DNA of 64,000 nt, taken from assembly GCF_002930645.1 (NCBI RefSeq), contig NZ_PSNW01000013.1:1-64000 (forward strand), read 5' to 3'. Below, piece by piece: positions 1 through 64,000 of the stretch. The DNA comes from Solimonas fluminis. GTDB lineage: Bacteria; Pseudomonadota; Gammaproteobacteria; Nevskiales; Nevskiaceae. The translations under genes were made by a program, and so were the position numbers. The notes below the pieces were generated by a model that saw only the letters and a list, made by a program, of their open reading frames with translations, did no database searches and was not told the DNA's origin. Position 1 is the first letter of the stretch. Every line of letters starts with the position of its first letter.

Positions 1-1
1 G

Positions 2-2062
2 ACCGGCGTGCTGGACGTGACGGCCACGGGTGGCACGCTGCGCCTGGAAGGCGCGAGCCTGTCCGGCAACGGCGCCGACCTCTCGGCCAGCGGCGCGCTG
101 ACCCTGGTGGGCAACCTCGACGGCGGCACCGCACTGGTGGTCCTGCAGGGCGACACCATCACGGCGGCGGCCGTCAGCGGCGGTACGGTGAAGCTCACCG
201 CCTCGGGATTACTCGATGCCGGAGACATCGGCGCAGGCGCCGGGGGCATCACGGCCCTGGCGGGCAGCATTGCCACCGGCAAGCTCACGGCGACGGGGGG
301 CGGCGACATCACCGGCACTGCCACGGGAGGCGACCTCCTGGCGGACGCGGTCAGCGGCGACGTCGTGACGCTGATGGCCAGCGGCGATATCGAGACCGGC
401 GGCATCACGGCCAATACGCTCTCCCTGACCGCGGGCGGCAGCCTGACCACGCTGGGCCTCCAGGCCGGGGCAGGTGGCGCGAGCCTGATGGCCACGTCCA
501 TCGACAGCGGCGCGATCACGGTGACGGGCGGCGACCTGTCGGCGACGGCGCAGGCCGGCAACCTGGAGGCCGGCGGCATCACGGCCAACGGTGTCGAACT
601 GGCGGCTGCCGGCGGGGATATCGACGTCGGTGACGTGACGGCCTCGGAGGCCCATTTCAGCGCTCCGGACGGGGCGATCACCGTCGGCACGGTCAGCGCC
701 GGCGGCGACGTGGATTTCGACTTCGGCACCAGCCTGGATACCGGCACGCTGACGCTGGCCGGCACCCTGTTTGCCGATCTCAGCAATACCGACGCGGTCT
801 TCGGCGACATCAATGCCCAAGCGGTGGATATCACGGTCGCTGGGGGCGATATCGTGATCGGCAACGTGACGGTGGCCCAGGATATCGACCTCACCGCGTC
901 CGGCAGCGTGCAGTTCGGCAACCTCGGCGGACAAAACATCACGATCAGCCTCGGTCAGGATTCCACGATCGCCAGCAGTCAGATCACGGCCGGTGGTGAT
1001 TTCATCCTCGGCGGAGCGGGTGTGCTCGGCGGCAACTCGCTGGTCGTGCAGGCGCAGGACATCGAGATCGGCACCGGCCTGTCGCTGGCGTCGGCCACGT
1101 TCACGGCGCAGGCCGCGGTCTCGTTCGGCGGTGCGCTGTTCGATCTGGATACGCTGACGGTGAATGCCTCGGACATCCAGGCCGAGGGGGCGAGCTTCGT
1201 CGTGGGCGAGGCCAGCTTGACGTCCGGCGGCAATGTCACCCTGAACAATGCGCAGCTGCAGGGCGGCCGCTACACGATCAGCGCCGAGGGCCTGGTACAG
1301 GATGCGGGCGAGGGCGGCGCGGTCTTCGACGTGGCGGCGCTGGGTATCTCCGCGGGCGAGATCGCGCTGGGCAACAGCAGCATCGTGGTGGGCAGCGGCC
1401 TCGCCGCCCTCGGCGGAGACGCGGCCCTGCTGTCGGCCCTTCAGGGCAAGAATCCGGAACTGCTGCCGGCTTCGCAAGGGCCCAATGCCAGCTTCATCGC
1501 CAGCCGTGTCCAGCTGGGCAACCTGGACCTTGCCGGCGACTACCTCTACATCTCGGCGGACGAGGTCCTGCTGGGCGGCAGCATCGATGCCCCGCTGGAC
1601 CTGTTCGTGCACTTCAGCCCGATGACGGCGGGCGCCGATCTGGGGATCGAGGCTGCGGCATCCCTGGCAAGGCAGATCAACCTGAACCGCGACGAGCACT
1701 TCAACGTCTTTCCCGGCACGACCTTTGCGATTGGCGGCGTGGGTTATGCCGGCGACATCTACATCGGCGAGAACGGGGCGGTATCCCTGCTGCCGCGGCA
1801 GAGCAACTTCGTCTTCATGACCGATGGCCAGATCTTCGGCCTCAGCAGTCTGGTCACCAACGGCAGCGTGGTGGTCCTCAACGGCACGGCCGTGGTGTCC
1901 GACGAGAATCCGGTCCCCCTGAACGACGAGTTCATGCCCGACCTGCCGGGAGACGAACTGGAAATCCAGGATCCCGAAAGCGAAGCCTCGAGTTTCGGTA
2001 CGGGCGAGGTCGAGTACGAGTCCGCGCCCACGGAGGCCGATGGCAGCCTGCAGTGTACCTAG
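2..2062 (+). CDS. Filamentous haemagglutinin-like secreted adhesin (TpsA-1), C-terminal part
   Basis: The reading frame is open from base 2 to the TAG at 2060-2062, so the N-terminus lies upstream of the window. About 686 residues are visible. They are almost entirely Gly/Ala/Thr/Asp-rich short repeats of the AGGDI..G.ITA type, as expected for a right-handed beta-helix passenger of two-partner secretion. The last 200 residues match, in order, the end of the TpsA at 37005-40388: a GPNA.F.A..V.LG.L.L..YL block, then a GG.GY.GDI block, then an acidic tail. Both proteins end with Leu-x-Cys-x. Surface or secreted location is inferred from the family. No TpsB or FecR-like gene follows it here; any partner would be upstream or the one at 40-42 kb. 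Confidence 0.8.
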   Translation, partial: TGVLDVTATGGTLRLEGASLSGNGADLSASGALTLVGNLDGGTALVVLQGDTITAAAVSGGTVKLTASGLLDAGDIGAGAGGITALAGSIATGKLTATGGGDITGTATGGDLLADAVSGDVVTLMASGDIETGGITANTLSLTAGGSLTTLGLQAGAGGASLMATSIDSGAITVTGGDLSATAQAGNLEAGGITANGVELAAAGGDIDVGDVTASEAHFSAPDGAITVGTVSAGGDVDFDFGTSLDTGTLTLAGTLFADLSNTDAVFGDINAQAVDITVAGGDIVIGNVTVAQDIDLTASGSVQFGNLGGQNITISLGQDSTIASSQITAGGDFILGGAGVLGGNSLVVQAQDIEIGTGLSLASATFTAQAAVSFGGALFDLDTLTVNASDIQAEGASFVVGEASLTSGGNVTLNNAQLQGGRYTISAEGLVQDAGEGGAVFDVAALGISAGEIALGNSSIVVGSGLAALGGDAALLSALQGKNPELLPASQGPNASFIASRVQLGNLDLAGDYLYISADEVLLGGSIDAPLDLFVHFSPMTAGADLGIEAAASLARQINLNRDEHFNVFPGTTFAIGGVGYAGDIYIGENGAVSLLPRQSNFVFMTDGQIFGLSSLVTNGSVVVLNGTAVVSDENPVPLNDEFMPDLPGDELEIQDPESEASSFGTGEVEYESAPTEADGSLQCT

Positions 2063-2078
2063 CGCCTTTCGGGCCACG

Positions 2079-2105
2079 CCGGGCTGCCGTGTGAGGGCGG
2101 CCCGG
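2079..2105. terminator. GC-rich hairpin after TpsA-1
   Basis: CCGGGCTGCC at 2079-2088 pairs with GGCGGCCCGG at 2096-2105 with one mismatch and a 7-base loop. It begins 17 bases after the stop codon. There is no T-run, so it could be a pause or processing structure rather than an intrinsic terminator. Confidence 0.4.
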
Positions 2106-2111
2106 CCTCGC

Positions 2112-2117
2112 TATGAT
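2112..2117 (+). promoter_or_regulatory. Possible -10 box of the molybdopterin oxidoreductase gene
   Basis: TATGAT lies about 50 bases before the chosen start at 2167 and just after the hairpin that ends the previous gene. No convincing -35 hexamer was seen. Confidence 0.35.
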
Positions 2118-2166
2118 GGGGTTCCGGCGCCAGACCGGAGCCAGCCTGTCGCGAGCGAGGAGATCC

Positions 2167-4353
2167 ATGAGCGAAGAAGTCCACTACGGCGCCTGCAATC
2201 TCTGCGAGGCGATCTGCGGCCTGGAATTCCGGGTGCGCGACGGCCACGTCGTCTCGATCCGGGGCGATGACCGGGACCCCCTCTCCCGAGGCCATATCTG
2301 TCCCAAGGCCGTGGCCCTGCAGGACCTGCACGAGGACCCCGACCGTCTGCGCCGGCCGCTGAAGCGTGTCGGCGAGCGCTGGGAGGAGGTGAGCTGGGAC
2401 CAGGCCCTGGACGAGATCGCCGACCGGCTGGTGGCGATCCAGCGCCAGCATGGGACGAACAGCGTCGCCGCCTACCTGGGCAACCCCAGCGTGCACAACT
2501 GGGGCAATCTCACCCATAGCGCGGCCCTGTTCGGTCCGCTGAAGACCCGCAGCCGCTATTCCGCCACCTCGGTGGACCAGCTGCCGCACCAGCTGGTGGC
2601 CTACTGGCTCTATGGGCATCAGCTGCTGCTCCCGGTTCCGGACATCGACCGTAGCCAGTACATCCTGATGCTCGGCGCCAATCCCATGGCTTCCAACGGC
2701 AGCCTGTGGACCGTGCCGGACTTCCGCAACCGCCTGAAGGCGATGCAGGCCCGCGGTGGCCGCCTGGTACTGATCGATCCTCGCCGCACCGAGACGGCCG
2801 AAGTCGCGGACGAGCACCATTTCATCCGGCCGGGCAGCGATGCCGCCCTGCTGCTGGCCTTGCTCAACGTGGTGCTGAACGAGGGTCTGGCGAAACCCGG
2901 GCGCCTGGCGGACTTCACCGACGGCCTGGAGCAGGCCGCGGCGGCGGTCCGGGATTACACGCCGGAGCGTGCTGCGACCGTCACCGGCATTGCCGCCGGC
3001 GACATCCGCCGCATCGCCCGCGAGCTGGCGGCAGCGCCCGCGGCGGCGGTCTACGGGCGCATGGGGGTGTCCACCCAGGCTTTCGGCACGCTCTGCCAGT
3101 GGGCCATCCAGTTGCTCAACATCGCGACAGGCAACCTCGACCGGGAAGGCGGCGTGATGCTGCCGCATCCGGCGGTGGACCTGATCAAGGGCGGCAACTC
3201 CAAGCCCGGGCACTACGCGGCCTGGAAGACCCGCGTGCGCGGCCTGCCGGAGTTCGGCGGAGAGCTGCCGGTCTCGGCATTGGCCGAGGAAATCCTGACG
3301 CCGGGCGAGGGACAGGTCCGCGCGCTGGTGACCATCGCCGGCAACCCGGTGCTGTCCACGCCCAACGGCCGCCAGCTCGACGAGGCCCTGGGCCGCCTGG
3401 AGCTAATGGTTTGCGTGGACACCTACCTCAACGAAACCACGCGGCATGCGCACTTCATCCTGCCGCCCACCGGGGGGCTGGAACACGACCACTACGACCT
3501 GGTGTTCCATCACCTGGCCGTGCGCAATACCGCCAAGTACAGTCCGGCGATCTTTCCCAAGCCCAAGGGCAGCCTGCACGACTGGGAGATCTTCGTGAAG
3601 CTGGGCCGCCGCCTGCGCGAGCGCCTGGACGAGCGGCCGCGCGGATCGCTGCTGCAGCGTCTCGGCATCCGGCTCAAGGACGAATTCCTGTTGCGCGCGC
3701 CGCCGCATCGCATCCTCGACCTGGGCCTGCGCCTGGGGCCCTACGGCCGCAAGTCGCCGCAGAAGCTGAGCCTGGCCAAGCTCAAGGCCCATCCGCAGGG
3801 CATCGACCTGGGCCCCCTGCGTCCGGCGCTGCCGCAGCGCCTGCACGGCAAGGCCAAGCGCATCGCCGCCGCGCCGGCCGCGGTACTGGCCGACCTGCAG
3901 CGCTTCGAGCGCGAACTGCTGTCCCAGGAGGCTGCGGCGCCGCGGCCGGGAGAGCTGTGGCTGATCGGCCGCCGCCACGTGCGCAGCAACAATTCCTGGA
4001 TGCACAACTCGCAGCGCCTGGTGAAGGGCAAGCCGCGCCACCAGCTGTTCATGCATCCGCAAGACCTGGCTGAGCGCGGCCTGTCCGACGGTCAGAAGGT
4101 CAGGGTGAGTTCGCGCGTGGGCAGCGTGGAGGTGGAGATGCAGGCCACCGAGGACATCATGCCCGGCGTGGTCTCGCTGCCGCACGGCTGGGGGCATGCC
4201 CGTCCGGGCGTGAAACTGCGCATCGCCCAGGCGCATCCGGGGCAGAGCGCCAACGACCTGACCGACGACCAGGCGCTGGACGCGCTGTCGGGCAACGCGG
4301 CGCTCAATGGCATCCGCGTGAAGGTGGAGAGCGCGGCGGTGCAGGCCGCCTAG
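2167..4353 (+). CDS. Molybdopterin-dependent oxidoreductase (DMSO reductase superfamily)
   Basis: 728 residues. The N-terminus carries a 4Fe-4S site, C10-x2-C13-x3-C17 with C45 in GHICPK, followed by the molybdopterin oxidoreductase fold and a C-terminal dinucleotide-binding domain (about residues 600-725, containing GRRHVRSNNSWMHN). Start 2167 is preceded by AGGAG, so a longer frame from 2113 is not needed. There is no Tat signal, so the enzyme should be cytoplasmic. At the usual Mo-ligand region the sequence reads RYSATSVDQ, with Ser rather than Cys or selenocysteine, so it is not a classical formate dehydrogenase. No small electron-transfer subunit or cofactor chaperone is adjacent. The substrate cannot be told from sequence. 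Its stop codon overlaps that of the convergent next gene. Confidence 0.9.
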   Translation: MSEEVHYGACNLCEAICGLEFRVRDGHVVSIRGDDRDPLSRGHICPKAVALQDLHEDPDRLRRPLKRVGERWEEVSWDQALDEIADRLVAIQRQHGTNSVAAYLGNPSVHNWGNLTHSAALFGPLKTRSRYSATSVDQLPHQLVAYWLYGHQLLLPVPDIDRSQYILMLGANPMASNGSLWTVPDFRNRLKAMQARGGRLVLIDPRRTETAEVADEHHFIRPGSDAALLLALLNVVLNEGLAKPGRLADFTDGLEQAAAAVRDYTPERAATVTGIAAGDIRRIARELAAAPAAAVYGRMGVSTQAFGTLCQWAIQLLNIATGNLDREGGVMLPHPAVDLIKGGNSKPGHYAAWKTRVRGLPEFGGELPVSALAEEILTPGEGQVRALVTIAGNPVLSTPNGRQLDEALGRLELMVCVDTYLNETTRHAHFILPPTGGLEHDHYDLVFHHLAVRNTAKYSPAIFPKPKGSLHDWEIFVKLGRRLRERLDERPRGSLLQRLGIRLKDEFLLRAPPHRILDLGLRLGPYGRKSPQKLSLAKLKAHPQGIDLGPLRPALPQRLHGKAKRIAAAPAAVLADLQRFERELLSQEAAAPRPGELWLIGRRHVRSNNSWMHNSQRLVKGKPRHQLFMHPQDLAERGLSDGQKVRVSSRVGSVEVEMQATEDIMPGVVSLPHGWGHARPGVKLRIAQAHPGQSANDLTDDQALDALSGNAALNGIRVKVESAAVQAA

Positions 4354-4757
4354 GCGCTTGCCGGCTTGGCTCCTTCGTACTGGGGGAGCTCGTCGGTGAT
4401 GGCATACCAGGACGCTTTCGAGCCGGTGAAGATGTGGTAGGCGTTGGCGCACTCCACCGGCGTTTCCACCGTACCCAGGCGCAGCCGGCGGACTCCTGGC
4501 AGGTCGTCGCGGGCGCTGTAGATCGGGCTGCCGCAGCGGGAGCAGAACACCCGGGCCTTCTGCGGGATCGCGCGGTATTCCTTCAGCAGCTCCGCGCCGG
4601 CGATGATGCGGAAGCGGTCGCTGCGGACCGGGGCCACCGCGACGAAGGCCGAGCCCTGTGCCTTGCGGCATTGCGAGCAATGGCAGATCGAGATTTCGTC
4701 GATGCTGCCGTCGTATTCATAGCGCACGCCGCCGCACAGACAGCTTCCCCGGATCAT
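4350..4757 (-). CDS. GFA/CENP-V-fold (DUF636) zinc protein
   Basis: 135 residues. Zinc ligands follow the GFA family pattern: CLCGGVRY near the N-terminus, CHCSQCRKAQGS in the middle, and FCSRCGSPIYS further on. The family was named for glutathione-dependent formaldehyde activation, but most members have no proven reaction. The start is set at 4757, where MIRGSCLCGG begins the conserved domain; a longer upstream frame has no domain. The gene is convergent with the molybdopterin oxidoreductase, and the two TAG stops interlock within four bases (4350-4353). Confidence 0.85.
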   Translation of the reverse strand: MIRGSCLCGGVRYEYDGSIDEISICHCSQCRKAQGSAFVAVAPVRSDRFRIIAGAELLKEYRAIPQKARVFCSRCGSPIYSARDDLPGVRRLRLGTVETPVECANAYHIFTGSKASWYAITDELPQYEGAKPASA

Positions 4758-4901
4758 GCTTTGCCCCTCGCCGGACCGTAACGGCGGCACTCTAGCATCC
4801 GGGGCTGCGGACCTGACGACTGAACCACGTTGTGAGGAACGAAGCGGTCCAGTAGATTCACGGCTCCGCACAGACCGAACCGACTCTTCGGGGAGAGCCG
4901 C

Positions 4902-6104
4902 TTGTCGTCGTCACGCTACTCCGCGCACGCCTTCCATGACAGCCTTCCCAATGGCCGCAGTTCCGGGGAGCTGCGGGTCACTGCGGCGGGCTTCCAGTTC
5001 CGCTGTGCCGCCGGCGCGGTGGACATTCCGTTCCGCGGCGCGGAACTGCGCCTGGGCGGCGCTTCCGACCGCCTGGTCTTCGTCAGCCATCCCGCCCGGC
5101 CGGGCTGGTCGGTCTACACCGACGACCGCGGCCTGATCGCCGATCCGCTGCTGGCGCAGCAGCCCGAACTGCAGCCGGCCCTGTCCGGCATGCGGCGCAA
5201 GCGTGCCGGCGGCTGGCTGGCGACGCTGGCGATCGCCCTGCTGCTGCTCGGCCTGCCGCTGGCCCTGCTGTTCAACATCGACATCCTCGCCGGCATGGCC
5301 GCCAAGCGCATCCCGGCGGAATGGGAGGAGGGCCTGGGCAAGCGCGTCTTCGCCCAGTACGAGATCGGCGCGCAGCTGGTCGAGGACAAGGCGATGGCGG
5401 CGCAGCTGAAGAAGCTGACCGATCCGCTGGAGCGGCAGATCGAGAAGCCGCGCTATCCCTTCCGCTTCCATATCGCCAAGGACAGCCAGATCAACGCCTT
5501 CGCCCTGCCGGGCGGCTATGTGGTGATCAATTCGGAGCTGATCCTGCGCGCGCGCACCGCCGACGAGCTGCTGGGCGTGGTGGCCCACGAGATGTCGCAC
5601 GTCACCGAGCAGCACGGCATGCGCTCCGTGATCACCTCCGCCGGCGTGCTGCTGATCGCGCAGGCGCTGCTGGGCGATGTCGCAGGGCTGGCGGCCACGC
5701 TGGCCTCGGCCGCACCGCTGCTGCTCAACCAGAGCTATTCGCGCAGCTTCGAGAAGCAGGCCGACAAGCGCGGCGTCGAGCTGCTGCAACGTGCGCGCAT
5801 CGACCCGCTGGGCATGGTGCGCTTCTTCGAGCTGGTCCAGGCCGAGGAGAAGAAGCGCCAGGAAAAAATCCGCAAGAGCACCGGCGACCGCACGGCGGAC
5901 GTGCTGGAGGGAGCGTCCAGGTTCCTCAGCACGCATCCGCAGACCCAGGACCGCATCGAGGCGATCCGCAAGATGGCGGCGAAGCAGCCGGGGCCCTACG
6001 TGAACCTGGACGCGGACTTCCTGCGGCTGCAGGAGCAGGTCCGGACGTTCGTGGCACAGGACAACAAGGAAGAGGAAGGGAAGGAAGATGAAAACCAGGA
6101 TTGA
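4902..6104 (+). CDS. M48 family membrane metalloprotease
   Basis: 400 residues. About 100 N-terminal residues precede one strong membrane segment (about 102-123, rich in LLLLGLPLALL), then an M48 catalytic domain. The zinc motif is HEMSH at 229-233, with E284 in SRSFEKQAD as the likely third ligand. The start is TTG at 4902 with GGGGAGAG just upstream; no ATG in frame gives a full-length protein. M48 proteases of this Oma1/BepA/HtpX type take part in envelope quality control; the substrate here is unknown. The last 17 bases overlap the first AIM24 gene, so the two are probably translationally coupled. Confidence 0.88.
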   Translation: MSSSRYSAHAFHDSLPNGRSSGELRVTAAGFQFRCAAGAVDIPFRGAELRLGGASDRLVFVSHPARPGWSVYTDDRGLIADPLLAQQPELQPALSGMRRKRAGGWLATLAIALLLLGLPLALLFNIDILAGMAAKRIPAEWEEGLGKRVFAQYEIGAQLVEDKAMAAQLKKLTDPLERQIEKPRYPFRFHIAKDSQINAFALPGGYVVINSELILRARTADELLGVVAHEMSHVTEQHGMRSVITSAGVLLIAQALLGDVAGLAATLASAAPLLLNQSYSRSFEKQADKRGVELLQRARIDPLGMVRFFELVQAEEKKRQEKIRKSTGDRTADVLEGASRFLSTHPQTQDRIEAIRKMAAKQPGPYVNLDADFLRLQEQVRTFVAQDNKEEEGKEDENQD

Positions 6105-6756
6105 GGGCAGGCCGGCGTTCGCCTACCTGCAGCTGACGCTGGAGCCCGGCGAATCCATCGTCGCGGAGTCCGATGCCATGGCCAGCATGTCGGCCGAGCT
6201 GGACCTGCGCACCCGACTCAACGGCGGCTTCTGGCGCGGCCTGGCGCGCAAGTACCTGGGCGGGGAGTCGCTTTTCATCAACCGCTTCAGCAACGCCACC
6301 CAGCAGCCGCGCACGCTGACACTGGTGCAGCCGACGCCCGGCGACATCCTCTGCCGCGAGTTGGCCGCGGGCGAGACCTATTACCTGCAGCCGGGTGCCT
6401 TCCTGGCCGCCGACGAGTCGGTGACCCTCGGCCTGAAGTGGGCGGGCCTGGTGTCCTGGATCGCCCGCGAGGGTCTGTTCAAGATGGCGGTAACCGGCCC
6501 GGGCCGGGTCTGGTACGGTGCCTACGGCGCCCTGCTGGAGCGCGCGCTCGACGGCGAGACCATCGTCGATACCAGCCATCTGGTGGCCTACGAGCCGGGC
6601 GTGCAGCTGCGCCTGCAGCTGGCCGGCGGCATCTTCTCCAGCATCTTCGGCGGCGAAGGCCTGGTGACACGGCTGTCCGGCAAGGGCAAGTATGTCATCC
6701 AGACCCGCAGCCTCAGCGGCCTCAGCGGCTGGATCAACCCGAAGCTCTGGGGCTGA
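6088..6756 (+). CDS. AIM24/TIGR00266-family protein 1
   Basis: 222 residues, a single AIM24 domain. Family landmarks are LGGESLFINRF near residue 60 and GGEGLVTRLSGKG near the C-terminus. There is no signal peptide or membrane segment. GGAAGG precedes the ATG, which lies inside the end of the M48 gene. AIM24 is a mitochondrial inner-membrane organising protein in yeast; bacterial members have no firmly established role. It is the first of three tandem paralogues that differ mainly at their N-termini. Confidence 0.85.
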   Translation: MKTRIEGRPAFAYLQLTLEPGESIVAESDAMASMSAELDLRTRLNGGFWRGLARKYLGGESLFINRFSNATQQPRTLTLVQPTPGDILCRELAAGETYYLQPGAFLAADESVTLGLKWAGLVSWIAREGLFKMAVTGPGRVWYGAYGALLERALDGETIVDTSHLVAYEPGVQLRLQLAGGIFSSIFGGEGLVTRLSGKGKYVIQTRSLSGLSGWINPKLWG

Positions 6757-6760
6757 ACGC

Positions 6761-7444
6761 ATGGACATCGAACTGGTACACCGCCCGGGGAATACCGCGG
6801 CCAAGGTGAAGCTGGCGCAGGGCGAGACGCTGACCGCCGAGGGCGGCGCGATGATCGCCATGAGCGGCGACATGGACATCACGACCACCACGCACAAGAA
6901 GGGCTCCGGCTCGCTGCTGAAGAGCCTCAAGCGCATGTTCGGCGGCGAATCGCTGTTCCTCAACCACTTCACCTCGCCGCGCAACGGCGCCGAGGTCTGG
7001 CTGGGGACGCAGCTGGCCGGTGACATGCTGGTCCACCGGCTCGACAACGAGAGCCTGATCGTCCAGGGGGGCTCCTGGGTGGCGAGCGAGGAGGGCGTCG
7101 AGGTCGGCATGGGCTGGCAGGGCTTCAAGTCCCTGCTGTCCGGCGAGCACGTCTTCTGGCTCAACCTCAAGGGCAGCGGGCAAGTGCTGCTCAGCTCCTT
7201 CGGCGCGATCTACCCGGTGGAGGTGGACGGCGAGTACGTCGTCGACAGCGGTCACATCGTCGCCTTCAACGAGACGCTGAAATTCGAGCTCAGCAAGGCC
7301 GGCAAGAGCTGGCTGCACTCGATCCTGGGCGGCGAGGGCCTGGTCTGCAAGTTCAAGGGGCGGGGCACGGTCTGGTGCCAGTCGCACAACCCGGGCAGCT
7401 TCGGCCGTGCGCTGACGCCAACCCTCAAGCCGCGCCGCCAGTGA
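6761..7444 (+). CDS. AIM24/TIGR00266-family protein 2
   Basis: 227 residues. Start 6761 follows the previous stop by four bases. Conserved blocks are FGGESLFLNHFTS and GGEGLVCKFKGRG, aligned with the neighbours on both sides. It opens with MDIELVHRPGN, lacking a signal peptide. Cys occurs in GLVCKF, as in paralogue 3 but not paralogue 1. Cytoplasmic and of unknown function. It is probably co-transcribed with the M48 protease and the two other AIM24 genes. Confidence 0.85.
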   Translation: MDIELVHRPGNTAAKVKLAQGETLTAEGGAMIAMSGDMDITTTTHKKGSGSLLKSLKRMFGGESLFLNHFTSPRNGAEVWLGTQLAGDMLVHRLDNESLIVQGGSWVASEEGVEVGMGWQGFKSLLSGEHVFWLNLKGSGQVLLSSFGAIYPVEVDGEYVVDSGHIVAFNETLKFELSKAGKSWLHSILGGEGLVCKFKGRGTVWCQSHNPGSFGRALTPTLKPRRQ

Positions 7445-7454
7445 GGACAGGACC

Positions 7455-8465
7455 ATGAGCGAACCGCAATACAACGTGATGCTGACCGGCGAGCTGGTGC
7501 CCGGTGCCGAGCGCGGCCGGGTCGTCGCCCTGTTCGGTGCCAAGTTCGGCCTGCAGCCGGCGCAGGCGGAAGGCCTGTTCAGCGGCCGACCGGTGGTGAT
7601 CAAGCGGGGCGTGGACGCCGCCACGGCGCAGCGCATCGTCGAGCAGGTGCGCCAGATGGGCGCCGTCGCCGCCGCACAGGCAGTCGAGCCGCCGCCTCCG
7701 CCCGTTCCGGCACCGGCCGCCGCCGTGCCGCCGCCGCGGCCCAACGGTGCTACGCCGCCGCCGCCACCGGTGCCCCGGTCCGCCGCCGTGCCTCAGCCCG
7801 GCCTTCCGTTCCGCATCGAGGGCGAGCCGGACTTCGCCTTCCTCACCGTGAAGGTCCCGGCCGGCGAAACGCTGAAGGTCGAGGCCTCCGCGATGGCGAC
7901 GATGGACACTCACATCACCATGAAGACCAAGCTCGGCGGCGGCCTCAGCCGCTTCGTCACCGGCGAGTCGATCTTCATCAACGAGTTCACCGCGCAGAAC
8001 GCGCCGGGCGAGATCGGCATCGCCGCCGGCGCGCCCGGCGACATGCGCCACATCTACCTCGACGGCCAGATCATCTACCTGCAGAACTCGGGCTATGTCG
8101 CCTCCACCTCCGGTGTGGCGGTGGAGAGCAAGTGGCAGGGACTGACCAAGGGGTTCTTCTCCGGCGAGAGCCTGTTCCTGATCCGCTGCTCCGGCAAGGG
8201 CGACCTCTGGTTCTCCAGCTACGGCGGCGTGATCGAGGTGGACGTGGACGGCGACTATGTCGTGGACACGGGCAACATCGTCGCCTTCACCGACGGCCTG
8301 GAGTACCGCATCACCAAGGTGGGCGGCTACAAGTCGCTGTTCTTCTCCGGCGAGGGACTGGTCTGCCGTTTCTCCGGCCGCGGCCGGGTCTGGATCCAGA
8401 CGCGCAAGGTCGGCGCCTTCATCGCCTGGACCTTCCCCTTCCGCCGCGTGGTGAAGCGGGGGTGA
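7455..8465 (+). CDS. AIM24-family protein 3 with extra N-terminal domain and proline linker
   Basis: 336 residues in three parts. Residues 1-70 are a small alpha/beta domain (QYNVMLTGELVPGAERGRV and onward) absent from the two upstream paralogues. Residues 76-115 are a proline-rich linker with two PPPPP runs. Residues 116-336 are an AIM24 domain with VTGESIFINEF and SGEGLVCRFSGRG. The N-terminal part resembles short domains that sense or bind peptides (SPOR-like or ribosomal L7/L12-like in size), but I cannot assign it. The gene is ten bases after paralogue 2. A repeat array begins directly at its stop codon. Confidence 0.85.
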   Translation: MSEPQYNVMLTGELVPGAERGRVVALFGAKFGLQPAQAEGLFSGRPVVIKRGVDAATAQRIVEQVRQMGAVAAAQAVEPPPPPVPAPAAAVPPPRPNGATPPPPPVPRSAAVPQPGLPFRIEGEPDFAFLTVKVPAGETLKVEASAMATMDTHITMKTKLGGGLSRFVTGESIFINEFTAQNAPGEIGIAAGAPGDMRHIYLDGQIIYLQNSGYVASTSGVAVESKWQGLTKGFFSGESLFLIRCSGKGDLWFSSYGGVIEVDVDGDYVVDTGNIVAFTDGLEYRITKVGGYKSLFFSGEGLVCRFSGRGRVWIQTRKVGAFIAWTFPFRRVVKRG

Positions 8466-9050
8466 TTCTTCGCGCTTTGGCGATGACTAAATGTCATCGC
8501 CTGCGAAGAATCACGGGCGGCCATGGATGGCCGCCCAGGGGCCAGATTGAGAGGCGAAGACCCGCCATGGATGGCATCCCCGCATCCCGGCGATGACTAA
8601 ATGTCATCGCCTGCGAAGAATCACGGGCGGCCATGGAATGTTTGGCCTCGCTGAGGCATGACTTAATGTCATGCCGAAGTAAGTCAAACATGCCCAGGGG
8701 CCAGATCGAGAGGCGAAGTCCCGCCATGGATGGCATCCCCGCATCCCGGCGATGACTAAATGTCATCGCCTGCGAAGAATCACGGGCGGCCATGGAATGT
8801 TTGGCCTCGCTGAGGCATGACTTAATGTCATGCCGAAGTAAGTCAAACATGCCCAGGGGCCAGATCGAGAGGCGAAGTCCCGCCATGGATGGCATCCCCG
8901 CATCCCGGCGATGACTAAATGTCATCGCCTGCGAAGAATCACGGGCGGCCATGGAATGTTTGGCCTCGCTGAGGCATGACTTAATGTCATGCCGAAGTAA
9001 GCCAAACATGCCCAGGGGCCAGATCGGGAGTCGAGGTCCCGCCACGGATG
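8464..9050. repeat. Mosaic palindromic repeat array, 159-bp unit
   Basis: Units starting at 8589, 8748 and 8907 repeat at exactly 159 bp; a shorter leading copy starts at 8479 (110-bp step). Two hairpins alternate. Hairpin A is GGCGATGAC-TAAAT-GTCATCGCC at 8479, 8589, 8748 and 8907. Hairpin B is GGCATGAC-TTAAT-GTCATGCC at 8655, 8814 and 8973. Both share the core TGACTWAATGTCA, seven times in all. The leading copy lacks hairpin B and instead has an uninterrupted palindrome around CCATGG at 8516-8537, into which B appears to have been inserted in the other copies. The leading A hairpin also has extra pairing arms (GATTCTTCGC with GCGAAGAATC). There is no coding potential; this is the only content of 8466-9050. 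Confidence 0.9.
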
Positions 9051-9122
9051 ACGCTACCGCTTGACTCCCTCCGCCGCAAGATACGCAGGGTTGGCAAGCT
9101 TCACAGGCACCCGTTCCTCCAA

Positions 9123-9148
9123 CCCCTCTCCCGCATGCGGGAGAGGGG
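9123..9148. repeat. Perfect 26-bp palindrome
   Basis: CCCCTCTCCCGCA is followed directly by its reverse complement. It lies 13 bases past the stop of the minus-strand SDR gene (stop 9161-9163) and may end that transcript, though no T-run follows on either strand. A related imperfect CTCTC..CCGCGCGCGGG..GAGAG palindrome occurs at about 54215-54238. The rest of 9051-9160 holds nothing recognisable. Confidence 0.5.
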
Positions 9149-9160
9149 ACCGAGAGGGCA

Positions 9161-9991
9161 TCAGGCAATGCCGTAGTACCCCGCGATCATCCGCTCGAAC
9201 CAGCGCTGCGGCAGCAGCTTCCTCAGCACGCCCACGGCGAAGCGCTGTGCCAGCGGTCCGACGAGGTGCCGCAGCTTCGGATCGCGCGCCTCGATGATCT
9301 TCTCCAGCCGCCAGGCGATGGCCTCCGGCGTGGCGCCGCCCTGTTCATCCTTTTCCATCACCTCCACGGCGGTGCACAGGGCCTTGTGGTAGGGGCCCTG
9401 GGCCGCGGCGGCGGCCATGCGGCGTTCGGCGGTGAAGCCGGTGCGGAAGTCGCCGGGCTCGATCATCGCCACCCGGATGCCGAGGGGGCGCAGTTCCATG
9501 CGCAGGGATTCGGTCATGCCCTCCACCGCGAACTTGCTGGCGCTGTAGAGTCCCTGGAAGGGGATCGACACCAGCCCGCCCATCGAGCTGATGTTGACGA
9601 TGCAGCCGGAGCCTTGGCGCCGCAGCGTGGGTAGCACGGCCTGGCAGACGCGAAGCACGCCGAAGAAATTGGCGTCCAGCTGTTCCTGGGCCTCGGCGAT
9701 GCTGGTGTCCTCCACCGAGCCGGCGATGCCCCAGCCCGCATTGTTCACGACCACGTCGATGCGGCCTTCGCGGGCCAGCACCAGCTCCACGGCCCGCCGC
9801 ACCGACTCCTCCGAGGTGACGTCCATCGCGATCAGTCGCAGGCCAGGGCCGGGTTCCGGCGGCAGCGCTGCCGCGCGGCGGCTGGTGCCGTAGACGCGGT
9901 AGCCGAGTCCCTGCAGGTACTCGGCGCAGGCCTTGCCGATGCCGGAGGAGGCGCCGGTGATCAGGACGACGCGCGGGGAAGCAGGCTTCAT
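9161..9991 (-). CDS. Short-chain dehydrogenase/reductase
   Basis: 276 residues, the usual length for classical SDRs. The cofactor motif TGASSGIG is at residues 14-21, NNAG in the middle of the Rossmann fold, and the catalytic Ser and YxxxK appear as NISSMGG and YSASK. An Arg in GTSRR after the second strand suggests NADP(H) preference. The closest naming would be oxidoreductase or retinol-dehydrogenase-like; the substrate is unknown. It stands alone on the minus strand, divergent from the cytochrome c gene with 178 bases between. Confidence 0.85.
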   Translation of the reverse strand: MKPASPRVVLITGASSGIGKACAEYLQGLGYRVYGTSRRAAALPPEPGPGLRLIAMDVTSEESVRRAVELVLAREGRIDVVVNNAGWGIAGSVEDTSIAEAQEQLDANFFGVLRVCQAVLPTLRRQGSGCIVNISSMGGLVSIPFQGLYSASKFAVEGMTESLRMELRPLGIRVAMIEPGDFRTGFTAERRMAAAAAQGPYHKALCTAVEVMEKDEQGGATPEAIAWRLEKIIEARDPKLRHLVGPLAQRFAVGVLRKLLPQRWFERMIAGYYGIA

Positions 9992-10169
9992 GGTGCGGGA
10001 ACTCGCCAGGTCGGTCAGGTTGCGGAGCTTACTGTGCCCTGCGGCCGCGCCGGGAGGACTGCGTCACAGCCGTCCGCGGCGAACCCCCTGGGCGTCCGCC
10101 GCGGTGCTCGTGACGGCGAGGGCGGGGGCCTAGCATGCTCGCCACGATATCCGGGTCGGAGGGGACCTC

Positions 10170-10535
10170 ATGCGCATCGAATCGGCGGGCCGGGCCTTGA
10201 TGCCCGCGCTGCTCCTGCTGCTGGCCGCCTGCGGCAAGACCGAGGCGCCGTCGGCGCCCGCCCCGGCGGCTTCTGTTCCCGCCACGGCCAGCGCCGAGTT
10301 GCAGGCGCTCTACGACCGCAGCTGCAAGGCTTGCCATGCCGTGCCGGGTACCGGCGCGCCTCTGAGCGGCAACGCCCAGGCCTGGGCGCCACGGGTGGCG
10401 CAGGGCATCGATACCCTGCTGGACCACACCATCGGCGGCTACAACGCCATGCCGCCGATGGGCGCCTGCATGGACTGCACGGAAGAACAGTTCGAGGAGC
10501 TGATCGAGCTGATGTCCGGCACCACTTTCGACTGA
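10170..10535 (+). CDS. Cytochrome c5-like lipoprotein
   Basis: 121 residues. A signal peptide ends in a lipobox with Cys21 (LLAAC), so the protein should be lipid-anchored in the periplasm. The heme site CKACH is at 52-56. The axial Met is expected in MPPMGACMDC (94-103), where the two cysteines match the extra pair of cytochrome c5-type proteins. GGAGGGG precedes the ATG. The stop is seven bases before a Tat-exported FAD oxidase, making this the obvious electron acceptor for that enzyme. Confidence 0.88.
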   Translation: MRIESAGRALMPALLLLLAACGKTEAPSAPAPAASVPATASAELQALYDRSCKACHAVPGTGAPLSGNAQAWAPRVAQGIDTLLDHTIGGYNAMPPMGACMDCTEEQFEELIELMSGTTFD

Positions 10536-10542
10536 GCGCCCG

Positions 10543-11931
10543 ATGAGCCTGTCCCGACGTGAACTGATCAAGGGCCTGGCCCTGGTGGGCGCTGCCGGCG
10601 CCATGGGCTTGCCGGGGCTCGCCGCCGCGGCGCGGCGCAACCGCACCATCGTCTGGCGCAACTGGTCCGGTGCGCAGAGCTGCATTCCGGCAGCGCGCCT
10701 GGGGCCGGCCAGCGAGGCAGCCCTGGCCGAACTGCTGCGCGCCAGCCGCGACGTCGTCCGTCCGGTGGGAGCGGGGCATTCCTTCAGCGCCCTGGTGCCC
10801 ACCGACGGCACCCTGGTTTCGCTGGCGCGCCTCAGCGGCATGATCGGGCAGGATGCGGCGAAGCAGCAGTCGGAGTGGTGGGGCGGTACGCCGATGTCGC
10901 AGATGGGCGCGCCGCTGAAGGCGGCGGGCCTGGCGCTGACCAACATGGCGGACATCGACTACCAGAGCCTGGCCGGCGCCATCGCCACCGCCACCCATGG
11001 GACCGGCGTCGGCTTCGGCTCCTACTCCACGCAGGTCGCGGGCCTGCGGCTGGTCACGGCTTCCGGCGAGATGCTGGATTGCGACGCGCGGAACCGCCCC
11101 GAGGTCTTCAACGCCGCGCGCGTTTCGCTCGGCGCCCTGGGCTTCGTCACGCGGGTGAAGTTGCAGAACCGCCCGGCTTTCCGCCTGCGCGAGAAGATGT
11201 GGATCCAGAAGACCGAGGAAATCCTGGAAGGCATCGACGAGCACCGCCGCGGCAACCGGCACTGGGAGATGCACGTGCTCACGCACTCCGACTACGCCGC
11301 CGCGGTATCGCTGAACGAGACCACGGATGCGCCGAGTCCGCCGCCGGCCGACCCGGAGGCGGAGGGCGGCAACGAATATATCAAGTGGATCGCGCGGCTC
11401 GACAAGTACGGCAGCGACTGGCCGGCCGCGCGCCGCGCACTGCTGAACCTGGTGGCTTCCACCGCCGGCTTCGAGGAGCGCGTGGGCGAGTCCTACGAGG
11501 TGTTCGCCAATGTGCGCAACGTACGCTTCAACGAGATGGAATATTCGGTGCCGTCCGAGGCGGGCCCGGCCTGCCTGCGCGAAATCCTGGCGCTGATCGA
11601 CAAGAAACGCCTGCCGACCTGGTTCCCCATCGAATACCGCTACATCCAGGGCGATGAGCTGCCGATCTCGATGTTCGAGGGCGGCGAGCGCTGCGCCATC
11701 TCGATCCACCAGCACTACACGATGGACTATCACAACTACTTCGCCGAGATCGAGCCGATCTTCTGGAAGCATGGCGGCCGTCCGCACTGGGGCAAGCTGC
11801 ACTCGTTGAACGCGCGCCAGCTGCAGAAGCTCTATCCGCGCTGGAAGGAGTTCACCGAGGTGCGGCAGGCGCTGGATCCGCAGGGGCGCTTCCTGAATGC
11901 GCATCTGCGGTCCATATTGGGCGTGGCATGA
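10543..11931 (+). CDS. Tat-exported FAD-linked lactone/aldonolactone oxidoreductase
   Basis: 462 residues of the VAO/PCMH flavoprotein family, most like D-arabinono-1,4-lactone and L-gulonolactone oxidases. A twin-arginine signal (SRRELIKG, then a hydrophobic stretch to about residue 30) sends it folded to the periplasm. The FAD domain has GAGHSFS with H79, the usual covalent-flavin histidine, and ATATHGTG. The C-terminal ALO domain ends with HWGK. Its position seven bases after a cytochrome c lipoprotein suggests it passes electrons to the respiratory chain rather than to oxygen; that is inference. The natural substrate is unknown. Confidence 0.88.
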   Translation: MSLSRRELIKGLALVGAAGAMGLPGLAAAARRNRTIVWRNWSGAQSCIPAARLGPASEAALAELLRASRDVVRPVGAGHSFSALVPTDGTLVSLARLSGMIGQDAAKQQSEWWGGTPMSQMGAPLKAAGLALTNMADIDYQSLAGAIATATHGTGVGFGSYSTQVAGLRLVTASGEMLDCDARNRPEVFNAARVSLGALGFVTRVKLQNRPAFRLREKMWIQKTEEILEGIDEHRRGNRHWEMHVLTHSDYAAAVSLNETTDAPSPPPADPEAEGGNEYIKWIARLDKYGSDWPAARRALLNLVASTAGFEERVGESYEVFANVRNVRFNEMEYSVPSEAGPACLREILALIDKKRLPTWFPIEYRYIQGDELPISMFEGGERCAISIHQHYTMDYHNYFAEIEPIFWKHGGRPHWGKLHSLNARQLQKLYPRWKEFTEVRQALDPQGRFLNAHLRSILGVA

Positions 11932-12058
11932 ACCGCCGGGCCGCCCGGACGTTCATGCCGAACCTGTCGCAGCACGGGCGGCCCCACCGGCGGCCACTGC
12001 CGTTCACCCGTCGGCAGGCGCAGGGCGAACGGCAGGCCAGGCAGGGAGGTGAGCAAGG

Positions 12059-13321
12059 ATGAAACGCCGCCATTTCGTGATCGGTGCGGCCGCGCTGGGC
12101 GCCGGGGCGGCGCTGGCGCTGCGTCCGCGCGCGGAGGCCCAGCCGCATGACGACTACTTCCGCGCGCTCAACCAGGAACTGCGCCGCAACGGTCCTGCGC
12201 GGCCCTGCCTGCTGATCGACCTGGACCGCCTGGATCGCAACATCGCCGCGGTCATGGCCTCGGTGCGCGCGCCCAGGCATTACCGCGTGGTGGAAAAGTC
12301 GTTGCCCAGCCCGAAGCTGCTGGAGTACATCATGGGCAAGGCCGGCACGAACCGGCTGATGTCCTTCCACCAGCCCTTCGCCAACGCCGACGCCCGCCTG
12401 TTCCCGGCCTGTGACATCCTGGCCGGCAAGCCCCTGCCGGTGCGTTCGGCAGAGCGCTTCTACCGCGAGCTGCAGGGATCCTTCGATCCGGCCCGGCAGA
12501 TGCAGTGGCTGGTCGATACGCCGGAGCGCCTGCGGCAGTACCTGGAGCTGGCGCAGGGCCTGGGGACGAGGCTGCGGATCAACATCGAGATCGACGTCGG
12601 CCTGCACCGCGGCGGCGTGGCCGACGACGGCACGCTGGCAGGCATGCTGGCGCTGGTCGAGGCGCAGCCGCAGCGGCTGGAGTTCGCCGGCTTCATGGGC
12701 TACGACCCGCACGTCACCGCGCTGCCGTGCTTCGCCGGCTCGCGCGAGGAACTGTTCGCCGACGCGATGCGCCGCTACGGCGAGCGCGTGGACTTCCTGC
12801 GTCGCCAGCATCCGGCGCTGTGGCACGAAGGGCTGACGCTCAACACCGCCGGAAGCCCCACCTACAAGCTGCACGAGCAGGAGAACCTCTGCAACGACAT
12901 CTCCGTCGGCTCGGCCCTGCTCAAGCCCACGCATTTCGACATCGACACGCTGGCGGAGCACGTGCCCGCCGCCTTCATCGCCACGCCGGTGCTGAAGGCC
13001 GTGGGGCCGCTGAGCCTGCCGGCGCTGGACGGCCTGTCGCGCCTGGCGCGCGCCTGGGACCCGAATGCGCGCGAGATGTTCTTCGTCTACGGCGGCAACT
13101 GGAGGGCGGACTACGAGTCGCCGCGGGGGCTGCGCCGCAACGGGCTCTATGGCCAAAGCTCCAACCAGGAGAACGTTACCGCGTCCCCCGGCACCGGCCT
13201 GTCCGTGGATGACCATGTCTTCCTGCGACCGCAACAGTCCGAGGCGGTGCTGCTGGAGTTCGGGGACTTGCTTGCCGTCCGCGGCGGGCGCATCGTCGAG
13301 CAGTGGCCGGTGCTGGCCTAG
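12059..13321 (+). CDS. Tat-exported fold-III PLP enzyme (alanine racemase/D-threonine aldolase-like)
   Basis: 420 residues. It has a twin-arginine-like signal (KRRHFVIG plus an Ala/Leu stretch ending near AEAQ) followed by an alanine-racemase N-terminal barrel. The putative PLP lysine is in VVEKSLPSPK, the position of the lysine in RPHxKTH of D-threonine aldolases and D-serine dehydratases. The C-terminal domain lacks the HxC/HxD zinc pair of D-serine dehydratases; the corresponding region reads RPQQSEAVLLEFG. Related proteins are annotated as DSD1-family or amino-acid racemases. GGGAGGT precedes the ATG. A periplasmic, folded-exported PLP enzyme would be unusual. Confidence 0.78.
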   Translation: MKRRHFVIGAAALGAGAALALRPRAEAQPHDDYFRALNQELRRNGPARPCLLIDLDRLDRNIAAVMASVRAPRHYRVVEKSLPSPKLLEYIMGKAGTNRLMSFHQPFANADARLFPACDILAGKPLPVRSAERFYRELQGSFDPARQMQWLVDTPERLRQYLELAQGLGTRLRINIEIDVGLHRGGVADDGTLAGMLALVEAQPQRLEFAGFMGYDPHVTALPCFAGSREELFADAMRRYGERVDFLRRQHPALWHEGLTLNTAGSPTYKLHEQENLCNDISVGSALLKPTHFDIDTLAEHVPAAFIATPVLKAVGPLSLPALDGLSRLARAWDPNAREMFFVYGGNWRADYESPRGLRRNGLYGQSSNQENVTASPGTGLSVDDHVFLRPQQSEAVLLEFGDLLAVRGGRIVEQWPVLA

Positions 13322-13394
13322 GGCCGCCGCAGCGGCCGCGGTTCACCATGACAAATCCAAGCCGGCAGAACCGGCGTACAGGGAGAGGGTCTCC

Positions 13395-15818
13395 ATGAGA
13401 ATCGACATTGCCTCCGCCGCGGCCCTGCTGCTGGCGGCCGCGCTGGCCGGCTGCGGCGGCCGCAGTTCAGAGCCGGAAGGTGGCTCGATGCGCTCCGCCC
13501 CCCTGGCAGATCCGCAGCGCGCGGCCTGCGTGACGAAGAGCCCCTACCTGAAGGTGGGGGCAGGCCTGGACGCCCCGGGCCGCCTGGACGTGGCGGTGCC
13601 GCGCGTCGGCGAGCCGGCCATCTGCAAGGGCAACCGGCAGTTCCGCTTCGGCTCCGGCCTGCACGACATCACCGGCGTGGTGGCCAACACCAGCGGCATG
13701 GGCTGGGAGAACCCGGCGCAAGTCTTCGCCGGCCTGCACCAGCGCCAGTACGCGCGCGCCTTCGCCATCGAATCGCCCTGCAACGGCAGGCGTGTGATGG
13801 TGGTGGTGGCCGATATCGGCATCATGACCGGTGCCCTGCGCACGCAGGTGCTGGCTGCCATCGCCGCCGATCCCGGGCTGGCCTCGCGTTACGGTGCCGA
13901 CAACCTGATGCTGTCGGCCACGCATACCCACCAGGGGCCGGCGGGCTACTCGCACCATCTGGCGCACAACCTGCTGCACTTCGGCTTCGACGCGACCACC
14001 TTCCAGGCCATTGCCGGCGGCATGTTCGAGGCCGTGAAGCGCGCCGACGCCAACCTGCAGGCGCATCCGGAGACGGCGTCCATCGGCCTGTCCTCGGGCG
14101 AGCTGCTCGACGCCAGCATCCAGCGCTCCGCTTCCGCGTACGAGATGAACGCCGAGGCCGAGCGCCGCGAATTCCTCAACGCGCGCGGCGAGGAGGTGCG
14201 CAACAACAAGCGCATGGTGCAGCTCAACCTGGTGCGCGGCGACGGCTCCGCGGTCGGCATCCTCAACTGGTTTGGCGTGCATGCCACCGTGATGGGGCCG
14301 ACGCAACACCTGGTCAGCTCCGACAACAAGGGCTACGCGGCGCTGGGCTTCGAGCGCATCATGAAGACACGCTACGACGCCGAGCCGGGCACGGACAGCT
14401 TCGTCGCCGCCTTTGCGCAGGCCGATCAGGGCGACGCCTCGCCCAATCTCTTCATCCTGGAGCGGCCGCACCCGGACCCGACGCGCGGCGGCGGTGCCGA
14501 CGATGCCGAGTCCAACGCCATCTCCGGCACCAAGCACCTGGCCAAGGCGCTGGAGCTGTACGCCCGCGGCGCGGCCTTGTCGGGTCCGGTGGACTACCGC
14601 CTGTTCCATGTGAGGATGGACGAGGTCGAAGTGACCGACCCGGTAGTGCTGGCCAGCCTCCGGCACCCGGAGGAGCTGGACGCGGAAGTCAAGCGCACCT
14701 GCTCGCCGGCGCTGGGCCCTTCGTTCGCGGCGGGCGCCGAGGATGGCCCGGGTCCGGCGGTGGAGGGCGTCAGCTGCGCGGCGGGTTTCGACGTGCTGGC
14801 GGCCGCCGTGGCGGATTTCCAGACCCTGCTCGCCATCCGCCCGCCGGAGGCGGTCGGGCTGCCTCCCGCGATCCTGCCGCTGAATCTTGTGTCCACGGCC
14901 TTGCTCTGCAACCTGCAGTACCTGCCGCCCACGCCGGTGCTGGGCGATTTCTCCTGCCAGGCCGAGAAGCCGGTGGCGCTGCCGCTGTCCGCCGCCGGCA
15001 TACCGGCCGAGCCGCTGGTGCTTCCGTTCCAGGTGATCCGCCTCGGCAATCTCGCGCTGGTCGGCCTGCCCTGGGAGGTGCCGACCATGTCGGCGCGGCG
15101 CATCCGCAAGCAGATGCTGGAGGTACTGGCGCCGGTGGGCGTGGATACCGTGGTGGTGGCGCCGCTGACCAACGACTTCGTGCATTACCTGCCGACGCGC
15201 GAGGAGTATGCCGCGCAGCAGTACGAGGGCGCCTCGAACATCTTCGGCCCCTGGACGCTGGCGGCGGTGCAGCAGGAACTGCGCCGCCTGGCGCTGACGA
15301 TGCGCGACGGCCAGCCGGCTCCGGAGGGGCCGGCCTACGTCGAGGGCAACCCGGTGCTGCTGCGCACGCCCTATGTCCCTGCCGATCTGCCGCTGCCGCG
15401 CGCCTTCGGCACGCTGGTGACGGACGCGCCAGCGACGGCGACGCCGGGCGAGACGGTGACCGCCGCCTTCCAGGCCGGCCATCCGCGCAACGACCTGCGC
15501 ACGCAGCGGAGCTACGTCTACGCCGAACGCCAGAAGGCCGACGGAAGCTGGGAGGTGGTGGCCCAGGATCGCGATCCGGAGCTGCTGTTCGTCTGGAAGC
15601 CCGCGGTGCCGCAGGTGCTGCCGGTGGACCTGCCGGTGATGGGCAGCGGTCTGTCCTCCACGGCCGAGGCGGTCTGGCAGATTCCCAGGAACACGCCGGC
15701 CGGCACCTATCGCCTGCGCCTGGAGGGAGCGGCGCAGACGCTGGTGCTGCCCAGGGCCAGCTACACCGGCATCTCCAGCCCGTTCAAGGTCGGCGCACCG
15801 GTTTCGGACTGCCCCTGA
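13395..15818 (+). CDS. Neutral ceramidase-like lipoprotein
   Basis: 807 residues. The signal peptide has lipobox ALAGC at about residue 19. The neutral/alkaline non-lysosomal ceramidase domain fills most of the chain. SATHTHQGPAGYSHH carries the zinc-binding histidines. GDASPN contains Ser349, matching the GDVSPN nucleophile motif of bacterial and human neutral ceramidases. A smaller C-terminal immunoglobulin-like domain starts near residue 670. The start at 13395 follows GGGAGAGGG. Expected reaction: ceramide to sphingosine plus fatty acid, or a related N-acyl lipid. It sits among other exported lipid hydrolases. Confidence 0.85.
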   Translation: MRIDIASAAALLLAAALAGCGGRSSEPEGGSMRSAPLADPQRAACVTKSPYLKVGAGLDAPGRLDVAVPRVGEPAICKGNRQFRFGSGLHDITGVVANTSGMGWENPAQVFAGLHQRQYARAFAIESPCNGRRVMVVVADIGIMTGALRTQVLAAIAADPGLASRYGADNLMLSATHTHQGPAGYSHHLAHNLLHFGFDATTFQAIAGGMFEAVKRADANLQAHPETASIGLSSGELLDASIQRSASAYEMNAEAERREFLNARGEEVRNNKRMVQLNLVRGDGSAVGILNWFGVHATVMGPTQHLVSSDNKGYAALGFERIMKTRYDAEPGTDSFVAAFAQADQGDASPNLFILERPHPDPTRGGGADDAESNAISGTKHLAKALELYARGAALSGPVDYRLFHVRMDEVEVTDPVVLASLRHPEELDAEVKRTCSPALGPSFAAGAEDGPGPAVEGVSCAAGFDVLAAAVADFQTLLAIRPPEAVGLPPAILPLNLVSTALLCNLQYLPPTPVLGDFSCQAEKPVALPLSAAGIPAEPLVLPFQVIRLGNLALVGLPWEVPTMSARRIRKQMLEVLAPVGVDTVVVAPLTNDFVHYLPTREEYAAQQYEGASNIFGPWTLAAVQQELRRLALTMRDGQPAPEGPAYVEGNPVLLRTPYVPADLPLPRAFGTLVTDAPATATPGETVTAAFQAGHPRNDLRTQRSYVYAERQKADGSWEVVAQDRDPELLFVWKPAVPQVLPVDLPVMGSGLSSTAEAVWQIPRNTPAGTYRLRLEGAAQTLVLPRASYTGISSPFKVGAPVSDCP

Positions 15819-15865
15819 GGCTTCCGGATGGGCTGAATTTCTCCCCTGGATTGTCGTGCTGCCGA

Positions 15866-15896
15866 CAGTCTGCCCCGGCCTCGCCGGGGCAGACTG
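15866..15896. terminator. Strong hairpin between ceramidase and esterase genes
   Basis: CAGTCTGCCCCGG pairs perfectly with its complement across a CCTCG loop (13-bp stem). It begins 48 bases after the ceramidase stop. A T-run is missing, so it may be a terminator, an mRNA-stabilising 3' end or an attenuator for the next gene. Confidence 0.5.
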
Positions 15897-15926
15897 TGCG
15901 CATAACGACAAGATCGAGGAGAGAAG

Positions 15927-17243
15927 ATGGTCCTGCGCCGGCTGATGCCGCTGGTCCTGTGCCTGTTGCTGACCGCCTGCGGCGGCAGCGGGCCGCTCGA
16001 GGCGCCGGCGGCCGTGGAGCGGCAGGCCTGGGTCGGAGCCTGGTCCGCGGCTCCTTACGGGCCTTACCCGCTGGGGCCGCTGAGCGACCTGCTGCCGGTG
16101 CCCCTGCCGCCGGCACTGCCCCTGCCGCCGGTTCCGAGCCTGCTGCCGGGCAACCAGGCGGTGGACCAGAGCTTCCGCATGGTGGTGCGGCCCACGCTGG
16201 GCGGTGAGCGCCTGCGGCTGCGCCTGTCGAACCTCGTCGGGGACCGGCCGCTGCGCATCGGCCCGGTGCGCGTCGCCCGGCGCCTGGCGGGTCCCGCGCT
16301 GGTGCCGGGCAGCGATCGTCCCGTGCTGTTCGGCGGCCAGCCCGAGGTGATCATCGAGCCCGGCGCCGAGGCAGTCAGCGATGCCGTGGACTTCGCCTAT
16401 GCCGTCGGCACCGACCTGGCGGTGTCCTTCCAGGTGATCGGCGAGAGCGGCCCGATCACCTGGCATGCGGTGTCCTTCGCGCTGAACTACGTCGGCCTGC
16501 CGTATCTCGGCGACAGCACGGCCGATCCGGCGGGATTGAGCTTTCCGCAGCCGACGCTGGGCTGGTTCTTCCTCAGCGGGGTCGACGTGCTGGCGCCGCA
16601 GTCCCCGGGCGCCATCGTGGCCATCGGCGATTCGATCACCGACGGTGCCTACTCGGTGCCCGAAACCCATACGCGATGGACCGATTGGTTCGCCGCGCGC
16701 CTGCGAGCCGCGGGCGTCGGGATGGCGGTGCTCAACCAGGGCATCAACAGCAACACGGTCACGCGCGCGCGCGACGGCTTTGCCGGCCCGCCCGCGGTGG
16801 ACCGCTTCGACCGCGATGTCCTCGGCCGCGACGGCGTGCGCTCGGTGGTGATCTTCGAAGGGACCAACGACCTGGCTTCCGGCGTCCCGGCCGAGGAGAT
16901 CCACGCCGCGATCCGGCAGCTCGCGCGGCGCGCCCGGGACGCCGGGCTCTGCGTCGTCGTGGGCACCATCCCGCCGCGCATGGACGTGGCGCTCGGATGG
17001 GAGCCCGGCAGCATGGAGCCGCAGCGCCAGCGCCTGAACGAGCTGATCCGCGCCGACGGGTCCTTCGACGCCCTGGCCGATTTCGAGGCAGCGCTGTCGC
17101 TGCCGGGCATGCCCTCGCTGCCGAACGCGGCGCTGTACTTTCCGGACCTGCTGCACCCGAATTCCGTCGGTTTCGCCGCGCTGGCCGAAGCCGTGCCGCT
17201 GGAGGCGCTGGTGCCGCCGCCGGCGGGTCATTGCAAACCTTGA
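15927..17243 (+). CDS. SGNH/GDSL-family esterase lipoprotein
   Basis: 438 residues. A lipoprotein signal (LLLTAC) leads a proline-rich N-terminal region of about 90 residues and an SGNH hydrolase domain. The nucleophile is S236 in IGDSITDG, and the catalytic pair is D407 and H410 in DLLHPN. An Asn in EGTNDL supplies the block III residue. Such enzymes cleave acyl or acetyl esters of lipids or sugars. The long N-terminal half resembles the double-domain GDSL esterases that bind carbohydrate. The gene lies in the secreted-hydrolase run, downstream of the ceramidase. Confidence 0.87.
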   Translation: MVLRRLMPLVLCLLLTACGGSGPLEAPAAVERQAWVGAWSAAPYGPYPLGPLSDLLPVPLPPALPLPPVPSLLPGNQAVDQSFRMVVRPTLGGERLRLRLSNLVGDRPLRIGPVRVARRLAGPALVPGSDRPVLFGGQPEVIIEPGAEAVSDAVDFAYAVGTDLAVSFQVIGESGPITWHAVSFALNYVGLPYLGDSTADPAGLSFPQPTLGWFFLSGVDVLAPQSPGAIVAIGDSITDGAYSVPETHTRWTDWFAARLRAAGVGMAVLNQGINSNTVTRARDGFAGPPAVDRFDRDVLGRDGVRSVVIFEGTNDLASGVPAEEIHAAIRQLARRARDAGLCVVVGTIPPRMDVALGWEPGSMEPQRQRLNELIRADGSFDALADFEAALSLPGMPSLPNAALYFPDLLHPNSVGFAALAEAVPLEALVPPPAGHCKP

Positions 17244-17256
17244 AGGAGTGGCAGAC

Positions 17257-18054
17257 ATGACGCAGCTTGCAGGGAAGATCGTGTGGATCACCGGTGCCTC
17301 CAGCGGCATCGGCGAGGGCCTGGCGCAGCAGGCCTCGCAGCGCGGGGCGAAGCTGGTGCTCAGCTCGCGGCGCGAGGCGGAGCTGGAGCGCGTGCGCCGG
17401 GCCCTGCCGCGGCCGCAGGACGTGGCGCTGCTGCCGCTGGACCTGTCATGCCTGGTGGACCCCGAGGACGCGGCGCGCCGCGCCGCCGCCTTCTTCGGCC
17501 CGGTGGACGTGCTGGCCAACAACGCCGGCATCTCGCAGCGCACCACCGCGCTGGAGACGCCGATGGCGGCCTACCGCCAGATCATGGAGGTGGACTTCTT
17601 CGCCCCGGTGGCGCTGACCAAGGCCCTGCTGCCGGGCATGGTGGCGCGGGGATCGGGCCACGTGGTGACGGTCAGCAGCGTGTTCGGCCACATCGCGATG
17701 GCGCGGCGTACGGCCTACGCGGCTGCCAAGCACGCGCTGCACGGCTTCTACGACAGCGCCCGCATCGAGCTGGGGCAGCAGGGCGTCCGCTTCACCCTGG
17801 TCTGCCCGGGTTTCGTGCGCACGAATGTCTCGGCCAATGCCCTGGGGCCGGACGGCAAGCCCTGGGGACAGGTCGACAAGGAGATCGGCGGCGGCATGGA
17901 CCCGGCGGTCTGCGCCGAGCGCATCTGGCAGGCGGTGGAGCAGGACCGCTACGAGGTCATGATCGCCGGCAAGGAGGCGATCGCGGTCTACTTCAAGCGC
18001 TTCCTGCCCCTGACCGCGTACACCGCCTTTGCGCGGAGGCTCAAGGTGATGTAG
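17257..18054 (+). CDS. Short-chain dehydrogenase (DHRS7-like)
   Basis: 265 residues. TGASSGIG near the start, NNAG, the active-site serines in TVSSVFG and YAAAK give a complete SDR. SSRRE after beta-strand 2 suggests NADP(H). The ATG at 17257 is chosen because AAGGAG is eight bases upstream; a GTG at 17248 lies inside that ribosome-binding site. Eukaryotic DHRS7-type SDRs act on steroids, retinoids and lipid ketones; the substrate here is unknown. It sits between an esterase and a phosphoesterase on the same strand. Confidence 0.85.
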   Translation: MTQLAGKIVWITGASSGIGEGLAQQASQRGAKLVLSSRREAELERVRRALPRPQDVALLPLDLSCLVDPEDAARRAAAFFGPVDVLANNAGISQRTTALETPMAAYRQIMEVDFFAPVALTKALLPGMVARGSGHVVTVSSVFGHIAMARRTAYAAAKHALHGFYDSARIELGQQGVRFTLVCPGFVRTNVSANALGPDGKPWGQVDKEIGGGMDPAVCAERIWQAVEQDRYEVMIAGKEAIAVYFKRFLPLTAYTAFARRLKVM

Positions 18055-18078
18055 ACCTAGACGCAGAGGAGGGGCCAC

Positions 18079-19518
18079 ATGAAGAAAGAAAAGCCCGCTG
18101 CAAGGTCCGGACTGACGCGCCGCGACTTCATCCATGGCGTGGCCGCGGCCACCGGCAGCCTGATCCTGCCCGGATGCGGCAGCAGCACGCAGGCCGGAGG
18201 ATCGGGAGGGCTGCCGCCGCCCGAGGAATCCGGCATCGACCATATCGTCGTGCTGATGATGGAGAACCGCTCCTTCGATCATTTCCTGGGCTGGGTCCCG
18301 GGCGCCGACGGCATCCAGGCAGGTGTCAGCCTCAAGGACGCGGCCGGCAACACCCGCCAGTCCCGCAACCTGGCCCCGAACTTCCAGAACTGCCAGCTGG
18401 CCGACCCGGACCACAGCTATGACGGCGGCCGCATCCACGTCAACGGCGGCAAGATGGACGGCTTCCTGCTGACGCAGCCGGTCGGCGACGACTTCGCCAT
18501 CGGCTACTACACGGCCGACAGCCTGCCGTTCTACAAGGGCTGTGCGCAGCACTGGACGATCTGCGACCGCTACTTCAGCAGCATGCTCGGCCTGACCACG
18601 CCCAACCGCATCTACATGCATGCTGGACAGACGGACCGGATCGTGAATTCGGTGGAGATCTCCAGCCTGCCGACGGTCTGGGACCGCATGATCGAGAAGG
18701 GCCGCAGCGTCGCCTACTACTACCAGGACGTGTCCTACCTGTCGTTCTGGGGCAGCAAGTACACCGGCTTCTCCAACCGCTACACCAGGAGCCGGCTGCA
18801 GTCCGACGTGATGGAGGGCCGCCTGGCGAACCTGACCTACATCGACAACGTCGGCTCCACGCTCAACGAGGGCGGCAGCCTGTCGCGCGACGATCATCCG
18901 GTCGCCGACGTCCGTGACGGGCAGGCCTTCCTCAACGAGGTCTACGACATCCTGCGCCAGGGCCCGGCCTGGGAGCGCACGCTGCTGGTGATCAACTACG
19001 ACGAATGGGGTGGCTTCTACGACCATGTGCCGCCGCCGTTCGCGCCGGTCACGCCGGAGGAGGCCGCGCTGGGCAACGACGGCCGCCTCGGCGGCCGCGT
19101 GCCCTGCGTCATCATCGGGCCGCGCGCGAGGCGCGGGCATGTCGAGCACCGGCAGTTCGATCCCAACTCGATCCTCAACATGATCGCCTGGCGTTTCGGC
19201 TTCGAGCCGCTGGGTGCGCGCGCCGGTTCGGCCAACCTGGCGCATGCGCTGGACTTCTCCGCCGCGCCGAACCCTGCCGCGCCGGCATTCGATGTGCCGG
19301 ACGGGCCCTTCGGGGGGCTTTGCCTGCCGCTGGCGACGATCCTGCACCTGGCCGGGCTGGAGGCGCCGCTTCCGCTGCCGGAGTTGCCGGTGGTGCCGCT
19401 GCCGGAGCAGATCCAGCTGCCGCCGATCCCGGGCCTGGACGAACCGCTGCTGCGCCTGGTCAGTCACCTGCAGGAGCTGGATGTGCTGCGCCGGCTCGGC
19501 GCCGGCTTCGGGTTCTAG
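18079..19518 (+). CDS. Tat-exported phospholipase C/acid phosphatase-family phosphoesterase
   Basis: 479 residues, PF04185 phosphoesterase family. The Tat signal is TRRDFIHG followed by a hydrophobic stretch ending in LPGC, so it might also be lipidated. Catalytic and metal blocks are VLMMENRSFDHFLG (about 59-72), NYDEWGGFYDHVPPP (about 305-320) and the HVEHRQFDPNSIL stretch. Family members hydrolyse phosphatidylcholine or phosphate monoesters in the periplasm. GGAGG lies at 18066-18070. The C-terminal 60 residues are Leu/Pro-rich and not conserved with classical PlcH. It fits with the ceramidase and esterase as a lipid-scavenging set. Confidence 0.87.
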   Translation: MKKEKPAARSGLTRRDFIHGVAAATGSLILPGCGSSTQAGGSGGLPPPEESGIDHIVVLMMENRSFDHFLGWVPGADGIQAGVSLKDAAGNTRQSRNLAPNFQNCQLADPDHSYDGGRIHVNGGKMDGFLLTQPVGDDFAIGYYTADSLPFYKGCAQHWTICDRYFSSMLGLTTPNRIYMHAGQTDRIVNSVEISSLPTVWDRMIEKGRSVAYYYQDVSYLSFWGSKYTGFSNRYTRSRLQSDVMEGRLANLTYIDNVGSTLNEGGSLSRDDHPVADVRDGQAFLNEVYDILRQGPAWERTLLVINYDEWGGFYDHVPPPFAPVTPEEAALGNDGRLGGRVPCVIIGPRARRGHVEHRQFDPNSILNMIAWRFGFEPLGARAGSANLAHALDFSAAPNPAAPAFDVPDGPFGGLCLPLATILHLAGLEAPLPLPELPVVPLPEQIQLPPIPGLDEPLLRLVSHLQELDVLRRLGAGFGF

Positions 19519-19547
19519 GCGGCGGCAGGATGCGATCGGGAGACGCC

Positions 19548-20576
19548 ATGGCGGAGCAAGCGAAAATCTGCGTGTTCGGCGCCGGCAGCATCGGCTGCTA
19601 TGTCGGCGGCCGGCTGGCGGCCACGGGCTGTGCCGTGCAGTTCATCGGCCGCCCGCGGCTGGCCCGGGAACTGTCCGCGACCGGCCTGCGGCTGACGGAC
19701 TGGGAGGGGGCCGACCTGCGCGTGCCCGCGGCGGAGCTGCACTTCGCCACCACGCCGCAGGCGGCGGCCGATGCCGACCTGGTGCTGGTCGCGGTCAAGT
19801 CCGCCGCCACCGACGAGGCGGGGGCCGAACTGGCCACCGTGCTCAAGCCCGGCGCCGTGGTGGTGAGCTTCCAGAACGGCCTGCACAACGCCGAGCTGCT
19901 GCGCCAGCGCCTGCCGGGCCGCACCGTGCTCACCGGCATGGTGCCGTTCAACGTGCTCAACCGGGGTGGGGGTGCCTTCCACCATGGCTCCGAGGGCAGG
20001 CTCGAGGCCGAGGAGCACCCGGCGCTGGAGCGTTTCCTGCCGGCCTTCGCAAAGGCCGGCCTGCCGCTGGAACTGCATGCGCAGATGCTGCCGGTGCTCT
20101 GGGCCAAGCTCCTGCTCAATCTCAACAATGCCGTCAACGCGCTGTCCGACCTGCCACTGAAGGAAGAGCTCTCCCAGCGTGCCTATCGCCGCTGCGTGGC
20201 GATGGCGCAGGAGGAACTGCTGGGCCTGCTGGACACGGCCGGCGTGACGCCCGCGAAGCTGACGCCGCTGCCGCCTCACTGGATTCCGAAGCTGCTCGGC
20301 GTGCCGGACTTCCTGTTCCGCCGCCTCGCCAGCCAGATGCTGGAGATCGACCCGCTGGCGCGCTCCTCCATGTGGGAAGACCTGCAGGCCGGACGCAAGA
20401 CCGAGGTCGACTTCCTCAACGGCGAGGTGGTGAAGCTGGCCCATGCCCAGGGACGGCAGGCGCCGGTCAACGCGCGCCTGATGTCGCTGGTCCACCAGGT
20501 GGAGCATGGCGGGCAGCGGCAGTGGAGCGGCGAAGCGCTGCTGCGGGAGCTGCGGCGGGCGCGAGCGGGCGAGTAG
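19548..20576 (+). CDS. Ketopantoate reductase (2-dehydropantoate 2-reductase)-like protein
   Basis: 342 residues. The N-terminal Rossmann domain has VFGAGSIGCYVGG, and the ApbA/PanE C-terminal helical domain contains AKLLLNLNNAVNAL with the family lysine and asparagine. Long members of this family include PanE and several uncharacterised reductases. With no other pantothenate gene nearby, a role in CoA synthesis is only one option. ATG 19548 is preferred because GGGAG lies upstream; ATG 19530 would add six residues. Confidence 0.83.
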   Translation: MAEQAKICVFGAGSIGCYVGGRLAATGCAVQFIGRPRLARELSATGLRLTDWEGADLRVPAAELHFATTPQAAADADLVLVAVKSAATDEAGAELATVLKPGAVVVSFQNGLHNAELLRQRLPGRTVLTGMVPFNVLNRGGGAFHHGSEGRLEAEEHPALERFLPAFAKAGLPLELHAQMLPVLWAKLLLNLNNAVNALSDLPLKEELSQRAYRRCVAMAQEELLGLLDTAGVTPAKLTPLPPHWIPKLLGVPDFLFRRLASQMLEIDPLARSSMWEDLQAGRKTEVDFLNGEVVKLAHAQGRQAPVNARLMSLVHQVEHGGQRQWSGEALLRELRRARAGE

Positions 20577-20579
20577 ATC

Positions 20580-20605
20580 GTCATGCCGGCTTCCGCCGGC
20601 ATGAC
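20580..20605. repeat. Perfect inverted repeat between two convergent genes
   Basis: GTCATGCCGGC pairs with GCCGGCATGAC across TTCC (GGAA on the minus strand). It fills the gap between the stop at 20576 and the convergent stop at 20612, so it may serve both transcripts as a 3'-end structure. The GTCATGCC half also occurs in hairpin B of the array at 8.6-9.0 kb. Confidence 0.6.
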
Positions 20606-20611
20606 GGTGTT

Positions 20612-21640
20612 CTATGTATTGACGGTGTACGCTCCTGCGATCAGCGGCAGCTGATGCGCCCGGATGATGCCCGGCGGTGCCGCGAACACCTGCGGGATGG
20701 CGTGGATCATCGGCATCGCGGTCAGCGTGGCCGGGTCGAAGGCGCGCGTGCCGCCGGTCTGCTGGTAGAGGCAGCGGATGTTGGGCTGGCCCTGGATCTC
20801 CACCAGCCAGCCGTCTTCCACCGGCCAGTTCGGCTCCAGCTTCGTTCCCAGCTTCCAGGCCACTTTCAGCTCGATCACGGCCTTGCCATTGACCCGCGCC
20901 GACCAGCAGCAGCGCAGGCCGCTGATGCAGCCCTTGCCGATCTTCATGTAGCCCAGGTCCACGTCCTCGGTGGCAGCGGCGTACTCCACGTCGAAGCGGA
21001 TCTGGTCCACTGCGATCTTCAGCGCCTCGGCCATCATCTCCACGGCCTCCTTGAAGGAGGGCATGGCGCGCTCGGCCAGCGGCGGCGCGGCGGGGTCGTC
21101 CACCTTCAGGCCGAAGCCGATGGCCTCCCAGGTGCCGGCGGATTCGTAGGGCGTGGCATCCACCGATTCCAGCACCGAGATCTTGTCGATGCGCGCGCAG
21201 CCGGCCGAGGCGACCAGGGCGATGATGTTCGCATGGCCCGGGTTGACGCCGCCGCCGTAGATCGAGGAGCCGCCCTTCTGCGCGGCGGCCTCCAGGCGTG
21301 CCTTGGCCTCCGGTCCGAACTGCGTGCCGGTGATGAAGTAGGCGGTGGAGACGATGTCGCAGCCGGCCTCCAGGATCTTCACCATCTCGTCGATCTTGGG
21401 GAACTGCGGCATGTAGCAGACCACGTCCGGCTTGGTCGCCAGCAGGGCGTCGATGTCGCGAGTGGCGCGGACGCCCAGCGGCGGCAGCCCGCAGAGCGTG
21501 CCGGCGTCCTGGCCCTCCTTGTCCGGGGAGTGGCACCAGCAGCCCACCAGTTCCAGCAGCGGATGCGCGACGATGGCCTTCAGGGCCGGCTTGCCGACCA
21601 CGCCGGTGCTCCACTGGACCACCCGGATGGGCTTGCTCAT
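20612..21640 (-). CDS. Dihydrodipicolinate reductase-like NAD(P)-dependent dehydrogenase
   Basis: 342 residues. It begins VVQWSTGVVGKPALKAI, the nucleotide-binding start typical of the DapB-like group that also contains 2,4-diaminopentanoate dehydrogenase. GGGVNPGHAN in the middle resembles the substrate-binding loop of that group. It is far longer than lysine-pathway DapB and no other dap gene is near, so a role outside lysine synthesis is likely. These proteins are frequent in bacteria that degrade lipids and steroids, but no reaction is assigned. Divergent from the Mpo1-like gene. Confidence 0.78.
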   Translation of the reverse strand: MSKPIRVVQWSTGVVGKPALKAIVAHPLLELVGCWCHSPDKEGQDAGTLCGLPPLGVRATRDIDALLATKPDVVCYMPQFPKIDEMVKILEAGCDIVSTAYFITGTQFGPEAKARLEAAAQKGGSSIYGGGVNPGHANIIALVASAGCARIDKISVLESVDATPYESAGTWEAIGFGLKVDDPAAPPLAERAMPSFKEAVEMMAEALKIAVDQIRFDVEYAAATEDVDLGYMKIGKGCISGLRCCWSARVNGKAVIELKVAWKLGTKLEPNWPVEDGWLVEIQGQPNIRCLYQQTGGTRAFDPATLTAMPMIHAIPQVFAAPPGIIRAHQLPLIAGAYTVNT

Positions 21641-21729
21641 GCTGTCTCCTCGCTTTCGGTATGGCTTGAAACTAGAGGGGCTTCAGGGGCTTGGCCTGAT
21701 CCGAAAGGAGTGGATTGAGGCATTTTTAC

Positions 21730-21765
21730 CCCCCGCGACTGTCGCGCGGCTGACAGTCTTGGGGG
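21730..21765. promoter_or_regulatory. Two-part inverted repeat in a divergent intergenic region
   Basis: CCCCC, then GACTGTC, an 8-base loop, GACAGTC, then GGGGG, with a two-base gap on each side between the arms. It lies between two divergent genes (starts 21640 and 21811), so it could be an operator for both or a leader hairpin for one. The remainder of 21641-21810 shows only a GAGGAG ribosome-binding site. Confidence 0.4.
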
Positions 21766-21810
21766 CGGGGTGGGGCGCAAGATGTGTCTACCAGACGAGG
21801 AGAATCCCAC

Positions 21811-22281
21811 ATGCCCACGCTCAAGCAGTTCCTGAACGAATACCAGGTCAGCCACCAGAACCCCGTGAACTCGGCCATCCATATGGTCTGCGTGCCGGCG
21901 ATCTTCTTCTCCACGCTGGCTCTGCTGTGGCTGGTCCCGGTGGGCCGCTGGCTGGGCCTGTCGGCCGAGGTCGCCCCCTGGGTCAATCCGGTGACCATCT
22001 TCGCGCTGCCCACGGGGCTGTTCTACCTACGCCTGTCCTTCGGCAGCTTCGCGGCCATGACGGTGTGGTTCGCGATCTCGATCCTGGCGATCGTTGCCAT
22101 CCAGCAGGCCGGCGGCCCCCTGCTGTGGATCGCGCTGGCCACCTGGGTGATCGCCTGGGCGGTGCAGGTCTACGGCCACAAGGTGGAAGGCGCCAAGCCT
22201 TCGCTGGTCGACGACCTGCGCTTCCTGCTGATCGGTCCGCTGTTCGTGATGGACAAGGTGTATCGCAAGCTGGGCGTGTAG
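21811..22281 (+). CDS. DUF962/Mpo1-like membrane protein
   Basis: 156 residues with about four membrane segments. The DUF962 signature is present: H15 and HM in SHQNPVNSAIHMVCVP near the N-terminus, and YGHKVEGAKPSL near residue 125. Yeast Mpo1 uses these histidines as an iron site for a dioxygenase that shortens 2-hydroxy fatty acids by one carbon during phytosphingosine breakdown. GAGGAGAA precedes the ATG. Presence of a ceramidase 6 kb upstream makes a sphingolipid or hydroxy-fatty-acid role plausible but unproven. Confidence 0.85.
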   Translation: MPTLKQFLNEYQVSHQNPVNSAIHMVCVPAIFFSTLALLWLVPVGRWLGLSAEVAPWVNPVTIFALPTGLFYLRLSFGSFAAMTVWFAISILAIVAIQQAGGPLLWIALATWVIAWAVQVYGHKVEGAKPSLVDDLRFLLIGPLFVMDKVYRKLGV

Positions 22282-22303
22282 GGCGCCAGGCAAAAAGATC
22301 CTT

Positions 22304-22374
22304 GTAGGAGCGGCCGCTGGCCGCGGCGGGTAAGGTGTTCCACTGACCTGGTCGCGGCCAACGGCCGCTCCTGC
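22304..22374. repeat. REP-type inverted pair (GTAGGAGCGGCC family)
   Basis: A 23-base element at 22304-22326 (GTAGGAGCGGCCGCTGGCC...) faces its inverted copy at 22352-22374, matching at 20 of 23 positions. The sequence belongs to the REP family common in pseudomonads and xanthomonads, usually found between genes and moved by RAYT transposases. It lies between the convergent Mpo1-like and Crp-family genes. Confidence 0.8.
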
Positions 22375-22396
22375 GCCAAGCATGTGCTGTGGCCGT

Positions 22397-22456
22397 GAGA
22401 GCGACGCAAGTCGCGGTCTTTGGGGTCTGCAGCAAAAGATCGCGACTTCGTCGCAC
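22397..22456. repeat. Second REP-type inverted pair (GCGACG..GTCGCG family)
   Basis: GAGCGACGCAAGTCGCGGTC at 22399-22418, extended by TT, is inverted at about 22433-22456 as AAAGATCGCGACTTCGTCGC. One mismatch and one single-base gap separate the arms. It is different in sequence from the REP pair just upstream. Together the two pairs account for nearly all of 22282-22469. Confidence 0.75.
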
Positions 22457-22469
22457 CCACGGGAATGCG

Positions 22470-23165
22470 CTAGCCCGCGTCGGCGATCTTCTGCAGGGCT
22501 GGCAGGTCGCGGATGTGCAGGCGGCCATAGTCCACGGCGACCACGCCGGAAGTTTCCAGCAGCTTGAGTTCCTTGCTGACGCTCTGGCGCGACGCGCCGA
22601 GCATGCGGCCCAGGTCGTCCTGCGGCAGGTGCAGGTCGATCAGCATGCCTTCGGGCGTCTGGCGGCCGTACAGCGCCAGCAGGTCGATCAGGCGCCGCGC
22701 CAGCCGTGCCGGCAGCGAGGCGAACTGCGCATCCTCGATGTAGCTGAAGGCCAGCCGCAGCTTGCGGCAGAGCATCTTCACGAAATGGGGATACAGCTCC
22801 GGCTGGGCCGCCAGCACGGCCAGGAACTTGTCGCGCGGCAGCATCAGCATCTCGGTAGGGCCCACGGCGCGCGAATCGTGCGTGCGCGGCAGCCCGTCGA
22901 ACATCGAGATCTCGCCGAACCAGGCGCCGGGCTCGAACTGCATCACCAGCAGCTCCTTGCCTTCGCCCGAGACGCTGCCGGCGCGAATGCGGCCGCTGAC
23001 CACGTTCCAGAGGCCGTCGGGGGCATCGCCCTGTGCGAACAGCAGCTCGCCGTCGGAAAGGCGCCGGCGCACCGCCATCGCGGCGAACTGCGTGACCACA
23101 TCCGCCGGCAGTTCGCGGAACCAGTCGCTGGCGACCAGGGCGGCGCGTTCTTCGCTCCAGCTCAT
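22470..23165 (-). CDS. Crp/Fnr-family transcriptional regulator
   Basis: 231 residues. A cyclic-nucleotide-binding beta-barrel (about 15-130, with GEISMFDGLPRTHDSRA as the phosphate-binding cassette), a long dimer helix, and a C-terminal winged helix-turn-helix in LPQDDLGRMLGASRQSVSKE. There are no N-terminal cysteines for an iron-sulphur cluster, so it is not Fnr-like. PRTHDSRA has the Arg expected for nucleotide binding, so cAMP or a related ligand is possible. Its ATG overlaps the stop of the upstream lipoprotein gene by four bases. Confidence 0.88.
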   Translation of the reverse strand: MSWSEERAALVASDWFRELPADVVTQFAAMAVRRRLSDGELLFAQGDAPDGLWNVVSGRIRAGSVSGEGKELLVMQFEPGAWFGEISMFDGLPRTHDSRAVGPTEMLMLPRDKFLAVLAAQPELYPHFVKMLCRKLRLAFSYIEDAQFASLPARLARRLIDLLALYGRQTPEGMLIDLHLPQDDLGRMLGASRQSVSKELKLLETSGVVAVDYGRLHIRDLPALQKIADAG

Positions 23166-23914
23166 GGGTAGCGCTGCGGGTTGCGCAGTTCCAGGTCGTA
23201 GTCCCAGGCATGCGAGCCGGTGGCCACCGAGAAGCCCAGCGGCAGCGGGCCGTCGCCCTGCTGCTGCGCGGTGCCCAGGCCCAGCATGCCGGTCTGCGGC
23301 GTGTAGAAGGCGTCGATGCTGGCCACGAGCTTGTCGCCCGCGAAGTGATAGGCACGGGTCAGGCCGCCACCGGGCTGGATCGGCGGACCCAGGCCGTTGA
23401 TGCGCGTGGTGACGCTGCTGCCGGCGCCGGCGGCGCTGACCGAGCCGAGTCGCGCGACGGGTGTCGCGCTGAGCTGCCAGTCCACCGTACCCGGCTGTAC
23501 CTTCTCGCCCATGCCCCAGGCGGCGAAGGCCGCGGCGGTGGAGGCATGCTGGGTATAGCCGCCAAGGAGAATCCCATAGGCGGTGACGTCCTCGGATTTG
23601 AGGGACTCCGGCGGCTCGACCAGTGCGAAGGCCAGCAGATCCTGCGTCGGGCCCTGGCCGTCGAGATCGGCGCAGCGGCTGCCGCTGATGTGGATGCCGG
23701 CCAGCGGCAGGCCCGGCAGCGGCTTGCCGTAGGCGAAGCCTTCGGGCAGCGGCGGCAGCGAGGAAGGGGACACCACCAGCAGGGCGGTCTGCTCCTCGCA
23801 GCCGGTGAAGTGCAGGGACCTGGGGGCGGAGGCCTCGCCGCTGTCGCCGCTGCAGGCTGCCAGCAGCGCCGCCAGTCCCAGCGCCAAGCCCCTGTCCTGG
23901 TGTCGTTTTTCCAT
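23162..23914 (-). CDS. Lipoprotein of unknown function
   Basis: 250 residues. Start 23914 gives a lipoprotein signal with lipobox LLAAC at residue 21; the longer frame to 24001 adds no signal. The mature part has several Gly/Pro-rich segments and Cys in FTGCEEQ and SRCADLDGQG. No family was recognised. It overlaps the Crp-family regulator by four bases, forming a two-gene unit, and diverges from the gene at 24000 with only 85 bases between them. Confidence 0.7.
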   Translation of the reverse strand: MEKRHQDRGLALGLAALLAACSGDSGEASAPRSLHFTGCEEQTALLVVSPSSLPPLPEGFAYGKPLPGLPLAGIHISGSRCADLDGQGPTQDLLAFALVEPPESLKSEDVTAYGILLGGYTQHASTAAAFAAWGMGEKVQPGTVDWQLSATPVARLGSVSAAGAGSSVTTRINGLGPPIQPGGGLTRAYHFAGDKLVASIDAFYTPQTGMLGLGTAQQQGDGPLPLGFSVATGSHAWDYDLELRNPQRYP

Positions 23915-23999
23915 GCCGACACGCTGCCAGCCCCGGCAGTCTTCCGTCAATGCGGAAAATAGGGCTAAAGCCGTCATCGGAGCGGCCGCTAGCCGGAAC

Positions 24000-25025
24000 A
24001 TGAAGATCGACAGTTCCAGCTTGCAGCTGTCCAGCCGGCACCAGGCCTACCGGGTGGAGCGCGTCGAGGAGTCGCTGCGGATGTGGCGCGGCGATCCCCC
24101 TGCGGAACCGGCGGCCCGCGAGGCGCCGGCCGTGCGGGTCGATATCTCCGAGGCCGGCCGCTGCCGCAGCACCGGGGCCGGTTCGCAGGAAGAAGCCCTT
24201 GAACCGCGCCTGCAGGTCCTGGTGGACATGCTGGAAGCGCTCACCGGGCGCCGCATCCGCCTGTTCGATGCCTCCGACCTGTCGCTCTCGCCCGGTACCG
24301 AGGCGGCCCTGGACGATCTCGCCGCAGCAGGGCAGCGTACGCAGAGCGGCCGCGTCGGCTGGGGCATCGAGTACCAGCGCCACGAGTATCGCGAGGAGGC
24401 CGAGCAGACCTCCCTGCATGCCGAGGGCAGGGTGCGCACCGCCGACGGACGCGAGATCCGCCTGGAGCTCGACCTGCAGATGAACCGGCGCTTCGTCGAA
24501 GAGAACCACCTGTCGCTGCGTGCCGGCGACGCGGTGAAGAAGGACCCCCTGGTGGTGAACCTGGACGGCGGCCCGGTCCAGCTGACGCAGGACAAGCTGG
24601 CGTTCGACCTCGACGCCGACGGCCGGGCGGAGCAGGTCTCCTTCGTCGGCTCGGGCAGCGCCTTCCTGGCGCTGGACCGCAACGGCAACGGACGCATCGA
24701 CGATGGCAGCGAGCTGTTCGGCGCGAAGACCGGAGACGGGTTCGCCGAGCTGGCGGCGCTGGATGCCGACGGCAACCGCTGGATCGACGAGAACGATGCC
24801 GACTACCGCCAGTTGCGCCTGTGGTCGCGCGACGCCGAGGGCGTGGACCGGCTGGCGACGCTGGCCGGGGCCGGCGTGGGGGCGCTGTACCTGGATCGGG
24901 TGGCGACGCCGTTCGAGATCAAGGACTCCGCCCATGCCCTGCAGGGCGCGGTGCGCAGCAGCGGTCTCTACCTGGCCGAGAGCGGTGCCGCCGGCACGCT
25001 GCAGCAGATCGACCTGGTGGTCTAG
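24000..25025 (+). CDS. Protein with EF-hand-like calcium repeats, VCBS-type
   Basis: 341 residues without a signal peptide. The N-terminal 150 residues are charged and unlike known domains. The C-terminal part has DLDADGRAEQ, DRNGNGRIDDGSELFG and DADGNRWIDENDADY, which are calcium-loop motifs of the kind that follow one another in secreted VCBS or EF-hand proteins. Similar proteins are annotated as hypothetical or EF-hand domain-containing. Without a signal it might use a type I or other route, or act in the cytoplasm. Function unknown. Confidence 0.75.
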   Translation: MKIDSSSLQLSSRHQAYRVERVEESLRMWRGDPPAEPAAREAPAVRVDISEAGRCRSTGAGSQEEALEPRLQVLVDMLEALTGRRIRLFDASDLSLSPGTEAALDDLAAAGQRTQSGRVGWGIEYQRHEYREEAEQTSLHAEGRVRTADGREIRLELDLQMNRRFVEENHLSLRAGDAVKKDPLVVNLDGGPVQLTQDKLAFDLDADGRAEQVSFVGSGSAFLALDRNGNGRIDDGSELFGAKTGDGFAELAALDADGNRWIDENDADYRQLRLWSRDAEGVDRLATLAGAGVGALYLDRVATPFEIKDSAHALQGAVRSSGLYLAESGAAGTLQQIDLVV

Positions 25026-25045
25026 GGTCGGCGGGCCCTGGGCGC

Positions 25046-25375
25046 CTACCAGATGGTGTAGATGGTCACGAAGGCGGCGATGGTCATCGTCGTCAGCGCC
25101 GCCAGGAACAGGGCGTCGATGATGCGGATCAGGCGCTGCATCAGCGGCGTCCGCGCCGTGCGCAGGGCCCAGAAGATCAGGTAGATGCAGGTCAGGAACA
25201 GCGCGGCGCAGAGCGCCAGCATGTCGTCCACCACGGTGACGGCGGCGCGCGCGCGATCGAAGCCGTGCATGAAGGCGATGATGGTGATCGACAGGCCCGC
25301 CAGCGTGCCGCAGACCGAGAGCAGGTGCAGCAGTTCCTCGCGGCCCCAGTGGCTGCGGCTGTCCGGGCTGCTCAC
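25046..25375 (-). CDS. Small three-helix membrane protein
   Basis: 109 residues with hydrophobic stretches at about 17-38, 50-70 and 85-107. Its ATG overlaps the rsmE stop by four bases (25372-25375), so it is read as the last gene of the argA-bioA-rsmE transcript. No family recognised. Confidence 0.7.
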   Translation of the reverse strand: MSSPDSRSHWGREELLHLLSVCGTLAGLSITIIAFMHGFDRARAAVTVVDDMLALCAALFLTCIYLIFWALRTARTPLMQRLIRIIDALFLAALTTMTIAAFVTIYTIW

Positions 25376-26097
25376 GCCCAGTCCCCGAAGCGGGCCTGCA
25401 GCGCCGCAAGCACGGCGACGCCGGCGGTTTCGGTGCGCAGCACGCGCGGGCCCACCCGCAGGCCCTGGAAGCCGGCCTGCGCGGCCTGGCGGATTTCGGT
25501 GTCAGACAGCCCGCCCTCGGGGCCGATCAGCAGGGTGGCGGAACGGACCTCCGGCAGCGCGGCGAGTCCCTGCGCGGCCGCCGGGTCCAGCGTCAGGCGC
25601 AGGCCGGATTCGTCGCAGGCCGGCAGCCAGCGGTCCAGCGCCAGCGGTGGGGCCACTTCGGGGATGCGCGTGCGGCCCGACTGCTCGCAGGCCGAAACGA
25701 CGATGCCGCGCCAGTGCTCCAGCTTCTTCTCCCAGCGCTCGCCATCCAGCTTCACCACGCTGCGGGAGGACAGCAGCGGCAGGATGCGCTGCACGCCGAG
25801 TTCCACGGCTTTCTGCAGCGTGTAGTCCATGCGATCCCCCTTGGAGACGCACTGGGCCAGGGTGAGCTGCAGGGGGGACTCCCGGTCCACCTCGCGGCGC
25901 CGGCCCAGCCGCAGCATGGCGCTGCGCTTGGCCACGGCGGTCAGGGTGGCTTCGTACTCGGCGCCGTCGCCGCAGAACGCGATGAAGCTCTCGCCCTCGC
26001 GCAGGCGCAGCACCTGCACCAGGTGACGGAAGGCCTCGTCGGGCAGCGGGACCTCGCTGTCTTGCTGCAGCGGCGGATCGAGATGGATGCGCGTCAT
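25372..26097 (-). CDS. rsmE: 16S rRNA (uracil-1498-N3)-methyltransferase RsmE
   Basis: 241 residues, the normal RsmE length. An N-terminal PUA-like barrel is followed by a SPOUT methyltransferase domain. The knot motif LLIGPEGGLSDTEI and the C-terminal LRVGPRVLRTETA are diagnostic. It methylates U1498 of 16S rRNA in the assembled 30S subunit. Seven bases separate it from bioA upstream, a pairing seen in other gammaproteobacteria. Confidence 0.95.
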   Translation of the reverse strand: MTRIHLDPPLQQDSEVPLPDEAFRHLVQVLRLREGESFIAFCGDGAEYEATLTAVAKRSAMLRLGRRREVDRESPLQLTLAQCVSKGDRMDYTLQKAVELGVQRILPLLSSRSVVKLDGERWEKKLEHWRGIVVSACEQSGRTRIPEVAPPLALDRWLPACDESGLRLTLDPAAAQGLAALPEVRSATLLIGPEGGLSDTEIRQAAQAGFQGLRVGPRVLRTETAGVAVLAALQARFGDWA

Positions 26098-26104
26098 GCG
26101 CGGT

Positions 26105-27487
26105 TCATCCGCGAGTGGCCTGGTCGATGCCCGCGAGAGCGGTCTTGCACATCAGCTCGATTTCCTTCGGCTCGATCACATAGGGCGGCATGAAGTAGAT
26201 GACGTTACCCAATGGCCGCAGCAGCACGCCCTTCTCCAGCCCATGCTGGTAGACGCGCAGGCCGCGGCGCTCTCCGGCGGGGAAGGGCGTTTCCTTGCGT
26301 CCGCCCCTGGCCAGCTCGATCGCCAGGATCATGCCCTGCTGGCGCACCTCGGCCACGTGGCGATGGCCGCGGATCTCGGCGGTCTGTGCCCACATGTACT
26401 GGGACAGCAGCTGGTTGGTCGCCAGGACGCGGGTCTCCTCGATCAGGTCCAGCGTCGCCAGCGCGGCGCGGCAGCCCAACGGGTTGCCGGTGAAGGAATG
26501 CGAATGCAGGAAGGCGCGACCCGACTGGTATTCGTCGTAGAAGGCCTCGTAGATCGACTCGCGCGTCAGCGTCACCGCCAGCGGCAGGGTGCCGCCGGTG
26601 AGTCCCTTGGACAGGCACATGAAGTCCGGGGTGATGCCGGGCTGCGCGTCCGGGTCGCGGCGCGGCGGCGGCGCCCAGTCGCTGGCGAACAGCCGGCCGG
26701 TGCGGCCGAAACCCACGGCGATCTCGTCGGCGATCAGGTGCACGCCGTGTCGGTCGCAGGCCTCGCGCAGCATCGTCAGGTACAGCGGGTGGTACATGCG
26801 CATGCCGCCGGCGCATTGCACCAGCGGCTCCACGATCACCGCGCAGGTCTCGTGGGCATGCTGCTCCAGCGCCAGCTCCATGTGACGGAACATCTGGCGC
26901 GTGTGGTCTTCCCAGGAGGCGCCGGCACCGCGCTCGTAGCAGTCCGGAGAACGCACATGGATGGGCTGCAGCAGCAGCGGCGCGTAGGTGTCGCGGTACA
27001 TGCTGGGTCCGCCCACGGCCAGCGCGCCGAGGGTTTCGCCGTGGTAGCCGCCGGTGAGGGCGATGAAGCGCCGCTTCTGGGGCTTGCCGGCGTTCTGCCA
27101 GTAATGGAAGCTCATCTTCAGCGCGATCTCGATCGCCGAGGAGCCGTTGTCGCCGTAGAAGCAGCGTGTCAGCCCGGGCGGGGCGAGGCGTACCAGGCGC
27201 TCGGAAAGTTCCACTACCGGTTCATGCGTGAAGCCGCCGAGCATGATGTGGTCCAGCGTGTCGAGCTGCTGCTTGAGCTGCTCGACGATCACCGGGTGGC
27301 GGTGGCCGAAGATGTTGGTCCACCAGGAACTGACGGCGTCGAGATAGCGCTTGCCCTCGAAGTCCTCCAGCCAGGCGCCCTCGGCGCGCTTGATCGGCAC
27401 GAGCGGCAGCCACTCGTGATCCTTCATCTGCGTGCAGGGATGCCAGACATGCGCCAGGGAGCGGCGCATCATCTCTTGGTTGTTCAC
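26105..27487 (-). CDS. bioA: Adenosylmethionine-8-amino-7-oxononanoate aminotransferase BioA
   Basis: 460 residues. A fold-type I PLP aminotransferase: WHPCTQMKDHE at the start and SSWWTNIFGH are BioA-specific, and the PLP lysine lies in CLSKGLTGGTLP. It converts KAPA to DAPA in biotin synthesis, with S-adenosylmethionine as amino donor. The start is set to GTG at 27487, which overlaps the argA stop (GTGA); ATG at 27472 or 27469 would remove five or six residues. No other bio gene is in the window. Confidence 0.94.
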   Translation of the reverse strand: MNNQEMMRRSLAHVWHPCTQMKDHEWLPLVPIKRAEGAWLEDFEGKRYLDAVSSWWTNIFGHRHPVIVEQLKQQLDTLDHIMLGGFTHEPVVELSERLVRLAPPGLTRCFYGDNGSSAIEIALKMSFHYWQNAGKPQKRRFIALTGGYHGETLGALAVGGPSMYRDTYAPLLLQPIHVRSPDCYERGAGASWEDHTRQMFRHMELALEQHAHETCAVIVEPLVQCAGGMRMYHPLYLTMLREACDRHGVHLIADEIAVGFGRTGRLFASDWAPPPRRDPDAQPGITPDFMCLSKGLTGGTLPLAVTLTRESIYEAFYDEYQSGRAFLHSHSFTGNPLGCRAALATLDLIEETRVLATNQLLSQYMWAQTAEIRGHRHVAEVRQQGMILAIELARGGRKETPFPAGERRGLRVYQHGLEKGVLLRPLGNVIYFMPPYVIEPKEIELMCKTALAGIDQATRG

Positions 27488-28800
27488 AGCGGCTTCACCA
27501 GGACCTTGGAGTTGCGCTGCCAGTTGTAGAACTGCTGGCGCTGCATGGGCAGGGCTTCGATGCCGGCCTCGGCAAAGCCGCGCTCGATGAACCAGTGCGG
27601 CGAGTGCGTGGTGAGACTGAACAGCTTCTTCAGCCCCAGCTGCCGTGCTTCTGCCTCCACGCGCTTGAGCAGCGCCGCGGCATGGCCGTTGCGCTGGTAC
27701 TCGGGATGCACGGCGACGCAGGCGAGTTCGCCCATGCCTGCTTCGGCGTACGGGAACAGGGCGCAGCAGGCGATCACCAGGCCGTCGCGCACGATGACGT
27801 TGAAGTGCTGGATGTCCAGTTCCAGCTGCTCGCGCGAGCGCGGCACCAGCACGCCGCGCTGCTCCAGCGGCTGGATCAGCTGCAGCACGCCGCCCACGTC
27901 CTCGATGCTGGCGTCGCGGATCGCCTCGTAGTCGGCGTCGGCGTAGAGCATCAGGCCCTCGCCGTCGCGGGTGTAGAGTTCGCGCAGCAGCGCGCCGTCC
28001 ACCGCGGCGGCAATCAGGTGCACGCGCTGGACCCCGCCGCGGCCGGCGCTGATGGCCGATTGCAGGTAGGCGCGGTCCTCGGCGGCGCTGACCTGGGACA
28101 GCAGGGCCTCGGCACCGGCCAGGGACAGCTGTCCGGCGTCGCCGGTGTCGTCCGCCAGCTTCCACTGGTTGGGGTCGGAGGACAGCACGAACACCAGCTT
28201 GTCGGCGCCCAGGGCCGCGGCCACGGAGGTGGCGACGTCCTTGGCGCGCAGGTTGAAGATCTCGCCGGTCGGCGAGTAGCCCACCGGGGAGAGCAGGGCG
28301 ATGCGGTCCTGGTCCAGCACCTGCCGGATGGTGTCCACGTCCACGCGGCGCACCTCGCCGGTGAACTGGTGGTCCACGCCATCGCGCACGCCCACCGGGC
28401 GCGCAGTGATCCAGTTGCCGCTGGCCACCTTGATCCGCGCGCCGCCCATCGGCGTGCTCGCCAGAGAGGTGGAGAGCCGGGCCTCGATATCCATGCGCAG
28501 GCTGCCGACGGCACCCTTCACGGCATCCAGCGTGGCGCGGTCGGTGATGCGCACGCCGCCGGAATAGCGCGGCTCCAGGCCGCGCAACTGGAGCTGCTGG
28601 TTGATCTGCGGCCGCGCGCCATGCACCAGCACCAGCTTCACGCCCAGGCTGTGCAGCAGGCCGATGTCGTAGAGCAGTTGGTCGAAATCCGCCCGATCGG
28701 CCGCCTCGCCCTCGAAGGCGATCACGAACACGCGGCCGTGGTGCGCATGCACGTAGGGCGCACAACCGCGTAAAGCAGCAACAAAATCAGCGGGATTCAT
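27484..28800 (-). CDS. argA: Amino-acid N-acetyltransferase (N-acetylglutamate synthase) ArgA
   Basis: 438 residues. An amino-acid-kinase domain (about 15-280, with VLVHGARPQINQQL) precedes a GNAT domain (about 300-438, with VHPEYQRNGHAAALL as the acetyl-CoA loop). This is the classical E. coli-type ArgA that starts arginine synthesis and is usually inhibited by arginine. The ATG at 28800 has no ribosome-binding site, but a perfect TATAAT lies six bases upstream, so the message is probably leaderless. ATG 28818 would place the start upstream of that box. Confidence 0.93.
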   Translation of the reverse strand: MNPADFVAALRGCAPYVHAHHGRVFVIAFEGEAADRADFDQLLYDIGLLHSLGVKLVLVHGARPQINQQLQLRGLEPRYSGGVRITDRATLDAVKGAVGSLRMDIEARLSTSLASTPMGGARIKVASGNWITARPVGVRDGVDHQFTGEVRRVDVDTIRQVLDQDRIALLSPVGYSPTGEIFNLRAKDVATSVAAALGADKLVFVLSSDPNQWKLADDTGDAGQLSLAGAEALLSQVSAAEDRAYLQSAISAGRGGVQRVHLIAAAVDGALLRELYTRDGEGLMLYADADYEAIRDASIEDVGGVLQLIQPLEQRGVLVPRSREQLELDIQHFNVIVRDGLVIACCALFPYAEAGMGELACVAVHPEYQRNGHAAALLKRVEAEARQLGLKKLFSLTTHSPHWFIERGFAEAGIEALPMQRQQFYNWQRNSKVLVKPL

Positions 28801-28806
28801 GCATAA

Positions 28807-28812
28807 ATTATA
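28807..28812 (-). promoter_or_regulatory. -10 box giving a leaderless argA transcript
   Basis: On the minus strand TATAAT is followed by six bases and then the argA ATG. A start site 6-7 bases past the box would fall on or next to the A of ATG. No good -35 hexamer is visible. Confidence 0.65.
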
Positions 28813-28926
28813 GTGCATTCGCGGGTTTTGGCCGCCCCTTGGCGCTGCGCAAGCCGGAAATGGGGGGTGTCGGGGCCGGGGTGGGCCGGGATATACCTGG
28901 TTTTCCCCATTCCCCAGGAGGCTGCC

Positions 28927-29637
28927 ATGACGCGTCTGCGCGGTGGATTCGTGGTGCTGGCGCTGCTGCTGTGCATGGTCGGCTGGGCCGATGCGGCGGA
29001 CCTGTCCGGGACCTGGCGGGGCAGCATGAACGGCCAGCCGGCGGAGCTGGTCCTGAGGGCGGATGGCAGCGGCAGCTTCAACGGCCAGGGGCTCAGCTGG
29101 CAGGTCTTCGCCGGTTCCCTGCTGCTGGAGCAGGGCGGCGAGGTCATGGCCTACAGCTACAGCCAGCAGGGCAACCGCATGACCGTCAGCGGCGGCGACC
29201 TGGGTGCGCCGGTGCAGCTGGAGCGGGGCGGCAAGGCCGGCAAGGCCGCCCCGGCCCCCGCGGCGCAGGCCCGGGCTTCCGCCGGGGTCCGCCCGGAGCT
29301 GGCGGGCCGCTGGTGCTATGTCTCCAGCTTCAGCGCCAATGCCGGCGGCGGCAGCCAGAGCAGCCGCTGCTTCGAGTTGCGCCCGGACGGCAGCTACCGC
29401 TACCAGAGCGAGGGCAGCATGAGCGCCTACGCCCCGGGCGTGTGGGGCGGCACGACCTCGTCCTCCTCCGACAGCGGCCGCTGGACGGCCAATGCCGTCA
29501 GCATCACGGCGAATTCGGTCAACGGCGGCTCCACGACCTATCCCCTGGAACTGCGCAACCATCCGAAGACCCGCGACCCGATGATCTGCCTCGACGGCGA
29601 CTGCTACGTCACGCAGTACCAGAAGCCCTCCTGGTAG
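28927..29637 (+). CDS. Exported protein of unknown function
   Basis: 236 residues. A Sec signal peptide ends near WADAAD (residue 23). Residues 25-105 look like a small beta-barrel (LSGTWRGSMNGQPAELVL...), followed by an Ala/Pro linker and a second, similar beta domain (LAGRWCYVSSFS... to the end). Four cysteines in the second domain could form two disulfides. The repeated L.G.W opening suggests a duplicated lipocalin-like fold, but no family is certain. CAGGAGG precedes the ATG. Confidence 0.75.
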   Translation: MTRLRGGFVVLALLLCMVGWADAADLSGTWRGSMNGQPAELVLRADGSGSFNGQGLSWQVFAGSLLLEQGGEVMAYSYSQQGNRMTVSGGDLGAPVQLERGGKAGKAAPAPAAQARASAGVRPELAGRWCYVSSFSANAGGGSQSSRCFELRPDGSYRYQSEGSMSAYAPGVWGGTTSSSSDSGRWTANAVSITANSVNGGSTTYPLELRNHPKTRDPMICLDGDCYVTQYQKPSW

Positions 29638-29663
29638 AAGTCCGCTCCCGCGGAGGAGCGCCG

Positions 29664-29669
29664 TATAAT
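29664..29669 (+). promoter_or_regulatory. -10 box giving a leaderless ygfB transcript
   Basis: TATAAT is followed by six bases and the ATG at 29676, the same layout as at argA. GGAGGAG lies upstream of the box, too far from the ATG to act as a ribosome-binding site. Confidence 0.65.
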
Positions 29670-29675
29670 CCGCGC

Positions 29676-30248
29676 ATGCAAGATTCCGTCTCCTACGAAG
29701 CGCTGTCCGATACCTTCGCCCGCATCGGCAGCCGCGAAAGTCCCGCCGGATACCACGGCACCCTCTGCGGCACGCTCTGCGTCCGCGCGCCCGAGGACAT
29801 CAACCTGGCCCGCCTGCTCGATGCCGGCGACGAGGAGCAGGCCTTGCGTCCGGATGGACAGGCCCAGGCCGAGCTGCGCCGCCTCTGCGACCAGGCCCTG
29901 CGCAGCCTGCAGGACGAGGACATGGGCTTCGCCCCCCTGCTGCCGGACGACGAGGCGGCGCTGGCGCCCCGCGTGCAGGAGCTGGCCTCCTGGTGCGAGG
30001 GCTTCCTCTACGGCCTGGCCAGCCGTCCGGGCCTGGACCTGAAGAAATGTTCCGAGGAGGTCCGCGAGGTGCTGCGCGACTTCAGCCAGTTCACCCAGGC
30101 CTCGCTAGGCGACGAGGAGGACCTGGAACTGGAGGAGGGCGCCTACACCGAGCTGGTGGAATACGTCCGGGTCGGCGCCCAGCTGGTGTTCATGGAATTC
30201 CGCGCCCGGCCGCTGCCGGACCCTTCCGAATCGAGGCAACTGCATTGA
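29676..30248 (+). CDS. ygfB: UPF0149/YgfB-family protein
   Basis: 190 residues, all helical and acidic, with YHGTLCGTLC near residue 26 and CEGFLYGLA near residue 107, both typical of the YecA/YgfB family. Function is poorly defined; YgfB affects beta-lactamase regulation in Pseudomonas. It heads the block ygfB-pepP-ubiH-ubiI known from E. coli. Its TGA overlaps the TTG start of pepP. Confidence 0.92.
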   Translation: MQDSVSYEALSDTFARIGSRESPAGYHGTLCGTLCVRAPEDINLARLLDAGDEEQALRPDGQAQAELRRLCDQALRSLQDEDMGFAPLLPDDEAALAPRVQELASWCEGFLYGLASRPGLDLKKCSEEVREVLRDFSQFTQASLGDEEDLELEEGAYTELVEYVRVGAQLVFMEFRARPLPDPSESRQLH

Positions 30249-31564
30249 AACCCAACGCCAAGGCCCTGAAGGAATACGCCGGCCGCCGCACGCGGCTGAT
30301 GAAGCGCATGGGCGCCGGGGCGGTGGCGATCGTGCCGGGCTCCCGGGAGGTGACGCGCTCGCGCGACACCCATTTCCCGTTCCGCCAGGACAGCGACTTC
30401 CGCTACCTGACCGGTTTCCTGGAGCCGGACTCCATCGCCGTGCTGGCGCCGGGCCGCAAGGGCGGCGCCTTCATCCTGTTCGTGCGTCCGCGCAATCCCG
30501 AGCGCGAGATCTGGGACGGCCGCCGCGCCGGCCCCGAGGGGGCGGTGAAGGACTACGGGGCCGACGAGGCCTGGCCCATCGAGGAGTTCGCCGCACGCCT
30601 GCCGCAGCTGCTGGGGGGGCGCTCGCGCGTGTTCTACAACCTGGGCGAGCACCCGGCGCTGGATCCGCAGGTCACCGCCTGCGTGCGCGAGATCCGCGAG
30701 GTGTCCCGCCGCGGCGCCGCCGCGCCCACCGAGTTCGTGGCGCTGGAAGGCACGCTGCACGAGATGCGCCTGGTCAAGACGCCGGCCGAGATCGCGGTGA
30801 TGAAGCGCGCGGCCGAGGTCAGTGCCGAAGCCCATTGCCTGGCGATGAAGGCCACGCAGGCGGGCAAGTATGAGTGGCAGATCGCCGCCGAGATCCATGC
30901 CCATTTCGGCCGCCACCGGATGGAGCCGGGCTACGGCAGCATCGTCGGCGGCGGCGAGAATGCCTGCATCCTGCACTACGTCGAGAACAGCGCGCAGCTC
31001 CAGGACGGCGACCTGCTGCTGATCGACGCCGGCGGTGAACTGGCGGGCTACACCGCCGACATCACCCGCACCTTCCCGGTCAACGGCAAATTCAGCAAGG
31101 CGCAGCAGGCGGTCTACGAGGTCGTGCTGGCGGCCAACGTCGCGGCGATCAAGGCGCTGCAGCCGGGTGCTTCCTCCGGGCGGCCGCACGAGATCGCCAC
31201 GCGCATCCTCACCGAGGGCATGGTGGAGCTGGGTCTGCTCAAGGGCGACCCGAAGCAGCTGGTGCGGGACAACGCCCATCGCCAGTTCTTCATGCACGGC
31301 ACCGGCCACTGGCTGGGCATGGACGTGCATGACGTGGGCCGCTACCGCATCGACGGCATGCCGCGCGAATTCCTGCCGGGCATGGTGATGACGATCGAGC
31401 CCGGGCTCTACATCGCCCCTGGAACCCAGGGTGTCGATCCGAAGTACTGGGGCATCGGCATCCGCATCGAGGACGACGTGCTGGTCACCGACAAGGGACC
31501 GCAAGTGCTGACCGGCGGCGTGCCGAAGACGGTGCGGGACATCGAAGCCCTGATGCGCGCATGA
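30245..31564 (+). CDS. pepP: Xaa-Pro aminopeptidase PepP
   Basis: 439 residues. An N-terminal creatinase-like domain (to about 170) and a pita-bread M24B domain. Metal ligands are in LLIDAGGELAGYTADITRT (two Asp), HGTGHWLGMDVHD, MTIEPGLYI and GIGIRIEDDVL, all present. It removes N-terminal residues before proline. The start is TTG at 30245, overlapping the ygfB stop, with GAGG ten bases before it; no upstream ATG is in frame without entering ygfB. Confidence 0.95.
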   Translation: MKPNAKALKEYAGRRTRLMKRMGAGAVAIVPGSREVTRSRDTHFPFRQDSDFRYLTGFLEPDSIAVLAPGRKGGAFILFVRPRNPEREIWDGRRAGPEGAVKDYGADEAWPIEEFAARLPQLLGGRSRVFYNLGEHPALDPQVTACVREIREVSRRGAAAPTEFVALEGTLHEMRLVKTPAEIAVMKRAAEVSAEAHCLAMKATQAGKYEWQIAAEIHAHFGRHRMEPGYGSIVGGGENACILHYVENSAQLQDGDLLLIDAGGELAGYTADITRTFPVNGKFSKAQQAVYEVVLAANVAAIKALQPGASSGRPHEIATRILTEGMVELGLLKGDPKQLVRDNAHRQFFMHGTGHWLGMDVHDVGRYRIDGMPREFLPGMVMTIEPGLYIAPGTQGVDPKYWGIGIRIEDDVLVTDKGPQVLTGGVPKTVRDIEALMRA

Positions 31565-32760
31565 GCGCAGTCCGCGAGTTCGATGTCGTCATCATCGGCG
31601 GCGGCCTGGTCGGCGCCAGCCTTGCGCTGGCGCTGTCGGGCGGACGCCACCGCGTCGCCCTGCTCGAAGCCGCGGTACCGCCCGGAGGTGCTCCCTCCTG
31701 GGACGAGCGCTGCATCGCGCTGAACGCGGCCAGCCAGGCGATCTTCTCGGCGCTGGGTGCCTGGGGCGACCTGGCCCCGGCCGCGGAGCCGATCCTTTCC
31801 ACCCATATCTCCGAGCGCGGGCGCTTCGGCGTGGCGCGCTTCACGGCCGCGGAGGCCGGCTTGCCGGCACTGGGCTACAACATCCCGGTACGCCATCTCG
31901 GCGCTACGCTGTGGCGCCTGGCGCAGGGCACGGCGGCGGAGCTGCTGTGTCCGGCGCGGCTGTCCGGGCTGCGACTGCAGGGCGAGGGCGCAGAACTGGA
32001 AATGGAGGGCGGGGCGCGCTTGTCGGCGAGACTGGTGGTGGCGGCCGACGGCGCGCACTCGGCCGTGCGCGCGATGCTCGGCATCGGCCACGAGAGCCGC
32101 GACTACGAGCAGTCGGCCATCGTCACCGCCGTGCGGCCCGCGCGGCCTCACCAGGGCTGCGCCTACGAGCGCTTCACGCCGGACGGCCCCATCGCGCTGC
32201 TGCCCAAGCCGGACGGCGCCTGCTCGCTGGTCTGGACCGTGCCCACGCGGCAGGCCGGTGCGATGCTGGCCTGGAGCGAAGCGGAGTTCCTGTCGGCGGC
32301 GGAAGACACCTTCGGCGAGCGTCTGGGCCGCTTCCGGGTGCTGGGCCGGCGCAACGCCCACCCGCTGTCGCGAGTCCTGAGCGAGCGCCTGACGCTGCCG
32401 CGGGTGCTGTTCGCCGGCAATGCGGCGCAGTCGCTGCACCCGGTCGCGGCACAGGGCTTCAATCTCGGCCTGCGCGACGTCGCCGCCATCGCCGAGGCAT
32501 TGCAGGACGCCACCGACCCGGGTGCCGCCACGCTGCTGCGGGACTACGAAAACGCCCGCCAGGCGGACCGCGAGCGGGTTGCGCAGTTCACCGATCGCCT
32601 CGTGCGCACCTTTTCCAACCGGCTGCCGGGCTTTGCGGCGCTGCGCCACCTGGGACTGCTGGCCATGGACCTGACGCCGCCGCTGAAGCAGGCGGTGATG
32701 TGGCAGAACCTGGGCTACGGCCACGCGCCGCGCATGGCGCGCGGCGAGGAGCGGCGCTGA
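31561..32760 (+). CDS. ubiH: 2-octaprenyl-6-methoxyphenol hydroxylase UbiH
   Basis: 399 residues of the UbiH/COQ6 flavoprotein monooxygenases. IIGGGLVGAS at the N-terminus binds FAD; VAADGAHSAVR is the DG motif; GNAAQSLHPVAAQGFNLGLRD is the second FAD motif in the form characteristic of UbiH. It hydroxylates the ubiquinone ring precursor at C1, in the membrane-associated Ubi complex. ATG overlaps the pepP stop (ATGA). Confidence 0.94.
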   Translation: MSAVREFDVVIIGGGLVGASLALALSGGRHRVALLEAAVPPGGAPSWDERCIALNAASQAIFSALGAWGDLAPAAEPILSTHISERGRFGVARFTAAEAGLPALGYNIPVRHLGATLWRLAQGTAAELLCPARLSGLRLQGEGAELEMEGGARLSARLVVAADGAHSAVRAMLGIGHESRDYEQSAIVTAVRPARPHQGCAYERFTPDGPIALLPKPDGACSLVWTVPTRQAGAMLAWSEAEFLSAAEDTFGERLGRFRVLGRRNAHPLSRVLSERLTLPRVLFAGNAAQSLHPVAAQGFNLGLRDVAAIAEALQDATDPGAATLLRDYENARQADRERVAQFTDRLVRTFSNRLPGFAALRHLGLLAMDLTPPLKQAVMWQNLGYGHAPRMARGEERR

Positions 32761-33917
32761 TGCGGCATGACATCGTCGTTGCCGGCGCCGGCCTGGTCGG
32801 CTGCGCCATCGTCTGCGCGCTGCAGCAGGCCGGATTCGACGCTGCCCTGGTGGAGCGTGGCCAGGCGCCGCGGCCCTTCGATCCCGCGGTGGACGACCTG
32901 CGCGTCTATGCGCTGTCGCCGGCCTCGATCCGCTGGCTGCAGGGACTGGGCGCCTGGCAGAGAGTCGCCGGCTGGCGCGAGGGTCCCTACCAGGCGATGA
33001 AGGTCTGGTCCGATGATCCCTCGCGGGCCATGAGCTTCGACGCCGCCGACCTGCGCCTGCCGGCGCTGGGCAGCATCGTCGAGAACAGCCTGCTGCAGTG
33101 GGCGCTCTGGCAGCGGCTGGATTCCGCGCGCCTGTACACCGGCGCCGCGGTGGAGGCCCTGTCCCTGGGCGAGTCCGGGGCGCAGCTGAGCCTGGCGGAC
33201 GGGCGCCGCCTGGAGTGCCGCCTGCTGGTGGCGGCCGATGGCGTGGAGTCCCGGCTGCGCGAGATGGCCGGCATCGATACCGTCGGCTGGTCCTATGGCC
33301 AGCGGGCCATCGTGGCCAACGTGCAGACCGCGCGGCCGCATGCCCGGACTGCCCTGCAGCGCTTCCTGCGCAGCGGGCCGCTGGCCTTCCTGCCTCTGGG
33401 CGATGGGCGTTGCTCCATCGTCTGGTCCAGCACCGAGGCCGAGCGCCTGCTGGCGCTGGACGATGCAGCCTTCCTCGCCGAACTGGCGGCCGCGATCCAG
33501 TACGAACATGGCGCGGTCACGGCGACCAGCGCGCGTGCCAGCTTCCCGCTGCGCCTCAGCCATGCGCGGGACTACGTCCGCGACAGCTTCGCGCTGGCCG
33601 GCGACGCGGCGCACAGCGTACATCCGCTGGCCGGGCAGGGGGTGAACCTCGGCTTCTCCGATGCGGCTGCCCTGGTCGGCATCCTGGCGGAGGCCCGCGA
33701 TGCAGGGCGCGACTATGGCAGCCTGCGCTGCCTCAAGCGCTACGAGCGCGCGCGCAAGGCCGGCAACCTCGACATGCTGGCCGTGACCGACGGCCTGTCG
33801 CGCGCCTTCGACCTGGACATCCCCGGCTGGCCGGCCCTACGCGACCTGGGCATGCAGGCCGTGCAGCGCCTGCAGCCCCTGAAGACGCTGCTGACGCGCC
33901 AGGCGGCAGGCCTATAG
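32760..33917 (+). CDS. ubiI: Ubiquinone-ring FAD hydroxylase (UbiI/VisC-like)
   Basis: 385 residues, same fold as UbiH. VVAGAGLVGCAI, VAADGVESRLRE and LAGDAAHSVHPLAGQGVNLGFSD are the three flavin motifs. The start shares a base with the ubiH stop (TGATG). By order it equals E. coli ubiI (C5 hydroxylation), though sequence motifs alone do not exclude UbiF or a broad-specificity UbiL/M type. It converges on the glycosyltransferase with six bases of overlap. Confidence 0.88.
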   Translation: MRHDIVVAGAGLVGCAIVCALQQAGFDAALVERGQAPRPFDPAVDDLRVYALSPASIRWLQGLGAWQRVAGWREGPYQAMKVWSDDPSRAMSFDAADLRLPALGSIVENSLLQWALWQRLDSARLYTGAAVEALSLGESGAQLSLADGRRLECRLLVAADGVESRLREMAGIDTVGWSYGQRAIVANVQTARPHARTALQRFLRSGPLAFLPLGDGRCSIVWSSTEAERLLALDDAAFLAELAAAIQYEHGAVTATSARASFPLRLSHARDYVRDSFALAGDAAHSVHPLAGQGVNLGFSDAAALVGILAEARDAGRDYGSLRCLKRYERARKAGNLDMLAVTDGLSRAFDLDIPGWPALRDLGMQAVQRLQPLKTLLTRQAAGL

Positions 33918-35096
33918 CGAGGCCAGCACGTCATCCACGTAGGCGGGAAGGACTGCGCTGCGGTCCTGGCCGCGATAGCGCGCGGAGAAGGCCTGGGCAT
34001 TGCGGCGCAGCGTGTCGTCCTCCACCAGTTGCTCCAGCAGCCCGCCGATCCGTTGCGGATCGGTGTCGCCGCTAACCAGTGCCGCACCGAGTTGCTGCGA
34101 GCGCCAGGCCAGCAGCGACTTCTCCATGTCGAGCGGCACGAGCAGGCCCGGCTTGCCGGCCAGCAGCATTTCGGTGGTGGTGCCGTCCGGGCTGTTGTGG
34201 ATCATCGCATCGCAGCTTTCCGCCGCCTGGCGGATATCAACCGACTGTCCGGTGATCGCCAGTCCCGGGCGCTCGAAAGGCTGCAGCTTTTCCGGCGGAA
34301 GGTCGGTGATGCGCACCAGCAGATTGAGACGGCTGGCCTGCAGGGCCTGCATCAGGGCCTGCAACTGCTGGCTTGCGCGCAAGTAGCAGAAGACGCGGGG
34401 TCCGGGATGCGAGGGCCATCGGGGGATATCGCCATGGGAGTTGTCGGGCAGTCCGAGATGGATGCCGGCTTCGCGCAGGGCGGGGTCGTAGGTGTCGAGT
34501 TCGCGGTAGCCGAAAATGCGGCTGTGGCAGCCCTCGAAGATCTGCTGCAGGCCGTCCAGCGGCGCCTGGCGCAGCCGGTCGAGGGCCTGATTCAACGCCT
34601 GCAGTACCTTGGCTTCGTTGTGGCGCAGCACGGCGTCGCGGACGGACGCCTCAGGCAGGAAGCTGGGGAAGGGTGCCGTGACCGGCGGCACGCAGAAGCT
34701 GGCGCCGAACTGGGCCCGGGGCAGGCCCAGGGCACGGGCCGCCAGCAGGGCCACCGGCGCGTGATTGGCCAGCATCGCGTCGACTCGCAGGGTCCGCAGG
34801 AGCTCCTGCCAGGCCCGCAGCCGCCCGGCCAGTTCCACCGGGTCGTCGAAGCCGGTGTTGTGCAGCAGGCTGGCATAGCTGGCCTGGACCTTGACCGGAC
34901 TGCGGCTCCGTTCCGGCGGGCGCGGGCCCTGCAGCAGGGGACCCAGCTCCGGCAAGTACTCCTCGGCGGAACGCAGATCGCGGACCGCGAAAAGACAGTC
35001 GTGGCCGCGCGCGCGCAACTCCCGCGCCACGCTGCGCAGGGTCGCCACGTGGCCATAGCTTCCGCCCAGTTCCCAGGCCAGCAGGATTCGGCTCAT
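33912..35096 (-). CDS. GT-B glycosyltransferase (MGT/YjiC-like)
   Basis: 394 residues. The N-terminal domain begins LLAWELGGSYGHVATL, a pattern of UDP-sugar or TDP-sugar transferases that modify lipophilic acceptors. The C-terminal donor domain has HNSPDGTTTEMLLAGKPGLLVPL, corresponding to the HxGxGT..AL..G.P motif, but with Ser-Pro-Asp replacing the usual Gly-x-Gly. Acceptor unknown; no polysaccharide cluster is nearby. It is 109 bases downstream of the SapC gene; that gap (35097-35205) has no recognisable element. Confidence 0.82.
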   Translation of the reverse strand: MSRILLAWELGGSYGHVATLRSVARELRARGHDCLFAVRDLRSAEEYLPELGPLLQGPRPPERSRSPVKVQASYASLLHNTGFDDPVELAGRLRAWQELLRTLRVDAMLANHAPVALLAARALGLPRAQFGASFCVPPVTAPFPSFLPEASVRDAVLRHNEAKVLQALNQALDRLRQAPLDGLQQIFEGCHSRIFGYRELDTYDPALREAGIHLGLPDNSHGDIPRWPSHPGPRVFCYLRASQQLQALMQALQASRLNLLVRITDLPPEKLQPFERPGLAITGQSVDIRQAAESCDAMIHNSPDGTTTEMLLAGKPGLLVPLDMEKSLLAWRSQQLGAALVSGDTDPQRIGGLLEQLVEDDTLRRNAQAFSARYRGQDRSAVLPAYVDDVLASL

Positions 35097-35205
35097 GCGG
35101 CTTGGGGAGGCGTGGAGGGTGCCGGCGCCAGGCGTCGGAATGCTGATGCCGGGAACCGACTTCGAGGCGCATGGAAGTGCTTGCCCGCCGCAGGGCCGGC
35201 GGGCT

Positions 35206-35967
35206 TCATCGGCTCGCCCCGGCCTGGTCCAGGTCCAGCAGGCGGCCGAAGTTCTCCAGCGAGTTCAGGTGGGCGTACACCGCCCGCAGTTCGCCCTTGT
35301 TCATCATGGTGCGCAGATCGCGCCCGGGGATTTTCGCCAGCTTCTGCTCGTCCACGCGGAACAGTCCCTGCAGACGTGAGGGCGCTCCCTGCCGCGGCGT
35401 GGCCAGCGCCTCGAAGGGAACCAGCAGGCCCAGGGCTTCCAGGCGCCGGCACAGCACGCGGGTCTGCTGGTGCGCGGCTTCCACGGCATCGAGCAGTTCC
35501 TGCAGCGGCTTCCAGGCGGCGGCCGGGGCCCCGCTGGGGTCGAACAGCGGTCGCGGGCTGTTGGCCTCGAGCTGGTCTTCCTGCACGCAGACCAGCGGTC
35601 TCGCCCGGCTGCCCTTCTCCTGTCCGGGAACCGGCGCGATGCAGAAGGGGAAGCGCCTGACATAGGCCGGGACGTAGGTCTGCGGACGCCAGCTTCCGTC
35701 GGCCGCGATGTAGAGATTCTGGTGCTCGCGCAGGCCGGTGGCGATGACGGGGATGAACTCTCCCTCACGCTCCTTGCGTGCGAAGGCGATGGGGTAGTCC
35801 AGCCCGGCCTTGAAGAACTCGGAAGCACTGATCGGCAGGGCGTTGAGGCCCGCGGCCCAGCGATGGTCGCTGCGCGGTTTCAGGCCCATGCCGGCGTGGC
35901 GCCGGGGTTCCAGGGGAACCACCGGCCCGTAGCCGCGCGGCGAATGCAGTTTCAGCGACAGCGCCAT
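35206..35967 (-). CDS. SapC-family protein
   Basis: 253 residues matching the SapC family first described with a Campylobacter S-layer protein secretion locus. Landmarks include ALPISASEFFKAGLDYPI, then Y..P.Y.RRFPF with C127-type residues, and FRVDE..L near the end. No signal peptide. In other proteobacteria SapC-like genes often sit beside TonB receptors or cupin/tryptophan halogenase genes; neither is here. Function remains unknown. Confidence 0.85.
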   Translation of the reverse strand: MALSLKLHSPRGYGPVVPLEPRRHAGMGLKPRSDHRWAAGLNALPISASEFFKAGLDYPIAFARKEREGEFIPVIATGLREHQNLYIAADGSWRPQTYVPAYVRRFPFCIAPVPGQEKGSRARPLVCVQEDQLEANSPRPLFDPSGAPAAAWKPLQELLDAVEAAHQQTRVLCRRLEALGLLVPFEALATPRQGAPSRLQGLFRVDEQKLAKIPGRDLRTMMNKGELRAVYAHLNSLENFGRLLDLDQAGASR

Positions 35968-36051
35968 GGATCCCGTTCCTCCCTCCGGATGCGAAAATTA
36001 CATTTGCGGGGCGGCGCCGCAAGGCTCGCGATCGGGCGCCGGCCAAAAAGA

Positions 36052-36071
36052 AGCCCCGCATGCGCGGGGCT
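36052..36071 (-). terminator. Intrinsic terminator of the two-partner secretion operon
   Basis: AGCCCCGC, loop GCAT, GCGGGGCT, then TCTTTTTGG on the minus strand. It begins 20 bases after the stop of the FecR-like gene, the last of the tpsB-tpsA-fecR unit. Confidence 0.8.
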
Positions 36072-36090
36072 GGGGAAACGGTAGAGTCGG

Positions 36091-37005
36091 TCAGATGGGG
36101 CAGACCGCCGTCGGATTCGGGATAGGGTCCACGCGCAGGAAGCGCGGCTCGAAGGGCAGGTAGATCTGCGTGCCGTCAGGCAGGTTGACGAGGTACTGGT
36201 TCTCCGTGAGGGCCGCTTCCTTGCCCTCGTTGTTGAGCACCGCCACGCCGCCGCTGACCACGCCGACGACCAGGCCGCCCTCCAGCTGCGCGGATTCCGG
36301 CACGCTGTCGTTGAGCACCGGATCGGTACGGCACTTCTCGTCGCAGAGCACCAGCAGGTAGTCGGTTCCGCGGATGCCGATGGTGGCCACGGGCGTGCTG
36401 ATGCGGTAGGCGTTGCGATCGACCTTGCCGATCAGGCCGGACACGGCGCGGAATCCGCCCTTGAGCAGCTTGAAGAATGCACGCGAGCCCGGGGCGGCGG
36501 CAGCCTGGACGGGTGCCGCGGGCGATGCCGCGACGGGAGGCGTGGCCGGAGGCGAGGCGGGCTGGGGCGCGTCCGCGGGCGGCGCTTCCGCGACAGGCGC
36601 GGCGGGCTTGGCGGCCGGTTTCGCCGCGGGCTTTGCCGGTGCCTTCTCAGGCTTCTTCGGCGCCGCCGTGGGCTTCTCCGGTGCTGGAGGCGGCGGGGCG
36701 GACGCCAGCTCGAACGCCTCGATCTGGAAGCGCGTGTTCGGGCGCAGCAGGATGTAGCTGCCGTCGGCGAACTTGATGTTCACGTAGCTGTTCACCGCAG
36801 AACTGACGATCTCGCCCGGGTAGACCTCGGCGCCCTTGTCCAGGTCGCGGATGCCGCCGGTTGCCGGATTGGTCGCGGTGCCGCGGCCGGTGATCAGGGC
36901 CACCTCGCCGGCGGCAGCCGCGGCCCAGGCCTGCGGCATGGCGATCAGCAATCCCAGGGCGGCCAGCGCCCCGCTCAGTTTCGTGTGCATGGCGTGGGTT
37001 CCCAT
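36091..37005 (-). CDS. FecR-domain exported protein linked to the TpsA/TpsB pair
   Basis: 304 residues. A Sec signal ends near AWAAAAAG. A FecR domain follows: GEIVSSAVNSYVNIKFADGSYILLRPNTRFQIEAF and STPVATIGIRGTDYLL are the characteristic blocks. They are separated by about 95 residues of Pro/Ala/Lys-rich sequence and a short KLLKGGFRAVSG segment, so the linker lies inside the domain. The start at 37005 overlaps the tpsA stop (TAATG) with GGAG eight bases upstream; ATG 36990 would shorten it by five. It lacks the cytoplasmic helix of true iron-dicitrate FecR, so a periplasmic or surface role with TpsA is more likely than sigma-factor control. Confidence 0.85.
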   Translation of the reverse strand: MGTHAMHTKLSGALAALGLLIAMPQAWAAAAAGEVALITGRGTATNPATGGIRDLDKGAEVYPGEIVSSAVNSYVNIKFADGSYILLRPNTRFQIEAFELASAPPPPAPEKPTAAPKKPEKAPAKPAAKPAAKPAAPVAEAPPADAPQPASPPATPPVAASPAAPVQAAAAPGSRAFFKLLKGGFRAVSGLIGKVDRNAYRISTPVATIGIRGTDYLLVLCDEKCRTDPVLNDSVPESAQLEGGLVVGVVSGGVAVLNNEGKEAALTENQYLVNLPDGTQIYLPFEPRFLRVDPIPNPTAVCPI

Positions 37006-40000
37006 TAGCGGCACTCCAGGGTTTCGTCCGGCGAGTCCGTGACTTCCTCGACTTCCGAGGCATCGGCGACCTCGATCTCGCCCACGCCCTCCGTTTCGAC
37101 CAGCTCGATCTGGCTGACCGCGGTCTGAGCCACCACGGCCTGCTCCTGCTGCTGCTCCGGGGGCGGCTCCTGTGGCCCGCTGCCGTTGTCGAGCACCAGG
37201 ACCTGTCCCGAGGTGTAGTTGCTCAGGGCGTCCTTGCCGTTGACACGGCCCTGCGTCAGGAACAGGTAGTTCGTGTCGCTCAGTTCCTTGTCCACCAGGG
37301 CAGAGGCCGTGTTCTGGACGTCCACCACCGTGATGTCGCCGCGATAGCCGGTGCCGCCGAGCGCATAGGTGACCTGGCTGCCGGAGAGCAGGCCGCTGCT
37401 GGCCGGGATCTCGAAGCTGGCGGCGTCGTCGAAGGGTCGGAAGTTGTAGAAGATCCTGCCCTCCGAGCCGATCGACACGGCGCTGACGCTCGGAGCCTTG
37501 ACGAAGAGGTAGCCTCCGCCCAGGGACAGATAGCCCAGCCGCACGCCATCACGGGCGACGAAGGCGGCGTTGGGGCCGGCCGTGCCGGGCCTCAGGGCCT
37601 CGGGAGTCTTGGACAGCAGGTTGGCGTCCTTGCCCAGGTCCATGCTTTCGCTGCCGACGTAGATGTCGGCCTCTTCGAGATCGATGTATCTCGCATCGAT
37701 GCTGATGCCGCCGACGTCGATGTACGTGGTGCCCTCGACGGCTGCGGTGGACACTTCACCGGTCGCCTCGATCACCAGCCGCCTGGCTTCGAGGCTGCCG
37801 GCCAGCTCGATGTCGCTGCCCTTCAGCTTGATCTGGCCACCCGCGCTGAGACCCGACGTCGTGCCCAGGCGCAGCGCCCGCGTGCCGGCGTTCACGGTCA
37901 CGTCGCGGCTGGCGTAGAGGTAGAGGTCGTCCACGCCCTCCAGGTATCCCACGGTCACGTCGGCCGGGCTCTGGGTGGTTGCCCGCGGCTGGGGATCCGT
38001 CGGGTTCAGCAGCGGAGCGGCGACAGCCGACAGCGAGGTGGTGGCGCCGGCCATGGCGATGTCGCCGAGCGCCACGCTGTCGAAGTAGCTGATGAACTGG
38101 GCCAGCGAGCTGTCGCTGCCGTCGGCGCTGGCGGACTCCACCGTGACCTTGTTGCCCTGCAGGTCGATCCTGCCCTTGGCGGCGAGGATCAGCTGCGACG
38201 AAGCCGCATCCTCGGTGTAGCAATAGTCGCCGTAGCAGAACTCGGCTTCCGAGTTGCCGCGGGTCTTGATGGTGATGCTGCCGGTCTTGATGTCGCCGCC
38301 GGAAGCATCGGCGGTCGGGCTGCCTTCGCCCTGCGCGGTGGTGCCGTTGGTGAGGAAGACATCGGCCGAGGTCACCAGCCCGGTCTCGACGCCCGTCGCC
38401 GGGCCTATCGTGACATTGATCTTCCCGGTTTCCAGGTTCGACGGCGTCGTGTCGTTCGCCGTCGGCGAGGCGTTGGCGTTGAGGAAGATGTAGCCATTCA
38501 GGGCGGTGGGCGAGCCGAAATCCTGGTCGGCCGTCATCGTCAGGGAGATGTCGCCGGTCTTGATGCCGTCGAAGGCATTCAGTGCGATGCCTTCGTAGAC
38601 CAGCGGCGCACCCTCGCTGTTCAGTTCCGACGTCAGCAGGGTCAGGCTGAGCTTGCCGGTATCGATGCGGCCGCCCTCGCTGTCGAGGCGCAGCGAGCCG
38701 TTGCGGACCTCGGCATCGCCGAGCGTGATGTTGCCCTGGGCATCGATGTCCAGGCTGCTGCCGCTGCTCAGCTTGCCGCGGGTGGTGCTGCCATTCTGTG
38801 TCAGCGGGATCACCGTGACGCCGCCGGTCTCGCTGCCGATGCCGATGCTGCCGCCCGCGGTGATGCCGGCCACCTCGATCAGGCCATTGGCGTCGATGGC
38901 GACGTCGCCGTCGCTGATCAGCTTGCCGAGCCGGACCGTGCCACCGTACTCGGCGTCGACACGGATATCGCCCTTCACCTTGATGGTGTCTGCAACATCA
39001 TCGAACTTGATGAAATTGGTCGAGTCCGAGCCGGTCACCAGCAGCTGGAGGCCGCCGCCGTAGCCGGCCTGCTGCGGATTGGTGCCGTCCAGCACGCCGT
39101 CGGTGAACTTGGAGAAGGTGATGGATTTGTTTGCGGACAGCGTGAAGACGCTGCCGGCACCCATGAAGCGCAGCTGACTCTCCAGGGCCTGTTCGGTCAT
39201 CATGGCGCCTTCGCCGGCGCCGATGGTGATCGCGTCGGGATCGAAAAGCAGGTGGCCCTTGCTGCCGACGTTGACCAGGTCATCCACGCGCAGGTGCCCA
39301 TGGCCGGAGAGTTCGGCGAAGCCGCCGGCACCGGCCGTGCTCTTGCGCGAGACGTCCAGGCTGGAGCCCTGGGCATAGGTCAGCGTGCCGGCGGCGATGG
39401 CGCGTACGTCGCCGCCGCTGTCGCCGGTGGCGACGATGCGCGAGTTGCCCGAGAGCAGGATATCGCCGTCGCCCTCGATGCGGACCTTGCCGGCATCGGT
39501 GCCGCCGGCTCCGGAGGCGTCGATGAGTCCGTCCTGCAGGATGTCGCCGCCTTCGGCGAGCAGGTAGACGGAACCTTCGTGCTCGCCGATGGAGCGCGCC
39601 TGCACGGTGCCGCGGTTGTTCACCGCGTTGCCGATCAGGTCGCGTGCCGTCTGCGCGCTCAGGATGACGCTGCCGCCGTCGGCGACGAGGCTGCCGAGGT
39701 TGTCGACTCCGGCGGCTGCCGAAAGGGCCGCGGCGTCGACGCTGAAGTCCACCAGGCCCTGTGCGTCCAGGCCGATCGTCACGGCCGAGCCGGACGCCAA
39801 CGCGACCGTTCCCAGGCGCGCCTGGATCAGGCCGCTGTTGTCGACCTTGCTGCCTGCCAGCACCACGAAGCCGCCATCCGCGGCGGTGATGCGGCCGGCA
39901 TTGCTGACTCCGGCCGTGCCGGAAGGCGGGCCCGCCAGGGCGTAGCGGCCCTGCATGAAGTCGCTGTCGCTGATGTTCAGCGTGGAGGCCACCAGGCCGC

Positions 40001-40388
40001 CGACGTCCACCTTGGCACCCTGGCCGAACATCACGCCGTTGGGGTTGATCAGGAAGACACGGCCGTTGGAGGAGATGTTGCCGAGGATTTCCGAGGCATT
40101 GCCGCCGACCACGCGGTTCAGGACCGCGGCCGAGGCGGAGGGCTGGTTGAACAGCACGTACTCATTGCTGCCGACCGAGAACTGCTGCCAGTTGATGATC
40201 GCGGCATTCGAGGTCTGGTTGACCACCACGTTGCCGCCGGTACCTCCGATGCTGGCCTGGCCACCGACGACCACGCCGCCGCTGGGGGCTGCGAGCGCCA
40301 GGCCGGGTACGACCGCGCCGGCGAGGGCCAGGGACCAGCGCCGACTGTGCAGGACAGCGGCCAGCGGGCGAAGCTTGAACTTGAACAT
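37005..40388 (-). CDS. Filamentous haemagglutinin-like TpsA-2
   Basis: 1127 residues. A long signal region (to about 34, ending ALAAP) and a TPS secretion domain with NAAIINWQQFSVG, VLNRVVGG and the NPNG motif at 115-118. A beta-helix of variable repeats follows, then a C-terminal block shared with the protein at the window start, and an acidic tail rich in Glu and Val ending Leu-Glu-Cys-Arg. It is exported through its TpsB partner immediately upstream. At this length it is smaller than FhaB-type adhesins. No toxin domain is seen at the C-terminus, so contact-dependent inhibition is unlikely. Confidence 0.93.
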   Translation of the reverse strand: MFKFKLRPLAAVLHSRRWSLALAGAVVPGLALAAPSGGVVVGGQASIGGTGGNVVVNQTSNAAIINWQQFSVGSNEYVLFNQPSASAAVLNRVVGGNASEILGNISSNGRVFLINPNGVMFGQGAKVDVGGLVASTLNISDSDFMQGRYALAGPPSGTAGVSNAGRITAADGGFVVLAGSKVDNSGLIQARLGTVALASGSAVTIGLDAQGLVDFSVDAAALSAAAGVDNLGSLVADGGSVILSAQTARDLIGNAVNNRGTVQARSIGEHEGSVYLLAEGGDILQDGLIDASGAGGTDAGKVRIEGDGDILLSGNSRIVATGDSGGDVRAIAAGTLTYAQGSSLDVSRKSTAGAGGFAELSGHGHLRVDDLVNVGSKGHLLFDPDAITIGAGEGAMMTEQALESQLRFMGAGSVFTLSANKSITFSKFTDGVLDGTNPQQAGYGGGLQLLVTGSDSTNFIKFDDVADTIKVKGDIRVDAEYGGTVRLGKLISDGDVAIDANGLIEVAGITAGGSIGIGSETGGVTVIPLTQNGSTTRGKLSSGSSLDIDAQGNITLGDAEVRNGSLRLDSEGGRIDTGKLSLTLLTSELNSEGAPLVYEGIALNAFDGIKTGDISLTMTADQDFGSPTALNGYIFLNANASPTANDTTPSNLETGKINVTIGPATGVETGLVTSADVFLTNGTTAQGEGSPTADASGGDIKTGSITIKTRGNSEAEFCYGDYCYTEDAASSQLILAAKGRIDLQGNKVTVESASADGSDSSLAQFISYFDSVALGDIAMAGATTSLSAVAAPLLNPTDPQPRATTQSPADVTVGYLEGVDDLYLYASRDVTVNAGTRALRLGTTSGLSAGGQIKLKGSDIELAGSLEARRLVIEATGEVSTAAVEGTTYIDVGGISIDARYIDLEEADIYVGSESMDLGKDANLLSKTPEALRPGTAGPNAAFVARDGVRLGYLSLGGGYLFVKAPSVSAVSIGSEGRIFYNFRPFDDAASFEIPASSGLLSGSQVTYALGGTGYRGDITVVDVQNTASALVDKELSDTNYLFLTQGRVNGKDALSNYTSGQVLVLDNGSGPQEPPPEQQQEQAVVAQTAVSQIELVETEGVGEIEVADASEVEEVTDSPDETLECR

Positions 40389-40399
40389 GACAGGGGGCC

Positions 40400-42046
40400 T
40401 CAGAATGAAACGGCCAGCGAGCCGAAGACGCGGTCGTCCTCGCCGTCGCTGGAGGTGCGGTCCTCGCGCGGGAACGACCAGTCGAACTTCGCGGTGATGC
40501 GCTGGTACTGCAGGTCGGCGCCGAAGCCGACGCTGGTCAGGCTCTTCTCGCCGGGAGTTGCCGGGGCGGGATCCACGGCGAAGACCTTGCCGGAGTCGGC
40601 GAAGACGCGCGGGGTGATGCGGGCGCCGGCGATCGCCACCGGGAAGTTGACGCCCAGCTGGCCGAAATAGCCGCGATCGCCGCGCACCTCGGAAGCCGGA
40701 TAGCCGCGGACGCCGTTGGGACCGCCGAGCGAGTACGCGGTGATGTCGGACAGCGGGTCGGGTGAGTAGACGCCGTTGACGTGCAGGTAGAGCTGGAAGC
40801 CCTTCACCAGCGGACGCAGGTGCTGCAGGTCCAGTTCCGCGCGCAGCCGCTGGCCGGCGGAGAGCCGCTCGCCCAATGCCAGCGTGGTCAGGTCGGAGCG
40901 CTCCAGTTCCTTGAAGTTGCTCGACAGGTTCAGTACCACTTGGCTCACCGCCAGGTTGGCGTGGCTGTAGGAGTAGTCCGCTCCGAGCTCCAGCAGCGAG
41001 ATCGAGGTTTCGTTGAAGGTGGTGCCGCCGAAATCGGAGTTGGCGATGGTGCGCGAGCCGCCGACGTTGACGCTGAGGCGGCTGTTCGGCGTGATCATCA
41101 GGGGATGGCTCACGGTCAGTCGGCCGCTCTGGTTCTTGCCGTCGACCAGCGGAGCATCCTTGACGTCGAACTCCGCGGCGCCGGCGGAGGCCGTCACGCG
41201 GGTCCCGCTGAAGTTCACCGGCAGGCTGTAGGCGACATAACCGTAGCGCAGTAGGTTTTCCTCGGAACGCAGCAGCAGCAGCTGCAGCTGGTCTCCCACC
41301 TTCAGTGGGTTGTTGATCTGAGCGAAGGCGGAGAAGCGGACTTCGCCGATGCTCTCGCGGCCGAAGTTGTCGACGATCAGCGAGCCGCTGATCGGGTCTT
41401 CAACCGTCTTGATCACCAGATCGCTGGTGCCGTAGCGCTCGCCGGGGCGGACGACGGCCTTGGCCTGCAGGCCGGGCAGGGTGTTGAGGTTGCGTACCCG
41501 CTCGGACAGCGTGCTGCCCTGGTAGACGGTACCGGTGCGTACCTCGCCGAGATAGTCGGTGATCTGTTCGGTGGTATAGAGCTTGTTGTCCTCGGCCGTG
41601 ATGCGGGCGATGCGTCCCTCGCTCACCAGCAGGCGCACGGTGCCTTGCTCGATCTTCTGCGGCGGCACGTTGACCGAGGCCAGGGTATAGCCCTTGGACA
41701 CGTAGAAGTCCGCGACCTTGTCGGCCGCCTCGAAGACCTCCAGCAGCGTCACGGGACGGTCGAGGTAGCCCTTGACCAGTTCCGACAGTTCGGCACCGCT
41801 GAACAGGGTGTTGCCGGCGAACTCGAACTGCTTGAGCGTCAGCGTCTTGTTGCTGGCCGCCGCCGGAGGGGCTTCCTGGGTCTGGGTCTGGATGGTGGGC
41901 GCCGGCTTGGCCGGCTGCAGCTCGATCGGCTTCTTCAGCGTGTCGCCGACCTGCCCCGGGGTGATCTGCGCCTGGGCGCCGAAGCAGGCCAGCAGGCAGC
42001 CCGAAGCCAGAAGGGCGGACCGCGGTCCGATGGTTGATGCGCTCAT
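40400..42046 (-). CDS. TpsB/FhaC/ShlB-family outer-membrane transporter
   Basis: 548 residues. The signal peptide ends at AQAQ. A proline-rich stretch precedes two POTRA domains (about 69-147, LTLKQFEFAGNTLFSG, and about 150-215), then a 16-strand barrel ending in SLAVSF with a terminal Phe. The conserved VRGY motif of the L6 loop is in GPNGVRGYP. It secretes TpsA across the outer membrane and starts 11 bases before tpsA. GGGGGAA lies before the ATG. Confidence 0.93.
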   Translation of the reverse strand: MSASTIGPRSALLASGCLLACFGAQAQITPGQVGDTLKKPIELQPAKPAPTIQTQTQEAPPAAASNKTLTLKQFEFAGNTLFSGAELSELVKGYLDRPVTLLEVFEAADKVADFYVSKGYTLASVNVPPQKIEQGTVRLLVSEGRIARITAEDNKLYTTEQITDYLGEVRTGTVYQGSTLSERVRNLNTLPGLQAKAVVRPGERYGTSDLVIKTVEDPISGSLIVDNFGRESIGEVRFSAFAQINNPLKVGDQLQLLLLRSEENLLRYGYVAYSLPVNFSGTRVTASAGAAEFDVKDAPLVDGKNQSGRLTVSHPLMITPNSRLSVNVGGSRTIANSDFGGTTFNETSISLLELGADYSYSHANLAVSQVVLNLSSNFKELERSDLTTLALGERLSAGQRLRAELDLQHLRPLVKGFQLYLHVNGVYSPDPLSDITAYSLGGPNGVRGYPASEVRGDRGYFGQLGVNFPVAIAGARITPRVFADSGKVFAVDPAPATPGEKSLTSVGFGADLQYQRITAKFDWSFPREDRTSSDGEDDRVFGSLAVSF

Positions 42047-42244
42047 TATTCCCCCGAAAATGCTGCGGCGGCGCCGCCGTCGATGCGAAATCGACTATAG
42101 CCCATGGGGAGGGGGGTTCCAACCACGCAGCAAGGTGGTACGAGGCGCCGGCGTGACGCAGTTCTTTCAATGCCTTGTAGGATTTCCTTCCAACTGTGTC
42201 GAGCTTCACAGTCGCCTCGCCGGAACGGTGGCGGCCGGCGGGTC

Positions 42245-42273
42245 TCGCCAAGGCCGGCGGGCACCGGTATCAT
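42245..42273 (+). promoter_or_regulatory. Possible promoter of the gcv operon
   Basis: TCGCCA and TATCAT with a 17-base spacer would start transcription near 42280, about ten bases before the riboswitch. A -10-like match on its own is weak evidence. The rest of 42047-42290 shows nothing else. Confidence 0.3.
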
Positions 42274-42290
42274 GCCGCCACGCATCATCC

Positions 42291-42469
42291 CCGTCCGCGA
42301 GAGACCACCGCCTGCCGGTGGCGCCGAAGGCGCAAATCCGCCCGGAATCGCTCAGGCACCCAGGAGCGGACGGTTTTCAAGCGTACTCTGGAGAGCGTTC
42401 GCCCCGCGGCGGACCACCGACGAGGCAGGGACGGCAACGTCCCCGAACTTTCAGGTCCAAGGACAGAGT
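42291..42469 (+). promoter_or_regulatory. Tandem glycine riboswitch
   Basis: Two aptamers in series. Aptamer 1 (42291-42373) is closed by CCGTCCG with CGGACGG and contains GCGAGAGACC. Aptamer 2 (42385-42469) is closed by ACTCTG with CAGAGT and contains GGAGAGCG, GGGACGGCAACGTCCC and CCGAACTTTCAGG. An 11-base linker joins them. The order and motifs match the known tandem glycine class found upstream of gcvT. Forty-one bases separate it from the gcvT start with no intrinsic terminator between, so control is probably on translation, switched on by glycine. Confidence 0.95.
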
Positions 42470-42510
42470 TGGGGCGGTTCTTGCCGACAAAAACGGATTC
42501 ACAGGACCGC

Positions 42511-43593
42511 ATGCTGAAGAAGACAGCCCTACACCCCGAACACGTCCGCCTCGGTGCGCGCCTGGTGGATTTCGCCGGCTGGGAAATGCCGATCCAGTAC
42601 CAGTCCCAGCTCGACGAGCACCATGCCGTGCGCCAGGAAGCCGGCATGTTCGACGTGGCGCACATGGCCGCGGTCGACCTGCACGGCCCCGGGGTCCGCG
42701 GATTCCTGCGCCATGTCCTGGCCAACGACGTGGCCCGCCTGACGCTGCCGGGCAAGGCCCTGTATTCCTGCCTTCTGCGCGAGGATGCCGGCATCCTCGA
42801 CGACCTGATCGCCTACTTCCTGCGGGAAGACAGGTTCCGCCTGGTGGTCAACGCCGGCACGGCCGACAAGGACCTGGCCTGGCTGGAGCGGCATGCCCAG
42901 GGCCACGGCGTCGAAGTGCGGCGCCGGGCCGACCTCGGCATCCTGGCCGTGCAGGGCCCCCAGGCCCGTGCCCGGCTGCTGCCGTTGCTGCCGGCCGGCC
43001 TGCGTTCCTCGGTCGAGGGCCTGCAGGCCTTCCAGGCCGCCTGGGACGGCGAGGCTTTCGTCGCCCGCACCGGCTACACCGGCGAGGACGGCTTCGAGCT
43101 GGTCCTGCCCCATGCCGATCTGGTCGACCTGTGGCGGCGCCTGCTCGAAGCCGGCGTGCGCCCCTGCGGACTCGGTGCCCGCGACACCCTGCGCCTGGAG
43201 GCGGGCATGAACCTCTACGGGCAGGACATGGACGAGACCACGCAGCCGCTGGAGTCCGGCCTGGGCTGGACCGTGGCCTGGGAGCCCGCCGGGCGCGATT
43301 TCATCGGCCGTGCCGCATTGGAGCCCCTGCGCGGAAAGTCGCCGCGCCAGTTCGTCGGCCTGGTGCTCGAAGGGCGGGGCATTGCCCGAGCCCACATGAA
43401 GGTCCGCTTCGCCTCCGGGGCGATCGGCGAGACCACCAGCGGCGGCTTCGCGCCGAGCATGAAGCAATCCATCGCGCTGGCTCGCGTCGAGGCTGGAGCC
43501 TCCGGCGCCTGCGAAGTGGAGATCCGCGGACAATGGGTGGCGGCACGCGTGGTGAAGCCGCCTTTCGTCCGCAACGGCAAGATCCTGGTTTGA
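42511..43593 (+). CDS. gcvT: Glycine cleavage system T protein (aminomethyltransferase)
   Basis: 360 residues. [13 protein letters not shown], the folate-binding region with [11 protein letters not shown], and a C-terminal barrel domain ([10 protein letters not shown]-like, here [12 protein letters not shown]) identify GcvT. It passes the methylene group from GcvH to tetrahydrofolate, releasing ammonia. The start at 42511 follows AGGA and sits after the riboswitch; a longer open frame from 42196 would run through the riboswitch and is discarded. First gene of gcvT-gcvH-gcvPA-tpx-gcvPB. Confidence 0.96.
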
Positions 43594-43621
43594 CATCAAC
43601 GACATTCATCGAGGAAGACGC

Positions 43622-44011
43622 ATGAGCAACATTCCCGCCAACCTGAAGTACGTGAAGACCCACGAGTGGCTGCGTGCCGAGGCCGACGGCAGCATCACGA
43701 TCGGCATCACCGACTACGCGCAGAACTCCCTGGGCGACCTGGTGTTCGTCGAGGTGCCCAAGCCCGGCCGCAAGGTGGCCGCGGACGAGGCCTGCTCGGT
43801 GGTGGAATCGGTCAAGGCGGCTTCCGACGTCTATGCGCCGATCGCCGGTGAAGTGATCGCGGCCAATGACAAGCTCGGCAACGCGCCGGAACTGCTCAAT
43901 TCCGACCCCTACGGCGAGGGTTGGCTGTTCCGCATCAAGCCGGCCGATGCCGGGGCGCTGGCCGGCCTGCTGGACGCCGCCGGGTACGAGAGCTTCATCA
44001 AGACCCTCTAA
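43622..44011 (+). CDS. gcvH: Glycine cleavage system H protein
   Basis: 129 residues, standard length. The lipoyl-attachment lysine is K65 in [12 protein letters not shown]. It shuttles the aminomethyl group between the P, T and L proteins. Twenty-eight bases after gcvT, with a GAGGAAG ribosome-binding site. Confidence 0.97.
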
Positions 44012-44022
44012 GCGGAAGCGAC

Positions 44023-45381
44023 ATGCCGTTCATACCCCACACCGAGACCGACGTCCGCGAAATGCTGGCCGTCATCGGCGCGCCGAAGATCGAGGCGCTG
44101 TTCGACGAGATTCCCGAGAACCTGCGCTGCGGCAGCCTCAGCCAAGTGCCAGAAGGCCTTCCCGAGATGCGCGTGGCGCAGCTGATGCATGCCCGCGCCG
44201 CGCAGGACGGTTCGGCGCTGAACTTCATCGGCGCCGGCGCCTACGAACATCACATCCCGGCGGCGGTGTGGGAGATCACCACCCGCGGCGAGTTCTACTC
44301 CGCCTATACGCCGTACCAGGCCGAGGCCAGCCAGGGCACGCTGCAGGTGCTCTACGAGTACCAGACCATGATCTGCGGCCTCACCGGCATGCAGGTCAGC
44401 AATGCCTCGATGTACGACGGCGCCTCGGCGCTGGGCGAGGCCCTGCTGATGGCGGTGCGCGCCAACAAGGCCAACGGCTCGGGCAAGGTGCTGATGCCGC
44501 GCGCCGTGCATCCGTACTACCGCGACGTGGTGGCTTCCACGGCTTCGGCCCAGGGCGTGCAGCAGGTGCTGGTGGACTACGATCCGGCCAGCGGGCAGAC
44601 GCCGCTGGCGGCGCTCAAGGCCCATGAGGGCAGCGCGCCGACGGCGGTGGTGATCGCGCAGCCGAACTTCTTCGGCACGCTGGAGGACGTGGACGCCATC
44701 ACCGACTGGGCGCATGCCCAGGGGGCCCTGGTGGTGGCGGTGGTCAACCCGACCTCGCTGGCCGTCCTCAAGGCGCCGGGTTCCTGGGGGGCCAAGGGTG
44801 CCGACATCGTCTGCGGCGATGGCCAGCCCCTGGGCGCGCCGCTGGCCTCCGGCGGCCCCTACTTCGGCTTCCTGACGACGAAGATGGAATTCGTGCGCGA
44901 GATGCCGGGCCGCATCGTCGGCCGCACCGTGGACCTGGAGGGCAAGCCCGGCTTCACGCTGACGCTGCAGGCGCGCGAGCAGCACATCCGCCGTGCCAAG
45001 GCCAAGTCCAACATCTGCACCAACCAGGGCCTGCTCGTCACCGCCGCGACGATCTACATGAGCATCGTCGGCCCGCAGGGGCTGGCCAAGGTGGCATCGG
45101 CCTCGCTGGCCAACGCGCGCCAGCTGCTGAAGAAGCTGGCGGCCGTGCCCGGCGTGAGCCCGGCCTTCGCCGGTGCGCATTTCCACGAGGCCGTGATCCG
45201 CCTTCCGAAGCCGGCGGCGCCGGTGCTGGCGCAGCTGGCGGGGCAGGGCATCCTCGGCGGCTTCGACCTGTCGCGGCACTACCCGGAGCTGGGCAACGCC
45301 GTGCTGGTCTGCGCCACCGAAACCAAGACGACCGAACAACTGCAGCAGTTTGCGGACGCGCTGACCACGGCGCTTGCCTGA
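44023..45381 (+). CDS. gcvPA: Glycine dehydrogenase (decarboxylating) subunit 1
   Basis: 452 residues, the N-terminal half of a split P protein. [15 protein letters not shown] and [22 protein letters not shown] are typical. It works as a heterotetramer with GcvPB, which holds the PLP lysine. Two-subunit P proteins are usual in Firmicutes, archaea and some gammaproteobacteria, whereas E. coli has one fused chain. Eleven bases after gcvH. Confidence 0.96.
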
Positions 45382-45414
45382 ACCAAGACTAAAGAACTCA
45401 AGGAGAGACATCGC

Positions 45415-45912
45415 ATGGCTACGATCACCCTGAAGGGCAACCCGGTACAGACCAGCGGCGACCTTCCCAAGGTCGGCACCGAGGCCCTGGGTTTCCGCCT
45501 GGTCGGCAAGGACCTCAAGGACGTGTCGCTGCACGACTATGTCGGCAAGCGCAAGGTGCTGAACATCTTCCCCTCGGTGGACACTCCGACCTGCGCCATG
45601 TCGGTGCGCCAGTTCAACCAGCGCGCCGCCGGCTTGAACAACACGGTGGTGCTGTGCATTTCCGTCGACCTGCCGTTCGCGCAGGGCCGCTTCTGCGGCG
45701 CCGAGGGCATCGCCAACGTCGAAATGCTGTCGCTGATGCGCGGCCGCCAGTTCGCCAGGGATTACGGCCTGCTGATCGAGACCGGTCCGCTGGCGGGCCT
45801 CACGGCCCGCGCGGTGGTGGTGCTGGACGAGGAAAACCGCGTGCTGCACAGCGAGCTGGTGCCGGAAATCGCCAACGAACCCAACTATGACGCGGCCCTG
45901 GCCGTGCTCTGA
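45415..45912 (+). CDS. tpx: Thiol peroxidase (2-Cys peroxiredoxin)
   Basis: 165 residues. The peroxidatic Cys60 is in [13 protein letters not shown] and the resolving Cys94 in GRFCGAEG, the same spacing as E. coli Tpx. It reduces H2O2 and alkyl peroxides with thioredoxin. AAGGAGAGA precedes the ATG. It is inserted between the two gcvP halves, 33 bases after gcvPA and 7 before gcvPB, so it should be transcribed under the glycine riboswitch. Confidence 0.95.
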
Positions 45913-45919
45913 GCGACAC

Positions 45920-47380
45920 ATGAGTGAAAAGCTGATCTTCGAACATTCGCGCCCCGGCCGCGAGGCCGCCGCGCAGAACCCCGGCGGCGACGTCGATCTT
46001 GCCGGCATTCCCGAGGCGCTGCGCCGCAAGGACAAGCCGCTGCTGCCGGAGGTTTCCGAGCTGCAGGCGGTGCGCCACTTCACGCGCCTGTCCCAGAAGA
46101 ACTTCTCGATCGACACGCACTTCTACCCGCTGGGTTCGTGCACGATGAAGTACAACCCCCGGGCCTGCAACACGCTGGCATCGATCCCGGAATTCCTGCA
46201 GCGCCACCCGCTGGCGCCGGATTCGCGCAGCCAGGGTTTCCTGGCCTGCATGTACGAGCTGCAGGAAATCCTCGAGGCCGTCACCGGCATGGCGGGTGTT
46301 TCGCTGACGCCGATGGCCGGTGCCCAGGGTGAATTCGCGGGCGTGGCGATGATCCAGGCCTACCACCGTGCCCGCGGCGATACGGCCCGCACCGAGATCC
46401 TGGTCCCCGACGCGGCCCATGGCACCAATCCGGCGACGGCGGCGATGCTCGGCTGCACCGTGCGAGAGATCAAGACCAACGCCGACGGCGACGTCGACGT
46501 CGAGGCGCTGAAGGCGGCCGTAGGCCCGCAGACCGCGGGCATCATGCTGACCAATCCCTCGACTTTCGGCGTGTTCGAGCGCCGCATCAAGGAGATCGCC
46601 GGGATCGTCCACGAAGCCGGCGGACTGTTGTACTACGACGGCGCCAACCTCAACGCCATCCTCGGCAAGGTTCGTCCCGGCGACATGGGCTTCGACGTGA
46701 TCCACATGAACCTGCACAAGACCTTCTCCACGCCTCATGGCGGCGGCGGTCCCGGCGCGGGAGCGGTGGGCGTGTCCGAGCGCCTGAAGCCCTTCCTGCC
46801 GATCCCGGTCGTGGGCAAGGACAACGGCCGCTACCGCTGGCTGGACGAGCGTGACCTGCCGCAGACCATCGGCCGGCTGTCGGCCTGGATGGGCAATGCC
46901 GGGGTGCTGATGCGCGCCTACATCTATGCGCGCCTGCTGGGCCGCGAGGGCATGCACCGGGTTGCCGAGTTCGCCACGCTCAACGCCAACTACCTGGCGG
47001 CGCGCCTGCGCGACAAGGGCTTCGACCTGGCCTTCCCGGATCGCCGCGCCAGCCACGAGTTCATCATCACGCTGAAGAGGCAGAAGCAGCAGATCGATCT
47101 CACGGCGACCGACGTGGCCAAGCGCCTGCTGGACTATGGCTACCACGCGCCGACGATCTACTTCCCGCTGCTGGTGCCGGAGTGCCTGCTGATCGAGCCC
47201 ACCGAGACCGAGGACCGCGAAACCCTGGACGCCTTCGTCGAGACGCTGGCGCGCATCTGGGAAGAGGCCAGGGCCGACATCGCCTACGTCAAGGGTGCGC
47301 CCTACACCATGCCGGTGCGCCGCCTCGACGACGTGCGGGCCGCGCGCCAGCTCGACCTGCGCTGGCAGCCGGCGGCCTGA
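45920..47380 (+). CDS. gcvPB: Glycine dehydrogenase (decarboxylating) subunit 2
   Basis: 486 residues. The PLP lysine is K267 in [29 protein letters not shown] near residue 73 binds the glycine carboxylate side. It decarboxylates glycine together with GcvPA. The start at 45920 (MSEKLIF) is chosen over an earlier ATG at 45887 that lies inside tpx. Confidence 0.96.
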
Positions 47381-47381
47381 G

Positions 47382-47741
47382 ATGGCCGACGGAATCAAGG
47401 GCTGGCCGCGCCTGCTGCGAGCCACCAAGGTGTCGTACTGGGGGTTGGGCTGGGCGATCCGCGAGGAAGAGGCCTTCCGCATCGAGGCCGCGCTCTGCCT
47501 GCTGCTGGTGCCGGCCGCCCTGTGGCTGGGGCAGAGCGGCGTGGAACGGGCGATCATGATCATGAGCCTGTTCCTGGTGCTGATCACCGAGCTGCTGAAC
47601 ACCGCGGTGGAGGTCGTCGTCGACCGCATCGGCACCGAGCGGCACCCGCTGTCCGGACGCGCCAAGGATCTAGGCTCCGCGGCGGTCCATCTCTCCCTGG
47701 TCCAGGTTCCCGTGGTCTGGGGCCTGGTCTGCTTCGGCTGA
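47382..47741 (+). CDS. dgkA: Diacylglycerol kinase
   Basis: 119 residues with three membrane helices. ELLNTAVEVVVDRIG and HPLSGRAKDLGSAAV form the DgkA signature with the catalytic Glu and Asp. It phosphorylates diacylglycerol in the inner membrane. The ATG is one base past the gcvPB stop, so co-translation is likely. Confidence 0.94.
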   Translation: MADGIKGWPRLLRATKVSYWGLGWAIREEEAFRIEAALCLLLVPAALWLGQSGVERAIMIMSLFLVLITELLNTAVEVVVDRIGTERHPLSGRAKDLGSAAVHLSLVQVPVVWGLVCFG

Positions 47742-47760
47742 ACACAGAAGAACCACGACA

Positions 47761-48690
47761 ATGTCTGCCCTGATCTGCGGCTCCTTCGCCTACGACACCA
47801 TCATGGTGTTCCCCGGCCACTTCAAGAACGAAATCCTGCCGGACAAGGTTCACATCCTGAATGTGTCCTTCCTGGTGCCGCAGATGCGCCGCGAGTTCGG
47901 CGGCTGCGCCGGCAACATCGCCTACAACCTCAAGCTGCTGGGCGGCGAGCCGCTGCCGATGGGCACGGTCGGCAACGATTTCGAGCGCTATGCGGCCTGG
48001 ATGGACCAGAACGGCGTCTGCCGCGACTACGTCAAGCTGGTCCCGGACGCCTATACCGCACAGGCCTACATCACCACCGACCTGGACGACAACCAGATCA
48101 CGGCCTTCCATCCGGGAGCGATGAACTTCTCGCACACCCAGGACGTGCCCGCCGGCGTGAAGATCGGCACGGTCTCTCCGGACGGACGCGACGGCATGCT
48201 GCTGCATGCCCGCCAGTTCGCGGAGGCCGGCATCCCCTTCATCTTCGATCCCGGCCAGGGCCTGCCGATGTTCGGCGGCGAGGAACTGCGTGACTTCATC
48301 GCCAAGGCGTCCTATGTCGCCGTCAATGACTACGAGGCCGAGCTGCTGATGGAGCGTACCGGCTGGACGCTGCGCCAGATCGCCGGCCATCTCGATGCCC
48401 TGATCGTGACCCGCGGCGGCAAGGGCTCCCACATCATTACGCCGAAGAAGCAGTACGAGATTCCCTGCGCCGAGGCCGGCTCGCTGACCGATCCCACCGG
48501 CTGCGGCGACGCTTTCCGTGCCGGCCTGCTGTACGGCCTGCAGAGCGGCAAGGACTGGGAGACCACCGGCCGCATCGCCTCGCTGATGGGCGCCTACAAC
48601 ATCGAGCGCCCGGGAACCCAGAACCACCGCTTCACCCTGGACGAGTTCCGCGAGCGTTTCCGCGAAGAATTCCGCTACGACTTCGCATGA
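47761..48690 (+). CDS. PfkB-family carbohydrate/nucleoside kinase
   Basis: 309 residues. FGGCAGNIAYNL is the first PfkB signature and DPTGCGDAFRAGLLYG the second, with the catalytic Asp. Proteins of this size and start (CGSFAYDTIMVFPGHF) are annotated as adenosine kinase-like or sugar kinases; the exact substrate is not clear. It overlaps the next gene by four bases. Confidence 0.88.
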   Translation: MSALICGSFAYDTIMVFPGHFKNEILPDKVHILNVSFLVPQMRREFGGCAGNIAYNLKLLGGEPLPMGTVGNDFERYAAWMDQNGVCRDYVKLVPDAYTAQAYITTDLDDNQITAFHPGAMNFSHTQDVPAGVKIGTVSPDGRDGMLLHARQFAEAGIPFIFDPGQGLPMFGGEELRDFIAKASYVAVNDYEAELLMERTGWTLRQIAGHLDALIVTRGGKGSHIITPKKQYEIPCAEAGSLTDPTGCGDAFRAGLLYGLQSGKDWETTGRIASLMGAYNIERPGTQNHRFTLDEFRERFREEFRYDFA

Positions 48691-49862
48691 TCGAGCTGAA
48701 GCTGAAGCCCCGCGAGGACCGGCGCCTGCGCGCCGGGCATCTCTGGGTCTACTCCAACGAGCTGCAGACCGATCCCGCGTTCCGCGGCATCGCGCCCGGC
48801 AGCCTGTGCCGCGTCAGCGACGACCGCGGCAAGCCCCTGGGCACCGGCTACGTCAATCCGCACGCCCTGCTGGCGGTGCGCATCCTGGCCGGCAACGCCG
48901 AGACGGCGATCGATGCCGACTGGTTCGCCCGGCGCATCGAGGCCGCCCTGGCCCTGCGCCAGCGCCTCTACGACGCGCCGTACTACCGCCTGGTACACGG
49001 CGAGTCCGACGGACTGCCGGGCCTGGTGGTGGACCGCTACGGTGACTGGTGCGTGGTCCAGCTCGGCACGGCCGGCATGGAAAACCTCAAGGCGCAGGTC
49101 ATCGCCGGCCTGCAGTCCGTGCTCCGGCCACGCGGCATCCTGCTGCGCAACGACGGCGGCCTGCGCGAGCTCGAAGGGCTGCCGGCCTACGTGGAAGCGG
49201 TCGGCGAGGTGCCGGACGAGGTCGAGCTGCTGGAAAGCGGCGTGCGCTTCCTGGCGCCGCTGCGCGCCGGGCAGAAGACCGGCTGGTTCTACGACCAGCA
49301 CGACAACCGCGACCGCCTGGCGCGCTACGTCCGCGGCGCCCGGGTGCTCGACGTGTTCTCCTACGTCGGCGGCTGGGCGATCCGCTCCGCCGCCTTCGGG
49401 GCCAGCGCCGTGACCTGCATCGACAGCTCCCAGACGGCCCTGGACGCCGCCCGGCGCAGCGCCGCGCTGAACGGATTCGAGATCGAGACCCTCCGCGACG
49501 AAGCCCTGGACGCCCTCAAGGCCCTGCGCCGCGACCAGCGCCAGTTCGACGTCGTGGTGGTGGACCCGCCGGCCCTGATCAAGCGCAAGAAGGACTACGA
49601 GGCCGGCCTGGAGCACTACGCCGCGCTGAACCGGGCCGCCCTGCACCTGCTGCCGGCGGACGGCATCCTGATTTCCTGTTCCTGCTCGCACCACCTCGAG
49701 GCCGAGGCGCTTCAGCGCATCCTGCTGCGCGAGTCGCGTCACGCCGGCCGGCGACTGCAGATCCTGGAGCAGGGCGCCCAGTCCGCGGACCACCCGGTGC
49801 ACCCGGCGATTCCCGAGACGCGCTATCTCAAGGGCTTCTATTGCCGCGTGCTGGCGGCCTGA
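48687..49862 (+). CDS. rlmI: 23S rRNA (cytosine-C5)-methyltransferase RlmI-like
   Basis: 391 residues. An N-terminal PUA domain (about 1-75), a linker domain, and a Rossmann methyltransferase with VLDVFSYVGGWAIRSA, VVVDPPALIKRKKD and ISCSCSHHL. E. coli RlmI makes m5C1962 in 23S rRNA and has the same layout. RlmK or other PUA-methyltransferase substrates cannot be excluded. Confidence 0.88.
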   Translation: MIELKLKPREDRRLRAGHLWVYSNELQTDPAFRGIAPGSLCRVSDDRGKPLGTGYVNPHALLAVRILAGNAETAIDADWFARRIEAALALRQRLYDAPYYRLVHGESDGLPGLVVDRYGDWCVVQLGTAGMENLKAQVIAGLQSVLRPRGILLRNDGGLRELEGLPAYVEAVGEVPDEVELLESGVRFLAPLRAGQKTGWFYDQHDNRDRLARYVRGARVLDVFSYVGGWAIRSAAFGASAVTCIDSSQTALDAARRSAALNGFEIETLRDEALDALKALRRDQRQFDVVVVDPPALIKRKKDYEAGLEHYAALNRAALHLLPADGILISCSCSHHLEAEALQRILLRESRHAGRRLQILEQGAQSADHPVHPAIPETRYLKGFYCRVLAA

Positions 49863-49933
49863 GCCAGGATTCAGGGCGGCCTGTGCGGCGGCGCCCCGAT
49901 CCGCGACAATAGGGCATCACCTCCAGGCTCCCC

Positions 49934-50719
49934 ATGCTCGTCCATCCCAACATCGACCCGATCGCGATCAAGCTCGGCCCCCTGTCCATCCACTGGTACG
50001 GCCTGATGTACCTGCTGGGTTTCTGGGGCGCCTGGTACCTCGGCACCATCCGCGCCCGGCAGAAGCACATCAACTGGTCGCGCGACGACGTTTCGGACCT
50101 GCTGTTCTACATCGTGATGGGCGTGATCCTGGGCGGCCGCATCGGCTACACCCTGTTCTACAACTTCTCCGGCTTCATCCACGAGCCGCTGGTGATCTTC
50201 CGCATGTGGGAAGGCGGCATGTCCTTCCATGGCGGCCTGCTGGGCGTCATCACCGCGTATTTCCTGTTCGCCTGGAAGAAGAAGCTCAACGTCTTCGACA
50301 TCGCCGACTTCGCCGCGCCGCTGGTGCCGGTAGGCCTGTTCACCGGCCGCATCGGCAACTTCATCAACGGCGAGCTCTGGGGGGCGCCCACGACGCTGCC
50401 CTGGGGCATGGTGTTCCGCGGCGCCGGGCCGGAACCGCGCCATCCGTCCATGCTCTACGAGGCCGTGCTGGAGGGCCTGGTGCTCTGCGCCCTGTTGTGG
50501 TGGTTCGCGGCCAGGCCGCGGCCGCGCATGGCGGTCTCGGCGCTGTTCCTGGTCGGCTACGGCGTGTTCCGGACCTCGGTCGAGTTCGTGCGCCTGCCGG
50601 ACGCCCACATCGGTTACCTTTACGGTACCGGCTGGCTGACCATGGGCATGGTGCTGAGCTTCCCCATGATCGCGGCCGGCGCGGTGATGCTGGCGATCGC
50701 CTACGGACGGAAGCGCTGA
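49934..50719 (+). CDS. lgt: Prolipoprotein diacylglyceryl transferase
   Basis: 261 residues with seven membrane segments. [13 protein letters not shown] is the Lgt signature, and HGGLLGVI contains the catalytic His. It adds diacylglycerol to the lipobox cysteine, the first step in maturing lipoproteins, several of which are encoded in this window. Its stop is four bases before thyA, the order seen in many gammaproteobacteria. Confidence 0.96.
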
Positions 50720-50723
50720 GACC

Positions 50724-51518
50724 ATGAAGCAATACCAGGACCTGATGCGGCATGTGCTGGAACACGGTGCCGAGAAGTCGGACCGAACGGGCACCGGCAC
50801 GCGCTCGGTGTTCGGCTACCAGATGCGCTTCGACCTGGCGCAGGGCTTCCCCCTGCTGACCACCAAGAAGCTGCACCTGCGCTCGATCCTGCATGAGCTG
50901 CTCTGGTTCCTGAAGGGCGAGACCAACATCGCCTACCTCAAGGAAAACGGCGTCTCCATCTGGGACGAGTGGGCCAGCCCCGAGGGCGAGCTGGGGCCGG
51001 TCTACGGCAAGCAGTGGCGCGACTGGGTCGCCCCGGACGGGCGCCATATCGACCAGATCAGCGAGGTGATCGCGCAAATCCGCAAGAACCCGGATTCGCG
51101 CCGCCTGATCGTCTCCGCCTGGAATGTCGGCGAGCTGGACAAGATGGCGCTGATGCCCTGCCATGCCTTCTTCCAGTTCTATGTCGCCAACGGCCGCCTG
51201 TCCTGCCAGCTCTACCAGCGCAGCGCCGACATCTTCCTGGGCGTGCCCTTCAACATCGCGTCCTATGCGCTGCTGCTGCTGATGGTGGCGCAGGTGACGG
51301 ACCTGGAGCCGGGCGAGTTCGTCTGGACCGGCGGCGACTGCCACCTGTACAGCAACCACCTGGAACAGACCCGCGAGCAGCTTGCCCGTGCGCCGCGCCC
51401 GCTGCCGAAGATGACGCTGAACCCGCACGTGAAGGACATCTTCGCCTTCCGCTTCGAGGACTTCGTGCTGTCGGACTACGATCCGCATCCGCACATCAAG
51501 GCGCCCGTAGCCGTTTGA
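50724..51518 (+). CDS. thyA: Thymidylate synthase
   Basis: 264 residues, equal to E. coli ThyA. Catalytic Cys146 in [11 protein letters not shown]; folate- and dUMP-binding residues in [21 protein letters not shown]. It methylates dUMP using methylene-tetrahydrofolate, the product of the GcvT reaction nearby. Confidence 0.97.
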
Positions 51519-51522
51519 GCCG

Positions 51523-52002
51523 ATGATCTCCCTGATCGCGGCGCTGGACGACAACCGCCTGATCGGCCGCGACAACGCGCTGCCCTGGCGCCTGCCCAAC
51601 GACCTGAAGTTCTTCAAGCGCAGCACGCTGGACAAGATCGTGCTGATGGGGCGCAAGACCTGGGATTCGCTGGGCCGGCCGCTGCCGCAGCGCGAGAACT
51701 GGGTGCTGACGCGCGACCGCGCCTTTGCTCCAGCCGGCGCCCGCGTGTTCCATGACGTCGGCGAAGCCTTCGCCGCGGCCGGAGAGCGCGAACTGGTGGT
51801 GATCGGTGGTGCCGAACTCTACCGGCAGGCCCTGTCGCGGGTGCAGCGCATGTACCTGACCGAGGTGCATGGGCGTTTCGAGGGGGACGCCTGGTTCCCC
51901 GAATTCGATGCCGCCGCCTGGCGCGAGTCCTGGCGCGAGGACCATCCGGCGGATGCGCAGCATGCCTGCGCCTACAGCTTCGTCTGCTACGACAGGCGAT
52001 GA
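51523..52002 (+). CDS. folA: Dihydrofolate reductase
   Basis: 159 residues, equal to E. coli. The active-site Asp27 is in LPNDLKFF; MGRKTWDSLG is the NADPH loop. It regenerates tetrahydrofolate after ThyA. Four bases after thyA; its TGA overlaps the ATG of the next gene. Confidence 0.97.
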   Translation: MISLIAALDDNRLIGRDNALPWRLPNDLKFFKRSTLDKIVLMGRKTWDSLGRPLPQRENWVLTRDRAFAPAGARVFHDVGEAFAAAGERELVVIGGAELYRQALSRVQRMYLTEVHGRFEGDAWFPEFDAAAWRESWREDHPADAQHACAYSFVCYDRR

Positions 52003-53246
52003 GGCGCCTGCCCTGGCTGCTGTTGCTGGCCAGTGCCTGGGCCCAGGCGGAGCAGGGAGTTCCGGCCATCCGCGAAATCGCCTTCGAGGGCAATGACACG
52101 ACCCGGCCGCGCACCATGCTACGCGAGATGGTCGTGACCGTGGGCGATCCGGCCGATCCGGAGAAGGTGGAGCGCAGCCGCCAGGCCGTGCAGGACCTGG
52201 GCCTGTTCAAGGAAGTGAGCGTCCGCCAGGAGCCCATCGACGGCGGGGTACGGCTGGTGTTCAGGGTCCGCGAGCGCTGGTACGTCCTGCCCACGCCGCG
52301 CGTCGATGCCAAGGCCGGAGGCGAGTACAGCTACGGCGCCCAGGTCGTCTGGAACAACCTCTGGGGCCTGGACCATACCTTGCGCGTGATCTGGGAACGG
52401 GAGGACAACAAGGAAGCCGGCGTCGGCCTGCAGACCAACCATGCCTTCAGCTACAGCGCGCCGCAGGTGTTCGACAGCCGCTACGGCGTCGGCGTGTCGG
52501 CCAGCGAGATCGTGCGCCCCACCGACCTGCCCGGCGGCGGGGGCACCTACGAGGAGACCCTGCAGTACCTGAGCCTGGGCCTCACCCGCAACCTGTCGGA
52601 GGGGCCTCGCAGCCAGGGCTGGAGCATCGGCGCGGGCCTGGGCTGGTTCAATCAGGAGACCACGGGCCCCGGCGCACCCGAGCCGTACGGCTCCGCCACG
52701 GCGCCCTTCGCCAGCGTCAACTACCGTGACCTGCGCCTGCGGATCTACAGCGAGGAAGGCGTGGTCTTCCGCAGCTCGCTGCAGGCCTCGGCCAAGGACT
52801 GGGCCTCGGACTACGGCTTCGTCAGCTACAACGGCCGCTACGCCCGCTACCTGCATGTCGGACAGGCCGACCACCAGACCCTGCATTTCTTCGCCGAGCT
52901 GGGCGCCCGGCTGGACGGACCTCCGGACGAGGACGCCTACTATCTCGGCGGCGACAGCCTGCTGCGCGGCTACGACAAGGAGTTCGTCGAGGGCGACGCG
53001 GTCTACCGTGTCGCGGCGGAGTTCGCCCGCCCCCTGCATTGGCGCTGGCTGCGCTGGGTACTGATCGCCGAGGCGGGCAACGTGTTCGAGCGGCCCCAGG
53101 ATTTCACCCTCGGCCGGGTCTACACCAGCGTCGGCGCCGCCTTGAGGCTGCGCCTGAGCTGGTTCGTCAACGTCGAGGTCGAGGCGGGAGTGGCCATTCC
53201 GGTCGGCGATGACGGCGGCGCCCGTTTCTTTGCCGGCGCGGTCTGA
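51999..53246 (+). CDS. BamA/TamA-like outer-membrane barrel with one POTRA
   Basis: 415 residues. A signal peptide (to about AQAEQG), one POTRA-like domain (about 25-95, with IAFEGNDTTRPRTMLREM) and a predicted 16-strand surface-antigen barrel. LGGDSLLRGYDKEF carries the RGY motif of the L6 loop. Canonical BamA has five POTRA domains and TamA three, so this is a minimal member. The ATG overlaps the folA stop, which suggests joint expression. Its cargo or role is unknown. Confidence 0.85.
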   Translation: MRRLPWLLLLASAWAQAEQGVPAIREIAFEGNDTTRPRTMLREMVVTVGDPADPEKVERSRQAVQDLGLFKEVSVRQEPIDGGVRLVFRVRERWYVLPTPRVDAKAGGEYSYGAQVVWNNLWGLDHTLRVIWEREDNKEAGVGLQTNHAFSYSAPQVFDSRYGVGVSASEIVRPTDLPGGGGTYEETLQYLSLGLTRNLSEGPRSQGWSIGAGLGWFNQETTGPGAPEPYGSATAPFASVNYRDLRLRIYSEEGVVFRSSLQASAKDWASDYGFVSYNGRYARYLHVGQADHQTLHFFAELGARLDGPPDEDAYYLGGDSLLRGYDKEFVEGDAVYRVAAEFARPLHWRWLRWVLIAEAGNVFERPQDFTLGRVYTSVGAALRLRLSWFVNVEVEAGVAIPVGDDGGARFFAGAV

Positions 53247-53251
53247 ACTGC

Positions 53252-53257
53252 TATAAG
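53252..53257 (+). promoter_or_regulatory. Possible -10 box of the acyl-CoA-binding protein gene
   Basis: TATAAG six bases after the end of the barrel gene, 35 bases before the ATG at 53292. GGAGAA is at 53281-53286. No clear -35. Confidence 0.3.
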
Positions 53258-53291
53258 ACGCGCGTCATTCCACAACTATACGGAGAACTCC

Positions 53292-53558
53292 ATGGCAGAC
53301 CTCAAGGCCGCCTTCGCCCAGGCCCAGATCGACGTCAAGACCATCACCAAGCGTCCCAGCAACGATGATTTCCTGGCCCTGTACTCGCTGTTCAAGCAGG
53401 CCAACGAGGGTGACGTGAAGGGCAGCCGTCCCGGCATGCTCGACATGGTCGGCCGCGCCAAGTACGACGCCTGGGCCAAGCTCAAGGGCACCGGTGCCGA
53501 CAAGGCCATGCAGCAATACATCGACAAGGTGGCTTCGCTGTTGAAGACGCATAAGTAA
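53292..53558 (+). CDS. Acyl-CoA-binding protein
   Basis: 88 residues, the whole ACBP four-helix fold. LYSLFKQANEGDV and KYDAWAKLKGTG hold the Lys and Tyr that bind CoA phosphate and adenine. It carries long-chain acyl-CoAs in the cytoplasm. ACBPs are uncommon in Enterobacteria but frequent in lipid-degrading proteobacteria. One base after the stop codon a repeated hairpin element begins. Confidence 0.93.
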   Translation: MADLKAAFAQAQIDVKTITKRPSNDDFLALYSLFKQANEGDVKGSRPGMLDMVGRAKYDAWAKLKGTGADKAMQQYIDKVASLLKTHK

Positions 53559-53559
53559 A

Positions 53560-54182
53560 GCCCCGAGCAGCGTGGAGGGGCCCCAACGAAGTTGGGGATC
53601 CTAGCGTCGCGAGTGGGCGGGGGGAGTTGACCGCCCCTGCCATCGATACCGCTGGTCCAGAAAACGAAGAGCAGCGTGGAGGGGCCCCAACGAAGTTGGG
53701 GATCCTAGCGTCGCGAGTGGGCGGGGGAGTTGACCGCCCCTGCCATCGATACCGCTGGTCCAGAAAACGAAGAGCAGCGTGGAGGGGCCCCAACGAAGTT
53801 GGGGATCCTAGCGTCGCGAGTGGGCGGGGGAGTTGACCGCCCCTGCCATCGATACCGCTGGTCCAGAAAACGAAGAGCAGCGTGGAGGGGCCCCAACGAA
53901 GTTGGGGATCCTAGCGTCGCGAGTGGGCGGGGGAGTTGACCGCCCCTGCCATCGATACCGCTGGTCCAGAAAACGAAGAGCAGCGTGGAGGGGCCCCAAC
54001 GAAGTTGGGGATCCTAGCGTCGCGAGTGGGCGGGGGGAGTTGACCGCCCCTGCCATCGATACCGCTGGTCCAGAAAACGAAGAGCAGCGTGGAGGGGCCC
54101 CAACGAAGTTGGGGATCCTGGTGTCGCGAGTGGGCGTCGCGAGTTGTCTGTCCTATCCATCGACACACTGGTTCGGAAAACA
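53560..54182. repeat. Tandem array of a 103-104-bp hairpin element, about six copies
   Basis: Copies of GAGCAGCGTGGAGGGGCCCC begin at 53565, 53669, 53772, 53875, 53978 and 54082. The spacing is 103 bp, or 104 where a G-run has six rather than five G. Each unit has a hairpin CCCCAAC-GAA-GTTGGGG (53581-53597 in copy 1) followed by a GGGCGG...CCGCCC stem. The first copy starts GCCCC directly after the acyl-CoA-binding protein stop. Copy 6 changes at about 54120 and runs into the terminator at 54181. Copies are otherwise nearly identical and have no variable spacers. A single related element lies inverted at 56964-57023. Confidence 0.92.
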
Positions 54183-54211
54183 AGAAAGGCGGCCATTGGC
54201 CGCCTTTCTTG
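54181..54211. terminator. Perfect 14-bp hairpin between the array and a DUF1302 gene
   Basis: CAAGAAAGGCGGCC pairs with GGCCGCCTTTCTTG across ATT. It lies 30 bases past the minus-strand DUF1302 stop and could end both that gene and the array transcript. A second, imperfect palindrome (CCCGCGCGCGGG core) is at about 54215-54238. Confidence 0.75.
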
Positions 54212-54240
54212 TCTCTCTTCCCGCGCGCGGGAGAGAGGCG

Positions 54241-56799
54241 TCAGAACTGGTACCGCACGAACGCCTGCGCAAAATCGCGATCGCGGTACAGGTTGTTGTC
54301 GCCGCCGCCGAAGAACCAGCCGTAGCCCACGGTGAACGACAGCGCCTCCTTGTAGCGCGTCTCCAGGTTGGCCAGGACCTGCTTGCGGCCCTTGACGAAG
54401 TTTTCCGCGGGGCCCGGGGCGGTGCCGTTGACGTCGTGCATCCACACGATGAAGGGCTGCAGGCTGATGCCGGGCGCCACGCTCTCGTACTTCACGATGG
54501 TGATCAGGCGGTAGCCCCAGGAGAACTTGTCGACGTAGTCGTCCAGGTTCGCCTGGTGCGGGTTGAAGCGCAGGCCGTCGCCGTAGACGTCGCCGGCGTC
54601 GACGTCGTAGATGCCGTCGCCGTTGCGGTCGTAGTTGACCGTGCAGCTCGGGTTGGTGGAGCAGGCCTGGCGCGAACCGTCGGCGCCACTGCCGTCGGCG
54701 CCGGCGCTGGCGTGGGTGTAGACGCCGGGCGCCTCGATCTGCAGCTGGTCCAGCGGCGGCAGGTCCGGCACCCAGACGGCGCCGAACTCGCCCACCAGCT
54801 GGATCTGGTCGGCCGCGAAGGGGTTCTCGGTGGCGCCCAGCACGCGGGTGAAGCCGAGGTTGAACTGCAGGGTGTCGAATTCCTCGTAGCCGCGGATATA
54901 GCTGTTCGCCGGGTTCTCGCCGATCACGCCGCCGCGGTAGGGAATGACGAAGCTGGGGAAGGCGCGCGCCGAGCCCGGCACGTGGCCCACCAGCAGGTTG
55001 ATGGTGTCGCGGTAGACGATGTTGCCATTGGCGTCGGTGAAGTCGCTGCTGCCGTACTCATTGGGTACGAACTGGCCGTTCTGGTTGAAGCCGCTGCCGC
55101 CGCGCGAGCCGTAGCAGCCCAGGCTCTGGTCATGGCAGCGCGTCAGCGTCGGGCCCAGCGCGGCGAAGGCCAGGTCGGTGACGGCGACCTGCAGCGGCTG
55201 GTCCGGGCGGTAGGCCACCTCGCCCTGAAGCGAGTAGTCGCCGAGGGTGGTATTGAAGCTGAAGCCCAGCATCTTCAGGTTCTCGGGGTACTCGAAGAAG
55301 GGCTGCGGCGAGTCCAGCGCGATGGCGTTGGAATGCGGCTGGCCCGGCTGGCCGGTCAGCAGCTCGCTGAGGCCGGCGAGGTTGGCCAGGCCCAGGTCGG
55401 CGAGGATGGCCGGATTTGCCAGGCCCAGCAGCAGGGCGTCGCCGGTGAGGCGCAGCGTCGCCCCGAGGTTGGTGGTGACGGGCACGTTCGGGCAGGCCTG
55501 CAGGAACGTGCTGGTGTTGGTGGCGTTGATCCCCAGCGGATTGCCCTCGGCACGGGCGCAGGAGGCCGCCGACGACTTGAAGCTGACGTAGGGCAGCTTC
55601 GAGTGGTAGTTCATGAAGTAGAAGCCCAGCTCGGTGCCGTTGTTGAGGGTCTCGGCGTAGTACTTGAAGGCGATGCCGAACTGGCCCTGGTCGCTGGCCT
55701 CGCGGTCCTTGCCGCGCAGGAAGGTGGTCGTGGTCGGCGTGATCAGCGTCAGCGGGTTGTCGGCATAGCCGAGCTGCTGGCGCGCGGTGGCACCGGCATA
55801 GGCGCGGTCGGGGTCGTCCGGCGAGGTGCCGAAGGTGAGGTTGAGGCTGTCGACGGCGTTATTGCTGCCGATGTCGTTGAAGCCGAAGTAGCTGCCGGGC
55901 GCCGGGGCTATCACGGGCTTCCACTCGAACTGGTAGTAGGCCTCGACGGTGGCGTTCTCGAACACGTCCATGCTGGCGAACAGCGAGGCGATGGGCGTGA
56001 ACACTTCCTCCACCTGGTAGCCGACGCGGTAGAGGTTGTTGGCGTCCACCGGCTGGGCCTGGTTGACCGAGCCGATCACCAGCAGGGTGGACTCGCCCCA
56101 GTTGACGGTCTGTCGACCGAGCTTGAAGGCCACTTCCTTGTCGCCCCAGATCGGCAGGCGTCCGGAGATGTTGGCGTCGAGCCACTGCAGGTCGCTGCCC
56201 ACCTGGCGCAGCACCTCGCCGTCGCGTCGCTTGCTGCGTACCGCCTCGCCCTTGCCGTAGACGCGGGTGAAGAACCGGTTGGATTCCGCGCTGCCGGTGG
56301 TGGCGACACGCTCCACGTTCTCCGGCGTGATCATGTTGGGGTGGACTTCGGTGAAGTCGTTGTTGACGAAGTCGTAGAACGCGAGCCAGCGGGCGAAGAA
56401 GCCGAAGCCGTTCCAGTTCAGCGTCAGGTCCTGGGTGACCTTGGCCACGCCCTGGAACATGTCGCCCTGGTCGTAGTTCAGGTTGCCGTCGTCGTTGCGC
56501 ATGCTGAACTGGCCCGGGGCATCGGCGAGGTGCTGCGCCGGATAGGTCTGCTCCTTGAACAGGCCCTGGCAGGACTGGTAGCGCCCGCCGCAGAGGTCCG
56601 GATCCAGGTTGGCCTTGCCCACCAGGTCCGAGGCGCGGTCCTGCATGCGCCAGGCCGCGCCGGCGGTGATCGCCGTATTGAGCACGCCGGTGACCTGGCC
56701 GTCGGCGAAGTCGAAGGTGAGGGCGTGGGCGGGGGCGGCGCAGGCCAGCGCCAGCAGCGCGGCAACGGAGCGGTTCAACCGGCAGCGGCTGTTCTTCAT
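54241..56799 (-). CDS. DUF1302 outer-membrane protein 1
   Basis: 852 residues. Start 56799 gives a Sec signal ending APAHA; ATGs further upstream lack it. The mature chain begins LTFDFADGQVTGVLNTAIT, is rich in Tyr, Asn and aromatic beta-strand motifs, and ends FVRYQF, consistent with an outer-membrane barrel. DUF1302 proteins often occur with DUF1329 proteins and RND permeases and are tied to use of hydrophobic compounds, but no such partner is visible here. It is a clear paralogue of the next protein: both N- and C-terminal 60 residues are nearly identical, and the centre differs. Confidence 0.9.
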   Translation of the reverse strand: MKNSRCRLNRSVAALLALACAAPAHALTFDFADGQVTGVLNTAITAGAAWRMQDRASDLVGKANLDPDLCGGRYQSCQGLFKEQTYPAQHLADAPGQFSMRNDDGNLNYDQGDMFQGVAKVTQDLTLNWNGFGFFARWLAFYDFVNNDFTEVHPNMITPENVERVATTGSAESNRFFTRVYGKGEAVRSKRRDGEVLRQVGSDLQWLDANISGRLPIWGDKEVAFKLGRQTVNWGESTLLVIGSVNQAQPVDANNLYRVGYQVEEVFTPIASLFASMDVFENATVEAYYQFEWKPVIAPAPGSYFGFNDIGSNNAVDSLNLTFGTSPDDPDRAYAGATARQQLGYADNPLTLITPTTTTFLRGKDREASDQGQFGIAFKYYAETLNNGTELGFYFMNYHSKLPYVSFKSSAASCARAEGNPLGINATNTSTFLQACPNVPVTTNLGATLRLTGDALLLGLANPAILADLGLANLAGLSELLTGQPGQPHSNAIALDSPQPFFEYPENLKMLGFSFNTTLGDYSLQGEVAYRPDQPLQVAVTDLAFAALGPTLTRCHDQSLGCYGSRGGSGFNQNGQFVPNEYGSSDFTDANGNIVYRDTINLLVGHVPGSARAFPSFVIPYRGGVIGENPANSYIRGYEEFDTLQFNLGFTRVLGATENPFAADQIQLVGEFGAVWVPDLPPLDQLQIEAPGVYTHASAGADGSGADGSRQACSTNPSCTVNYDRNGDGIYDVDAGDVYGDGLRFNPHQANLDDYVDKFSWGYRLITIVKYESVAPGISLQPFIVWMHDVNGTAPGPAENFVKGRKQVLANLETRYKEALSFTVGYGWFFGGGDNNLYRDRDFAQAFVRYQF

Positions 56800-56889
56800 G
56801 GGGGTAATCCTCGTCAGTTCTCGCGCCAGGCCCTTCATGGGGTCCGGTCGTCGTTGCCGGTATCTTACGCGATGCCTGCCGTCCAAAAG

Positions 56890-56915
56890 AAAAGCCCGCC
56901 GTGAGGCGGGCTTTT
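56890..56915 (-). terminator. Intrinsic terminator between the DUF1302 genes
   Basis: AAAAGCCCGCC, loop, GGCGGGCTTTT. On the minus strand the stem is followed by a run rich in T (TTTTCTTTT), as expected for a terminator of the downstream-pointing DUF1302-2 transcript. The rest of 56800-57024 holds the hairpin element at 56964 and no gene. Confidence 0.8.
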
Positions 56916-56963
56916 GTACTGAACCGTGAGTCGGATGGCAGCCTGTCAGGCGCTCCAATCCGC

Positions 56964-57023
56964 CGACTCGCTACGCCAGGATCCCCATGCTTCCGCATGG
57001 GGGCCCTCCACGCTGCTCGGGGC
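56964..57023 (-). repeat. Single copy of the array element, one base after the DUF1302-2 stop
   Basis: In the gene's direction it reads GCCCCGAGCAGCGTGGAGGG, then hairpin CCCCATGC-GGAA-GCATGGGG, then ATCCTGGCGTAGCGAGTC. It matches the units at 53560-54182 apart from the upper stem and loop, where both arms have changed together and pairing is kept. One base separates it from the TAA, exactly as after the acyl-CoA-binding protein gene. Confidence 0.85.
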
Positions 57024-57024
57024 G

Positions 57025-59652
57025 TTAGAACTGGTAGCGCACGAAGGCCTGGGCGAAATCGCGGTCGCTGTACAGGTTGTTGTCGCCGCCGCCGAAGAAC
57101 CAGCCGTAGCCCACGGTGAAGGAGATGGCTTCCTTGTAGCGGGTTTCCAGGTTGGCCAGCACCGACTTGCGGCCCTTGACGAAGTTTTCCGCCGGGCCCG
57201 GGCCAGTGCCGTTCACGTCGTGGCTCCAGATGATGAAGGGCTGCAGGCTGATGCCCGGCGCGACGCTTTCGTACTTGATGATGCTGATGATGCGATACCC
57301 CCAGGAGAACTTGTCGACGAAGTCGTCCAGGTCGGCCTGGTGCGGGTTGAAGCGCAGGCCGTCCGGACCGTAGCTGCAGGTCGGGTTGGTCGAGCAGGCC
57401 TGCTGCTGGCCGCCCACCGGCACCCAGGGGTTGGTCTGGGCGTTGTGGGGCAGGGACGGGTCCTTCAGCACGAAGCCGGAGCCGTCGGCGCCGGCGGTGG
57501 CGCTGGTGAAGACGCCGGGGGCTTCGATCTGCAGCTGGTCCAGGGCCGGCAGGTCGGGAATCCAGACCGCGCCGAATTCGCCCACCAGCTGCACCTGGTC
57601 GGCGCCGATCGGGTTGTCGGTGGCGCCCAGCACCTGTGTGAAGCCCAGGTTGAACTGGAAGGTGTCGAATTCTTCGTAGCCGCGGATGTAGCTGTTCGGC
57701 GCGTTCTCGCCGACCACGCCGCCGCGGTAGGGGATCACGAAGTTGGGGAAGGCGCGGGCCGAGCCCGGGCCGTGGCCCAGCAGGATGTTGACGGTGTCGT
57801 GGTAGGGGTTGTTGCCGTTCTGGTCGAGGAAGTCGCTGGGGTTGTAGTGGATTTGATCGCCGTTCTCGTCATAGCCCTGGCCGCCCGCGGTGGAGCCGGC
57901 GCAGTTCAGGTTCGGGTCGTGGCAGCGCGTCAGCGTCGGGCCGGCGGCGGCCAGCGACAGGTCGGCGATGGCGACCTGCAGCGGCTGGTCGGGGCGGTAG
58001 GCCACCTCACCCTGGATCGAGTAGTCGCCCACGGTGGTGTTGAAGCTGATGCCGTACATCTTCAGGTCTTCGGGGTACTCGAAGAAGATGCGGGCGGTAT
58101 CCAGCGCCACGGCCGAGCGGCTGGTGCCGGTGGCATTGGGGTCGCCGCCGAGCAGGAAGGTCGGCAGGGCGCGCAGCAGGTCGACGAGGCCGCCGACCGG
58201 GTTCTGCGTCAGGCCCAGGTCGTTGAGGATGCCCGGCCTCGCGAACAGGGGCAGCGCATCGTTGAGCAGCTGGGTAGCCGGCGACTCCGGGTCGACGATG
58301 GCCAGGCCATTGGTGAAGACCGGGTTGTCCGCGCAGGCCTCGATGTACTGCAGGGTGTTGGTGACGTCGATGCCGCGGGCATTGCCCTCGCGGCGCGCGC
58401 AGGAGGCGTCGGTGGACATGAAGCTGACATAGGGCAGCTTCGAGTGGTAGTTCATGAAGTAGAAGCCGAACTCCGTACCGGCGTTGAAGTTCTCGGCGTA
58501 GTACTTGAAGGCGACGCCGTACTGGCCGCTGTCGCGGGCTTCCTTGTCCTTGTTGCGCAGCACCGTGGCGGAGGTCGGCGTCACCAGCGTCAGCGGGTTG
58601 TCGAGGTAGCCGGTCTGCGTCGCGGCGCTGTCGCCGCGATAGGCGCGGTCCGGGTCCTCGGCGGAGCCGCCGAAGCTCAGGTTGGCGTTCATCACGGCGT
58701 TGTTGGTGCCGATGTCGGCGAAGCCGAAGTAGCTGCCCGGCGCGGGCGCCTCCACCGGCTGCCATTCGAGCTGGTAGTAGGCCTCGAGCGTGGCGTTCTC
58801 GAACAGGTCCATGCTGGCGAATACCGAGGCGATCGGCGTGAACACCTCTTCCACCTGGAAGCCGACGCGGTAGAGGTTGTTGGCATTGACCGGCTGGGCC
58901 TGGTTGATCGAGCCGATCACCAGCAGCGTGGATTCACCCCAGTTGATGGTCTGGCGGCCGATCTTGAAGCTGATCTCCTTGTCGCCCCAGACCGGCAGGC
59001 GGCCGTAGATGTTGGCGTCCAGCCACTGCAGGTCGGTGCCGATCTGGCGCAGCGCTTCGCCGTCGTTGCGCTTGTTGCGCACCACGCCGCCGGGGCCGTA
59101 GACCCGCTTGTTGGCGAAGTAGCGGTTGGAGATCTCGTCGTCGCCCGCGTAACCGACCTCCGCGACGTTCTCCCTGGTGATGCGGTTCGGGTGGTACTCG
59201 GTGAAATCGTTGTTGACGAAGTCGTAGAACGCCAGCCAGCGGGCGAAGAAGCCGAACTCGCCCCAGGTCAGGTTGATGTCCTGCGTGACCTTGGCCACGC
59301 CCTGGACGATGTCGCCCTTGTCGTAGTTCAGGTTGCCGTCGTCGTTGCGCATGCTGTACTGGCCGGGCGCGTTGGCCAGGCGCTGCGACGGGTAGAGCTG
59401 GTCGCGGAACAGCGACTGGCATTGCTGGTACTGCTTGTTGCAGAGATCCGGGTCCAGGTTCGACTTGCCCACCAGGTCGTCGCTGCGATCCTGCATGCGC
59501 CAGGCGCCGCCGACGGTGATGGCGGTGTTGAGGACACCTTCCACCTGGCCGTCGAACAGGCTCAGGTTGAGGGCCAAGGTCGGGGTGGCGGCCAGCAGGC
59601 CGGACAAGGCAAGGGCGGGCAATGCCGCGCGCCGCAGGGGGGCTGACGCCAT
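57025..59652 (-). CDS. DUF1302 outer-membrane protein 2
   Basis: 875 residues. A signal peptide ends near TPTLA; the mature part opens LNLSLFDGQVEGVLNTAITVG and ends FVRYQF. DPDLC and other Cys near the N-terminus are kept in both paralogues. GAGGAG seven bases before the ATG. The gene lies upstream of DUF1302-1 on the same strand but a terminator separates them, so each is probably transcribed alone. Role inferred as uptake or export of hydrophobic substrates; unproven. Confidence 0.9.
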   Translation of the reverse strand: MASAPLRRAALPALALSGLLAATPTLALNLSLFDGQVEGVLNTAITVGGAWRMQDRSDDLVGKSNLDPDLCNKQYQQCQSLFRDQLYPSQRLANAPGQYSMRNDDGNLNYDKGDIVQGVAKVTQDINLTWGEFGFFARWLAFYDFVNNDFTEYHPNRITRENVAEVGYAGDDEISNRYFANKRVYGPGGVVRNKRNDGEALRQIGTDLQWLDANIYGRLPVWGDKEISFKIGRQTINWGESTLLVIGSINQAQPVNANNLYRVGFQVEEVFTPIASVFASMDLFENATLEAYYQLEWQPVEAPAPGSYFGFADIGTNNAVMNANLSFGGSAEDPDRAYRGDSAATQTGYLDNPLTLVTPTSATVLRNKDKEARDSGQYGVAFKYYAENFNAGTEFGFYFMNYHSKLPYVSFMSTDASCARREGNARGIDVTNTLQYIEACADNPVFTNGLAIVDPESPATQLLNDALPLFARPGILNDLGLTQNPVGGLVDLLRALPTFLLGGDPNATGTSRSAVALDTARIFFEYPEDLKMYGISFNTTVGDYSIQGEVAYRPDQPLQVAIADLSLAAAGPTLTRCHDPNLNCAGSTAGGQGYDENGDQIHYNPSDFLDQNGNNPYHDTVNILLGHGPGSARAFPNFVIPYRGGVVGENAPNSYIRGYEEFDTFQFNLGFTQVLGATDNPIGADQVQLVGEFGAVWIPDLPALDQLQIEAPGVFTSATAGADGSGFVLKDPSLPHNAQTNPWVPVGGQQQACSTNPTCSYGPDGLRFNPHQADLDDFVDKFSWGYRIISIIKYESVAPGISLQPFIIWSHDVNGTGPGPAENFVKGRKSVLANLETRYKEAISFTVGYGWFFGGGDNNLYSDRDFAQAFVRYQF

Positions 59653-59777
59653 TCGAATCTCCTCATCAAAGATAACCGCGCGGGGCCTGATTGATGAATG
59701 CCGCTTATGAAGTGCGGCGACGCTGGCCCCTGATGGGGCGGATTCTAGCCAGTTTTTAGGCGCTTAACAGATATTTC

Positions 59778-60569
59778 TTAGGCTGTCGCCGCCTGCGGCC
59801 CGGCGCCCGCCCAGTCCCGTGCGAATTGCCGGGCCACGCGGCCCGAACGCGAGGCGCGGTTCAGTGCCCAGCGCAGGGCGGCCTTCTCGGTTTCCTCGTC
59901 CCAGGCCGCATGGCCGAGGTTGCCCAGGTGCAGGCGCACCAGGTCCAAGTACTGGTCCTGGTTGAAGGGCAGGAAGGACAGCCATAGTCCGAAGCGCTCC
60001 GACAGGGCGATCTTCTCCTCGGTGGACTCGCCGGGGTGCAACTCGTCGTCCACCCAGTGGTACTCCTGGTTGTCGCGGCGCGACTCCGGCATCAGGTGGC
60101 GGCGGTTGCTGGTGGCGTAGATCAGCACGTTCTCGGGGGCTTCTTCCACGCCGCCGTCCAGGGCGGTCTTCAGGGCCGTCAGGGCCGGGTCGCTGGCGGC
60201 CACCGAGAAATCGTCCACGTAGAGGACATAGCGCTCGCGGTGGTCGCGCAGCGGCGCCACGATCTCCGGCAGGTCGACCAGGTCGTGAGGGGGGACCTCC
60301 ACCAGGCGCAGGCCCTCGCCGGCGTAGGCCGTCAGCATGGCCTTGACCATGGAGGACTTGCCGGTGCCGCGGGCGCCGGTGAGCAGGGCGTGGTTGGCCG
60401 GCAGGCCGCGCACGAAGCGCTCGGTGTTGCGCATCAGCAGCTGTTTCTGCCGGTCCACCGCCAGGAGCTGGTCCGGCGGCAGCTGCTGCACGAACTCCAG
60501 TGGCTGCAGGGCGCCATGGCGCCAGCGATAGGCCAGGGCGGGGGGCAGGGGGGCGGAGGTCGGGCTCAT
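59778..60569 (-). CDS. DUF815 AAA-type ATPase
   Basis: 263 residues. Walker A is GARGTGKSS, Walker B VLYVDDFS, and a sensor-like Asn is in IYATSNRRHL. The start at 60569 (MSPTSAPLPP) is chosen; a frame to 60662 extends into the ettA terminator region. DUF815 proteins are widespread and uncharacterised. It lies downstream of ettA but after a terminator, so it need not share its transcript. The gap 59653-59777 shows no gene. Confidence 0.88.
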   Translation of the reverse strand: MSPTSAPLPPALAYRWRHGALQPLEFVQQLPPDQLLAVDRQKQLLMRNTERFVRGLPANHALLTGARGTGKSSMVKAMLTAYAGEGLRLVEVPPHDLVDLPEIVAPLRDHRERYVLYVDDFSVAASDPALTALKTALDGGVEEAPENVLIYATSNRRHLMPESRRDNQEYHWVDDELHPGESTEEKIALSERFGLWLSFLPFNQDQYLDLVRLHLGNLGHAAWDEETEKAALRWALNRASRSGRVARQFARDWAGAGPQAATA

Positions 60570-60618
60570 GGGATTCCGTTGAAGCGGCGGGTTGTCTGCG
60601 GATAGTAGGGAAAAACAA

Positions 60619-60636
60619 GGCCCGCCGAAGCGGGCC
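60619..60636 (-). terminator. Intrinsic terminator of ettA
   Basis: GGCCCGC, loop, GCGGGCC, followed on the minus strand by TTGTTTTTCCC. It lies about 70 bases past the ettA stop. Confidence 0.75.
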
Positions 60637-60706
60637 CAGTCCTTTCCACGACTATCTACCATCCGTCAGCCGTCATCCATCTCGGCCAGGCCAGCTTCCA
60701 TCTCGC

Positions 60707-62371
<1,665 letters not shown>

Positions 62372-62486
62372 GGTGGGGTGTTCGCTGGAAAGGCCGTGAT
62401 TCTACCCGGTCCGCCGGGCAGATGGCCTTTTCCCCGGCGGCGGGTCAATATCGGGCGGGTCAGCCCCCCTGGAGCCGGAAAATCGC

Positions 62487-62927
62487 ATGGTGATGAAGCA
62501 GAAAACCCTTTTCGACGCCTTCGCCTACCGGGCGCGCGTCGTCAAGCAGGGCGACATCGCCATGATCGTCCTCGATGGCGGCGGGGCGCTGATCGTCGCC
62601 ATGGACGAGTACATCGTGGCCCACAAATGGGCCCAGTCGAAGCTCAGCTCCGGCAACATGGTGACCGACCGGGGGCGTTTCCTGGACCAGTTCAGCCATA
62701 TGGTGGCGCGGCCGGGCAGCTTTCTGGGCACCAAGGGCAACGACCGCCAGCTGTACAAGCTGGTGAAGGCCATGCGCGGCGCCGGCCACGGCATGGACGA
62801 CTGGATGCTGCCGCCGGAACTGAAGGCCGCCAAGCTGGCGAATCCCGACGACATCGCCAAGCCCAAGGGCAAGGATGCCCCCGAGGCCTCCGCGGACGGA
62901 CAGGGCGAACAGGACGGGAAGGCCTGA
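62487..62927 (+). CDS. Small cytoplasmic protein of unknown function
   Basis: 146 residues. No signal, membrane segment or known motif. The first 110 residues look like a compact alpha/beta domain (IAMIVLDGGGALIVAMDEYIV); the C-terminal 25 residues are charged and probably disordered. The gene stops two bases before a GAF-PP2C gene and may be its partner. Start at 62487 or the next ATG 62493. Confidence 0.7.
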   Translation: MVMKQKTLFDAFAYRARVVKQGDIAMIVLDGGGALIVAMDEYIVAHKWAQSKLSSGNMVTDRGRFLDQFSHMVARPGSFLGTKGNDRQLYKLVKAMRGAGHGMDDWMLPPELKAAKLANPDDIAKPKGKDAPEASADGQGEQDGKA

Positions 62928-62929
62928 CC

Positions 62930-64000
62930 GTGCTCCCGGGGACGTCCGCCGGGGCGGCCCCGGGCACCGACTACCTCTCGCTGTTCGCCGAGCTGCTGGA
63001 GGATTTCGCCAGCCTCGACATCGAGCTGTCCATGGTGCGGCGGGCCCTGGGGCGGATCGCCGAGGCGATGAACGCCGAGTCTGCCTCGCTGTTCCTGCTG
63101 GAGGGTGACCACGACGATCCCCGGGCCCGGCTGGTGTGCCAGGCCTGCGTCGGACCCAGCGACATCACGGGCCTGTCGCTGCCCGTCGGCACCGGCATCG
63201 TCGGCCGCGCCGTGCTGCGGGACGAGCCGCAGCTGGTGGCGGATACGCGCCAGGACCCGGATTTCGTGGCGCCCTCGGTGCAGATGGACTACCAGATCCG
63301 TTCGCTGATCTGCGCCCCGCTGAGCGTCAAGGGGCAGCGCCTCGGGGCGGTGGAGGTGGTCAACCGGCGCGACTGCGACAACCTGTTCTCCGAGCGCGAC
63401 TGCGAGGCGCTGGCGACCCTGGCCAATGCCGCGGCGCTGGCCCTGGTGAATGCACGCCTGATGCAGCAGCAGGTGGAGCAGGCCCGCACCCGGCGCGAGC
63501 TGGAACTGGCCGCCAGCGTGCAGCGTGCCCTGCTGCCGCGCGACGGTACCGCCAGCGACTGGGTGCGGGGCGTGAACCTGCCGGCCCGCGGCGTCTCCGG
63601 CGATTTCTACGACGTGCTGCCGCTGCCCGGCGGCAGCATCGCCTTTGCCCTGGCCGATGTCTCCGGCAAGGGCATGAATGCCGCCCTGGTGGCGGTCAAG
63701 GCGGCCACGCTGTTCCGCAGCGAGGCGCGGCAGATGCGCAAGCCCGGCAAGCTGCTGGCCCGCATCGGCAGCGAGCTGGCGGAAACCATGGCGCGGGGCA
63801 TGTTCGTGACCATGGTCGTGGGCATCTACGATCCCCGGACCTACACGGTGCGCTTCGCCAACGCCGGGCACGAGCCGCCGGTCTGGCGGGATCGGCAGGG
63901 CCAGTACCACTCCTTTGCGGCGGAAGAGCCGCCGCTGGGCATCGTCGCTCCGGAGAACGGCGTCTATCCGGAAACGCTGCTGCGCCTGGACGGCGGCAGC
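62930..64000 (+). CDS. GAF domain plus PP2C (RsbU/SpoIIE-type) phosphatase, 5' part
   Basis: 357 residues to the window end with no stop. Start is GTG at 62930 with GGGAAGG upstream. Residues about 25-165 form a GAF domain (LPVGTGIVGRAVL, IRSLICAPLSVKGQRLGAVEVVN), a helical linker with ELELAASVQRALLP follows, then a PP2C domain opening GVSGDFYDVLPL and ALADVSGKGMNAAL. The aspartates of GDFYD bind metal. Such proteins remove phosphate from anti-sigma antagonists in partner-switching; a downstream STAS or kinase gene would be expected outside the window. Confidence 0.9.
   Translation, partial: MLPGTSAGAAPGTDYLSLFAELLEDFASLDIELSMVRRALGRIAEAMNAESASLFLLEGDHDDPRARLVCQACVGPSDITGLSLPVGTGIVGRAVLRDEPQLVADTRQDPDFVAPSVQMDYQIRSLICAPLSVKGQRLGAVEVVNRRDCDNLFSERDCEALATLANAAALALVNARLMQQQVEQARTRRELELAASVQRALLPRDGTASDWVRGVNLPARGVSGDFYDVLPLPGGSIAFALADVSGKGMNAALVAVKAATLFRSEARQMRKPGKLLARIGSELAETMARGMFVTMVVGIYDPRTYTVRFANAGHEPPVWRDRQGQYHSFAAEEPPLGIVAPENGVYPETLLRLDGGS

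Follow-up and report, generated by a model that had tools for sequence, protein, structure and literature searches.

A REP-like, putatively mobile palindromic element with a gene-boundary rule in Nevskiaceae

Why would the same hairpin begin one base past the stop codons of two unrelated genes? An initial annotation of the window analyzed here, 64,000 nucleotides from Solimonas fluminis, had pointed out such a pair behind the genes of an acyl-CoA-binding protein (ACBP) and of a DUF1302 protein. Sequences and placement are indeed as it claimed, TAA being followed by A in the first case and by C in the second. The features concerned are the following:

53292..53558, plus strand: ACBP gene (PF00887, E 1.2e-28), stop codon TAA at 53556-53558
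53556..53621, plus strand: element copy 1 (hairpin 1), starting at the ACBP stop codon (model R1, 81.1 bits)
53660..54136, plus strand: five more tandem units after copy 1, period 103-104, the final one diverged (R1 matches at 53660, 53763, 53866, 53969 and 54073)
54180..54212, no strand assigned: perfect inverted repeat with 16-base arms, 3' of the array (inverted-repeat listing)
56959..57027, minus strand: element copy 2, flush with the DUF1302 stop codon TAA at 57027-57025 (model R1, 77.7 bits)
57025..59652, minus strand: DUF1302 gene, ending at copy 2 (PF06980, E 1.1e-165)

Copy 1 reads TAA, A, then GCCCCGAGCAGCGTGGAGGGG..CCCCAAC-GAA-GTTGGGG..ATCCTAGCGTCGCGAGT, and is laid out as an outer stem, a GA/AG loop, GCGU/GCGU, GGA/UCC and an inner hairpin at 53581-53597. 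On the minus strand, copy 2 reads TAA, C, then GCCCCGAGCAGCGTGGAGGGC..CCCCATGC-GGAA-GCATGGGG..ATCCTGGCGTAGCGAGT. Their computed RNA folds have energies of -33.8 kcal/mol (z -2.5) and -36.1 kcal/mol (z -3.0), respectively. Chance is ruled out by the 7 exact occurrences of GAGCAGCGTGGAGGG in the window, and blastn detected 26 related places in the same genome. Three observations go beyond the initial annotation: copy 1 heads a six-unit tandem array (53565-54136; TRF: period 103, 5.5 copies, 98% match), the outer stem covaries as well, and the family is dispersed. A G+C-rich hairpin located after stop codons could be taken for an intrinsic transcription terminator. We regard this as very improbable, given that no T run follows hairpin 1 among the copies listed, that distinct hairpins resembling terminators are present farther downstream, at 54180-54212 and at several infA sites, and that the antisense copies described below sit between co-directional genes. 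The inverted repeat at 54180-54212 is itself likely to be the terminator of the convergent ACBP/DUF1302 pair.

The genome of the window holds 37 covariance-model matches at E<=0.001, counting array units and one contig-end duplicate. The element is patchy in the GTDB family that comprises Nevskia, Hydrocarboniphaga, Solimonas and Stagnimonas, where 24 of the 58 genomes carry 1-31 matches each under stricter filters (E<=1e-6), and a covariance-model search of 27 genomes from other families of the order found none. The element family is dispersed, and its carriers belong to one bacterial family, Nevskiaceae going by their names. Tandem arrays occur in several genomes, with a spacing mostly of 103-108 and otherwise of about 65-140. 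Two pattern matches in Acidobacteria and Caldilineaceae MAGs (L190, L196) have no model match and are probably due to chance. A plasmid, phage or viral origin was rejected: copy 1 matched nothing in plasmids or phages, nor did the two core patterns match any viral contig. Rfam gave no match above gathering score at the element in the window or in 19 further loci; the weak matches fell mostly on the downstream inverted repeat, all below gathering scores, the one overlapping the element being BjrC68 (13.3 bits, gathering score 39). We found no description of this element in the literature on repeats or palindromes of Solimonas, Nevskiaceae or Hydrocarboniphaga.

Hairpin 1 is about 66 bases long (mostly spanning 61-73) within a unit of typically 103-116 bases, in which a second hairpin comes next in many copies. 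Its conserved core lies between two freely varying stems. The proposal that both stem arms change together was supported, the changes lying around a fixed core: the outer stem GCNNC/GNNGC of the conserved unit covaries, the inner stem likewise, and stem pair counts exceed those of 500 shuffles on most measures as well as those of slid controls. Among the top 11 of 2080 column pairs, 8 belong to the structure, 1 is its extension to the stop codon and 2 are the inner stem displaced by one column; a tree-based covariation test retained only 2 pairs singly at E<0.05. At variable pairs, G.T/T.G combinations outnumber A.C/C.A by 41 to 11 (p 3.6e-5 if independent), which indicates that one strand folds.

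Such covariation could arise without selection. Template switching inside palindromes, known as quasipalindrome correction, would make the arms match in a passive repeat, and the long perfect arms found even in antisense copies, together with the match of the second hairpin to host sequence, would fit this process. However, it should erase the conserved mismatches (GA/AG, A.C and G.U pairs), which are among the most conserved columns, and being symmetric it predicts no excess of G.T over A.C. We therefore consider it a poor candidate.

The initial annotation had also suggested a rule of position relative to genes. This was examined on 123 copies, obtained from 151 matches over 122 loci once 9 copies identical to others and 19 secondary units of tandem arrays had been set aside; the count does not include 6 of the 132 family matches (G002, 1; G018, 2; G015, 2; G045, 1) or the contig-end duplicate C31:351. 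The rule was borne out: 74 of the 123 copies have sense orientation and start directly at a stop codon, against 0.3% for random positions drawn from these loci. Another 26 copies adjoin a start codon in antisense, 17 of them at one exact offset. The remainder are not flush (17) or merely near (6). The start-codon class is loose: its exact offset is found in 17 of the 123 copies against 1.7% at random, and its own offset window in 33 against 11.7% of random positions. Four copies (L054, L072, L130 and L179) first assigned to start codons were moved by eye to the stop class, and L134 (23 bits), ambiguous between the two, was counted as start. The 0.3% and 1.7% come from a control with the same criteria as the count, one on other criteria giving 0.4% for stops and 1.4% for starts. 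Model R1 was trained on copies beginning with T or TAA and favours flush matches; with a model-free pattern, 15 of 19 primary copies were flush as judged by eye. Upstream RNA genes do not account for the non-flush copies: 19 loci proved free of tRNA and Rfam matches.

Is the element then an RNA structure selected in the 3' UTR, as had been proposed? Hairpin 1 would act in cis at mRNA 3' ends, blocking 3' exonucleases or slowing ribosome release, and would have spread by gene duplication or conversion without being mobile. For mRNAs that carry REPs, degradation by RNase R and PNPase is described in PMC12320835. The sense copies at stop codons and the paired stem changes speak for this proposal, as do the G.T excess and two near-invariant G.U pairs (98 and 103 of 104). 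Moreover, in sense copies outside the GTDB genus of the window the last base of the stop codon tends to pair into the outer stem and covaries with its partner (G-C 16, G-T 1, A-T 7, A-C 7; Fisher p 0.011), which is not the case inside that genus (A-G 22, A-C 8, A-T 1). Stop-codon copies at guaA, infA, citrate synthase and isocitrate lyase are found again in several genera, a pattern that resembles long retention more than recent hopping, and these copies may act as 3'-UTR RNA. As a general explanation, however, an RNA role alone is insufficient, because 26 copies have the orientation opposite to that of the adjoining gene, presence is patchy, and sites differ between close relatives; tandem arrays are also difficult to reconcile with it. 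The strand that folds in antisense copies is not that of the mRNA, yet the bias of G.T over A.C persists (10 against 2). We consequently hold this explanation to be unlikely, albeit one to be taken seriously.

Most antisense copies separate two genes that run in the same direction, of which the upstream one ends in ATGA and the downstream one begins with these four bases. The upstream gene ends in [AG]TGA in 19 of 25 cases and the downstream gene starts with ATGA in 20 of 25, these being raw counts, and the stop-to-start spacing is 115-118 in 13 of 25. The second hairpin of these copies pairs with the last bases of the upstream gene at 59 of 69 bases, whereas 10,000 shuffles gave a mean of 41.1 and a maximum of 53. 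In this test the place was chosen by distance only and 23 of the 26 copies were usable (all except L090, L106 and L165). Leaving out L116, L118 and L134, the remaining 20 copies gave 51 of 60 (mean 36.0, maximum 48); a variant choosing the place by the best arm, a choice that favours the result, gave 63 of 72 (mean 42.9, maximum 55).

Several sites that carry the element in one genome lack it in others. Of the antisense sites, four had empty counterparts in the relatives that were read, namely those at tatC (1), at a gene lacking any Pfam match (3), at fliQ (3) and at a sigma-54 response regulator (3); the gene of L069 has no match in Pfam. CAT or TCAT flanks the element on both sides at these four sites. 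A repeat of any four bases at a distance of exactly 116 is present in 9 of the 26 antisense copies, against 10 in the control, which scores so high because nearly all antisense copies share TCAT. Nine stop-codon sites, compared by eye, were empty in 22 of 27 comparisons with relatives, and a target duplication looked for at the sense copies was not found. Published work on insertions at overlapping genes yielded nothing related in our search.

The simple answer to the question of the mover, a RAYT/Y1 transposase, was rejected. Y1_Tnp does not track the element, being present in 16 of 24 carriers and 26 of 34 non-carriers; 8 of the 24 carriers have no Y1_Tnp match at E<=0.001, and no copy lies within 1.5 kb of any of the 4 Y1 loci of the genome studied here.

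We propose, as the probable though by no means assured explanation, that the element is a REP-like, non-autonomous and putatively mobile palindrome with a gene-boundary rule, part of which is perhaps kept as RNA. An enzyme acting on single-stranded DNA would read hairpin 1; insertion into a shared ATGA would duplicate these four bases, so that neither gene would be broken; insertions at other places would be purged; and some stop-codon copies would later be kept as mRNA 3'-end structures. A more elaborate version appears rather doubtful to us: host bases would be copied into the second stem at the time of insertion into the ATGA of overlapping genes and of its duplication, the folded mRNA would rejoin the gene ends and keep translation coupled, leaving the insert nearly invisible, and the sense stop-codon copies would be the retained, RNA-active form.

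It has long been known that palindromic repeats hug gene ends. To our knowledge, whether such placement comes from a targeting rule or from purging is still open. Here both sides of the rule can be read, exact stop-codon contact in sense and, in antisense, the clean splitting of ATGA-sharing gene pairs at sites empty in relatives. It is as if an inserting element had a way of sparing its host, by settling against a stop codon or between two genes whose counterparts in relatives overlap. Since the family is small, its insertion, its choice of target and its later use as RNA can be approached one site at a time. The case also shows that covarying stems at the 3' end of a gene need not imply an element working at the mRNA level.

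A parallel can be sought with several known repeats. RPE, Correia and ERIC are small, non-autonomous, palindromic MITE-like insertions that lie at the edges of genes or have become joined to them; our element is likewise palindromic, at gene edges and putatively non-autonomous, and differs by its strand-specific fold and by having no known transposase. BIMEs and REPINs share with it units of about 100 bases with two hairpins and tandem arrays. However, the second hairpin of REPINs is an inverted copy of the first, whereas that of our element is not, its pairing partner in antisense copies being host sequence. According to Di Nocera et al. 2013 (PMC3733652), GTAG and CGTC REPs are short palindromes with many stem variants, mostly at gene 3' ends and some adjoining or overlapping the stop codon, and CGTC REPs have no known transposase. 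Our element resembles them as described there in its location at gene 3' ends, its stem variants and its stop-codon contact. It differs by a long two-sided conserved core and by start-codon contact in antisense, mostly at ATGA. With its hairpin of about 66 bases in a unit of mostly 103-116 it exceeds the REP palindrome of 20-40 bp, and its at most 37 matches per genome (E<=0.001) contrast with the more than 100 copies per genome of REPs given in the abstract of PMC2817692. No unpaired GTAG or CGTC tag stands beside its stem, the CGTC of the 3' core (TAGCGTCGCGAG) being separated from the inner stem by some bases and enclosed in the fold. The association with a RAYT gene flanked by the repeat, typical of GTAG REPs, is not seen either, as 8 of the 24 carriers have no Y1_Tnp match and no copy lies near the 4 Y1 loci in the genome of the window. 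In the broad sense of a dispersed extragenic palindrome with a preference for gene 3' ends, the element is nevertheless a REP.

Two copies of a hairpin element had been described in the initial annotation as following two different stop codons, and both are indeed present in the window as described. A tandem array, in which the core is matched exactly six times, begins with the first of them; it is flanked by the stop codon of the acyl-CoA-binding protein (ACBP) gene and by the end of a further, convergent DUF1302 gene (PF06980). The features concerned are the following.

8533-9050: second tandem array of the window, 3.3 units of 159 bases, in which the palindrome GGCGATGACTAAATGTCATCGCC occurs
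42286-42378: glycine riboswitch aptamer (RF00504, 57.8 bits)
53556-53621, forward strand: element copy after the ACBP gene
53565-54136: tandem array headed by this copy, 5.5 units of 103 bases, 98% match
54180-54212: perfect inverted repeat with 16-base arms, 3' of the latter array
56959-57027, reverse strand: element copy at the stop codon of a DUF1302 gene

At their 3' ends, 54237-54416 and 57021-57200, both DUF1302 genes are 90% identical over 180 bases, and the element is found at the stop codon of the latter only. Palindromes like GGCGATGACTAAATGTCATCGCC are also observed at other sites of the same genome and in relatives (loci L022, L231, L259 and L274) and form another dispersed palindromic family.

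In the window's own genome, the core pattern occurs 27 times with at most one mismatch and blastn finds 26 related places. The covariance model R1, built from 19 copies, gives 37 matches there at E<=0.001, including array units and one contig-end duplicate, and 9, 16 and 6 matches in the three other genomes of its GTDB genus. Carriers amount to 24 of the 58 genomes and 10 of the 12 genera of the family (R1, E<=1e-6); none of 27 genomes from other families of the order has an R1 match. A search of named genomes with a DNA pattern found matches in Solimonas, Nevskia, Hydrocarboniphaga and Stagnimonas, and R1 matches inside 20 of the 22 stretches found in this way. A sample of the wider class yielded related, diverged copies in 2 of 368 other genomes: G205 has two, 111 bases apart, directly 3' of the stop codon of NADH dehydrogenase chain-3 (nuoA-like), and G165 has one next to where a DnaJ gene of the opposite strand ends. 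All searches over more than 40 genomes had stricter filters, which miss weak copies. Locus L132 (1560-2116) contains four 162-base units with the variant core CCCGGCGAGGGGCCCC..GGGGATCGACGG and weak model matches (23.9 bits), possibly a sister family.

We then considered position. After removal of 9 identical matches and 19 secondary tandem units, 151 matches over 122 loci left 123 copies, a count that leaves out 6 of 132 family matches (E<=1e-6 search). Of these, 74 begin exactly where an upstream sense ORF of at least 58 codons has its stop codon (sense copies), R1 being biased towards copies beginning with T or TAA; 26 are in contact with the start codon of an opposite-strand ORF of at least 48 codons, at offsets of -5 to +2 (antisense copies); 6 lie near a stop codon and 17 belong to none of these groups. 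A model-free pattern applied to the window's genome placed 15 of 19 primary copies flush (10 stop, 5 start; by eye). With identical criteria, the stop class was scored by 75/123 copies versus 0.28% of random positions in the same loci. The stop rule thus stands alone, and the defined position at stop codons suggested earlier is borne out. The start window, which overlaps the stop class, was scored by 33/123 copies versus 11.7% at random, so that support for the start rule comes from the exact offset (17/123 versus 1.7%) and from the empty sites. Genes at copies (NCBIfam) include infA, rplS, rho, citrate/2-methylcitrate synthase, isocitrate lyase, guaA, tatC, fliQ, dnaX and trpD.

Each of nine sense sites was set by eye against three relatives, and two further ones were also compared. 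The element was absent in 22 of the 27 comparisons, the others showing three remnants, one diverged copy and one unclear case; no target duplication was found at sense copies. Movement is seen as presence or absence only. Outside the window's genus, the third stop base tends to pair with the outer stem (G-C 16, G-T 1, A-T 7, A-C 7; Fisher p 0.011, p-values being too small because the copies are related); inside the genus it shows no such tendency (A-G 22, A-C 8, A-T 1). At the infA 3' end, the element is present in 8 of 53 genomes, these 8 belonging to three genera (7 detected by R1, G042 by eye), and 7 of 53 have a CGTC-like palindrome in its place (by eye; L330, L331, L333, L334, L302, L317 and L336). 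The latter, of the form ..TCATCCCG..CGGGATCCA with varying tag bases, is preceded by a hairpin whose first base coincides with the stop codon (TGA in 6 of 7; by eye), and is another element class at the same codon. The guaA end peptide accompanies a copy in seven genomes from four genera (for L126 and L185 the gene was confirmed); the bulged T is missing in 6 of these 7 copies, suggestive of descent and not of repeated insertion. Judged by end peptide, citrate synthase ends with a copy recur in three genera and isocitrate lyase ends in four (genes confirmed for L055, L104, L072 and L107). The copy at L143:2307-2372 lies 3' of an apparent truncated duplicate of the opening codons of the following gene, acyl-CoA dehydrogenase-like (both by eye), and a copy in G002 (L146) lies 3' of a similar fragment.

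The outer stem of hairpin 1, GCNNC/GNNGC, contains a bulged T and is followed inward by tandem G.A/A.G, G-C and C-G, A.C, GCGU/GCGU (two G.U pairs) and GGA/UCC and, after a G-rich bulge, by the long inner stem. In L093, L098 and L081, ordinary pairs replace the GA step and the outer stem is continuous. Five loci (L048, which lies 3' of rho, L101, L103, L144 and L130) have 113-120-base forms whose inner stem holds another nested hairpin (such as TGTGATGGCC..). Among eight single stretches folded, the two copies of the window had z of -2.5 and -3.0; the value was -4.4 for L104, -4.5 for L093, -3.6 for L163, -2.4 for L069 (gene strand), -0.75 for L142 and 0.1 for L068, a stretch including much coding sequence. 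Of two distant copies, L338 folds well (-2.6) and L337 does not (+1.1).

The stem covariation proposed earlier was supported on most measures. In 19 own-genome copies, 77.7% of cells pair versus 68.8% in shuffles, and 10 pairs changed on both sides versus 4.9. In 104 distinct copies, whose alignment was fitted to the model with the inner stem partly out of register, 80.4% of cells pair versus 68.4% and double-change cells number 210 versus 70.6; how many pairs show any double change was unremarkable (14 versus 12.3, reached by 65 of 500 shuffles). Under a custom tree-based null of 25 simulated alignments, 8 of the 11 top-scoring of 2080 column pairs belong to the structure, one extends it to the third stop-codon base and two fall within the inner stem, shifted by one column from the model register; only two column pairs pass E<0.05 singly.

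Antisense copies mostly separate co-directional genes: an upstream ORF, taken as the longest, is present at 25 of 26. It ends in ATGA or GTGA at 19 of these 25 sites and the downstream gene starts with ATGA at 20, both being raw counts; the stop-to-start distance is 115-118 at 13. Four sites were compared with relatives lacking the insert. The preceding gene overlaps tatC as ATGA in the single empty relative, a response-regulator pair is joined via ATGA in 2 of 3, another pair overlaps as TAATG in 1 of 3, and a stop codon lies a few bases 5' of the ATG of fliQ in three. CAT or TCAT flanks the insert on either side at all four sites. The second hairpin, with longest arms of 4-13 bases, has the last bases of the upstream gene as partner. 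When its place was set by distance only (23 of 26 copies usable), 59 of 69 bases were complementary to the gene end; 10,000 shuffles averaged 41.1 and reached 53 at most. The host side of this stem already exists in the empty relative of L068 and in 1 of 3 relatives of L069, so that at these sites it is the element side that matches the host.

Selection on an RNA structure in the 3' UTR had been suggested. A single folding strand agrees with this: at variable pairs, G.T/T.G outnumber A.C/C.A by 41 to 11. The same bias is nevertheless found in antisense copies (10 versus 2) as in sense copies (19 versus 6), which indicates that the folding strand is identical in both. The shared bias favours single-stranded DNA, or an RNA before insertion, as what is recognised, over a function in mRNA alone. 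Those sense copies that were kept may have acquired a role in the mRNA.

Neither a two-way rule of this exactness nor the splitting of ATGA was found in the consulted part of PMC3733652 or by the literature searches on repeats of Solimonas, Nevskiaceae or Hydrocarboniphaga and on insertions at overlapping genes. A parallel can be drawn with GTAG REPs: according to the same part of that source, they often provide a TAG stop and many REPs sit within 20 bases of ORF ends, so that the contact of our element with the stop codon has a precedent there (PMC3733652).
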